Source of the DNA: Parabacteroides sp. OttesenSCG-928-G21
GTDB taxonomy: Bacteria > Bacteroidota > Bacteroidia > Bacteroidales > Tannerellaceae
NCBI GenBank assembly: GCA_030266465.1
Contig: JAJDIA010000004.1
Span: 1 to 48,851, forward strand
Direction of reading: 5' to 3'
Length of the DNA: 48,851 bases
The notes below the pieces were generated by a model. The model did no database searches. It was not told where the DNA came from and saw only the letters and a program-made list of their open reading frames with translations. The position numbers and the translations under genes are program-made. Positions 1-48,851 of the stretch are shown here, piece after piece. Numbering within the stretch: the stretch's first letter is position 1; each line of letters opens with the position of its first letter.

Positions 1-1
1 A

Positions 2-2134
2 ATCAAGCGCTCGAAAATTCGGGGTATAGAGTCGAATGGAATGATTTGTGCGGAAGATGAAATCGGTATCGGAACTGACCATGCCGGCATTATTGTTCTT
101 CCTGCGAATGCTGTTGTTGGAACTCCGGCGAAAGAATATTATAACGTTAAGAGTGATTATATACTGGAAGTAGATATCACCCCGAATCGTGTAGATGCGA
201 CTTCACACTTCGGAGTGGCCCGCGATTTGGCGGCCTATCTGAAGCAAAACGGACAACCGACGGAATTGAAACGTCCTTCGGTGGACGCTTTCAAAATCGA
301 GGACAATGCACCGGCGATTACCGTTGAAGTGGTTGATACGGAGGCCTGTCCGCGTTATTCGGGCGTCAGTATAAAAGGGGTGACGGTGAAAGAGAGTCCG
401 CAATGGTTACAGGATCGCTTGAATGTGATTGGTCTTCGTCCGATCAATAATGTAGTTGATATTACGAACTTCGTATTGCATGAAATGGGGCAACCTTTAC
501 ATGCTTTTGATTATAATAAAATTACAGGAGGTAAGGTAATCGTAAAAACGATGCCGGAAGGGACTTTGTTTACGACACTTGATGGTGTGGAACGTAAGTT
601 GACAGACCAGGACCTGATGATTTGTAACACACAGGATGCGATGTGCATCGGTGGAGTATTTGGTGGTTTGGATGCAGGCGTGACAGAGACTACGACAGAT
701 GTGTTTTTGGAATCTGCTAATTTTAATCCTACACGCATTCGTAAGACGGCTCGCCGTTTTGGATTGAACACCGATTCTTCTTTCCGTTTTGAGCGTGGAC
801 TGGATGCCAATCAAACATTGTATGCCTTGAAACGTGCGGCATTGCTTATCAAAGAGATTGCCGGCGGAACAATTACCGGCGAATTACAGGATGTTTATCC
901 GACGAAAATGGCGCCTTATGTGGTGGAATTGAGTTATCAGAAGGTAAATAGTCTAATCGGTAAGGAAATTTCTGCGGAGACGGTCAAAAGTATTTTAGGC
1001 AGTCTTGAAATGGAGATCGTCAAAGAAAGGAAAGAGGGGTTGACATTGCATGTGCCTCCTTATCGTGTAGATGTTCAGCGGGATGTGGATGTGATTGAAG
1101 ATATTTTGCGTATATACGGCTATAATAATATAGAGATAGGGGATGATGTGAAGTCAAGTCTCAGTTACCTGACACCGACAGATAAGAGTTATCAGTTGGA
1201 AAATTTGATTTCCGAACAACTTTGTGGTGCCGGTTTTCATGAAATCATGAATAACTCACAGACCCGATCGGCTCTTTACGATGAACTGACAACCTATCCG
1301 GCAGGGCGTAATGCGATGTTGTTGAATCCGTTGAGTACGGACTTGAATGTGATGCGTCAGACGTTGCTTTTCGGTGGATTACAGAGTATAGCGTATAACG
1401 TAAATCGTAAAAATGCTAATATCCACTTTTTTGAATTTGGCAATTGCTATGCTTATGATGTTGATAAGAGAAAAGAAGATGATGCCTTATCTGCTTATAA
1501 TGAGGAATATCGTTTAGGACTGTGGATTACCGGCAACCGGGTCGAAAATAACTGGGCACATCCGGATGAAAAATCTTCTTTCTATGAATTGAAAGCATCC
1601 ATAGAGAATATCTTTGTCCGTTTAGGAATTAAACCGGGTAATATTGTCCGGGGAGAATTAAGTAATGATATATATTCAACCGGATTAACCATTCATACTA
1701 AGGCAGGACGACAACTGGGAACGATGGGCGTTGTTCAGCGTCGTTTATGTAAGATGATGGATGTGGAAGCAGAAGTTTATTATGCGGAGTTTTCCTGGCC
1801 GCAGTTGATGAAAGAAATACGTAAAAATAAAATTTCTTTTTCGGAGATATCCCGCTTCCCGGCTGTTAAACGCGACTTGGCATTGTTGCTGAATAAGTCG
1901 GTTAAGTTTGCTGAAATCGAAAAGGTGGCGAACGAAAGTGAGCGTAAGCTTCTGAAGGATATTGTTCTTTTTGATGTTTATGAAGGAAAGAATCTTCCGG
2001 CCGGTAAAAAATCTTATGCTGTAAGTTTCTATCTGCAGGATGAGGAAAAGACATTGACAGATAAACAGATTGATGCGATCATGAAAAAGATTCAGACCAA
2101 TCTGGAACAGAAACTGGAAGCACAACTACGATAA
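2..2134 (+). CDS. pheT: Phenylalanyl-tRNA synthetase beta subunit, 5' truncated by window edge
   Basis: Frame is open upstream of 41 (IKRSKIRGIESNGMICAEDEIGIG). Tandem tRNA-binding, B3/B4, B5 and C-terminal anticodon-binding-like sequence (RFPAVKRDLALLL). Confidence 0.97.
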   Translation: MKRSKIRGIESNGMICAEDEIGIGTDHAGIIVLPANAVVGTPAKEYYNVKSDYILEVDITPNRVDATSHFGVARDLAAYLKQNGQPTELKRPSVDAFKIEDNAPAITVEVVDTEACPRYSGVSIKGVTVKESPQWLQDRLNVIGLRPINNVVDITNFVLHEMGQPLHAFDYNKITGGKVIVKTMPEGTLFTTLDGVERKLTDQDLMICNTQDAMCIGGVFGGLDAGVTETTTDVFLESANFNPTRIRKTARRFGLNTDSSFRFERGLDANQTLYALKRAALLIKEIAGGTITGELQDVYPTKMAPYVVELSYQKVNSLIGKEISAETVKSILGSLEMEIVKERKEGLTLHVPPYRVDVQRDVDVIEDILRIYGYNNIEIGDDVKSSLSYLTPTDKSYQLENLISEQLCGAGFHEIMNNSQTRSALYDELTTYPAGRNAMLLNPLSTDLNVMRQTLLFGGLQSIAYNVNRKNANIHFFEFGNCYAYDVDKRKEDDALSAYNEEYRLGLWITGNRVENNWAHPDEKSSFYELKASIENIFVRLGIKPGNIVRGELSNDIYSTGLTIHTKAGRQLGTMGVVQRRLCKMMDVEAEVYYAEFSWPQLMKEIRKNKISFSEISRFPAVKRDLALLLNKSVKFAEIEKVANESERKLLKDIVLFDVYEGKNLPAGKKSYAVSFYLQDEEKTLTDKQIDAIMKKIQTNLEQKLEAQLR

Positions 2135-2169
2135 TTATTAATTGTTCATCATAATCATTGAGATAAATT

Positions 2170-2895
2170 ATGGGAAGAGCGTTTGAATACCGCAAAGCAA
2201 AAAAGTTTAAACGTTGGGGTAATATGGCCCGCGTATTTACCAAATTAGGAAAAGAAATCACAATAGCAACCAAAGCCGGAGGACCTGATCCTGACGGCAA
2301 TCCTCGTCTTCGTGTCCTGATGCAACAGGCTAAAAAGGAGAATATGCCGAAAGAGAACGTTGAACGGGCGATAAAGAAAGCGACATCAAAGGATTTTACC
2401 GATTACAAGGAGATGAATTATGAAGGTTACGGTCCTTTTGGTATTGCCATTTTTGTGGAAACGGCAACGGATAATACAACGCGTACGGTAGCTAATGTGC
2501 GCAGCTATTTCAATAAGCATGGGGGATCGTTAGGTACAAGCGGTAGCCTTGAGTTCCTTTTTGAACATAAATGTGTGTTCCATATTAACCAGAAAGATGG
2601 TGTTTCATTGGAAGACCTTGAACTGGAATTAATAGACTATGGTGTGGATGAAGTAGAGGCTGATGAAGAAGAAATAATCATTTCGGGGGAATTCTCTCAA
2701 AATTCGGCCATACAAAAATATCTGGAAGAGAACGGTTTTGAGATTAACAGCGCGGAATTTATCCGTATCCCAAATGACTTAAAAGAGGTTACACCTGAAC
2801 AGCGTGTACAGTTGGATAAGCTGTTGGAAAAACTAGAAGAGGATGAGGATGTGCAGAATGTGTTCCACAACATGAAGGAGGAAGAAGGAGAGTAA
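2170..2895 (+). CDS. YebC/PmpR family DNA-binding regulator
   Basis: MGRAFEYRKAKKFKRWGNMARVFTKLGKEI and PDPDGNPRLRVLMQQAKKENMPKENVERAIKKA are typical of the family. Confidence 0.95.
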   Translation: MGRAFEYRKAKKFKRWGNMARVFTKLGKEITIATKAGGPDPDGNPRLRVLMQQAKKENMPKENVERAIKKATSKDFTDYKEMNYEGYGPFGIAIFVETATDNTTRTVANVRSYFNKHGGSLGTSGSLEFLFEHKCVFHINQKDGVSLEDLELELIDYGVDEVEADEEEIIISGEFSQNSAIQKYLEENGFEINSAEFIRIPNDLKEVTPEQRVQLDKLLEKLEEDEDVQNVFHNMKEEEGE

Positions 2896-3017
2896 GATAT
2901 CCTAAAAGCAACCATCTACTTCGTTGCTTCCTTTTTCTCATTCAGTCACATACTTCAGTATGCTCCTTCCTGATTAAAACTCAGACGCCTTGCATCTGGC
3001 TACTTTTAGAATATCTT
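2894..3017. repeat. MITE-like element with ~24-bp imperfect terminal inverted repeats
   Basis: AAGATATCCTAAAAGCAACCATCT at 2894-2917 pairs with the reverse complement of 2994-3017 (AAGATATTCTAAAAGTAGCCAGAT), about 19/24 matching. Confidence 0.6.
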
Positions 3018-3032
3018 GAGGCAAGAAAAATA

Positions 3033-3062
3033 AAAAAGGCTGTTCAATTGAACAGCCTTTTT
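3033..3062. terminator. Bidirectional intrinsic terminator
   Basis: Perfect palindrome AAAAAGGCTGTTCAATTGAACAGCCTTTTT between convergent yebC-like and amylase genes. Confidence 0.9.
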
Positions 3063-3102
3063 CTAATAACTATGAGAATCAATCTTTATATCTTTAAGAC
3101 AT

Positions 3103-4935
3103 CTATTGTAATTCTAAAATTAAAACCTCTTTCGGGTTCAATATCAATTGTGTACTGAAATTAAAGGATTTTCCGGTAATAATATCTTTACCCGACTGAA
3201 TACCTGTTAGAACCTCCTTATAATTGTCTAGCGGAAGGTTTACCGTTTTATTCATTCCGTTAAGTACAACCAATACACTTTTGTCGTTGTGTTTGCGTTC
3301 ATAAACATAAACACCCTGATTGACCAAAAAATGCTTCATAGATCCTTTGGCAATGACATCATTGTCTTTTCGCCAATTCAATACAGTATGCATGAAATCC
3401 CAGGCTTCTCTCTGCATGGATGACAAACCGTTCTTTTCAAAATAATTTGCTTTATCGTCAGACCATCCGCCAGGGATATCTGCACGAACGTAAGCATAGT
3501 CTTTTTGAGTGGAACCGGTCAGCAGAAACTCGCTGCCGTAATACAATTGCGGAATCCCCGGAATGGTTAATAGTAAGGCGAAGGCCTGTTTGAATGCCGG
3601 AAGTTCTTCCGGTTTAGGCTCTTCCGTAAAGAAACGGTTGGCGTCATGGTTCTCATAGAAACGGAGTACATTGTTTATATCAGCATATTGGTAATCATAG
3701 CATAAATGTGAGTGAATCGCGTTTAACCGATTCTCTCCTTTAAATACGTTTGATGCCATGGACATCAAACCGAAATCCATTACTGATTTCAGATGTGTAT
3801 CGTTTCCTTTGTTTAAGATGCTTCCGGTTTGCCAAGCAGCAGTACCGGCCGTATTACTTAACCATATTTCACCTACGATATTAAAATCAGGATATTCCAG
3901 ATTGACCGCTTTACACCATTCCGCCATCATATCTTTATCCGGGTAAGGATAGGTGTCTTGTCGGATCCCATTGAGCCCAGCATATTCAATCCACCAGATG
4001 CTATTCTGAATAAGATATTTTGCCAAATGAGGATTGCGCTGATTCAAATCCGGCATGAGGCTTACAAACCATCCGTCGGTCATCTTCTTTTTGTCGTAAT
4101 CAGAACCATACGGATCAAAAGGGAATTCTTTATAGTGGTTTGTCTCCACGTAATTATCCGGACTATTAAACCAATCCAACGAAGGGGTATCCGTCATCCA
4201 CGGATGATCACTACCACAATGATTGAAAACCATGTCCATAATGACTTTTATCCCCTTTTCCTGTGCTTTTCGGACTAACCTGACATAATCTTCATTACTT
4301 CCGTAGCGAGGATCGACCTGATAATAGTTCGTACAGGCATATCCGTGATAGGTATCAACAGACATATCATTTTCAAGTACGGGAGTAAGCCATAGGGCTG
4401 TTACTCCTAAATCAGCCAGATAATCCAGTCGGTTTTCTATCCCTAACAGATCGCCCCCATGATGAACAGTCATATCATTTCTGTCTACTTTATAAGGATG
4501 ACGCATCGGTATCTGATCATTGGACGGATCTCCGTTCGCAAACCGGTCGGGCATAATCAGGTAAACAACATCCGAAGAATTAAATCCTTCAACTTTTGAA
4601 GCGTCCGGACGCCGTTCTTTCAGTTCGTAATTATAGGTGATTTTTTGCCGTCCTTTTGTGAATATGATATCAAATTTTCCCGGCTTGGCATCTGCAACAT
4701 CTAAGTAGACAAACAGGTAATTGGGGTTATCGAGTGATACCTTACCTTTCACCCGAATGCCCGGATAAGAAATTTGCATATCTGATTGTGCAATATCTTT
4801 TCCTTGCACAATCAGTTGTAATTCTGAATTTTTCATGCCTGTCCACCAAAACTCCGGCTCGACTCTGATGTTCTCTGCGAAAGTTAATTGCACCAGAGTA
4901 ATGGTGAACAGTATGATTAAATATGTTTTTTTCAT
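3103..4935 (-). CDS. GH13 alpha-amylase/neopullulanase, SusA-like, periplasmic
   Basis: N-terminal cyclomaltodextrinase-type domain; GH13 motifs DMVFNHCG, GIRQDTYPY, GEIW, FYENHDANRF. Signal peptide MKKTYLIILFTITLVQLTFAE has no lipobox. Confidence 0.93.
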   Translation of the reverse strand: MKKTYLIILFTITLVQLTFAENIRVEPEFWWTGMKNSELQLIVQGKDIAQSDMQISYPGIRVKGKVSLDNPNYLFVYLDVADAKPGKFDIIFTKGRQKITYNYELKERRPDASKVEGFNSSDVVYLIMPDRFANGDPSNDQIPMRHPYKVDRNDMTVHHGGDLLGIENRLDYLADLGVTALWLTPVLENDMSVDTYHGYACTNYYQVDPRYGSNEDYVRLVRKAQEKGIKVIMDMVFNHCGSDHPWMTDTPSLDWFNSPDNYVETNHYKEFPFDPYGSDYDKKKMTDGWFVSLMPDLNQRNPHLAKYLIQNSIWWIEYAGLNGIRQDTYPYPDKDMMAEWCKAVNLEYPDFNIVGEIWLSNTAGTAAWQTGSILNKGNDTHLKSVMDFGLMSMASNVFKGENRLNAIHSHLCYDYQYADINNVLRFYENHDANRFFTEEPKPEELPAFKQAFALLLTIPGIPQLYYGSEFLLTGSTQKDYAYVRADIPGGWSDDKANYFEKNGLSSMQREAWDFMHTVLNWRKDNDVIAKGSMKHFLVNQGVYVYERKHNDKSVLVVLNGMNKTVNLPLDNYKEVLTGIQSGKDIITGKSFNFSTQLILNPKEVLILELQ

Positions 4936-4955
4936 TTTAAATATTTAGAATGAGA

Positions 4956-6050
4956 TTATTTGATAGTTCCGGTTCCAGCCTTGAAATCAAGTGTAACAGT
5001 TACACCGGCGCCTACCGACACGGCATCCTGATCATTACCGGTTCCGCGATAAATAATCTTGCCGTCAAATACATTGAACTCTCTTGTCCACCAATCAGAA
5101 GTCTGGATAGAGGATTCTGCATACATCCTTACATTTCCGGCAGCGGTAGTTGTGATACTTGCTTGATTTCCGGTAATTGTGAAAGGATAAGTTGTAGCGG
5201 TCCATCCGCCGAAACAGTCACCGATACCGTAGATTTTAGCTGTTTCAATTGCTATTTTACCTGCAGTCATATCAATGTATACCATATACAGTCCATCTGC
5301 TTCTACAATAGCATTTCCGCCACTTTCCGTATAGCCGATCTTCTGATCAAGAACAGCGAAATCGTTTGCCCATTTTCTTTCAGGCGCCCATTTGAATCCT
5401 TTGTTGGCTGAGAAATAGTTGATACACCAGAATTGTCCTTCTTTTCCATGTACCGGAACCATTGGTACGATACCATCGCTTTCCCAATTCCAACCGCCAA
5501 ATTCATCTCCGATCATATAAAGAGTGGGCGGATATGCGGGTTTAGGAGGTTCAAACGGAGTCACAAAAATAGTAATAGGATCGGAATGGATAATAGGATA
5601 ACTTTCCAATAAAACATTTCCTTCTTCTCCGCCATAGGGTTGTGTTACAAGTCTCATTTTAATCTTGCTTTCAACTCCGGGAGCGAGATCAAGTGATGCC
5701 AAAGCAGTGTTGAAGTCATTTATGGTAAATGAAGCTTCTCTTTCTTCTGTGGTAATCAGTTTTACAGGATTGCTGAAATCCCCTTCTTCAAGGTCAACTT
5801 CTATTGTGTATCTCATACCGATAGGTGTGGAGTAAGCTGAAGCTGTCCATTTAAAAGCGTCCATTTCATCATATTTGTTTTCTTCATCCAGAATATAAGA
5901 TTTATCTTTTTCCGGAACGGTGAAAGCAGCAGCTTTAGCATAAGTGCCGTCAAAAACCGGATCTTTATCATCGTTACAAGATATTGTAGCTACTGCGAGT
6001 AACAGTAGGATGATGATATTATTGAAATATATATTACTAAGCTTTTTCAT
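4956..6050 (-). CDS. SusE/SusF-like outer-membrane starch-binding lipoprotein
   Basis: Lipobox ATISC; two repeats of the type YMIGDEFGGWNWESDG / YGIGDCFGGWTATTYP; located between susD-like and amylase genes. Confidence 0.88.
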   Translation of the reverse strand: MKKLSNIYFNNIIILLLLAVATISCNDDKDPVFDGTYAKAAAFTVPEKDKSYILDEENKYDEMDAFKWTASAYSTPIGMRYTIEVDLEEGDFSNPVKLITTEEREASFTINDFNTALASLDLAPGVESKIKMRLVTQPYGGEEGNVLLESYPIIHSDPITIFVTPFEPPKPAYPPTLYMIGDEFGGWNWESDGIVPMVPVHGKEGQFWCINYFSANKGFKWAPERKWANDFAVLDQKIGYTESGGNAIVEADGLYMVYIDMTAGKIAIETAKIYGIGDCFGGWTATTYPFTITGNQASITTTAAGNVRMYAESSIQTSDWWTREFNVFDGKIIYRGTGNDQDAVSVGAGVTVTLDFKAGTGTIK

Positions 6051-6070
6051 CTTATACTATCTTATCATGA

Positions 6071-7798
6071 TTACTTTAATGATTTGTATCCTGGATTTTG
6101 TTCCAGATTCGGATTGGATGTCAGGTCTTTATCGCTGATCGGATACAAATTGTATCTGTTATTGATATTGGCGATACCTTCTTCGACACCTCCCTTATAG
6201 GGCCATGCATAATTATTGGTGAATTTGCCGAAGCGAACCAAGTCACTGCGTCTTTGTCCTTCCCAATACAATTCACGAGCACGTTCGTCCAGTATGAAAT
6301 CAAGTGTTAGATCACCTAAGGTTACTTGTCCGATACTGCTATCCCCATTGAAAGCTCTTGTCCGAATGGCATTGACATATTCCAGCGCTTTCGACATATC
6401 TCCGGAACCTCTGACAGCACATTCCGCATACATCAAATAGATATCAGCTAACCTGAAAAGAGGAAAATCCGTATTCGAAAAATCACTCAATGGTACTCTG
6501 GCGTCATCCCAGCCCAGGTTGGTGAATTTATAACACAGGTATCCGGCATCCCAGTCAGCAAGTTTGGTTTCAATTTTCCTTCTTTCCTTTACTTCATAAA
6601 GAATAGTTCCGGTAGCAGCATCGAATGGCCAATTGGCTTCAGGAACTGTAATACCGTCTTTTTCATATTCTAATACATCAAAGAATAAGTAACGGCTATC
6701 GAGTTTTGTTTGACTCTTAAAGCGGTCTAATCCGCCGTCAGGAGAGTAATCGAATTTTTTGACCAATGTCTCTTTCGGTTTGATACAAGTCCATCCGTTG
6801 TCATTGCTTCCCAGCCAATTTCCGCTTAACGCACCACCACTGGCACCGGCAACCATCATCATGGTGCCGCCATAACTCTTGGCTTCTGTCGCATCAAAAG
6901 GTATCGCATAGATAATTTCATTCCCGCTAAATGGCGAGCGATGATTTTCCGCGCAGAAGAGGTTTTTATAATTTTCTTCCAAGCCAAAACCAGCATTGAT
7001 CACCTTTTCACAATATTCTCTTGCTTTGTCATACATAGGAGTACCAGCGTATACTTCTGCATTGAGGTATAGTTTAGCAAGGAGAGTCCATACAACCGGT
7101 TTTGTCATACGACCGTAAGTACTCATTGACGGCTGTGCCGGCAAGGTGCTGTTTTCTGATAAATCAACCAGCTCATCCACTATTTTCTGAAACAAAGCCG
7201 CACGACCGATTTGTGTCGGATACCAACTACCATCTTCTAAAGGAGAATCATCCCATAAGACTCCGGGATTACCATACATATCAATCAGGTAATAATAATT
7301 TAATGCCCTTAATGCCCGTACTTCGTCGCGATAATGTTCAATATTCGCAATGCCTGTAGATGGTTCGTATATGTTCAGATATTCCTGGCAGAAACGAATA
7401 TTCAGCATGGTTCTTTGATAGAAGGAATAGGCATAAGTAGTGGTATAATCCCAGTTTATATTAACTAATTCCACTATACCCTCATCTTTCCAGTTCCAGA
7501 TAGCTTCATCAGAAGGGAATTCCTGCATGGTAATCAAACCTCTCAGGAATACCAGGGATCCTTGATCCGATCCTGTTAAGTCATTCTCTCCGTCCGGACC
7601 TTTATTGCCTGAAAATCCTAAACCTGCATATATTTTTGCCAGGAAAGATTTAGCCCCTTCTTCATTTATAACATCAGTTACATCCTCATTATTCGGTTTT
7701 ACCTGATTCAAATCGTCCAGACATGAGGAGAAGGTTAGTAGTAGCAAAGCTCCCAGAGTTGCTACTATTGTTCTCGTATATTTATTTATTGTATTCAT
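6071..7798 (-). CDS. RagB/SusD family nutrient-uptake lipoprotein
   Basis: Lipobox SSC; SusD-type C-terminus (LADIYLMYAECAVR, LDFILDERARELYWEGQRRSDLVRFGKF). Confidence 0.96.
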   Translation of the reverse strand: MNTINKYTRTIVATLGALLLLTFSSCLDDLNQVKPNNEDVTDVINEEGAKSFLAKIYAGLGFSGNKGPDGENDLTGSDQGSLVFLRGLITMQEFPSDEAIWNWKDEGIVELVNINWDYTTTYAYSFYQRTMLNIRFCQEYLNIYEPSTGIANIEHYRDEVRALRALNYYYLIDMYGNPGVLWDDSPLEDGSWYPTQIGRAALFQKIVDELVDLSENSTLPAQPSMSTYGRMTKPVVWTLLAKLYLNAEVYAGTPMYDKAREYCEKVINAGFGLEENYKNLFCAENHRSPFSGNEIIYAIPFDATEAKSYGGTMMMVAGASGGALSGNWLGSNDNGWTCIKPKETLVKKFDYSPDGGLDRFKSQTKLDSRYLFFDVLEYEKDGITVPEANWPFDAATGTILYEVKERRKIETKLADWDAGYLCYKFTNLGWDDARVPLSDFSNTDFPLFRLADIYLMYAECAVRGSGDMSKALEYVNAIRTRAFNGDSSIGQVTLGDLTLDFILDERARELYWEGQRRSDLVRFGKFTNNYAWPYKGGVEEGIANINNRYNLYPISDKDLTSNPNLEQNPGYKSLK

Positions 7799-7809
7799 GA
7801 ATTTCGATT

Positions 7810-10800
7810 TTAAAAGTTAATATTTACACCCATGATGAAAGTCAAAGGACGAGGATAGAAGTTCCAGTCCATACCATTGGATATTTCAGGATCAAGGCCT
7901 TTGTACTTGCTGATAACAATCGGATTTTGAACGGTTCCGAATACACGTCCTTGTAATTTATCTCCTAAAATATTTGAAAACGAATAACCTAATGTGATGT
8001 TATCAATTTTCAGGAATGATGCGTTTTGTACATAATGGTCTGATAATCTTTGACGGGTACTAAAATTTGTTTCGAGTGCATCCGGAGTTCTGTTTGTCAG
8101 GTTGTTATTCCCGAAGATACTGGATCTATCCAACCCTCCGTTTGTAGCAGCAACGGCATTATATACATAGTTGCCTAAGCTTACTCTTCCGTTAAAGCCC
8201 AAATCCCAATTTTTATAATAGAATTTTGAACTGAAGCCCATTAATACATCTGCTTCCGGTTTTTTGTATTGATATAAGTCGTCATCGTTGATTTTCCCGT
8301 CATTATTTCTGTCTACATAGGCGCCTTCGATAGGTTTCCCGTCTTCTCCATAGATTTGTTCGTAGACATAGTAAGATCCCGGAGCATGACCTACGCTATG
8401 AATTTTGACATATTTGCTTCCGACTCCGCCGGTAGATTCAAATCTTTTTCCGGGAGAAGTAGCCATCGCATCATTAAAGGTCAATTCTGTAATCTCTGAT
8501 TTTTGAAATGCAATATTATATCCTATTTCCCAGGAAAAATCTTTTGTCTCAATAGGAGTGGCATTGATTGAGAATTCAAGACCTTTATTTTCCAGAGAAC
8601 CGATGTTTGCAACGATTAACTCGGCAAAATCTTTACCAGCAGGCACATTCACTTCCTGGTTCAGCAAATTGTCGGTTTTACGGTAGTAAAAATCGATGGT
8701 CCCATTAATTCGACCACCTAAGAATCCGTAGTCCAACCCCGCATTCCAGGTTGTTGTTTCTTCCCATTTCAGATTCGGATTGGCAGCAGTAGGTTTGATG
8801 ACATTTACCCATGTTACATTTCCGCTTTCATCATATATTGGATAACCAACGCCTCCTTGTCCCCAGGCCCAACTTTGCTGACTTGGATACCAGTTGTCGG
8901 ATATATCCTGTTGTCCTGTAACACCCCAACCCAATCGCAGTTTCAGATTGTGTAATGCATCGAAATCCTGCATGAATGCTTCTTCAGAGATTCTCCAACC
9001 CAAGGCTAAGGAAGGGAAAAGTCCCCATCTGTTGCTTTTAGAAAAGCGGGAAGAAGCGTCGTCACGGAGCGTGAAGGTTAATAGGTAACGATCCATTAAA
9101 GAATAATTCAAACGTCCATAAAATGAAAGGAGTACATATTTTTTAGGATCTTCCCAATAAGGACTGCTTTCTGTTGTTCTTTGTCCGAATCGTTCAGGGT
9201 CACGTGACAGGTAATAAGTAACATTGTCTTTATCTTGTTTATAACTTTGATAAGAGTAACCACCCATCACACTGATATTACTTTGAATAGCGTCCAGGTT
9301 TTTCTCGTACTGGGCATATGATTCAAATAATAAATTGGTATATGTGTTTTCATAATGCGAATCGCTTCCTGACATATCAGGATCCTCTCCATAATTGGAA
9401 GGTGCGTTTGGAGCAATATATTTCCCACCGTCACTATTCGAATAATCGTAGGCCATATTCACATTCACCCGAATATCCGGAAAGAAATGAAGCTTGTAGT
9501 CAAATTGTGCATTTCCAACAAACGCTTTAACCGTTGATTTATCGCGTGTCATTTCCAATAAAGAAAGTGGGTTTACAGCAGCCTGATTATTTCGTGTCCC
9601 GTCAGGTGTTCCATCATTAGTCCAGGTATAATATCCGCCAAATTTGGTATTATCGTTGTATACCGGTTTCGTAGGATCAAAGAATACCGCTCCGGCAACA
9701 GCATCAACATTCGCAAAACGGTTCTGGATATATGTTCCTTTAGCGTTTAAGTTGACCTTCAGATAATCATTAAAGAAAGAAGGTGTTAAAGACAAGTTCC
9801 CGGTAAAACGTTCGAAATTAGATGTTTTCAGGATACCATTATCATTGGTGTAACCAACAGATACACGATAAGGACTTATATCTTTGATTGAACCAAGCAC
9901 GCTGACGTTATGGTCGGTACTTACAGAAGTCCTGTAAATGACATCCTGCCAGTCGGTACTTTGGTTGGGATACATATTTAATGCTGTAAGCATAGCATCA
10001 GTTACGTCCGGTCTGCCGGCAACAAACGCCCGGTATTCATCACCCGAAAGGACATCCATCGTGTTGCGGGGAGTATTGATGGAGATATTTCCATTGTAAG
10101 AAACCCTTACTTTTCCCCCACCTGTTCCTGACAATCCTTTTTTCGTGGTGATTAAGATAACTCCGTTAGACGCTCTTGAACCGTAGATGGCAGTTGCAGA
10201 GGCGTCTTTTAATACCGTAAATGTTTCAATGTCGGCCGGATTTATGGTACTCAATCCATTTGATAACCCTTCGACACTTTCATTACTCATAATTACACCA
10301 TCTACTACGATCAACGGGTCATTCTTTGCACTTAAGGATGATCCTCCGCGAATACGGATAGTAGAGCTGCTACCCGGTTGACCACCACCGGACACCACCG
10401 AAACACCGGCAATTTTACCGCCTAACATGTCTTGTGGTGATACGGCAAGTCCTTTGTTCATTTCTTCCGCTTTGATAGCGATTACGGAACCGGTCAGGTC
10501 GTCTTTCTTTACACTACCGTAACCGATAATTACTACTTCATCAAGCATTTGACGATCCTCTTGCATGACAACAGAAATCAGGGTACGCCGCTCGACTTTA
10601 ATTTCCTGCGATCGCATTCCGATATAGAAGAATTCCAGCGTGGAATTAGGTGAAACATTAACTGTGTAATTTCCATCCATATCAGTAATAGTACCGTTGG
10701 TTGGATTTTCTTTTTCACGAATACTTACACCAATTAGTGGATCACCAGTACTTTCAGATACATTTCCTTGCACTGTTATTTTACCATCCGACTGCGCGTA

Positions 10801-10872
10801 TGATAAAGAAAATGCAATTAATCCCATGAATAACATGAGATGTTTTCTCCAATCTTTGCAATTAACTTTCAT
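7810..10872 (-). CDS. SusC/RagA family TonB-dependent outer-membrane transporter
   Basis: N-terminal carboxypeptidase-regulatory-like domain, TonB box-like MLDEVVIIGYGSVKKDDLTGSV, plug domain VLKDASATAIYGSRASNGVILITTKKG. Confidence 0.97.
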   Translation of the reverse strand: MKVNCKDWRKHLMLFMGLIAFSLSYAQSDGKITVQGNVSESTGDPLIGVSIREKENPTNGTITDMDGNYTVNVSPNSTLEFFYIGMRSQEIKVERRTLISVVMQEDRQMLDEVVIIGYGSVKKDDLTGSVIAIKAEEMNKGLAVSPQDMLGGKIAGVSVVSGGGQPGSSSTIRIRGGSSLSAKNDPLIVVDGVIMSNESVEGLSNGLSTINPADIETFTVLKDASATAIYGSRASNGVILITTKKGLSGTGGGKVRVSYNGNISINTPRNTMDVLSGDEYRAFVAGRPDVTDAMLTALNMYPNQSTDWQDVIYRTSVSTDHNVSVLGSIKDISPYRVSVGYTNDNGILKTSNFERFTGNLSLTPSFFNDYLKVNLNAKGTYIQNRFANVDAVAGAVFFDPTKPVYNDNTKFGGYYTWTNDGTPDGTRNNQAAVNPLSLLEMTRDKSTVKAFVGNAQFDYKLHFFPDIRVNVNMAYDYSNSDGGKYIAPNAPSNYGEDPDMSGSDSHYENTYTNLLFESYAQYEKNLDAIQSNISVMGGYSYQSYKQDKDNVTYYLSRDPERFGQRTTESSPYWEDPKKYVLLSFYGRLNYSLMDRYLLTFTLRDDASSRFSKSNRWGLFPSLALGWRISEEAFMQDFDALHNLKLRLGWGVTGQQDISDNWYPSQQSWAWGQGGVGYPIYDESGNVTWVNVIKPTAANPNLKWEETTTWNAGLDYGFLGGRINGTIDFYYRKTDNLLNQEVNVPAGKDFAELIVANIGSLENKGLEFSINATPIETKDFSWEIGYNIAFQKSEITELTFNDAMATSPGKRFESTGGVGSKYVKIHSVGHAPGSYYVYEQIYGEDGKPIEGAYVDRNNDGKINDDDLYQYKKPEADVLMGFSSKFYYKNWDLGFNGRVSLGNYVYNAVAATNGGLDRSSIFGNNNLTNRTPDALETNFSTRQRLSDHYVQNASFLKIDNITLGYSFSNILGDKLQGRVFGTVQNPIVISKYKGLDPEISNGMDWNFYPRPLTFIMGVNINF

Positions 10873-11154
10873 GGTTCATATCAATTAAAAAATGTTTTGT
10901 ATAGACTTAAGAATTCCTATTAACTAAAAAGAAGGTTAGAGAGGTTTGATTTTAAGGTCTCTCCTTTTGCCATTACAAATGTGTACTATTAATAAACAAG
11001 TCGTTCTTGTGAGTAAAACGAAAAGTAAGGTGTTAAATTTCGTTGTTTGTTTTAAGTGTTAGATTATCAGAGAGATTAATGGATTTAAGTTAAACATCAA
11101 AGTAAGTTTTGGGGTGTTAAAATATAGAAGAAATCTGTCATGCAGATTTGGTTC

Positions 11155-12804
11155 CTAAAGAAAAGAATCCCTTAGTCGTCCTATTTCTTTTACAGCTTTG
11201 GGAAAATCTTCTCTCAATCCTTTTGCTTTGTTTCTTATTTTTAAACGGTAATTATAAACGGTTTGTGGCGAATAATGTAAAAAACTGGCAATTTTTACAC
11301 TATCACTAATACCTAACTTTACTAATGCGTAAATACGCAATTCGGGGCTCAGTAATTCGCCTTCGCGTGGTAGAACTTTTTCACCATCAACTAAAAGCGA
11401 ATTAAACTCACTAACAAAATCAGGATATAAATGTAGGAAAATTGTATCAAAATTCCTATAAAATTCTTTTAATTCATCGCTGACAAATGAAGACGAATTG
11501 GTTAGGTTGAAGAGCTCTTTAGTTTGTCCGACTTGTAATTTTAAATTGACTTTTTTTCGGAAATCATCCAATTTTGTAATATACAGCGAACAGATATTAA
11601 ATACATACCCGATGTACTCTTCTTTTACCAGATTAGATTCCGATAATTCTTCATTTAAGCTATTCAGGTCGTCATTTACTTTTTTAAGTTCATTATTGAT
11701 TTGCTTTAAAGACTCTCGTGCTTTGGCTAAAGCTTTTAATTGTTCATATATATACAATAATGCTATAACCAAGACAATTGAAAGCACGGAGATAATAATT
11801 GAAAACCAAAGTAACTGATCCTTTTCCTGTGTGGTTTTCTGGTCGTATGCAGAGTTGATAATAGGGATTATCTTGGAGATTTCAAGCGTGCGGATACGCG
11901 CATTACACAGAAGGGCATCTTCCATAGAGCATTTGATATATTGATAGGCACGGTTGATATCTCCCTCTTCATAGAGAATATTTGCCAGGGATTGAAGCGA
12001 GAGGTACTCCCGGTTACCTGACCGTATATCGGATATAGCGGATATAGCCAGATACTTCTTTTCCTCTGTTTTATTTCCCATGTGTTCATAAATTTCGGAA
12101 AGTCGGTAAGAGGATAAGGCTATGTGATATTCGTTTTCCTGATAGTTCTGAAAAATGACAGAGGCGGTGTCCAATGCTTTTTTATATTCTCCCTTTTCTA
12201 TCAGTTGTGAACTATAAACCAGTCCGTATCCGATTTCTTCCGGACTTAATACGGATAAAATAGAATCTTTATAGTGGCATTCCAATGACTTATAATAGGT
12301 CTTGTCCTTTTCAGTTAAAGCATTGTCAGCCATTAAAATATAGAGGGAGTGATAAAGATGGTAGTAATAATTTTTTAATTCATAGTCAATTATCACACGG
12401 CTCTGTTTTTCTAATATGTCAAGAGCATCCCTATACATGCCATGCCCCATTAATATCTCCGCTTCGTTCATTTCCGCGATGCTTACATGTTTCGGGCTGT
12501 TAAGATCGTTAGCCAATTGTATTCGTTTGCCAACGATCGCTAAGGCTGAATCCAACTGGTATTTTTTAAATTCTTCAAATAGCTGTCCATAAAGGTGATA
12601 GATGGATTCTTTATCCGTATTGTGTTCTATTTGTATAATTAATTCGGTAATGTTTTTATTTTTTCTCTCGGAGAAAGTATGTTTTTCGGCTATCGTTTTG
12701 TCCAGAACAAGCAATAATGAATCCAGTTGCTTTTCAGAAGCGCCTCCTGAAAAAGTAATCAATAGGAGAAATAGAAAAAGCACAAGTCTGGATACTGTTT
12801 TCAT
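11155..12804 (-). CDS. TPR / transmembrane / C-terminal helix-turn-helix regulator (DUF6377-type, SusR-like position)
   Basis: Signal peptide, TPR-like helices, TM LLWFSIIISVLSIVLVIALLYI, coiled coil, then LSPELRIYALVKLGISDSVKIASFLHYSPQTVYNYRLKIRNKA HTH. Same strand, directly upstream of susC-like gene. Confidence 0.85.
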   Translation of the reverse strand: MKTVSRLVLFLFLLLITFSGGASEKQLDSLLLVLDKTIAEKHTFSERKNKNITELIIQIEHNTDKESIYHLYGQLFEEFKKYQLDSALAIVGKRIQLANDLNSPKHVSIAEMNEAEILMGHGMYRDALDILEKQSRVIIDYELKNYYYHLYHSLYILMADNALTEKDKTYYKSLECHYKDSILSVLSPEEIGYGLVYSSQLIEKGEYKKALDTASVIFQNYQENEYHIALSSYRLSEIYEHMGNKTEEKKYLAISAISDIRSGNREYLSLQSLANILYEEGDINRAYQYIKCSMEDALLCNARIRTLEISKIIPIINSAYDQKTTQEKDQLLWFSIIISVLSIVLVIALLYIYEQLKALAKARESLKQINNELKKVNDDLNSLNEELSESNLVKEEYIGYVFNICSLYITKLDDFRKKVNLKLQVGQTKELFNLTNSSSFVSDELKEFYRNFDTIFLHLYPDFVSEFNSLLVDGEKVLPREGELLSPELRIYALVKLGISDSVKIASFLHYSPQTVYNYRLKIRNKAKGLREDFPKAVKEIGRLRDSFL

Positions 12805-12836
12805 TCGTTTTCAATAAGGGTAAGAAAAAACGGAAA

Positions 12837-13946
12837 TCAGTCTTTCTTTCCGGAAAGATTATCCAGAAATAAATCCATCATTCTTTTAGCTGCAACAAAC
12901 GAACTTATTTCGTTGTTTAGCACCTGTTTTTCAGTTATAGGAAGCATCCTCTCAACAGCCGGATTATGATAAAAGCTGTCACGGAGGGCTTCATTAATGC
13001 TTTCATACATCCAATAACGCGACTGTTCGTTACGTTTATGGTAAAAATAGCCGTTCTTTTTTGTGAACGTGATAAATTCATCAATCATATCCCATATTTC
13101 AGTAATCCCTAAACCGTAATACCCGGAATAAGTTAAGACTTTGGGCGTCCAACCTGATTCCGCAAGAGGGAACAAATGCAACGCATTACGAAATTGAGCA
13201 GCGGCCAGATTCGCTTTTTCGATATTATCCCCATCAGCTTTGTTGATGATAATACCATCAGCCATTTCCATTATGCCTCGTTTGATACCTTGCAATTCAT
13301 CTCCCGTACCGGCCAATTGGATAAGCAGGAAGAAGTCGGACATAGAGTGTACGGCGGTTTCACTTTGACCGACACCGACTGTCTCTATGAAAATAGAATC
13401 AAAACCCGCAGCTTCGCAAAGAACAATCGTTTCACGCGTTTTACGTGCTACTCCTCCCAATGAACCTGCGGATGGTGAAGGTCGGATGAATGCATTTTTC
13501 TGCCGGGAGAGTTCTTCCATTCGGGTTTTATCGCCTAAGATACTCCCCTTCGTACGTTCACTGCTTGGGTCGATGGCGAGTACCGCCAGCTTACATCCTT
13601 TCTTGATCAGATGCATACCAAAGACATCGATAGATGTACTTTTCCCCGCGCCGGGAACACCGGTAATACCAATCCGCACCGAATTACCGGCATAGGGCAA
13701 ACATTTTTCAATAATTTCCTGTGCCAGTTGCTGATGTTCGTACAAGGAACTTTCAACAAGTGTAACAGCTTGACTTAATATCGTAATATCTCCTTTTAAT
13801 ATACCCTCCACATATTCGGAAGCTGTATATTGTTTGCGTTGAATACGTTTCTTTAAATAAGGATTTACGGTTGGAACGTCAGAAATTCCTTTGTTGACCT
13901 TGAGTCCTTTATACAATTCGTTATTTTCGGGATGTTCTATGCTCAT
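12837..13946 (-). CDS. meaB: Methylmalonyl-CoA mutase-associated GTPase MeaB (ArgK family)
   Basis: GITGVPGAGKSTSIDVFG, VLAIDPSSERTKGSILGDKTRM, FIETVGVGQSE. Confidence 0.95.
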   Translation of the reverse strand: MSIEHPENNELYKGLKVNKGISDVPTVNPYLKKRIQRKQYTASEYVEGILKGDITILSQAVTLVESSLYEHQQLAQEIIEKCLPYAGNSVRIGITGVPGAGKSTSIDVFGMHLIKKGCKLAVLAIDPSSERTKGSILGDKTRMEELSRQKNAFIRPSPSAGSLGGVARKTRETIVLCEAAGFDSIFIETVGVGQSETAVHSMSDFFLLIQLAGTGDELQGIKRGIMEMADGIIINKADGDNIEKANLAAAQFRNALHLFPLAESGWTPKVLTYSGYYGLGITEIWDMIDEFITFTKKNGYFYHKRNEQSRYWMYESINEALRDSFYHNPAVERMLPITEKQVLNNEISSFVAAKRMMDLFLDNLSGKKD

Positions 13947-13955
13947 ACCAAATCT

Positions 13956-15065
13956 CTATTTATAAGCTGTTACTTTGATTAAGCGAACCGGACCGTTCGG
14001 ATCATTACATACCACATTGACTAATGCCTCCATTTGGGCTTTTATATCTTTGGGTTGGATAGAAATTTTTATCGTAGTGGAGGCACCCGGTTTTAATTCC
14101 CGTCGACCACCGGAAATATCCAGTCGGTTGTCGTCACTGGTAATGCTATAGATCAACAGAGGAGATTTCCCTGTATTTTTAATGTCAAAGGTTATCGAAG
14201 CCTTTCCGCTTAAAAGAGGCAAGAAGCCACCTTTCTCTGCCACCTTTCCAAATGCCAGCAATGTATTTGATATTTCAGCGACAGGTGCTTGTGCTCTTTC
14301 AGAATTACTAAGTTTGCTGAAATTGTCAATTAGATTGGCGGCGATATGTATGCTTCCGATGATCTCTTTTGTCTCCCCGCCATTTAAGGTTATAGGAAGA
14401 TCTAAGGTCATTCGTCCTTTGTTCTTTGCATTTCTGCCATCCAGCATAACGGTTATTTCTCCGGTTTTCCCCGGCGCGATGGTTTTAGGATTTGCTTCAA
14501 CATGGATGTAATCAGGTGTTTTTCCCAACTGAATAGTTATAGGGACGTCTGATTCATTCATCACATTTATGCGCTCTCCTAATGTTTCAGTAGGTCGCAC
14601 CGAACTGAATAATACCGTTTTCGAAGTCATTTTTAAATCTCCGATCGTATAGGGGTAAACCAATTGTGGCTGCATGGATTTAGGGGTAACAGTCCCCCGG
14701 ATAGCCAATGTTACCGGACTTTTGTTGGCATTACTGTATACGGATATGGTTTTATGGAAAGGGCCCGGACGGCCTTGCGGATCAAAAACAACTTTTATTT
14801 CACCATCCCCACCTGCAGCGATAGGCTCTTTCGACCATTCCGGTTGCGCGCATCCGCAAGAAGCTGTGATACGGGTTATGACTAAAGGGGCTGTCCCTGT
14901 GTTTTTTAGGGTAAACACATGTGCAGCCGGTCCGTCTGCTTCGGCTATGGTTCCGAAATTATAGGTAAGTTCATTGACGCTTATTTCAGCATTATTTTGT
15001 GCCTGTATGGCCCAAACCGTTAATGCCGCAATCAAAGCGAGAACAATCCCTCTAATGTTGCGCAT
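13956..15065 (-). CDS. DUF1573 domain protein, secreted
   Basis: NELTYNFGTIAEADGPAAHVFTLKNTG...ITASCGCAQPEW; signal peptide. Confidence 0.88.
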   Translation of the reverse strand: MRNIRGIVLALIAALTVWAIQAQNNAEISVNELTYNFGTIAEADGPAAHVFTLKNTGTAPLVITRITASCGCAQPEWSKEPIAAGGDGEIKVVFDPQGRPGPFHKTISVYSNANKSPVTLAIRGTVTPKSMQPQLVYPYTIGDLKMTSKTVLFSSVRPTETLGERINVMNESDVPITIQLGKTPDYIHVEANPKTIAPGKTGEITVMLDGRNAKNKGRMTLDLPITLNGGETKEIIGSIHIAANLIDNFSKLSNSERAQAPVAEISNTLLAFGKVAEKGGFLPLLSGKASITFDIKNTGKSPLLIYSITSDDNRLDISGGRRELKPGASTTIKISIQPKDIKAQMEALVNVVCNDPNGPVRLIKVTAYK

Positions 15066-15100
15066 TTGTTTGCAGGTTAACTATCTATTTTCTATTTAGG

Positions 15101-15481
15101 TTAAATAACCTCTCCACGTATGGTGAGGATAAAACTTCCGGTTTTCCCATTGCTATATACCGCGATCGATTTTGTAAACGGACCCGGTCGGTATTTCGGA
15201 TCAAAAGTGATTTTTATAGTTCCCTTTTGTCCGGCAGCAATAGGTTCTTTTGGCCATTCAGGAGTTGTACAGCCACAGGAAGCGATCACGCGTGTAATCA
15301 CTAACGGCTGTCCACCATCATTCTTTATTTCAAACGTATGCGTAACATTTCCGTCTGCTTCTTTGATCTGGCCAAAATCATACGTTGCGTTGTCGGCTGC
15401 AATAACGGCATTCTGCTGAGCGAAGGCGATTCCTGCAGTCATAAAAATAGCCATGCAAATAAAAATAACCTTTTTCATCAT
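15101..15481 (-). CDS. DUF1573 domain protein, short paralog
   Basis: NATYDFGQIKEADGNVTHTFEIKNDG...IASCGCTTPEW. Start placed at MMKKVIFICMAIFMTAGIAFA behind an AGGAGA-type ribosome site, inside ORF 15101..15565. Confidence 0.85.
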   Translation of the reverse strand: MMKKVIFICMAIFMTAGIAFAQQNAVIAADNATYDFGQIKEADGNVTHTFEIKNDGGQPLVITRVIASCGCTTPEWPKEPIAAGQKGTIKITFDPKYRPGPFTKSIAVYSNGKTGSFILTIRGEVI

Positions 15482-16103
15482 TTTTCTCCTTAATCTATTC
15501 CGTTTTCGATATACAAACATACGTAAAAATCTGAGATTCTCGGCATATTTAATCCTATTTTGCAATTCTACTCTTACATTAATAATAACAAAATAAAGAA
15601 TCGATAAGTTTATATGTCTGGTTTAGTGCGAACTATAGTCTGGTTTGGTGGGCTGTCGGGAATTTTAAATACTTTAACCTCTCCTGTAATGTATTGCTTG
15701 AAAAGCGTAAATAGGATTGGGAGTAATTTTAGGTTATGTGCAAGTAGGAGAACAAAGAGATAAAAGTATTCATGTGTAATTTTATAGTACAATTTTTTGT
15801 ACAAGCCAAAAAGAGAGATTTATTTTTACAATAGTTGTTCTGAAGTGAAAATGAGCTGTCAGAAATAAATAATATCACGATTATTTATTGTTTAAATATG
15901 TATGATCTTAGTATGAGTATTCTGTAGGGAGATTAAGAGAGGGTAGAGTGCTACAGTTAATTTTATTTCGAAAATATTTTTTAGGATAAAAAATGAATAT
16001 CTATTATTAATAACAAAAAAATGACAAAAATATTTGGAAATAAAATATATGTATATTTACTTTATCTCGTTAATAATTTTTATTTATTTAAATCTTTTAT
16101 AGT

Positions 16104-16298
16104 ATGAAAAATCTGGAAAAAATTGTATTGAAAAGACAAGGATTTATTCTTAATGAAAATGAGATGCAAAAAATTTTAGGAGGAGGTTCTTATGCCTGTA
16201 GGTGTGGAATGAATGGTGAAGTTCAATATATAGATGCGAACTGCTGGGAGGCTGCAGTCTCTATAATACAACAACAATGCAGTGATGGTTGGTGTTAA
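16104..16298 (+). CDS. Double-glycine leader natural-product (RiPP-like) precursor peptide, Bacteroidales GG-leader type
   Basis: MKNLEKIVLKRQGFILNENEMQKILGGG leader followed by a 36-aa core with five Cys (SYACRCGMNGEVQYIDANCWEAAVSIIQQQCSDGWC). Confidence 0.82.
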   Translation: MKNLEKIVLKRQGFILNENEMQKILGGGSYACRCGMNGEVQYIDANCWEAAVSIIQQQCSDGWC

Positions 16299-16310
16299 TA
16301 GTTAATGTAA

Positions 16311-16361
16311 TTTATAAACCATTCACTCTTTATGTTTTTAAAAGAGTAAATGGTTTATAAA
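16311..16361. terminator. Long hairpin between precursor peptide and propeller lipoprotein (terminator, attenuator or 3'-stabiliser)
   Basis: TTTATAAACCATTCACTCTTT (16311-16331) pairs with AAAGAGTAAATGGTTTATAAA (16341-16361): 20/21 bp, 9-nt loop. Confidence 0.7.
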
Positions 16362-16377
16362 ATAAAAAAATCTAATC

Positions 16378-17448
16378 ATGAAAAATTGCTGGACTATTTC
16401 TTTTTTTGTTATACTATTTGCCTGTGGTGAGAAACCTTCTGAATTCTTAGTGCTTCCGGTTGATATATCTCAAAATTACCCCGTCTCTTTGTCGGAGATT
16501 ACTGAAGAATTAAAATCCATTGAATTGGAAATGACGGATGAAAGCCTGATAAGCTCGATTCATAGAGTATTAGATTGTGGAGATTATCTGCTAATATCGA
16601 ATGCATGGCCAATGAAAATAATGCTTTTTAATAAAGAAGGCAAATTTATCCATACGATAAGTTCACAGGGGCAAGGCCCCGGTGAATACTCATTCTTGCG
16701 GGAAATAGCCGCGGATCCGGAGAATAAACGCATATACATAGCTGCCGACATGAAATTGATGTGTTATGACTTTGATAACCGTTTTATAAAAGAGGTTTTG
16801 CTTCCGCGATCAATCGAATATATGGTCTATAATAATAATGAATTAATATATGTAATTACCTCCAGACAAGAAAATGAATCTGAAGGAGGGATTCACTATC
16901 AGGCTATGTTGTATAAAGCTGACAAGGACTTTCATATTAAAGATAGTATGGAGGTTAAAAATTTTTTGTTAGATAAAACGAATAATAGAACAACATCCAT
17001 AAACAGTTATCTCTCATGTACAGGAAAGAATACTTATATGTATTACCCTGTGGGTGCAAGAGAAACTTTTTTACGGGATACTTTATATAAATTTGGGAAT
17101 GACCATTTTATTCCAGATTTGAGATTGAAATTTAGTGATGAAGAAGTTTATAATGAAAATGGTGTAATGACGCGTTTTATATATACGATTTATCGTAGTT
17201 CGCGTTATGTCTTTGCCCGACACCGCACAAGAGAGAAGGGCCCTTTCTATTATTGGTATGATATGAAAACCGGTGAAGGATATAATATGGAAAAGGGATT
17301 TAGAGATGACATATATACTGGCGAAATCGTTCCTATTTATTCTTTTGCTCCAGATAGCGAAAAATTTTATTATTACTATACGAAAATAAACGATGTAGAT
17401 AAAGACGAGCCAAATCCTACACTTTATATTGGGGAATTGAAAAAATAG
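16378..17448 (+). CDS. 6-bladed beta-propeller lipoprotein
   Basis: Lipobox ILFACGEK; IELEMTDESLISSIHRVLDCGDYLLISN...LFNKEGKFIHTISSQGQGPGEY is typical of this Bacteroidales family. Confidence 0.85.
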   Translation: MKNCWTISFFVILFACGEKPSEFLVLPVDISQNYPVSLSEITEELKSIELEMTDESLISSIHRVLDCGDYLLISNAWPMKIMLFNKEGKFIHTISSQGQGPGEYSFLREIAADPENKRIYIAADMKLMCYDFDNRFIKEVLLPRSIEYMVYNNNELIYVITSRQENESEGGIHYQAMLYKADKDFHIKDSMEVKNFLLDKTNNRTTSINSYLSCTGKNTYMYYPVGARETFLRDTLYKFGNDHFIPDLRLKFSDEEVYNENGVMTRFIYTIYRSSRYVFARHRTREKGPFYYWYDMKTGEGYNMEKGFRDDIYTGEIVPIYSFAPDSEKFYYYYTKINDVDKDEPNPTLYIGELKK

Positions 17449-17495
17449 AAATTGTCTTATGAGTTGATGATGGAATCGTTTCTGTAAAAACGATA

Positions 17496-18680
17496 CTAGG
17501 TCAGCCTGTTTAAAAGCGTCATGTAGAAATTGATGGCCGTTTCCTGATGTCCGCTTTTTACGAAAACGGAATCCACCTGGCATCCCCGTGCGGCAAAAGA
17601 CGCATACGCCATTTGTGCGTTTATGAAAGGAACAACGGCATCTTCCGTTCCGTGGATCAGCGTGATAGGCGCTTTGGGTGTCCATTGGGTAAGCCGGTTC
17701 TCCTCTAAGGAACGATATAACTTCTGTACATCGGCGGAGGGTTCGGGAGAGAAAACGGATGGATGCAGGAAATTGCTGATCGTATTGCTGCCCAGTAATC
17801 GGTTGATTTGGCCTACTGTTTTGGTTTTATCGTACCACGTTTTGTAGTTGGATAGAAGCGGTTCAAGGAAAATACCCGACAGATCCAGTTGCAGGTTGTC
17901 GGCATAATCCAATCCTAAAATAGTCAATGGTATGGAAGCCGGATATTCCGTGTAATCCTTTTCTAAAAGCAAATCAAACATCTGTTGCGGTTCGTACGGT
18001 CCGCCGCCGGCATATATTGCTTGAATGGTAAAATCGTTCGGATATTTTTCTTCGGCCATTTTAGCAAAAGCTAAGGCTGCATATCCTCCTTGTGAATAGC
18101 CTACGGCATAGCATTTTTTATCGAGCGCTATTTCTTTTATTTCCATGTATTCGCGTGTGGCAAAAATCAGGTCAACGCTGACTTGAGCGGAACTTTCAGC
18201 ATGGATGTAAGGGTGGGGAAGATGGACCGTAGAACCAAAACCCAGGTAGTCCGGAGAAATGACTAAATAGCCATAGAGTGCAAGGGCTGACTCAAAAGTA
18301 GCTAATACGGAAGAGGGTGCTTCTGCATTGTCGGTAATGGTGAAATGTTCTGCGACAACAACACCCCGAATCACTTCTGATTCCGGATAGGCGATAATGC
18401 CTGACGCCTGCACCGGTGTGCCGTCCGGAGCTTTTGTCTTATACAGAATGCTTTCTATTTTGATATGGTTATTCGGTAGGAGAGCGATCAGGGGATTTTG
18501 AGCGTCAGCGCCCAACCGTTCCGCCAGGGATTTGTTATCTAAAGTAATGGATTGCTGAATTTCAACAAGATAGTCGGTTGGTTTTTCGGGAACAAAGATC
18601 GGAGAATCTTCTGTTGTACAGGAAAAAATCCCGCACAACAGAAGAAAAAAGAGTATAAATTTATGGTGTTGATTTACCAT
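17496..18680 (-). CDS. Alpha/beta hydrolase (secretory lipase-like) lipoprotein
   Basis: Lipobox GIFSC; nucleophile elbow AVGYSQGGYAA; late LIHGTEDAVVPF and SGHQE. Confidence 0.85.
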   Translation of the reverse strand: MVNQHHKFILFFLLLCGIFSCTTEDSPIFVPEKPTDYLVEIQQSITLDNKSLAERLGADAQNPLIALLPNNHIKIESILYKTKAPDGTPVQASGIIAYPESEVIRGVVVAEHFTITDNAEAPSSVLATFESALALYGYLVISPDYLGFGSTVHLPHPYIHAESSAQVSVDLIFATREYMEIKEIALDKKCYAVGYSQGGYAALAFAKMAEEKYPNDFTIQAIYAGGGPYEPQQMFDLLLEKDYTEYPASIPLTILGLDYADNLQLDLSGIFLEPLLSNYKTWYDKTKTVGQINRLLGSNTISNFLHPSVFSPEPSADVQKLYRSLEENRLTQWTPKAPITLIHGTEDAVVPFINAQMAYASFAARGCQVDSVFVKSGHQETAINFYMTLLNRLT

Positions 18681-19564
18681 TTGATATAAGGAGCATTAAC
18701 CAGGAAGTCGTAGTCATATTTCAAACATTCCAGCGGAGTCATGTTATAACGTTCCTGTTCCACATAATAGTCCTCTAATCCGGCGATGTCGGCCACGGCA
18801 AATAGCGCTTCAAAGTCTACAAGGCCTTTTCCGAATTCTGTACTGCCTTCTCCATCAAAGTTGGCATCTTTCAGGTGCCAATTGGAAAAGCGTCCCGGAT
18901 ATTTTTTGATATAATCATGACAGGCGAAACCTCCATAGACCATCTGGGCGGTATCTAATTGATAGGCAACCAGGTCTTTGTCGGTGTTTGTGAGCATTAC
19001 GTCATAAGGGATTTGTCCTTCGATGTCGTAAAACTCATCGACATGGTTATGAAAGGCAAATTTAAGTCCGCCGGCTTTCGCTAATTCTCCGCATTTGTTG
19101 AATTGGTCAGCCAGACGTTTTACATCAGATATGGTTTGAATCTGCCGACTTGGATAGCTGGCCTGGACAATCCATTTGCAGCCTAATTCGGCTGTGTCTT
19201 CCACATTCTTTTTCCAGGCATCCCATTGCGCCGTATTATCCTCTTCAGGATCTAACAAGCGTAAACCTGTATGTGAACCGGTCATTTTAGCTCCCAGGTC
19301 TGCCAGGAATTGTTTCATCTCTTTCGGCGTTTTACCAAAGAATTTTCCATCTCGGTAACCATAGGCTTCCAGGCGTTTGTAACCAATTTCAACAGCGGCT
19401 TTAATTGTGGCGTCGGCGTCTTTTTGAATATCCTCCCGCAAACTGTATAATTGCAGGCCAATGGCCTTTTCTTTTACAGAAGGGGAGCAAGCAAATCCGG
19501 CAGGCAATAAACTAAGCACAGTCAGTGCGGCTCCAGTTTTAAGGAAGTCTCTTCTTGTAGTCAT
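18674..19564 (-). CDS. TIM-barrel sugar phosphate isomerase/epimerase with Tat-type signal
   Basis: MTTRRDFLKTGAALTVLSLLPAGFAC; GLQLYSLREDIQKDADATIKAAVEIGYKRLEAYGY; overlaps next gene by 7 nt. Confidence 0.88.
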   Translation of the reverse strand: MTTRRDFLKTGAALTVLSLLPAGFACSPSVKEKAIGLQLYSLREDIQKDADATIKAAVEIGYKRLEAYGYRDGKFFGKTPKEMKQFLADLGAKMTGSHTGLRLLDPEEDNTAQWDAWKKNVEDTAELGCKWIVQASYPSRQIQTISDVKRLADQFNKCGELAKAGGLKFAFHNHVDEFYDIEGQIPYDVMLTNTDKDLVAYQLDTAQMVYGGFACHDYIKKYPGRFSNWHLKDANFDGEGSTEFGKGLVDFEALFAVADIAGLEDYYVEQERYNMTPLECLKYDYDFLVNAPYIKW

Positions 19565-19642
19565 ACGAATAGTTTTCTTTTAAGTTAACAGCGTTAAAGA
19601 TATAAATTAATTCATACTTTTGCAGCAAATTAAGGCAGAAGA

Positions 19643-20977
19643 ATGCGGGGCGCAAAAAATCTTACCGAAGGGCCGATTACGCGGCAGTTATTTAATTTAG
19701 CTTTACCTATAATGGGTACCTCCTTTGTTCAGATGGCTTATAGCCTGACGGATATGGCTTGGGTGGGGCGTTTAGGGAGTGAAGCGGTAGCTGCCATAGG
19801 CGCGGTAGGTATCCTGACCTGGATGACCAATTCTATTGCCTTATTAAATAAAGTAGGTTCGGAGGTAAGTGTCGGACAGAGTATTGGTGCAAAGAACAAT
19901 GAAGATGCTACAAGTTATGCCTCACATAATCTGACGATAGCCCTGCTTATTTCACTTTGCTGGGGATTTTTATTATTTGCTCTGGCAAATCCGGTTATAA
20001 GTCTGTACAAACTTGATGGCGATATTTCTGAAAGAGCAGTTGATTATTTGCGGATTGTATCTACGGCGTTCCCTTTTATCTTTTTAAGTGCGGCTTTCAC
20101 TGGTATACATAATGCTGCCGGACTTAGTAAAATACCTTTCTATATCAATGCGGCAGGTCTGGTTCTGAATATGATACTGGACCCATTGTTCATTTTTGTA
20201 TTTAATGGGGGCACGAATGGTGCAGCCTGGGCAACGTGGATGTCTCAGGCTACGGTTTGTCTGGCTTTTGTCTATCAACTGAAGCGGCGAAGCAATTTGC
20301 TGGGTGGTTTTAGCTTCTTTGTTAAGCTTCAATGGAAATATGCCAAACGGATTTTACAATTAGGACTACCGGTTGCTTTATTGAATACGTTTTTTTCTGT
20401 GATTAATCTTTTTATGTCCCGTACAGCCTCGTTATATGGCGGGCATATCGGATTAATGACTTTAACAGCAGGCGGACAGATTGAAGCGATAGCCTGGAAT
20501 ACGTCACAAGGATTCAGTACCGGATTGAGCACTTTTGTTGCACAAAACTATGCGGCAGGGAAAGCGCAGCGAGTAAAGAATGCTTATCATACTACTTTAA
20601 AGATGACCTCTATTTTTGGAGTTATCTGTACGTTATTGTTTGTCTTTTATGGTGGTGAGTTATTTTCCTTAGTGGTTCCTGAGCGGGAAGCCTGGATTGC
20701 CGGGGGTATTTTTCTGCGTATTGATGGATATTCTATGCTGTTCATGATGTTAGAGATAACGACGCAAGGGCTGTTTTATGGAACGGGCAGGACTATACCG
20801 CCTTCGATTATCAGTATAACTTTTAATACGTTACGTGTTCCTTTGGCGATTGTTTTGTCTGCTTTATTAGGAGTGGAAGGTGTTTGGTGGGCTATCAGTA
20901 TTAGTAGTGTACTGAAAGGAATAACGGCATTTATCTGGTTCAGGGTATTGCAGAAAAAGATTTTACCGGCCGGATAG
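19643..20977 (+). CDS. MATE family efflux transporter
   Basis: MGTSFVQMAYSLTDMAWVGRLGSEAVAAIGAVG and repeated TM segments. Confidence 0.95.
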   Translation: MRGAKNLTEGPITRQLFNLALPIMGTSFVQMAYSLTDMAWVGRLGSEAVAAIGAVGILTWMTNSIALLNKVGSEVSVGQSIGAKNNEDATSYASHNLTIALLISLCWGFLLFALANPVISLYKLDGDISERAVDYLRIVSTAFPFIFLSAAFTGIHNAAGLSKIPFYINAAGLVLNMILDPLFIFVFNGGTNGAAWATWMSQATVCLAFVYQLKRRSNLLGGFSFFVKLQWKYAKRILQLGLPVALLNTFFSVINLFMSRTASLYGGHIGLMTLTAGGQIEAIAWNTSQGFSTGLSTFVAQNYAAGKAQRVKNAYHTTLKMTSIFGVICTLLFVFYGGELFSLVVPEREAWIAGGIFLRIDGYSMLFMMLEITTQGLFYGTGRTIPPSIISITFNTLRVPLAIVLSALLGVEGVWWAISISSVLKGITAFIWFRVLQKKILPAG

Positions 20978-21091
20978 ATCTTTATTTAATTTCCGTACTC
21001 CAACAAAACTTCTCTTCGCGTCTAAATTGTTTTTCATATTTATTCCTAACTTTGTCCCTCCCAAACGACAATTTATTAAAGCATTAAGGTT

Positions 21092-22375
21092 ATGAGTAGT
21101 GATTTTAAATTAGGCACCTTATGTGTGCAGGCCGGTTGGAGTCCTAAAAAAGGAGAACCGCGCGTATTACCTATCTATCAGAGTACAACATTCAAATATG
21201 ATACAAGTGAACAAATGGCGCGTATGTTTGATTTGGAAGAGAGCGGTTATTTCTATACCCGTCTGCAAAATCCGACAAATGACGCTGTGGCTGCTAAGAT
21301 AACAGCTTTGGAAGGTGGTGTGGCCGGTATGCTTACCTCTTCCGGTCAGGCAGCAAACTTTTATGCGCTGTTTAATATTTGTCAGGCTGGCGACCATTTT
21401 GTGACTGCAACAAGTATATATGGCGGGACGTATAACCTTTTCTCGGTTACCATGAAGAAGTTGGGTATTGAATGTACCTTCGTTGATCAGAATGCTTCCG
21501 AAGAAGAACTAAATAAAGCTTTTCGTTCGAATACGAAGGCGGTATTCGGAGAAACACTGAGTAACCCGGGCGTAATGGTCTTGGATATTGAAAAATTTGC
21601 TCGTGTGGCGCATGCACATGGTGTGCCTTTGATTATTGATAATACCTTCCCGACTCCGATAAACTGTCGTCCGTTTGAATGGGGCGCTGATATTGTAACA
21701 CATTCTACGACTAAATATATGGATGGGCATGCAACTGCTGTTGGCGGCTGTATCGTGGATAGTGGCAACTTTGACTGGGATGCTTATGCAGATAAATATC
21801 CGGGATTGTGTACACCGGATGAATCCTATCATGGATTGACTTACACCAAAGCTTTTGGTAAAGGTGCTTATATCACGAAAGCAACTGCTCAGTTAATGCG
21901 TGATTTGGGTTCTATACAAGCGCCCGAGAATGCTTTCTTATTGAATATAGGACTGGAAACATTACACCTGCGGATGCCTCAACATTGTAAGAATGCGCAA
22001 ACTGCAGCCGAATGGTTGGGGAAAAACGATAAGATTGCCTGGGTGAGTTATCCGGGCTTGAAAAGCAGTCCGTCTTATGAATTAGGACAAAAATATTTGC
22101 CGAATGGTTCCTGTGGTGTTCTATGTTTTGGATTAAAAGGCGGACGGGAGGAATCTATCAAATTCATGGACAGTTTGAAGTTAATCGCTATTGTTACCCA
22201 TGTGGCGGATGCACGTTCCTGTGTGTTACATCCGGCTAGCCATACACATCGTCAGTTGACGGATGAACAGCTGAAAGAAGCGGGTATTGCTCCTGATTTA
22301 ATACGTTTCTCTGTCGGTATAGAAAATGTAGAAGATATTATTGCTGATTTGGAACAAGCTTTGAAAAGCGTATAA
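21092..22375 (+). CDS. O-acetylhomoserine aminocarboxypropyltransferase/cysteine synthase (PLP-dependent)
   Basis: LCVQAGWSPKKGEPRVLPIYQSTTFKY, PLP-lysine region THSTTKYMDGHATAVGG, RFSVGIENVEDI. Confidence 0.94.
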   Translation: MSSDFKLGTLCVQAGWSPKKGEPRVLPIYQSTTFKYDTSEQMARMFDLEESGYFYTRLQNPTNDAVAAKITALEGGVAGMLTSSGQAANFYALFNICQAGDHFVTATSIYGGTYNLFSVTMKKLGIECTFVDQNASEEELNKAFRSNTKAVFGETLSNPGVMVLDIEKFARVAHAHGVPLIIDNTFPTPINCRPFEWGADIVTHSTTKYMDGHATAVGGCIVDSGNFDWDAYADKYPGLCTPDESYHGLTYTKAFGKGAYITKATAQLMRDLGSIQAPENAFLLNIGLETLHLRMPQHCKNAQTAAEWLGKNDKIAWVSYPGLKSSPSYELGQKYLPNGSCGVLCFGLKGGREESIKFMDSLKLIAIVTHVADARSCVLHPASHTHRQLTDEQLKEAGIAPDLIRFSVGIENVEDIIADLEQALKSV

Positions 22376-22388
22376 AGGACCACTTTTC

Positions 22389-22880
22389 ATGGACCTTTCA
22401 TCACTCCCTGAAAAAGCACAGAAAGCAGAACAACAAACACGCCGGTTCTTTCAAACGATTAAAAAGAACCGGTTTCGTGAATTGGATGATACGATTCATG
22501 CGCTCCATGAAGAGGTTTTTGACGAGATCGATTGCTTGGAATGTGCTAATTGTTGTCGTTCGTTAGGACCACGTCTGACAGATAAGGATATAGAACGAAT
22601 CGCTTCGGCTTTACGTCTGAAACCTCAGGAAGTTATATCCAGGTATTTGCGTATTGATGAGGATAATGATTATGTTTTTCAGTCCATGCCATGCCCTTTT
22701 TTGTGTTCGGATAATTATTGTAGTATCTATGAAAACAGACCTAAAGCCTGCCGGGAATATCCACATACCGATCGGAAGAAATTCTTTCAGATATCTTCAT
22801 TGACTATTCGGAACGCGGAAACCTGTCCGGCGGTATTTGAGATTCTTGAGCGGTTGAAAAAGGAATTTAAAACCAAGTAA
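22389..22880 (+). CDS. YkgJ family cysteine-cluster (putative Fe-S/zinc) protein
   Basis: CLECANCCRSLGPRLTDKDIERIA, PCPFLCSDNYCSIYENRPKACREYP. Confidence 0.92.
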   Translation: MDLSSLPEKAQKAEQQTRRFFQTIKKNRFRELDDTIHALHEEVFDEIDCLECANCCRSLGPRLTDKDIERIASALRLKPQEVISRYLRIDEDNDYVFQSMPCPFLCSDNYCSIYENRPKACREYPHTDRKKFFQISSLTIRNAETCPAVFEILERLKKEFKTK

Positions 22881-22900
22881 TAGGTTGGTTGATAATAAGA

Positions 22901-22931
22901 AAAGGGCATCACATTTAATGCGATGCCCTTT
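22901..22931. terminator. Bidirectional intrinsic terminator
   Basis: AAAGGGCATC-acatttaatgc-GATGCCCTTT between convergent genes. Confidence 0.85.
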
Positions 22932-22948
22932 GTCTATATATACTTGGA

Positions 22949-25105
22949 TTATTCCTCCTCCTGAGAAGCTTCGTATTCTTTCAATAGTTTTTCCTGTACA
23001 TCGGTTGGAACGAGTTCGTAGCTGGCAAACTTCATGATGAATGAAGCGCGTCCTCCAGTAATGGAACTCAAAGATGTAGAGTAGCTTGACATCTCTTTCA
23101 AAGGCACTTTTGCTTTTAGTTTTTCAAATCCACCTTCGCTTTCCATACCCATGATGATCGCACGGCGTCCTTGCATATCGCTCATTACGTCGCCCAGATA
23201 ATCGGCAGGAACAGATACTTCCACATCATAAACCGGTTCAAGAATCTTCGGGCCTGCATTTTTAAATGCGGTACTAAACGCATTACGTCCTGCAAGCATG
23301 AAGGAGATTTCATTACTATCTACCGGGTGCATCTTTCCATCATAAACGATGATACGTACGTCACGGGCATACGAACCGGTTAATGGTCCTTGCTCCAGAC
23401 GTCCCATAATACCTTTCATGATAGCCGGAAGGAAGCGGGCATCAATAGAACCACCAACGATACTGTTGATAAATACTAATTTACCACCCCATTCCAATTC
23501 AATTGTTTGCGTATCGCGAACACTGATTTTATATTCCTGTCCGTTGAAACGATACATTTCCGGAGCCGGCATACCTTCTGTATATGGCTCAACAATCAGG
23601 TGTACTTCCCCAAACTGACCGGCACCTCCGGACTGTTTCTTATGGCGATAATCGGCACGAGCCATCTTCGTGATCGTTTCACGATAAGGGATCTTCGGCT
23701 CGAAATACTCAATCGCTATCTTGTCGTTGTTTTCAATACGCCATTTCAACGTACGCAGGTGGAATTCACCTTGTCCGGAGATGATTGTTTGTTTCAATTC
23801 TTTGGATTGTTCTACCATCCAGGTCGGATCTTCTTCGTGCATACGAATCAGAATTTCCATCATCTTTTCAGAATCGGATTCGTTAACCGCTTTAACCGCA
23901 CGACGATATTTTGGATCCGGATATTTGATGAAATCAAATTTGAAGTCCCCGCCTTTACCATTCAGCGTATTGCCTCTGCGGATATCTTTCAGTTTTACCG
24001 TAGCACCCAGATCACCTGCTGCCATTTCCGGTACGGTATTACGTGTTTGTCCGGCAACGACGAATAATTGAGCGATACGTTCTTTTGAACCACGATCGGC
24101 ATTAATAAGGTCATCTCCTTCTTTTATTTTTCCTGACATCACTTTAAAGTAAGATACCTGGCCAATATGTGGTTCAATAGTTGTTTTATAGAAGAACAGA
24201 CTGGTTGGTCCGCTTGATTCTACTTTAACTTCAGTTCCGCTTGTAGTTTTAAAGTTCGGCATTTGGTCTGGAGAAGGGGCAACATTTCCTAAGAATTCCA
24301 TCGTGCGACGTACACACATATCGTGTTTCGCGCATACACAGAAGATAGGAAACATCCCACGACTGATAAGACCAGCACGAATACCGTTACGCATTTCATC
24401 TTCACTCAGAGAGCCTTCTTCGAAGAATTTTTCCATCAAGGCATCATCATGTTCGGCGGCTGCTTCAATTAATGCATTATGCAGTTCTTCCGCTTTGTCT
24501 GCCTGATCGGCTGGAATATCCAACACTTCCGGTTCGCCACCTTCGGGTTTCCATTTGTACATTTTCATTTTCAACACGTCGATAACGGCATTGAATCCGG
24601 CGCCAGTGCTTACCGGATATTGAATTTGTACAGCCTTACTGCCCCAGCGTTCTTTCAGTTGAGTAACGGTGCTGTCATAATCTGCCTTGTCATTATCCAA
24701 ATGATTTACAAGGAAAACTACCGGTTTTTTAACTTGTTCGGTATAACGGAATTGATTGATTGTTCCCACTTCAACACCATATTGGGCGTTGAGTACCATG
24801 ATAGCCGACTCGGTTACGTTTAACGCTGTAACAACGTTTCCTGCAAAGTCGTCAGACCCCGGACAATCAATGAAATTCAGTTTTTTATTCATCCACTCTA
24901 CACTAAAAACGGTTGAGAATACTGAGTAACCATACTCTTTCTCAACCGGGAAATAGTCAGATACTGTGTTTCCCGCTTCAACAGTACCGCGACGTTTTAT
25001 AACTCCACCCTCGAAAAGCATAGCTTCAGCGAGAGTGGTTTTCCCAGAGCCGGAACTTCCCAAAAGAGCGATGTTCCTAATTTCGTTTGTTTGATATACT
25101 TTCAT
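22949..25105 (-). CDS. Elongation factor G paralog (EF-G2-like) with divergent G domain
   Basis: Full-length EF-G architecture (718 aa), but G motifs read GSSGSGKTT, DCPGSDDF and NHLD. Confidence 0.92.
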   Translation of the reverse strand: MKVYQTNEIRNIALLGSSGSGKTTLAEAMLFEGGVIKRRGTVEAGNTVSDYFPVEKEYGYSVFSTVFSVEWMNKKLNFIDCPGSDDFAGNVVTALNVTESAIMVLNAQYGVEVGTINQFRYTEQVKKPVVFLVNHLDNDKADYDSTVTQLKERWGSKAVQIQYPVSTGAGFNAVIDVLKMKMYKWKPEGGEPEVLDIPADQADKAEELHNALIEAAAEHDDALMEKFFEEGSLSEDEMRNGIRAGLISRGMFPIFCVCAKHDMCVRRTMEFLGNVAPSPDQMPNFKTTSGTEVKVESSGPTSLFFYKTTIEPHIGQVSYFKVMSGKIKEGDDLINADRGSKERIAQLFVVAGQTRNTVPEMAAGDLGATVKLKDIRRGNTLNGKGGDFKFDFIKYPDPKYRRAVKAVNESDSEKMMEILIRMHEEDPTWMVEQSKELKQTIISGQGEFHLRTLKWRIENNDKIAIEYFEPKIPYRETITKMARADYRHKKQSGGAGQFGEVHLIVEPYTEGMPAPEMYRFNGQEYKISVRDTQTIELEWGGKLVFINSIVGGSIDARFLPAIMKGIMGRLEQGPLTGSYARDVRIIVYDGKMHPVDSNEISFMLAGRNAFSTAFKNAGPKILEPVYDVEVSVPADYLGDVMSDMQGRRAIIMGMESEGGFEKLKAKVPLKEMSSYSTSLSSITGGRASFIMKFASYELVPTDVQEKLLKEYEASQEEE

Positions 25106-25407
25106 GATATCAGGATATTTTAATTAGTTTAACAATGTAATTCAGAGCTAACTTTTTAAGAGGTCGCAAATTATAGATTGTCGAAGTAAAAAACAATTCC
25201 ATAGCAGTGTTGTATAACATTGTTTTTTAGCATTATTCCCCGTATTTCAAAGTTGATATTCTGTCTGTCAATCAATTAAAATGTAGGGAGAGGTAAAAAA
25301 TCTTTTTATTTCACTAATCTTTTCATGGTAATCAACTATACCTCTACTCCTTATCAACTTCATTTTTCTTGCTGATGAACTTCTTCTTTTTTCTGCATGA
25401 TGTTATA

Positions 25408-25491
25408 ATACGCCCATGGGCGTATATATATTCTCCAATGGGAGTACTAATATACACGCATGGGAGTATTAATATTCACCCATGGGTGTAT
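25408..25491. repeat. Array A: four imperfect palindromes at 22-bp period
   Basis: ATACGCCCATGGGCGTAT (25408-25425), ATTCTCCAATGGGAGTAC (25430-25447), third unit centred at 25460, ATTCACCCATGGGTGTAT (25474-25491). ATGGG at 25416, 25438, 25460 and 25482. Confidence 0.9.
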
Positions 25492-25615
25492 TATAACTGA
25501 ATGCTGATGAAACAGCTACTTTATGCGGAAGAAAAGGTAATAACATGCTGATGAAATGATTAGTTTTAGGGGGAAAGATTTATCTTTACAGTTGAATTAG
25601 CAGATTGTCAAACAC

Positions 25616-26743
25616 ATGGCCGGATTATACCTGCATATCCCTTTTTGCGCAAAACGATGTATCTATTGTGATTTCTATTCGAATACGGATATGAAGTTGA
25701 AGGAGAGATATGTGGATATGCTTATTCGTGAAATGGAACTACGGAAAGGCTACCTGAGGAATGAACCCTTGAAAACGATTTATTTCGGTGGCGGAACACC
25801 TTCTTTATTTAATGTATCGGAATTTGAGCGTATTTTTTCTGCTATCGATACCTGTTTTGATGTTTCCGATTGTCGGGAAATAACTCTGGAGGCCAATCCG
25901 GATGATTTGACGGCTGAATATGTACAAGCGCTTCGGAGTTTTCCGTTTAATCGGGTGAGTCTTGGCGTACAAAGTTTTCAGCAGAAGGACTTGGATTTCC
26001 TGAATCGCAGACATACGGTTGGTCAGGCGGTCGATGCTGTGAGAAGATGTCAGGAACGTGGGTTGAGTAATATGAGTGTAGACCTGATGTATGGGCTTCC
26101 GGGGCAGACGATGGAAGAGTGGGAGAGCAATCTGCAGAAGGTGGTAGCGTTGGAAGTTCCTCATGTTTCGGCTTATCATCTTACTTACGAAGAGGGAACG
26201 AGACTGGATCAATTACTGAAAGGTGGAAATATCACGGCTGTTGATGAAGACACAAGTCATGCGATGTATGAAATGTTGGTGGACCGGCTTACTCAATCAG
26301 GCTATCTGCATTATGAGATTTCCAATTTTGCGCAACCTGGTTGTGTTTCACAGCATAACAGCTCCTATTGGCTTGGTGAGAGCTATTTGGGTTTAGGTCC
26401 GTCGGCACATTCTTATAATGGGGAAGTACGCCAGTGGAATGTGTCTTCTTTAGTGCGTTATCTGGAGGGAGTAGCCACTGATAAACTGCTGTTTGAGCAG
26501 GAAGAGTTAGATTTGAATACGCGCTACAATGATTATGTAATGACTCGTTTGCGGACGATGTGGGGGGTCGATATTGACGAAATAAAAACAATATTTGGTG
26601 ACCAACTGGCGAATTATACAATAAGTCTGTCTGAAGAAAATGTGGGAAAGGGACTTATGGTAAGGAGCGGGAAAGGTTATCGTCTGACAGACGAAAGTTT
26701 TTTTACTTCTGATGGGATTATTTGTGATTTTTTAAGAATATGA
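25616..26743 (+). CDS. hemW: HemW-like radical SAM protein (coproporphyrinogen III oxidase-like)
   Basis: MAGLYLHIPFCAKRCIYCDFYS, YFGGGTPSLF, SLGVQSF, LMYGLPGQT. Confidence 0.93.
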   Translation: MAGLYLHIPFCAKRCIYCDFYSNTDMKLKERYVDMLIREMELRKGYLRNEPLKTIYFGGGTPSLFNVSEFERIFSAIDTCFDVSDCREITLEANPDDLTAEYVQALRSFPFNRVSLGVQSFQQKDLDFLNRRHTVGQAVDAVRRCQERGLSNMSVDLMYGLPGQTMEEWESNLQKVVALEVPHVSAYHLTYEEGTRLDQLLKGGNITAVDEDTSHAMYEMLVDRLTQSGYLHYEISNFAQPGCVSQHNSSYWLGESYLGLGPSAHSYNGEVRQWNVSSLVRYLEGVATDKLLFEQEELDLNTRYNDYVMTRLRTMWGVDIDEIKTIFGDQLANYTISLSEENVGKGLMVRSGKGYRLTDESFFTSDGIICDFLRI

Positions 26744-26874
26744 TTTTATTACGAACCCCCCGCTTTCGGACAACGAACTGGCGGTTTTGGAGTATATCTT
26801 CTTTCGGATTTTCACTATTTTTGATGATTAATATAATTGTAATATAAAAGTAATGCTTATATTTGTCGCGTCAA

Positions 26875-27462
26875 ATGAAGCAGAGCGTGCCATATTTGTA
26901 CATAATATCTGGTTGCAATGGAGCAGGTAAAACGACAGCCTCTTTTACAATTTTGCCCGAAATGCTTAAGTGTAAAGAGTTTGTCAACTCCGACGAGATA
27001 GCTAAGGGGCTTTCCCCTTTTAATTCTGATAGTATCGCGGTTGCTATTGAAGCTAGTAGAATTATGTATAAACGCATTAAAGAATTACTCTCATCGGGGG
27101 AGACTTTTGCAATGGAGACGACACTGGCGACCCGTTCAGTTGCAAATCTGATACGGGAAGCACAAGAGAAGGGTTACTACGTTACGCTATTGTATTTCTG
27201 GCTGAATACGCCGGATTTAGCTGTGGAACGTGTTAAAATGAGGGTGGCTGCCGGCGGGCACAATATACCAGAAAGTACGATTAGACGAAGATATGCTGCG
27301 GGTATTCGTAATTTATTTCAGCTCTACCTCCCTGTTAGTGACTATTGGATGATAACTGACAACTCCATGACGCCTATGGAAATTGTAGCCAAAGGTTTTA
27401 AAGGAGATAAAAAAGAGATCTATAATCCGATTATTTATAATAAACTTGAACATCATGAGTGA
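26875..27462 (+). CDS. Zeta-toxin family P-loop kinase
   Basis: YIISGCNGAGKTTASFTILPE Walker A, VNSDEIAKGLSP, FAMETTLATRS. The ORF track starts at TTG 26863; ATG at 26875 preferred. Confidence 0.85.
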   Translation: MKQSVPYLYIISGCNGAGKTTASFTILPEMLKCKEFVNSDEIAKGLSPFNSDSIAVAIEASRIMYKRIKELLSSGETFAMETTLATRSVANLIREAQEKGYYVTLLYFWLNTPDLAVERVKMRVAAGGHNIPESTIRRRYAAGIRNLFQLYLPVSDYWMITDNSMTPMEIVAKGFKGDKKEIYNPIIYNKLEHHE

Positions 27463-27625
27463 GCAAGAAGTAAGAGAATTTGAAGAAAATATAGTAAAAG
27501 GAGTTAATATAGCATTCAAGCGTTTGGTTAATGAAAAAAAGAAAGAAGACGGAGAGTTAGTCTTCTCAAAAAATGGACACATTTTCAGAGTAAAAGCTAC
27601 AGATTTAGACAAGATTGCATATTAA
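27455..27625 (+). CDS. Small 56-aa protein overlapping zeta-like gene by 8 nt, putative TA partner
   Basis: Translated by eye: MSEQEVREFEENIVKGVNIAFKRLVNEKKKEDGELVFSKNGHIFRVKATDLDKIAY*. Below ORF-track length cutoff. Confidence 0.65.
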   Translation: MSEQEVREFEENIVKGVNIAFKRLVNEKKKEDGELVFSKNGHIFRVKATDLDKIAY

Positions 27626-27669
27626 TTCTCACAACGGAAAATTCGAATTTATTTAATATAAAAAGTATA

Positions 27670-27700
27670 GAAGGTATCCCAAAAGGATGCCTTCTTTTTT
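27670..27700 (+). terminator. Intrinsic terminator
   Basis: GAAGGTATCC-caaaa-GGATGCCTTC followed by a T-run. Confidence 0.85.
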
Positions 27701-27768
27701 TGTGCAAAATGGTTTATGGGTTTGCACTATCTTTGTAAGCAAAGTATAACATAATAACGGATTCAAAA

Positions 27769-28299
27769 ATGGACCTTCTGGAAAAACTCTCCGGCCGTAT
27801 CCACATGGAAGATATCTATGAGACACTTCTGTATGTAGAGGGAAATGATAAGCGAAAACAGGAATTGTATGAATTGATATACCATGAAGATGAACTATTA
27901 TCTTACCAGACCTTATGGGTTCTTACGCATTTCAACCGGACAGAGATGGAATGGCTATTTACCAAACAGAATGAACTGATTGATGAAGTGTTGCGATGCG
28001 AACATCCCGGCAAGCGACGGTTGTTATTGAATCTGCTTTTCAAACAGCCATTAGCCAATCCTCCACGAGTAGATTTCCTTGATTTTTGTCTGGAACGAAT
28101 GCTGTCCAAAGAAGAACTGCCCGGAGTGCAAACGCTCAGTATGAAGCTGGCTTATGAATTGTGTCGTCCTATACCTGAACTGCTTCAGGAGCTTCGTACC
28201 ATGCTTGATATTATGGAAGCCGACTTATTGCCAATCTCCATACGTACCGTACGAAAGAATGTGCTGAAAGCAATGATAACGGGGAGGAGTATTGTGTAA
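27769..28299 (+). CDS. Hypothetical alpha-helical (HEAT-like) protein
   Basis: 176-aa ORF with start preceded by intergenic spacer; helical repeat-like content; no family recognised. Confidence 0.7.
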   Translation: MDLLEKLSGRIHMEDIYETLLYVEGNDKRKQELYELIYHEDELLSYQTLWVLTHFNRTEMEWLFTKQNELIDEVLRCEHPGKRRLLLNLLFKQPLANPPRVDFLDFCLERMLSKEELPGVQTLSMKLAYELCRPIPELLQELRTMLDIMEADLLPISIRTVRKNVLKAMITGRSIV

Positions 28300-28302
28300 A
28301 TG

Positions 28303-30462
28303 TCAATACACTATATCCATCTCCTCCAGTAAATATCCCGCACCTGCATATTTGTCAATGCAGAATAAGACATAACGAATATCTACAATGATACTTCTTT
28401 GATAATCCGGTAAGTATTGGATATCTCCGCCGACACCTTCCCAGTTGCGATCAAAGTTGATGCCGATCAACTCTCCGTTCGCATTCAATACGGGACTGCC
28501 TGAGTTTCCTCCGGTGGTATGCGTTGTTGCGCAGAAAGCAACAGGTAATTTCCCGTCAGCCGTCTGGTAACGCCCGTAATCTTTGGTGTTATACAACTCT
28601 TTTAGTTTATCGGGCACAACAAATTCCCAGTTGTCAGGATCTTCTTTCTCCATGACCCCTTCCAATGTTGTTTGATAACCATAATACTCACAATCGCGGG
28701 GTTCGTATCCTTTTACCTGCCCATAAGTCAGGCGCATAGTAGAGTTTGCGTCCGGGAAATTGGCATTTTCTTTATACATCTCCAATAATCCTTTGACGTA
28801 CATCCGATGAGCTAAGGCATAATCCGCATCAAAATCAGCCAAAGCCGCAGATAAGGCCAGTCGCTCTTCGCGTACAGACAACGTAAATAAAATCATCGGG
28901 TCATTTTTCAATGCTTTTACAGTCGGGCGAGACTTGAACTTATTAAAGTTTTCCGAACTGGCAAAAATGGAAGTTTTAAAGATGTGATCAATAAAAGCAT
29001 CCGTATCTCCTTTGAATTTTTTATCTATTTGATCCATGTATTTAGGTTGAGACCAGATAGGAACTTGCTCACGATAGGCTTTAAGCATTACTTTAGACAC
29101 CTTCTTATCCACCTCAGGATCATAGTCTTTATTTGCGAATCTGAGATAAGCCAGTTCTAGCAGCCGCAATTGCTCCTGTTGTTGTGCCTTTTCTCTTCTT
29201 TCTAAAGCTAAACAGAGCGCATCAATATCGGTCGGGACTTGTGTGAATTCAATGCCTCTGGATATCGCCTCGTCCAGCATCCAGTTACGGAAACGTAAAT
29301 CTTTCCGGTCGAAGACAATCTGTTCAAGTGTTAATATCGCTTCTTCATATTCAGGCTTATTATTTGCTTTTGCCCACGCAATCAATTTATCTTGTTCCGT
29401 CTTTTTAACCTGTTCGAAGTCACGTTTATTAATAGCCCAGTTCGTTCCGATCGCATTTTTGTATGAATTAGTGGAGTTCGCATATTTGCTGGAGTACTGA
29501 ATACGCACTTTCGGATCTTTCAGCATCTCTTCCAGCATTGCATTCTGGCGTACTTCCCGCATATCGATACGAACGGTATTGTCGATATCCCTGCGTTCCG
29601 CCACCTCCCAAGAGGTATAATATTTGTACGTTCTTCCCGGAAAACCGATCATCATGGCATAGTCATTCTCCTGTACACCTTTCAGGGAGATTTTCAGCCA
29701 ACGTTTTGGACGAAGCGGCACATTAGATTCGGAATAAGCAGCCGGATTCCCCTGTGCATCAGCATATACACGGAAAAGTGAGAAGTCGCCCGTATGACGC
29801 GGCCACATCCAATTGTCGGTATCACCACCAAACTTCCCGATGGAAGAGGGGGGAGCTCCCACCAAACGCACATCCGTATATGTCTTGCGGGTAAACATAT
29901 AGAACTGATTACCGCCGTAGAAAGAACGGATCTCAACGGTCGTGCCCGGATTTTCTTTCAGAAACAATTCACCAACCTTTTTTCTTGCCAATTCATTCAG
30001 ATAACGGGTGGATTGAAAGTTGAGATTATTCGGATCCTTTTCTTTGGCCAATTCACTCAACACATAGTCGGTTACATCTTCCATCTGTTCGATAAAGGTC
30101 ACGGATAATCCCGGGTTGGGAAGTTCTTTGTCCCGGCTGGAAGCCCAGAATCCATGTGTCAGGTAATCATTCTCAACTGTACTATGTTGTTGTATCTGTC
30201 CATATCCGCAATGATGATTGGTTAATACCAAACCATCGGATGAAACCATTTCTCCCGTACAACCGCCACCAAAAATCACCACCGCATCTTTCAGGCTGGA
30301 ACCTTCCGGATTATAGATATCATGAGCATCCAAAGCAAGGCCCAGAGCTTTCATGTCAACCTGTTTTTGTTGCTGCAGTAGCGGTAGAAGCCACATGCCT
30401 TCGTCGGCAATGGCAGATAATGAAATGCATAACGCAAATAAGCTTATAAAAAGTCGTTTCAT
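28303..30462 (-). CDS. S46 family dipeptidyl-peptidase (DPP7/DPP11 family)
   Basis: GGGCTGEMVSSDGLVLTNHHCGYGQIQQ and TGGNSGSPVLNANGELIGINFDRNWEGVGGDIQYLPDYQRSI. Confidence 0.94.
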   Translation of the reverse strand: MKRLFISLFALCISLSAIADEGMWLLPLLQQQKQVDMKALGLALDAHDIYNPEGSSLKDAVVIFGGGCTGEMVSSDGLVLTNHHCGYGQIQQHSTVENDYLTHGFWASSRDKELPNPGLSVTFIEQMEDVTDYVLSELAKEKDPNNLNFQSTRYLNELARKKVGELFLKENPGTTVEIRSFYGGNQFYMFTRKTYTDVRLVGAPPSSIGKFGGDTDNWMWPRHTGDFSLFRVYADAQGNPAAYSESNVPLRPKRWLKISLKGVQENDYAMMIGFPGRTYKYYTSWEVAERRDIDNTVRIDMREVRQNAMLEEMLKDPKVRIQYSSKYANSTNSYKNAIGTNWAINKRDFEQVKKTEQDKLIAWAKANNKPEYEEAILTLEQIVFDRKDLRFRNWMLDEAISRGIEFTQVPTDIDALCLALERREKAQQQEQLRLLELAYLRFANKDYDPEVDKKVSKVMLKAYREQVPIWSQPKYMDQIDKKFKGDTDAFIDHIFKTSIFASSENFNKFKSRPTVKALKNDPMILFTLSVREERLALSAALADFDADYALAHRMYVKGLLEMYKENANFPDANSTMRLTYGQVKGYEPRDCEYYGYQTTLEGVMEKEDPDNWEFVVPDKLKELYNTKDYGRYQTADGKLPVAFCATTHTTGGNSGSPVLNANGELIGINFDRNWEGVGGDIQYLPDYQRSIIVDIRYVLFCIDKYAGAGYLLEEMDIVY

Positions 30463-30469
30463 GGTTTTA

Positions 30470-30952
30470 TCATTTTAATTCCTGTTTCCATAATTTGAAT
30501 GGATGTTTTGAGAGCATTGAGTTGTAAAACCGTGTATCTCCGGTTACCTCTTGTCCCAACCATCCGGGTTTTTCAAATGTTTCATCTTCCGATGACAATT
30601 CGATTTCGGCTAAAATCAATCCCTCATTTTCACCTTCAAAAACGTCCACTTCCCAAAGATGATCTTTGAAAGGAACGTGATAACGTATTTTTTCAATCGT
30701 TCCGGGCAGGCAAATCCGGAATAGATCTTCCGCGTCTTTCAACAGAATTTCCTGCTCAAACTCATAACGGGTAAGTCCACCATTTTCCGATGGACCTTTA
30801 ATCGTAAGAAAACCCTTGTCGTCACGGATGCGTACACGAACAGTTCTTCCCGACGATGCCGAGATATATCCCTGTTTGATTTTAAACTGTTTTGTCACAG
30901 CAGGCTTAAAATCACCTGCTACTAAAAATTTCCGTTCCGTTTCGGTGGCCAT
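30470..30952 (-). CDS. CYTH domain protein
   Basis: MATETERKFLVAG; KQGYISASSGRTVRVRIRDDKGFLTIKGP. Confidence 0.92.
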   Translation of the reverse strand: MATETERKFLVAGDFKPAVTKQFKIKQGYISASSGRTVRVRIRDDKGFLTIKGPSENGGLTRYEFEQEILLKDAEDLFRICLPGTIEKIRYHVPFKDHLWEVDVFEGENEGLILAEIELSSEDETFEKPGWLGQEVTGDTRFYNSMLSKHPFKLWKQELK

Positions 30953-30960
30953 ATACTGTC

Positions 30961-32007
30961 TTATCTGATGGTTACCATAGTTGCTCCAAAGCCATATTCA
31001 CGGAATGAAGCGTCCTGAAAATAATAGGATTTATATTTTGTTTTCAGCTCTGTTTCAATAGCTTTACGCAATACACCATCACCTTTCCCATGAATGAAAA
31101 CAATTTTCTGCCCTTTTTGTCCGGCATATTGTTTTAATGTATTATGGAAAGTATCCAGTTGATATTGCAGCATATCGCTGTTGCTCATTCCGGCTGTTGT
31201 ATCGAGTAGCGTGTTAATATGCAAGTCTACCTCCAATACCGGATTCTCTTTCTTTTTCTTTATCGGTTGAGGTTTACGATGATCTTCCCTGTTTTTTTGC
31301 ATCATCGCCTCTTCCAAGTCGGCTACTGACACCAGCATTTCCCGTTCCGCTACGTCATTTCGTACGACGGGAACCAGAATAGCCCCTTCATCAAAATAAT
31401 CATTATCCGTGAAACAATGCAGTTTGTAAAACTTCACCGTATCCAGTCGCAGTTCAACAGAGATAGCATTTTTCAGTTTAAACGGTTTGTCTTTCTTAAA
31501 AGCGATAAACTGAACACAAAGACGCTCCAGATCATTTAGGTCGGACTTCTCAAATTCTTCAATAAACAATTGGGTATTAGGCTCGATAACTCCATTAAAC
31601 CGACTTGTCCAACTGTTGTTATTCCGGCTCATGTAATTGAAGAACAGGAAATAATTACTGTCGTTAATGAAATACGCCTCATACGCTGTCTTCTGAATCT
31701 CTTTCGGGTCAACAGGCAGATAAGCCAGGAAAACATTTAATAGTTCACCCTCAGATGTCTCAACGATTTTTTCCGGTTTGACTTCCGGTTTCGGTTCGGC
31801 GGCAACAGGGGTCGGCAGAGGGGCGATTGACTTGTTGCGCGTTTGCGTAGTCCCTTCGCCTACGACAACACATTCGCGGATAAAAGCAGGTACATCAAAC
31901 CCGTTTTCATCTTCTACCAATACCATATCTTTACCTTGAAATCCGCGCACAATACCGCCGCCGACAGCATTCAGGAAACGTATTTTATCTCCAATTTTAA
32001 TATTCAT
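30961..32007 (-). CDS. DUF2027/Smr (MutS2-like endonuclease) domain protein
   Basis: C-terminal Smr: EVDLHINTLLD...KIVFIHGKGDGVLRKAIETELK; start placed at MNIKIGDKIRFLN. Confidence 0.88.
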   Translation of the reverse strand: MNIKIGDKIRFLNAVGGGIVRGFQGKDMVLVEDENGFDVPAFIRECVVVGEGTTQTRNKSIAPLPTPVAAEPKPEVKPEKIVETSEGELLNVFLAYLPVDPKEIQKTAYEAYFINDSNYFLFFNYMSRNNNSWTSRFNGVIEPNTQLFIEEFEKSDLNDLERLCVQFIAFKKDKPFKLKNAISVELRLDTVKFYKLHCFTDNDYFDEGAILVPVVRNDVAEREMLVSVADLEEAMMQKNREDHRKPQPIKKKKENPVLEVDLHINTLLDTTAGMSNSDMLQYQLDTFHNTLKQYAGQKGQKIVFIHGKGDGVLRKAIETELKTKYKSYYFQDASFREYGFGATMVTIR

Positions 32008-32155
32008 CTTAATATAATCTTTCGTATCCACAAAGGTAAAAAATATATTCAATAAATGAGAAAGGGGATTTCATCAGCATTTTCAACTCTTTTCATCACC
32101 GTTCTTTTCTGTAGTCATTTGTAGAAAAAATCCGTTATACCCATATCTGTTTTTA

Positions 32156-32239
32156 TTTAGACCCGGGTCTAAATCAGATTACACCCGGGTCTAATTTTAT
32201 TTATACCCCCGTCTAAATAGATTTATACCCGGGTCTAAA
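32156..32239. repeat. Array B: four palindromes at 22-bp period
   Basis: TTTAGACCCGGGTCTAAA (32156), ATTACACCCGGGTCTAAT (32178), TTTATACCCCCGTCTAAA (32200), TTTATACCCGGGTCTAAA (32222); 4-nt spacers. Confidence 0.95.
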
Positions 32240-32434
32240 CAAAAATTAGTTGCAATGAAAAGATATTTTCATCAGCAGGAAAAGATAAATTCATGACGAT
32301 GAAACGAACAGAATGTATAAAAATAGCCTGTTTAGGTGCTTTATTTGTGAAATTGTGTGTGGCGGAAATGCCTTTTCAAGCGTTTCTTTTGTTAATTTTG
32401 TGCTGAAATTCGGAAATAATCTTTTTCGGATAGG

Positions 32435-33664
32435 ATGAGGTATATGAAGAACGATGTAAAACACATACGCATAGAAGAGTATACTTATGCGTTACCGGAC
32501 GAGCGAATTGCTAAATATCCATTAGCTAAACGGGATGAATCCAAACTCCTGATTTATAAAGACGGAGAGGTGAGTGAGCGTATTTTTAAGCAGATAGGTG
32601 ATTATCTGCCTGCTGATTCTCTGTTGGTATTTAATAATACACGGGTTATTCAGGCACGCTTGAAATTCAGGAAGTACACCGGTGCGCGGGTGGAAATATT
32701 TTGTCTGGAACCGATTGAACCGAATGATTATGCACAGGTTTTCCAGCAGACGGATTGTTGTACGTGGTTATGTCTGATTGGTAAATTGAAAAGATGGAAA
32801 GAGGGTATTCTGTATCGCACGGTAGAGATAGATGAAACGCCTGTGACCTTATCTGCCGAACGGATAGAGAGTTACGGGGATGTGCATAAGGTTACCTTCC
32901 GTTGGGATAATCCCGCTTTTACATTTGCTGAACTGTTGGATGCCATAGGAACATTACCGATTCCTCCTTATCTGCATCGTGAAACAGAAAAGAGCGACTT
33001 GCAGACGTATCAAACTGTTTATGCCAAAAAGAAAGGTTCGGTTGCCGCTCCGACAGCCGGATTGCATTTTACATCCGAGGTGTTGGCCGGTCTGGATGCC
33101 AAAAAAATTGGAAGAGAAGAGCTGACTTTGCATGTTGGGGCAGGCACTTTTAAACCGGTTAAAAGCGAAACACTGGAGGGACATGAGATGCATACGGAAT
33201 TTATTTCGGTTCCCCGTAAAGTGATCGAACGAATAAAAAACAATCCGGAGAAGGTTATAGCGGTAGGAACTACTTCTGTTCGCACGTTGGAAAGTCTTTA
33301 TTATATAGGCGTCAAATTGGCTACCCGTCCGGAGGCTTCGTCGGAAGACCTGGTTGTCGACCAATGGATGGCTTACGAGGAAGAAAATAATAAAATAACT
33401 GTGGAGGAGGCGTTGCAACATATTCTTGATTACTTGAAAAAAAAGCAATTGAAGACGTTGATTACGGCCACACAGATTATGATTGTGCCCGGATACGAAT
33501 TTAAGATTGTCCGCGGGATAATTACCAATTTTCACCAGCCGCAGAGTACCCTTTTACTCCTGATCTCTGCTTTTGTTAAAGGGGATTGGAAGCAAATCTA
33601 TGACTATGCTTTGAAAAACAATTTCCGGTTTCTGAGCTACGGGGATAGTTCTTTGTTGCTGTAG
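32435..33664 (+). CDS. queA: tRNA preQ1(34) S-adenosylmethionine ribosyltransferase-isomerase
   Basis: YALPDERIAKYPLAKRDESKLL, VAAPTAGLHFT, LHVGAGTFKPV, FHQPQSTLLLL. Confidence 0.96.
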   Translation: MRYMKNDVKHIRIEEYTYALPDERIAKYPLAKRDESKLLIYKDGEVSERIFKQIGDYLPADSLLVFNNTRVIQARLKFRKYTGARVEIFCLEPIEPNDYAQVFQQTDCCTWLCLIGKLKRWKEGILYRTVEIDETPVTLSAERIESYGDVHKVTFRWDNPAFTFAELLDAIGTLPIPPYLHRETEKSDLQTYQTVYAKKKGSVAAPTAGLHFTSEVLAGLDAKKIGREELTLHVGAGTFKPVKSETLEGHEMHTEFISVPRKVIERIKNNPEKVIAVGTTSVRTLESLYYIGVKLATRPEASSEDLVVDQWMAYEEENNKITVEEALQHILDYLKKKQLKTLITATQIMIVPGYEFKIVRGIITNFHQPQSTLLLLISAFVKGDWKQIYDYALKNNFRFLSYGDSSLLL

Positions 33665-33763
33665 CAGATAAGATGAAGAAAATCTTTCAGAAGCATATTT
33701 GGGGTAAATGCAATATGCATCGGCTTTTTGCGTTATAATTTGTACGTACTATTATCTGTATAG

Positions 33764-35743
33764 ATGAGAACTTTTTTTACACGAAATATCATTTTCCTTG
33801 TTTCTATTCTTTGCTTATTCTCCTGCAAAACAGCGAAACTGGCTGATGCGGAAGAGAAGCAACGCCTGGGAGAATATTTCGATGCGGCAGCAATTTACCG
33901 TAAGGTTTACACTAAAACTCCGCCGGAGAAAAGGGATTTGCGCGGTTATATCGCTTTTCGGATGGCGGAATGTAACCGATTGATCAATTATACCTCTCGT
34001 GCAACCAGTGGCTATATGAATGCTATCCGTTATAATTATCCGGACAGTATAGCCTATTTGCGTTTAGCTCAGATGTATCACAAAGAGGGACAATATGCGA
34101 ATGCCATCAAATATTATACGGAATATCTGGATTATAAACCGGAAGATGAATTAGCCCGAAATGGAATTTCAGGCGCTCAGGTGGCGCAGGAATGGCGGGA
34201 AAACCCTACCCGGTATGTTGTTCGGCGAATGGATAAGTTTAATTCCCGAAGAAGCGAATTCAGTCCGATGCTGACAGGAGATAATTATAATCAACTTTAC
34301 TTCGCCTCTTCCCGTTCCAGTGATAAAGAGACTCCGATAAGTGCAATTACCGGACTGGTTAATAATAACATTTTCATGGTCAGACAGAATGAAAATGGGG
34401 AGTGGCTTGCGCCTGTTGAATTGGAAGATGCTGTGAATACAGAGTTCGACGAGGGTACACCCTCTTTCTCGCCGGATGGAAATACGATGTACTATACCTA
34501 TTGCGCCAACGATGCGGAAGGCAATCGGACGGCAGAAATTTATATCTCCCGGCGAAGCAGTGCAAGTTGGGGTGCAGGAACGCGCGCCACTATTGTAAAG
34601 GATTCACTTACTGCGTTGGCTCATCCGGCCGTATCTCCGGATGGAAGATACCTGTATTATGTGTCTGATGCTATCGGAGGCTATGGAGGAAAAGATATTT
34701 TTCGTTCCAGAATCATCGGAGAGGGGAGTTTTGGTCCGATGGAAAATCTGGGTTCCGAAATAAATACGCCGGGCGATGAGCTGTTCCCTTATGTACGTGA
34801 TTCGGTAACCATTTATTTCGCTTCGAACGGACATCCGGGAATGGGCGGATTGGATATTTATAAGGCCACACAAGATAGTACAAGACGGTGGACGGTAGAG
34901 AATATGGGTGCACCGGTCAATTCCATGTCGGATGATTTTGGTATAACCTTTGCCGGACGGGCGGAACGGGGATTTTTTAGTTCAAACCGGAATGATGCCC
35001 GGGGTTGGGATCATTTGTATTCTTTTGAATACCCATCGGTGATGGTTCAGATAGAGGGATTTGTTCTGGATTTGGAGGATTATCCGGTAGAAGATGCTAT
35101 TGTACGGATTGTAGGGAAGGATGGGTTGAATGTCCGGGTACCTGTACGAAGAGATGGCTCTTATAAAGTGGAATTGGAACGTGATATCAGTTATGTGATG
35201 ATGGCGGGGGCACGGGGATATCTTAATCAGAACCTGGAATTAAAGACTGATCCGGAAGAGCGGAATGAAACGTATATCGTGGATTTCTTCCTGACCCCAC
35301 TGAATGAACCTGTTGTAATAGAAAATATCTTTTATGCTTTTGACCAGGCAACACTACGTCCTGAGTCTAAAGAAGCATTGGATGAGATGATAAAGATGCT
35401 CAATGACAATCCGCATGTGACGATAGAACTTGGTGCACATACGGATAGCAAAGGCACGGAAGAATACAATGAGCGATTAGCACAGCGTCGTGCGCAGTCT
35501 GTTGTCGATTATTTAATAGCAGGCGGTATTGATAAAGAACGTCTGGAGGCAAAAGGTTATGGAGAAAGTGTGCCTAAAACGATCAACAAGCGTATGGCTG
35601 AAAACTATGATTTTTTAAATGAAGGTGATGTGTTGACGGAAGCGTTTATTCAGGAATTAGCACCTGATCAGCAGGAAGTTGCCGACCAGATAAACCGAAG
35701 AACCGAATTCCGGGTATTACGAACAAACTATAATCTATTTTAA
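33764..35743 (+). CDS. Lipoprotein with TPR, PD40 beta-propeller, carboxypeptidase-regulatory-like and OmpA domains (PorE-like)
   Basis: Lipobox LFSC; FSPDGNTMYYTYC / SPDGRYLYYVSD; OmpA motif ELGAHTDSKGTEEYNERLAQRRAQSVVDYL. Confidence 0.85.
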   Translation: MRTFFTRNIIFLVSILCLFSCKTAKLADAEEKQRLGEYFDAAAIYRKVYTKTPPEKRDLRGYIAFRMAECNRLINYTSRATSGYMNAIRYNYPDSIAYLRLAQMYHKEGQYANAIKYYTEYLDYKPEDELARNGISGAQVAQEWRENPTRYVVRRMDKFNSRRSEFSPMLTGDNYNQLYFASSRSSDKETPISAITGLVNNNIFMVRQNENGEWLAPVELEDAVNTEFDEGTPSFSPDGNTMYYTYCANDAEGNRTAEIYISRRSSASWGAGTRATIVKDSLTALAHPAVSPDGRYLYYVSDAIGGYGGKDIFRSRIIGEGSFGPMENLGSEINTPGDELFPYVRDSVTIYFASNGHPGMGGLDIYKATQDSTRRWTVENMGAPVNSMSDDFGITFAGRAERGFFSSNRNDARGWDHLYSFEYPSVMVQIEGFVLDLEDYPVEDAIVRIVGKDGLNVRVPVRRDGSYKVELERDISYVMMAGARGYLNQNLELKTDPEERNETYIVDFFLTPLNEPVVIENIFYAFDQATLRPESKEALDEMIKMLNDNPHVTIELGAHTDSKGTEEYNERLAQRRAQSVVDYLIAGGIDKERLEAKGYGESVPKTINKRMAENYDFLNEGDVLTEAFIQELAPDQQEVADQINRRTEFRVLRTNYNLF

Positions 35744-35757
35744 AGTTTTAGGAAGCG

Positions 35758-37011
35758 TTGGAATCTGTACATATATATAAACGGATCGTATTGTCCATTG
35801 TATTGTTGTTGACCTTTTTCTCCGGTGAAGTATCCGGACAGATTTTTTCGGATTCAACGGCGAACAACCTCTCCAGATCTCCTCGATTTGTGGCTTTTAA
35901 TACGATGGGTGGCGTAGTGCTGCCTACGAATGATTATATCCGAGCGGGAAATAGTTGGCCCCCTTTTGTTTCGCTTTCCTTAAAATATGCCGTTGCTTCC
36001 GCCGGTGATAAATGGCAGGATTATGCTTATGGAATGCCTTATTATGGTATAGGGTTGTATGCTGCCCGTTTTTTTGAAAAGGGGGGCTTGGGCAGTCCTA
36101 TTTCCGTATTTCTTTTTCAGGGAGGCGATCTGGCGGAATATAGTCGGAAATGGTCGTTAAAATATGAGTTGAATCTGGGTATGTCATTTGGATGGAAGCC
36201 TTATGATGTCTTTGATAATCCGGATAATATAGCGCTTGGCTCTTCTGTAAATGCGCATATTGGCGCAAATGTTTACATGAAACATAAACTGTCGGATGTC
36301 ATCGATTTGAATTTCGGATTGGGACTGACTCACTTTTCCAATGGGGCCATGCAATTGCCTAATAAAGGGCTGAATATGATTGCGCCATTTGTGGAGATAG
36401 TCTATAATATTCACCCGATACAAACCGCTGAAGACAGATCTGCTTCACTGATCCCCCCGCTACATGAGGACAGGATGGATTATGATCTTTCTTTTACCAG
36501 TACCACCCGGCAAATCCGGGTAGATACGGTTGGGACAGGGTTGCCTACTCGTCTATTGGATAAAAATTTCAAAGTTTTCGGCTTTAGTTATGCTGCACTG
36601 TTTGTGCGTGATTATAAATATAAGTGGGGACCAAGTATTGAGTTGGTCTATGATGAAAGTTCTGATGTAAAGGTCTGGAGACAGCTACATCCTGAGGATG
36701 GACAGTTTTATGACCGGGTGAAATTAGGTGCTTTTCATAAACGTATAACATTAGGGCTTTCAATCAAAGGGGAGTTGACTTTCCCTTATGTCTCTTTTTT
36801 CGCCAATCTGGGGTATAATATCTTACATGGAAATGATTATGATTACCGGCTTTACCAGATTATCGGCGCAAAAGCCTATCTGAAAGATAATATATACGGG
36901 ACGTTTGGAATCCGGGCAAGCCGGTTTAGCAAAGCCCAATATCTGATGTGGAGCGTTGGTTATACGATAAAGGGGAAGACGTTGAAGAAGAAGGGGATAA
37001 TTGAAAATTGA
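35758..37011 (+). CDS. Acyloxyacyl hydrolase / PagL-like outer-membrane protein
   Basis: Signal peptide; beta-rich; GLGLTHFSNGAMQLPNKGLNMI resembles the PagL active-site region. TTG start proposed by the ORF track. Confidence 0.75.
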   Translation: MESVHIYKRIVLSIVLLLTFFSGEVSGQIFSDSTANNLSRSPRFVAFNTMGGVVLPTNDYIRAGNSWPPFVSLSLKYAVASAGDKWQDYAYGMPYYGIGLYAARFFEKGGLGSPISVFLFQGGDLAEYSRKWSLKYELNLGMSFGWKPYDVFDNPDNIALGSSVNAHIGANVYMKHKLSDVIDLNFGLGLTHFSNGAMQLPNKGLNMIAPFVEIVYNIHPIQTAEDRSASLIPPLHEDRMDYDLSFTSTTRQIRVDTVGTGLPTRLLDKNFKVFGFSYAALFVRDYKYKWGPSIELVYDESSDVKVWRQLHPEDGQFYDRVKLGAFHKRITLGLSIKGELTFPYVSFFANLGYNILHGNDYDYRLYQIIGAKAYLKDNIYGTFGIRASRFSKAQYLMWSVGYTIKGKTLKKKGIIEN

Positions 37012-37044
37012 AAGTGGAAAATTGAAAATTAAAGAGGATATAAT

Positions 37045-37086
37045 ATTAAAAATAAAACCGGACAAAGACTCCGGTTTTATTTTTAA
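37045..37086. terminator. Bidirectional intrinsic terminator
   Basis: ATTAAAAATAAAACCGG-acaaagact-CCGGTTTTATTTTTAAT between convergent genes. Confidence 0.9.
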
Positions 37087-37107
37087 TGTGTGTTTTATTT
37101 GTTAAAG

Positions 37108-38235
37108 CTACTCTACGATAAACTTATAAGTACATTGACTGAAGTATTTTTCTCCCGGTCTTAGGACTGTGCTTGGGAAATCCGGCTTGTTCGGACTATC
37201 GGGATAATGTTGGGTTTCTAAACAAAAAGCGCTTCTATGCGGATAGGCAATGCCGTGCTTGCCAATATCGGTTCCATTCAGAAAATTCCCTGTATATAAT
37301 TGTACTCCGGGTTCATTGGTGTACACTTCCATCCCTATGCCGCTGGCAGGACTATAAGCTTTAATGGCCAGTTTGCTGCTGTTCCCTTTCGTATTAAGTA
37401 TCCAGTTATGGTCGTAACCTCCGCCGAATTTCAGATCCTGAAAATTCTCATCGATATGGGCACCTATGGCGACAGGTTGACGCAGGTCCATCGGAGTCCC
37501 TTCTACCGGTGCAATCTCACCCGAAGGAATGAGTGTTTCATTGACAGGCGTGTAATAATCGGCATCAATCATTATGATTTGATCTAAAACGGGAGCACCT
37601 AAGTTGCCCGACAAATTGAAATAACTGTGATTAGTCAGATTCACAATAGTCGGTTTATCGGTTGCCGCTTCATACCGGATATCCAAAGCATTATCATCTG
37701 TAAGGGTGTATGTAACTTTGATATTCAAATTACCCGGGAAGCCCGCCTCATTATCTACGGATAAATAAGTCAGTTCTACGGTTTGATTGTCTATTTGTTT
37801 GGCTTCCCACATACGGGTGTGATAACCGTTCGGTCCACCATGAAGACAATGCCCGTTATTATTGGCAGGCAACGGGTATGTTTCACCATCTAAAACAAAC
37901 TGAGCATTCGCAATCCGATTACCATAACGACCGATAAGACCACCGAAGTTACCATTGGAAGCGACATAGTCCGAAACATTATCGTAGCCGAGTACAACAT
38001 CGGTCATTTTTCCGTCTTTGTCCGGAACCATCATAGAGACCCAGCGGCCTCCATAATTTGTAATACATGCTTCGGCTCCATTTTTGTTCGTTAATACGTA
38101 TAAGTTTGTATTCTTCCCGTCAACGACCGATTCGAAGTCTGATTTTTTTAATCCGGAAAGAGTAGTTTCAATGGGCTTGTTACTACAGGACAGTAATACT
38201 CCACCAAGAAGTACAGCGAATAATAGTCTTTTCAT
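37108..38235 (-). CDS. galM: Galactose mutarotase (aldose 1-epimerase), lipoprotein
   Basis: Lipobox LLSC after MKRLLFAVLLGGV; LIGRYGNRIANAQF, NNNGHCLHGGPNGYH, NLTNHSYFNLSG. Confidence 0.92.
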   Translation of the reverse strand: MKRLLFAVLLGGVLLSCSNKPIETTLSGLKKSDFESVVDGKNTNLYVLTNKNGAEACITNYGGRWVSMMVPDKDGKMTDVVLGYDNVSDYVASNGNFGGLIGRYGNRIANAQFVLDGETYPLPANNNGHCLHGGPNGYHTRMWEAKQIDNQTVELTYLSVDNEAGFPGNLNIKVTYTLTDDNALDIRYEAATDKPTIVNLTNHSYFNLSGNLGAPVLDQIIMIDADYYTPVNETLIPSGEIAPVEGTPMDLRQPVAIGAHIDENFQDLKFGGGYDHNWILNTKGNSSKLAIKAYSPASGIGMEVYTNEPGVQLYTGNFLNGTDIGKHGIAYPHRSAFCLETQHYPDSPNKPDFPSTVLRPGEKYFSQCTYKFIVE

Positions 38236-38429
38236 TTTTAGATTTAATTTTAGTTCTTGTGAATTTAGAAGCAAATATACATTATTACTGTATATTGTGT
38301 GACAAGTGGTTAGAAAAAAACAATCTTATCCGGTATTTCTCCGGAAGCTTTTTGCTATCGGTTTATGGTTAAATGATTTGTTTTTCCGATACACTTTCGT
38401 ACATTTGTATTCTACTTAATTCTGTAAGC

Positions 38430-39224
38430 ATGAAACAATATTTATCATTACTCGAACGGGTATTGAATGAAGGGGTACAGAAAGAGGACCGTACGGGAAC
38501 AGGAACAATCAGTGTTTTCGGTCATCAGATGCGGTTTAACATGGAAGATGGTTTCCCGCTGCTTACTACCAAGAAATTACATCTCAAATCTATTATTTAC
38601 GAGCTTTTATGGTTTTTGAATGGAGATACCAATGCAAAGTATCTTCAGGAGCATGGTGTGCGTATTTGGAATGAGTGGGCTGATACGGAGGGTAACCTTG
38701 GCCACATATACGGATACCAATGGCGTTCGTGGCCTGACTATAAAGGAGGCTCGATTGATCAGATCAGTGAGGTTGTAAACACGATCAAAAATAATCCGGA
38801 TTCACGTCGTATTATTGTGAGTGCCTGGAATGTGGGCGATCTGGAGAATATGAATCTTCCTCCTTGTCATGCTTTCTTTCAGTTTTATGTGGCGAATGGA
38901 AGGCTGAGTCTCCAGTTGTATCAGCGCAGTGCGGATATATTTCTGGGCGTACCGTTTAATATTGCCTCTTATGCTTTATTGCTTCAGATGATGGCACAGG
39001 CGACAGGACTAGTCCCGGGTGATTTTGTACATACCTTAGGTGATGCACATATCTATACAAACCATCTGGATCAGGTTCGTTTGCAATTGACACGCGAACC
39101 GCGCTCCTTACCGGAAATGATAATAAACCCGGAAGTAAAAAATATTTTTGATTTTAAATACGAAGACTTTACACTAACAAAATACGATCCTCATCCGCAC
39201 ATAAAAGGAGAAGTTGCGGTATAA
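38430..39224 (+). CDS. thyA: Thymidylate synthase
   Basis: [38 protein letters not shown]; start placed inside ORF 38373..39224. Confidence 0.98.
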
Positions 39225-39345
39225 CCTTAATCGATGAAAAGGGAATGAACTAAATGATAGAACAGTTTTGAACTGTAATCTAAATGTGAGCTTAGCGAAG
39301 CTTTTATGCGAAAATAAACTACTGGCCATTTAAATCGATTGGATT

Positions 39346-39873
39346 ATGTGTAAAATTTCAATTATTGTTGCATTAGCTGATAATAATGCTATTGGGAAAA
39401 ATCAGCAATTATTGTGGCATATGCCGTATGATATGAAGCGCTTTAAGACGCTGACAACAGGGCATGCCGTTATTATGGGACGTAAAACATTTGAGTCGCT
39501 CCCTAAAGGGGCTTTACCGAATCGAAAAAATGTCGTGTTGACAAGTATGCCTAATGCCGGTTTTGTTAATTGTTTTGCCTGTGATTCCATGCGGGATGCG
39601 TTGGATATCTGTGAAAAAGAGGAAGAAATCTTCCTGATAGGTGGTTCTACTGTATATAAACAGGCATTAAAAATTGCGGATAAGATGTATCTTACCCGTA
39701 TTCATCATGTGTTTGAAGATGCGGATACCTTCTTTCCCGAATTTGATATTAATGAATGGGAGGAAGTAGAGCGGCAAGAATTTCCGGCAGATGAAAAACA
39801 CAAATATCCGTATACGTTTCTTACTTATGAAAGAAAAAAAACGGAAGGGGCTCCACAGACTTTTGATAAATAA
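39346..39873 (+). CDS. folA: Dihydrofolate reductase
   Basis: ISIIVALADNNAIGKNQQLLWHMPYDMKRFK, VIMGRKTFESL, IFLIGGSTVYKQAL. Confidence 0.97.
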   Translation: MCKISIIVALADNNAIGKNQQLLWHMPYDMKRFKTLTTGHAVIMGRKTFESLPKGALPNRKNVVLTSMPNAGFVNCFACDSMRDALDICEKEEEIFLIGGSTVYKQALKIADKMYLTRIHHVFEDADTFFPEFDINEWEEVERQEFPADEKHKYPYTFLTYERKKTEGAPQTFDK

Positions 39874-39960
39874 AATAAGCGATAAATTCTGATTTGTTAT
39901 CGCGTTATTGGTGTGATAAACCATGTGGGAATGGTTTAGGGTCTACTTGGACAGGATGCG

Positions 39961-39996
39961 GCAGGCTGTTTTTACAGTAAAAACGGCCTGCTTTTT
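39961..39996 (+). terminator. Intrinsic terminator after folA
   Basis: GCAGGCtGTTTTTacagtAAAAACgGCCTGC then TTTTT. Confidence 0.85.
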
Positions 39997-40080
39997 CATT
40001 GTTTACTTTTCCATGTAACATAAGCCTGTTTTTCTTGTGGTATTGTATCCTTTTTTCAGCAAGACACAGGTGCTTTTTTG

Positions 40081-40164
40081 TTTAGACCCGGGTGTAAATC
40101 AGATTATACCCGGGTATAAATTAGATTACACCCGGGTCTAAATGAATTTACACCCGGGTCTAAA
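40081..40164. repeat. Array C: four palindromes at 22-bp period
   Basis: TTTAGACCCGGGTGTAAA (40081), ATTATACCCGGGTATAAA (40103), ATTACACCCGGGTCTAAA (40125), TTTACACCCGGGTCTAAA (40147); 4-nt spacers. Confidence 0.95.
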
Positions 40165-40400
40165 TAATTTTTTGATCTTATGGATCAAATTTTAGGATGT
40201 AATGAATCAGAGAAAACAATGTGGTGGATAGAAGGAAAGCCGGAAGGTCTCATGAAGAATGTGAGGTGATTCATTATTAGCGTAATAGCCTGTTTTCGGA
40301 TAAATATTACTCCTTATTAACATATATTTGACATATTTTTACCTTTAATTTGTATCTATATGGGTATTACAACTGTTTTTATTGTAGATAAAAAATAAAA

Positions 40401-43400
40401 ATGATGAAGATAAAAGCTATTCTGGTGGCTGCATTAACAGTATTTTGTTTGTTAATCATGACGCTAAGCGGAGACGCCACAACAACCGTACAAAACGAAA
40501 AAGCAATTCAGGAAGCTATGCAAAACCATGACACAGAGAAATTGATAAAATCTTTGATCGTTTCTATGAAAGAACAATTAGAAGTGGATTATGACCGCTA
40601 TCCGGAGCTTATTAAAGAAGTAGAACAGTATGTTACTACGATAGAAGATAAAGCGACTGTTGCCGTATTGCATTCTATGATTGCGGAAATGTATATGAGC
40701 TATTATCAGCAAAATCAATGGCAGATTAATCGAAGAACAAATATTTCCGACTATTTCCCTGATGATATCCGGGAATGGACGGCCAATCTTTTCGATGAAA
40801 AAGTAAAAGAAGAGCTATCCCTTTCTTTACAGTCGGCGGATTTATTACAGCGAACATCCGTGGTGCAGTATAAAGAGATTCTGACAGAAGGGAAAGACTC
40901 TCCGCAGCTTCGTCCTACTTTGTATGACTTTTTGATGTGGCGGGCTCTGGATATGAAACCTTCTGATGAACTGTATACCGATTTATTGAATTTCCGTCGT
41001 TCTCAGAATAATCGACAGGCGACTTTATTTGTGGAATTAGCTTACTTGCAATATCAGTATGGAAATAAATCGGCGGAGGTGCTGCAGAAAGTATATATCC
41101 CTGCTTTAGATAACCTGATGAATAGTTATAAATCAGAAGCTTACTCGATTGAAATAGCTATAGAAAAATCATCTGTACTGGAGCGTACGCAGTATTATGT
41201 GAATAATCAGGATTCTATATCGGCATTACTCTATAAGCTCTATACGGAAAATATTGCCCGGTTCCCCAGTTATGAACGAACAAATGTTTTAAAGAATAAA
41301 TTGTTATCGCTGGAGGGGCCGATGTTTGAATTTCAGATTAATAACACGATTTATCCGGGGACTCCGATTGATCTTCAGGTTAATTATAAAAATCTGAAAC
41401 AACTTAAAGTACAGGTGTATGAAAGCAAACGTGCTTTATCGGAGTTGACTTATTATGGAAATTCATCCAGAAATAATACAAAGGGAAGATTGGTGAAAGA
41501 GATCTCTTTTGCTTTGAACCCTTCAGCCAGCTACCTGACCTATGACTCTGTATTACAATTTCCGTCTCTTCCTTTAGGTTTGTATGAGTTTGTCGTTACT
41601 GCTCCCGGAGAGAGTTTACAATCTTCTCAGTGGTCGAGTGTAACCAAATTAGCTGCTGTTTTCAGGGATTCTGAAACAAAGCAAACGGAGGTTCTGGTTA
41701 CGGATTACCAAACAGGAAAGCCGATACCGAATGCAGTTGTTACCTGGTATGGAGAACAACGTCGTAATTTGCAACGCTTGGGTGAAGTGAAAACAGATAA
41801 GGATGGTATTGCATTGCTGCCTAAAGATAGTAAAGCGATGGCGATGAATGCCACATTAGCAGGTGATACGGCGATGCAATTGAGTATGTTGTATGTGGCG
41901 GACTATCCGCAGATGATAGAGAATATACCTACAACGATTTCTTTATTTACCGACAGAGGTTTGTATCGTCCCGGGCAACAGTTGTTTTTTAAAGGCATAG
42001 CTTATCAGTTGCAAAAAGATAAACAGGAGGTTGTGCCGAATCGTACGGTGAAAGTGATCCTGCGGGATGCTAACTATAAAGAGGTAGCCACGAAATCGTT
42101 TACGACAAATGAATTTGGTTCATTTAACGGCGAATTTACGCTTCCACAACAAGGATTAAACGGCTATTATACACTAGAAGCAGATAACTATTCAACGTCT
42201 TTGCGGGTGGAAGAGTATAAACGACCGACTTTTGCCGTAGACTTTTTGCCGATTACTTCAGAGATTGCATTTGGAGATGAAGTGCCTTTACAGGGTAAGG
42301 TTCAGACATTTTCGGGTGTTGCTCTTACGGATGGAAAGGTCACCTGGCGGGTTGTGCGTCGTCCTTTCTGGCTCCGGATCGGTTATGGAAGTTTTAAAAC
42401 TGAACAGGTTGCGGAAGGAGAAACAGTTGTTTCAGCAGATGGAACTTTCGGTTTTTCATTTATCCCACAAAAAGAAGAGATAAGATCGGGATTACGGGAC
42501 TATTATACGTATGAAGTATCTGCTATTATTACTGACAGCAAAGGTGAAACGCAGGAGGGTAGTTCGGTGTTTAGCGTGGGTGATACCGGTATTTTATTAC
42601 TAACGGATTCACCTGAAAAAATGGAAAAGGATAGTGTCTCCTTTGTTGTAAAGGCACGGACTTTAAATGGTGAATCGGTTGCCGCTACAGGAAACTATAC
42701 TATAGCTGTTTTGGAAGATGTGATTGAAAAAGGAGAACGGACAGGTGGTTTTAATGAAGGCAGAACAGTTGGGCGTGGCGAATTTACCGCCGACAAGGCT
42801 TTTGACAGGTCGGTTTTCAGCACATTGGCTTCGGGCCGGTATCGCGTACATTTGGAATCACGGGATAGTAAGGGACGCAAAGTTACAGCTGAACAGGATC
42901 TGATAGTATATAGTAAACAAGATAAACAGCCTCCGGTTTATTCTCCATTCTGGGTATTGGAAGAAAAAACAGTTTGCCAACCGGGTGAAAATGTGCAATT
43001 CGTGGTGGGAACGTCTGAAAAGGACGCTTATATCCTTTATGAATTGTATAGTAATGGTAAGCGTATAGTACGAAATCGCATAAAACTCAATAATGAAAAT
43101 CGTGTATTTACACTACCATTCGAACCTTCCTGGGGAGATGGGGCAGTTGCTTCGTTTGTCTTTATTAAAGAGGGAAAATTTCATGCAACAAATGTGACTA
43201 TTCGAAAGAAACAACCCAATAAACAACTGGTTGTAAAGCCGATCACTTTCCGTGATTATTTACTGCCGGGAAGCAAAGAGAACTGGCAATTCCGTATCTG
43301 GAATGCCGATTCAACTGCTGTAAAAGCGGAACTACTGGCTGGAATGTATGATGCTTCGCTGGACAAAATCTACCCGTTTGATTGGTCGTTTGCACCTCAA

Positions 43401-46043
43401 CGAAGTGTCTATTTGAGAGCGCCGGGCTTTACTACCGGTTCCGGATTCCGGAAAAACTATGGAGGTGATACCAAGCGGATTTCTTATTTGAATTATCAGG
43501 ATTTTGAGTTCAGTAATTTGGACTGGCAGGGTATGCTATCCGGAGGCGGCTTTGGTGTATACGGCAGTGCCAATTATATGAACGGTAGCGCAAGGATGAT
43601 GATGAAATCAGCATCTCCCGACATGATGGTTGCCGAAGTAGAATCAATGGTTGCTATGGACGATATGGCTGTAGTTGAAGAGGAAGCCACTACTACTGGA
43701 GGAGACATAATGCCGACAGATAATCAGGCATCTCCTCAGATCAGGCAGAACTTTAATGAGACGGCATTCTTTTATCCGACACTTCGTACGAATGAAACAG
43801 GTGATGTTTTGCTCAATTTTACACTTCCGGAAAGTAATACAACCTGGAAATTACAGTTAGTAGCTCATACCGCCGATCTTTATTTCGGTCAACTAAAACA
43901 AGAGATAATAGCCAGCAAACCATTAATGGTTTTGCCTAATCTGCCCAGATTCTTGCGTCAGGGGGATAACGTGACAGTCTCTACCCAGCTATTGAGTCAG
44001 TCGGAAGAGATGTTAAACGGAAAGGTAAATCTTGTCTTTTTTGATCCGGCAACTGACCGGGTTATTGAAAGTATGCATACGGATGAACAATCATTTCGTT
44101 TGGATGCAAAAGGCAGTGCAGTCGCTTCATGGACTATCTCTGTTCCACAAGGCATAAACCTGATCGGATGTCGGATTGTTGCGGAGGCAGATGGGGTTAG
44201 CGATGGCGAACAACATTTGCTGCCGGTATTGTCTGATCAGATTCTGATAACGGAAAGCAAACCTTTCTTCCTCTTGAATGAAGGAGAAAAACAACTGACT
44301 ACTGGCATAGATAAACCGGGACGAAAACCATTCCGCCTCACACTGGAAATGACCGGCAATCCGGTTTGGTATGCTGTACAGGCGCTACCGACTTTAACAC
44401 AGCCGGAACATGATAATGTACTTTCATGGTTTGCTGTTTATTACAGTAATATTTTGGCCACACATATTGCTAATGCTCATCCGCGCATTCAGCAGGTTAT
44501 CAGTCAGTGGATGACGCAGGGTGGTGATGCGACGACTTTGTTGTCAAATCTGGAACGCAACGAGGAACTAAAGAATATCTTGTTAGAAGAAACGCCGTGG
44601 GTTTTAGAAGCTCAAAATGAGACGGAGCAGAAACAACGCTTGTCACTTCTTTTTGATCTTAATCGTTCGTCCTATATGTATGATACCGCCTTACAACGCT
44701 TAATAGAACAACAAAATGAAGATGGCGGATGGAGTTGGTATAAAGGTTTTTATTCGGATCGGACAATGACTTTATCTATTCTGAGGGGAATGGCACAGTT
44801 AGTGGAACTGAATGCGATCCAATACGGAGAACAGGAAAAGAGAATGCAAATGAATGCCCTCCGCTTCCTGGATGACGCTATCCGGAAAGATTATGAGCAA
44901 TTGAAGAAAAATAATCGTGAATGGGAGAAAGCTCGTCCGACTTCCGGACAGATATCCTATCTCTACGTGAGAAGTGCTTATCGGGATATACCCGAATCTG
45001 TAGAAACACGTGAAGCAAGTCGCTTCTATACGGATCAGGCCGAAAAGCAGTGGAAAGATTTATCATTGGCTGATAAGGCGGCACTGGCTATATTATTGCA
45101 TCGGAATGGTAAGAAAGAGGTAGCTGCTGAAATTATGGCCTGGTTCCGCCGTACGGCAACGACTTCGGAAGAAATGGGTATGTATTGGGCAAATAATCGT
45201 CGTGGTGCGGATTACTTTACTTCACCGATTGATGTGCATAGCTTGTTGATGTCAGCCTTTAAAGAATTGGGTTCAAATGAAACAGAAGTGAATCGGATGA
45301 AACAATGGCTGCTTAGCCAGAAAAGAACGCAAAACTGGGAATCGACACCGTCAACCGTGAATGCCATTTATGCAATTCTTTTATCGGGTGATGATTGGTT
45401 GTCACAGAATAATGTAGTAACGGCTCAATGGAATGGTAATCGTTATAGTACGGCTGACGGTGAAGTGGCGACCGGATATCTTAAAGAGGTGTTGACCGCA
45501 GAAGCGATTAATCCGGCGGCTGCCCGGATCACTATCCGTAAAGAAGGATCGACGCCGGTATGGGGAGCTGTTTATAGCCAGTATTTTGAATCACTGGATA
45601 AAGTAAGTGCGTCAAAAGGGGTGTTGAATGTAGAGAAAAAATTATTTGTGGAAATCAATAACGGAAACGAAATACAAATACGTCCTGTAACATCCGGGCA
45701 ACCGCTTCGGGTAGGGGATAAGGTGATTGTCAGGCTGACAATACGTACGGACAGGGATATGGATTACGTCTTCCTGAAAGATCTGCGTGCCGGTTGTTTC
45801 GAGCCCGGGCAAAGCCTGTCCGGTTATCGTTCGGGTGATGGTGTAGGGTATTATCAGTCTCCTAAGGATGTTGCTGAACATTTCTTTTTCGCTCGTCTGC
45901 CGAAGGGTACATTTGTCGTAGAATATCCGGTATATGTTTCGCGTACGGGTGAATATACAGCCGGCATAAGTACAATTCAATGTATGTATGCTCCGGAATT
46001 TGTATCTCATACGGATGGTGAGAAGATTGTTGTGAAAGAGTGA
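40401..46043 (+). CDS. Alpha-2-macroglobulin family protein (MG2 domain), no CxEQ thioester seen
   Basis: 1880 aa; LFTDRGLYRPGQQLFFKGIAYQLQKD, YKRPTFAVDF, FYPTLRTNETGDVLLNFTLPESNTTWKL. Confidence 0.92.
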   Translation: MMKIKAILVAALTVFCLLIMTLSGDATTTVQNEKAIQEAMQNHDTEKLIKSLIVSMKEQLEVDYDRYPELIKEVEQYVTTIEDKATVAVLHSMIAEMYMSYYQQNQWQINRRTNISDYFPDDIREWTANLFDEKVKEELSLSLQSADLLQRTSVVQYKEILTEGKDSPQLRPTLYDFLMWRALDMKPSDELYTDLLNFRRSQNNRQATLFVELAYLQYQYGNKSAEVLQKVYIPALDNLMNSYKSEAYSIEIAIEKSSVLERTQYYVNNQDSISALLYKLYTENIARFPSYERTNVLKNKLLSLEGPMFEFQINNTIYPGTPIDLQVNYKNLKQLKVQVYESKRALSELTYYGNSSRNNTKGRLVKEISFALNPSASYLTYDSVLQFPSLPLGLYEFVVTAPGESLQSSQWSSVTKLAAVFRDSETKQTEVLVTDYQTGKPIPNAVVTWYGEQRRNLQRLGEVKTDKDGIALLPKDSKAMAMNATLAGDTAMQLSMLYVADYPQMIENIPTTISLFTDRGLYRPGQQLFFKGIAYQLQKDKQEVVPNRTVKVILRDANYKEVATKSFTTNEFGSFNGEFTLPQQGLNGYYTLEADNYSTSLRVEEYKRPTFAVDFLPITSEIAFGDEVPLQGKVQTFSGVALTDGKVTWRVVRRPFWLRIGYGSFKTEQVAEGETVVSADGTFGFSFIPQKEEIRSGLRDYYTYEVSAIITDSKGETQEGSSVFSVGDTGILLLTDSPEKMEKDSVSFVVKARTLNGESVAATGNYTIAVLEDVIEKGERTGGFNEGRTVGRGEFTADKAFDRSVFSTLASGRYRVHLESRDSKGRKVTAEQDLIVYSKQDKQPPVYSPFWVLEEKTVCQPGENVQFVVGTSEKDAYILYELYSNGKRIVRNRIKLNNENRVFTLPFEPSWGDGAVASFVFIKEGKFHATNVTIRKKQPNKQLVVKPITFRDYLLPGSKENWQFRIWNADSTAVKAELLAGMYDASLDKIYPFDWSFAPQRSVYLRAPGFTTGSGFRKNYGGDTKRISYLNYQDFEFSNLDWQGMLSGGGFGVYGSANYMNGSARMMMKSASPDMMVAEVESMVAMDDMAVVEEEATTTGGDIMPTDNQASPQIRQNFNETAFFYPTLRTNETGDVLLNFTLPESNTTWKLQLVAHTADLYFGQLKQEIIASKPLMVLPNLPRFLRQGDNVTVSTQLLSQSEEMLNGKVNLVFFDPATDRVIESMHTDEQSFRLDAKGSAVASWTISVPQGINLIGCRIVAEADGVSDGEQHLLPVLSDQILITESKPFFLLNEGEKQLTTGIDKPGRKPFRLTLEMTGNPVWYAVQALPTLTQPEHDNVLSWFAVYYSNILATHIANAHPRIQQVISQWMTQGGDATTLLSNLERNEELKNILLEETPWVLEAQNETEQKQRLSLLFDLNRSSYMYDTALQRLIEQQNEDGGWSWYKGFYSDRTMTLSILRGMAQLVELNAIQYGEQEKRMQMNALRFLDDAIRKDYEQLKKNNREWEKARPTSGQISYLYVRSAYRDIPESVETREASRFYTDQAEKQWKDLSLADKAALAILLHRNGKKEVAAEIMAWFRRTATTSEEMGMYWANNRRGADYFTSPIDVHSLLMSAFKELGSNETEVNRMKQWLLSQKRTQNWESTPSTVNAIYAILLSGDDWLSQNNVVTAQWNGNRYSTADGEVATGYLKEVLTAEAINPAAARITIRKEGSTPVWGAVYSQYFESLDKVSASKGVLNVEKKLFVEINNGNEIQIRPVTSGQPLRVGDKVIVRLTIRTDRDMDYVFLKDLRAGCFEPGQSLSGYRSGDGVGYYQSPKDVAEHFFFARLPKGTFVVEYPVYVSRTGEYTAGISTIQCMYAPEFVSHTDGEKIVVKE

Positions 46044-46078
46044 TGTTTTCCGGTATTTAACGAAAAAGAAAATTAAAC

Positions 46079-46906
46079 ATGAAAAAGTGGATACTGGCTT
46101 TACTGATAAGTGTCGGAACAATCACAATCTCAGAGGGGCAAACTTATCAGGAATGGATTGACCGAAGTTACGATTATCTGGAACAGGAACGGTTGGAGGA
46201 TGCGGAAGAATGTCTGCGTAATGCCATGCGTTTAGAGCCGGGTAATCCTGTAAATTACGCTTTGTTAGGGAATTTAGGTACCATTCAACGCCGTCAGGGG
46301 AAGATAGATGAAGCATTGTTGTCTTATACGGCAGCCTTGAGTAGGCGACCTAATGACATAACCTTGTTAAATAATCGGGCTTTATTGTACACGGAAATAA
46401 ATGATATCGATAAAGCGATTATTGATTATACGGTGTTATTGATGGAAGAACCGGAACACCAAGAGGCGCTTTACAGGCGTGGGTTGCTTTACTTGCAGCA
46501 ACGTAACTGGTTATTGGCTGAAGATGATTTTGAAAAGTTGCTTGATATCAGCAAAGAATCCATCCGTGGTTTATTAGGACATGCTATTTTGGAAAAATTA
46601 CGAGGAAACTTTGATGATAGTGAACAAATATATAATCATTTGATAACTCGTATGCCTGAGGAATTATCTTTTTATGAAGGACGTGCCGAACTTTACTTTC
46701 TTATGGGGAAAAACGCCCGGGCTATGGCGGATGTCAGCAAAGTTTTTGTTGGAACGGCAGAACCGACAGCCGCATTATATCTCCTTCGGGGAAAAATAAA
46801 ACTGGCCCAATATGAAAATAAAACTGCTGTTGAAGATTTTCAAAAAGCCCTGGAATTGGGCTATGATCCGGAAATAGTGGCGGAATTGATGCAAATGGCG
46901 AAGTAG
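46079..46906 (+). CDS. TPR-repeat protein, secreted
   Basis: Signal peptide and multiple TPR units (AEECLRNAMRLEPGNPVNYALLGNLGTIQRRQGKIDEALLSYTAALSRRPND). Confidence 0.88.
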   Translation: MKKWILALLISVGTITISEGQTYQEWIDRSYDYLEQERLEDAEECLRNAMRLEPGNPVNYALLGNLGTIQRRQGKIDEALLSYTAALSRRPNDITLLNNRALLYTEINDIDKAIIDYTVLLMEEPEHQEALYRRGLLYLQQRNWLLAEDDFEKLLDISKESIRGLLGHAILEKLRGNFDDSEQIYNHLITRMPEELSFYEGRAELYFLMGKNARAMADVSKVFVGTAEPTAALYLLRGKIKLAQYENKTAVEDFQKALELGYDPEIVAELMQMAK

Positions 46907-46984
46907 GGAAGGGGCAGAGGAGCAAAAGTGTTTATCTCGTGAAGGCGAAGCTTTACTCATAATTAATAATTCATAACTCATAAT

Positions 46985-48052
46985 TCATCTCGCTTTATTA
47001 AGCAAAACATAATCCAGCAAAGTCATGGCCGTCATTGCTTCAACAATCGGTACGGCTCTGGGTACTACGCAGGCATCATGGCGCCCACGTGCGCAAAGTG
47101 TAGTTTCTTCTCCTTCAATAGTTACGGTAGGTTGTTCCATCAGAACGGTAGCAACCGGTTTAAAAGCCACCCGGAAATAGATATCTTCGCCATTGGATAT
47201 GCCGCCTTGTATGCCTCCCGAATGATTTGTGCGCGTGCGGATTTGTCCGTTATCGTTATAGAAAATGTCATTTCGCTCGGAACCGCGATATTTCGTACCT
47301 TCAAATCCGTCTCCGTATTCAAAACCTTTAGCCGCATTAATGCTTAACATAGCGTTTCCTAAAGCGGCATGGAGTTTGCCGAATACAGGCTCTCCCAAAC
47401 CTACGGGAACGCCATAAACCACACAGGTAATAACCCCGCCAATCGTATCTCCCTGGGAACGTACTTCCCGGATCAGGGCTTCCATCTCCGCCGCTTTTTC
47501 GTTGTCCGGACAACGAACAGGATTGTTTTCCGTTAAGCGCAAATCATAATCCGTATACTTACCGGTAAGGACGATAGTACCTACCTGCGAGGTGAAAGCT
47601 TGTATTCGTATATCGTAATGATGTAAAACCTGTTTGGCAATAGCACCGGCTACTACACGGGCAATCGTTTCCCGGGCGGACGAGCGTCCTCCTCCCCGGG
47701 GGTCACGCAAACCATATTTACTTTGATAGGTGTAATCAGCATGTGAAGGACGATACTTCTGTTTGATCTCTTCATAATCGGAAGAGTGCTGGTTTGTGTT
47801 CCGTACAAGGAATCCGATAGGCGTACCTGTTGTCACCCCTTCATATACCCCGGAAAGCAATTCCACCTCGTCCGCCTCTTTCCGGGGCGTACTGATCGCG
47901 GACTGTCCGGGACGGCGACGCTGCATCTCTTGTGAAAGAAGATCCATATCCAGCCGAATTCCTGCCGGACAACCATCAATCACCCCTCCGATAGCAGCAC
48001 CATGTGATTCACCAAAAGAGGTAAGCCGGTATATATTCCCGAAATGATTCAT
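46985..48052 (-). CDS. aroC: Chorismate synthase
   Basis: [67 protein letters not shown]. Confidence 0.98.
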
Positions 48053-48130
48053 AACTTAATACGCTTCGTTTATCGCACTCCCCTGATCCCTCTTAAAAGC
48101 AACTCTCTGCACATTTTTTGTATAAACAGA

Positions 48131-48351
48131 GTATCTCAGTTCCCCTTCTTAGCAAAGAAGGGGGCGGACCGCCGCTTTGCGGTGGTGGGGTAGTTTGGTA
48201 TATATATCCTTTAAAACAGTTTGTATGTAATAAAATATATTTATTATTTATATTAGAAGAAAAAATAGGACGACATTATAAAAATCAAACTACCCCACCA
48301 CTGCAAGCAGCGGTCCGCCCCCTTCTTTGCTAAGAAGGGGAGCTGAGATAC
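48131..48351. repeat. REPIN-like inverted-repeat element
   Basis: Arms 48131-48197 and 48286-48351 are near-perfect reverse complements. Each arm contains the hairpin CCCCTTCTTAGCAAAGAAGGGG. Confidence 0.75.
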
Positions 48352-48434
48352 TTATTTTTTCTTCTATAACTCCCTAACTTCTACCTTCTAATGAGCGAAG
48401 CGAATGATAACTTCTGATTCGCATTACATGCGAA

Positions 48435-48851
48435 TCAATGGCATCCCCCGCATCCCCCATTCTTCTGGGCACCGTCGCAACCATCATCGCAACCGCCGCC
48501 ACAATCACCACAACTGCATCCTCCGGCAGGAGCGGTAAGTGCAGCAATTTCTTCCGCAGTAGCTTCGTGAACATCCAGTACCCGTCCGGTGAAATGAAGT
48601 GTTTCGCCGGCTAACGGATGGTTGAAGTCCATAATAACCACATCTTCGCGTATCTCTTCCACGGAACCCTGCAGGCGGTTACCACTGGCATCCATCATCG
48701 GTACGATATTCCCTACCTGTATCATTTCCGCGTCGAATTTGCCGTCTACTTCGAATATATTTTTAGGTAACTCCACTACGCTATCTTCCTGAAATTCACC
48801 ATAAGCATCTTCCGGTTTCAACGAGAAACTGAACGCCGCTCCCTTTTCCAG
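48435..48851 (-). CDS. SlyD-like FKBP-type peptidyl-prolyl isomerase, 5' truncated by window edge
   Basis: PEDAYGEFQEDSVVELPKNIF, VIMDFNHPLAGETLHFTGRVLDV; Cys/Gly-rich C-terminus. Confidence 0.92.
   Translation of the reverse strand: MEKGAAFSFSLKPEDAYGEFQEDSVVELPKNIFEVDGKFDAEMIQVGNIVPMMDASGNRLQGSVEEIREDVVIMDFNHPLAGETLHFTGRVLDVHEATAEEIAALTAPAGGCSCGDCGGGCDDGCDGAQKNGGCGGCH

Follow-up and report, generated by a model that had tools for sequence, protein, structure and literature searches.

The window analysed here is the whole stretch of 48,851 nucleotides of Parabacteroides sp. OttesenSCG-928-G21 (contig JAJDIA010000004.1, positions 1 to 48,851 of the forward strand). Array A, the feature under study, lies in the divergent intergenic region between an EF-G-like GTPase gene on its left (22949-25105, minus strand; PF00009, PF03764 and PF00679) and a hemW-like radical SAM gene on its right (25616-26743, plus strand; PF04055), in agreement with an earlier sequence-only reading of this DNA. 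Directly downstream of hemW a Zeta-toxin/AAA-type kinase gene is located at 26863-27462, and the gene order EF-G, hemW, kinase, S46 peptidase is kept in other genera of the family.

The core of array A (25408-25491) consists of four 18-bp palindromic units at 25408-25425, 25430-25447, 25452-25469 and 25474-25491, which are separated by 4-bp AT spacers and belong to a core type with the pattern CC-NNNN-GG (type I); like all array features described below it carries no strand. The previously noticed period holds, the spacing being exactly 22 bp, and ATGGG lies at 25416, 25438, 25460 and 25482 as had been listed. The first unit, ATACGCCCATGGGCGTAT, is indeed a perfect 18-bp palindrome (9/9 pairs). 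The remaining three units had been called degenerate, which fits the second (6/9 pairs) and the third (7/9) but not really the fourth, where 8/9 pairs are retained. For the chance level, palindromic pairs were summed over four consecutive units at periods of 16-30, ignoring the sequence content. Array A reaches 30/36 and the two other arrays of the window, B and C, reach 31 each, whereas all remaining positions and periods stay at 23 or below. In 200 Markov-1 simulations of the window the maximum was 26 across all 15 periods and 24 at period 22. The observation of array A is real.

Arrays B (core at 32156-32239) and C (core at 40081-40164) each comprise four units of a second core type (type II, CCCGGG-type), with TTANACCCGGGTNTAA as the unit type in array B. 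The former is found in the divergent gap between an Smr/DUF2027 gene and queA, the latter in the codirectional gap between a dihydrofolate reductase gene and an alpha-2-macroglobulin gene. The window also contains lone perfect 18-bp palindromes outside the arrays (GCTGTTCAATTGAACAGC at 3039-3056 and TCGTTGTCCGGACAACGA at 47499-47516) as well as two 18-bp near-palindromes, CCTTCTTAGCAAAGAAGG (48144-48161) and CCTTCTTTGCTAAGAAGG (48321-48338), which are mutual reverse complements 177 bp apart.

The draft genome to which the window belongs (1.86 Mb, 54% complete) was searched for further arrays with BLAST and sequence patterns and by fetching stretches. Seven type I and eleven type II arrays were obtained, and none of the 18 mixes the two types. 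The half-sites are 9 bp long in both, ATWC-N-CCMN in type I and NTTA-N-ACCC in type II, and in each the fifth base from the centre is the variable one; the types thus differ in their letters and are equal in length. Array A had been taken for a second subfamily with preserved spacing and an altered, longer centre. The subfamily and the spacing stand, but the centre is not longer, as type I and type II units are both 18-bp palindromes in the same frame. The supposed 2 additional bp are a framing effect, which disappears once both half-sites are read outwards from the centre. Type I cores are heterogeneous (CCATGG, CCAATTGG, CCAGCTGG and CCAACTGG) and some of them co-occur in one array. Clustering by core, which had been proposed as a check, gives homogeneous arrays at the level of type I versus type II but not within type I, where half-sites CCCA and CCAN stand together in a single array (L004, L007). 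In type II the odd unit ACCCCCGT is found in the identical slot of several arrays (L009, L013 and L014). Mixing within a type, together with this recurrent odd unit, speaks for the copying of entire arrays or elements and against independent homogenisation of the units.

The array does not end at 25408 and 25491, since in-register arm units carry the element to about 25342-25557. The array forms the central part of a larger symmetric element, some ten 22-bp units or about 220-240 bp in length, which in type I is laid out as three arm units, four core units and three arm units. The left arm of element A (25342-25403) comprises three degenerate in-register units, the best of which is TTTTCTTGCTGATGAACT at 25364-25381, and was assigned on the basis of the TTCATC/GATGAA register in the flanks; the right arm (25496-25557) comprises the in-register units ACTGAATGCTGATGAAAC, ACTTTATGCGGAAGAAAA and ATAACATGCTGATGAAAT. 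Homology of element A to other elements of the genome reaches about +157 from the core start. The full element B (32068-32305) has in-register arms: on the left TTTCATCAGC and TTTCATCACC stand at a distance of 22 bp, and the right arm has TTTTCATCAGCAGGAAAA and AATTCATGACGATGAAAC. The full element C (39993-40230) shares about 244 bp of homology, core and arms included, with elements on contigs C132 and C73. Type II elements may carry a fifth GC-rich unit on one side. Of 22 TTCATC motifs in the flanks of the arrays of this genome, 20 share a single phase of the 22-bp register, and 12 of 13 GATGAA motifs likewise share one (P about 3e-25 and about 1e-15, respectively, for independent hits, both overstated because the elements of one genome are related by descent). 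These in-register palindromic arms are common to type I and type II elements. The genus g11, which has the CCATGG core of array A, carries different arm motifs locked to the same 22-bp register. The elements are real, phased, palindromic, modular and dispersed.

The main rival to a function in the host is an interspersed repeat resembling MITEs or REPs, selfish or inert and spreading non-autonomously, in which a transposase binding the tandem palindromes would set the 22-bp geometry without any host benefit. We consider this a possible but not a probable account. Copies of about 235 bp stand at unrelated loci in both orientations, the best full-length pairs being 81-87% identical, which is what such a repeat would produce. 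The homology between full copies is symmetric and reaches about 76 bp past the core on each side. As is typical for MITEs, the elements are short (about 220-240 bp), non-coding, intergenic and multi-copy, with 18 copies in 1.86 Mb. Neither a target-site duplication nor a clear terminal repeat was recognised in elements that are two-fold symmetric throughout and have fuzzy ends, the sole empty site (in the relative G020) being too strongly diverged for reading a duplication. Counting against a selfish repeat, no transposase, including those of the Y1/HUH RAYT kind, was present among the array neighbours scanned, array A had no counterpart in the phage and plasmid collections, and viral contigs yielded no array in three pattern scans. 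The pattern matches in viral contigs were 11-bp simple repeats and were discarded.

The history of single loci bears on the same question from both sides. In g11, all 8 testable loci keep the array in both of two ~97%-identical genomes. One of these loci, compared between G058 and G010, has flanks that match almost completely and do not differ in length, while roughly half of the core positions are different, the core having been replaced by another CANNTG variant with the register unchanged. Retention in a sister species and core turnover in place at constant length are not what a selfish repeat would lead us to expect. In its favour, the more distant G020 has an array-free site among its three readable loci, where the flanking homologies lie 51 bp apart and not 293 bp; of the other two loci, one has the same core type and one has another. 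Furthermore, the array-bearing gaps are mostly different from genus to genus, and slower evolution of array positions was not detected (4.1% vs 5.5% in the flanks, P=0.34, seven g11 orthologous pairs with low power).

The gap between EF-G and hemW carries arrays in four genera (the own genus and those of G012, G019 and G024), each with a different core. Based on an expectation estimated from the array density and the count of long gaps, 3 arrays were seen in 24 relatives against about 1.6 expected, which weakens the case for this gap as a special conserved site, and because of the array density we do not count its recurrence as beyond chance. When array neighbours were compared without bias, no further gap was clearly common to several genera. 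Divergent gaps contain 20 of 40 arrays examined, compared with 25 of 86 background gaps of at least 180 bp, an excess that is suggestive only, as genes were called mechanically and the arrays include orthologues. The neighbouring genes scanned were ordinary, with no recurrent regulator among them.

The geometry is family-wide, and the letters are lineage-specific. At least nine genera of the family carry arrays of this 22-bp geometry that are unrelated in sequence, with cores such as CCATGG, CCCGGG, GGTACC, GGTAGG, CANNTG, ACCGGT, TAATTA and TATATA in the different genera. The cores of relatives include TGACACCCGGGTGTCA (G001), TTACACCYRGGTGTAA (G006), TTTAGAGGTACCTCTAAA (G012), TTTAGAGGTAGGTCTAAA (G017), GTTCNACANNTGTNGAAC (G019) and CCCATGGG, which is found in both G010 and G058. 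A pattern for the type of G019, TTCNACANNTGTNGAA, matched in 16 of 125 genomes and 8 of 16 genera, while the reversed control pattern gave zero matches. In an unbiased scan, 15 four-palindrome arrays at period 22 were detected in ~1 Mb from eight genomes of the family, two of them weak and at the threshold score (one each in G014 and G002); the 14 other periods jointly gave 6 matches in about 1.2 Mb from ten genomes. Of the period-22 arrays, 7 came from 140 kb of G007, with cores of the ACCGGT, TAATTA and CACANNTGTG types. No period-22 array was found in about 0.64 Mb sampled from five other families. The type I pattern was searched among 393 genomes of the order, a draw that excluded G010 and G058, and apart from two two-unit look-alikes it was present in the own genome only; the look-alikes, in G341 and G421 of another family, were rejected as arrays. 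In a genome of another family two parS-like sites of the TGTTCCACGTGGAACA type, 26 bp apart, were noted on L316 from about position 14258.

A minisatellite grown by ordinary slippage, palindromic by accident, would explain tandem units of equal length. It is very unlikely in view of a nearly fixed unit number, capping on both sides, an odd unit that recurs at one and the same slot in several arrays, arms in register but of different sequence, and a single period shared with unrelated letters by many genera.

In G019, all 17 arrays examined fit a frame of four units and 84 bp, nearly all with both caps. Here the outer half-sites read RTCCCACA and the inner ones GTTCNACA. The fifth base is C in 32 of 34 outer half-sites of G019 and G in 18 of 20 outer half-sites of the own type II. 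At this variable position the two halves of inner units in G019 are alike in 6 of 34 cases (15.9 expected, P=0.0003), and the bases facing each other across spacers in 15 of 51 (25.2 expected, P=0.002). The own type II shows the same deficit (3 of 30 vs 9.3 expected, P=0.007). The letters thus keep the half-sites and yet avoid lengthening the palindromes, which is the opposite of what would be expected from a selected hairpin. The asymmetry of G019 is not shown by the own type I, the type of array A, of which only seven arrays are known.

These data speak to the idea that pairing of a structured RNA or a cruciform is selected, as in a terminator, an mRNA stabiliser or an extruded hairpin. Single units and whole arrays are self-complementary, at one g11 locus both core arms changed together with complementarity kept, and the own type I has some excess complementarity, at the centre alone (P 0.02-0.03). 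In G019 and the own type II, however, complementarity at the variable positions is not in excess and often falls below expectation, be it within units, across spacers or between array halves, so that these statistics gave no support to an RNA hairpin. The substitutions between orthologous arrays are mostly single and uncompensated, and half of the arrays examined lie in divergent gaps, where a read-through transcript is not expected. In Rfam no family reaches the gathering score for array A, which weakly matches miRNA hairpin models far below the curated cut-offs. Taken together, we regard selected pairing as improbable.

Tandem palindromes at near-constant spacing that are bound by adjacent dimers are well known from the ARG boxes of ArgR, the met boxes of MetJ and the OR/OL operators of phage lambda. 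These operator arrays serve few regulated operons with one consensus, whereas here up to 7 arrays stand in 140 kb and several core sequences coexist in one genome. The sites of ParB/Noc or SlmA are 12-16 bp palindromes dispersed round the chromosome and read by spreading dimers, but they are single sites and not phased arrays. None of the arrays studied here could be tied to a binder of the latter kind. They are not CRISPR arrays, which have near-identical repeats and unique spacers of 20-plus nt, as the repeats here are degenerate and the spacers are 4 bp of AT.

With REPs and BIMEs the elements share short palindromes, multiple intergenic copies, composite clusters and lineage-specific letters. 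REPs of the two large super-families are tagged on one side with GTAG or CGTC (PMC3733652), and the orientation of the REPs alternates within BIMEs (PMC2817692). In contrast, the 18-bp units described here are untagged and two-fold symmetric (neither tag is carried by the unit consensus ATWCNCCNNNNGGNGWAT or NTTANACCCGGGTNTAAN), and about four capped core units follow each other head-to-tail in a 22-bp register. The BrickBuilt MITE of Porphyromonas gingivalis, another Bacteroidales member, has 23-nt repeats in 1 to 22.8 copies, with no BLASTn match reported outside the species (PMC4596501). It is similar in being intergenic and multi-copy and in having a minisatellite with tandem units of comparable length, flanked by leader and tail segments. 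It differs from our elements, in which the unit is palindromic and 22 bp long, the number of about four core units is nearly fixed and the geometry is family-wide. P. gingivalis W83 is also said to contain unspecified 22-nt tandem repeats (PMC4596501). The 77-bp inverted repeat at the capsule locus of P. gingivalis was set aside, as it has two 77-bp arms round a loop and is not a phased array. A literature search, which largely did not reach subscription journals so that absence there is weak, found no published description of 22-bp palindrome arrays.

In the reading we favour, to which we give a probability of roughly 0.5, array A is the core of one copy of a dispersed modular element, a platform on which a dimeric sequence-specific protein would polymerise at a 22-bp pitch. 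From the layout we infer that each 22-bp unit would be the site of one dimer and that neighbouring dimers would be packed at intervals of 22 bp, or about two turns of the helix, forming a short capped row. The CCATGG and CCCGGG cores would be read by binders of different specificity, either paralogues or one protein before and after a change in specificity, and cores would pass between elements by recombination via the shared arms. The row is probably a local chromosome or promoter platform between the adjoining genes, with insulation, repression or nucleoid organisation as possible roles. This platform reading is favoured by the excess of period 22, the geometry without common sequence, the capped four-unit frame, the fifth-base deficit, the in-register arms and the core exchange, and it is weakened by the lack of a recurrent regulator nearby, of slower array evolution and of half-site asymmetry in type I. 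More tentatively, and rather doubtful as a whole, the arrays might belong to a family-wide system for organising or insulating the chromosome, in which a putative dimeric protein occupies dozens to perhaps hundreds of 22-bp-phased arrays per genome, the recognition sequence diversifying and several specificities coexisting while the pitch stays fixed.

If the arrays are protein platforms, this family of Bacteroidales has a global DNA-binding system that is known only by its landing sites, and the fixed 22-bp pitch with free letters offers a direct handle for finding the protein. The same handle would serve to study how a DNA-binding family shifts its specificity while its assembly geometry stays. 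If they are selfish, they represent a class of modular repeats with common arms, between which core cassettes are exchanged. A gene for an HU-HIG protein (HU fused to a winged helix; L276, 13435-14031) is located 37 bp from an array in G007, and its product is a possible DNA-binding partner of the arrays.
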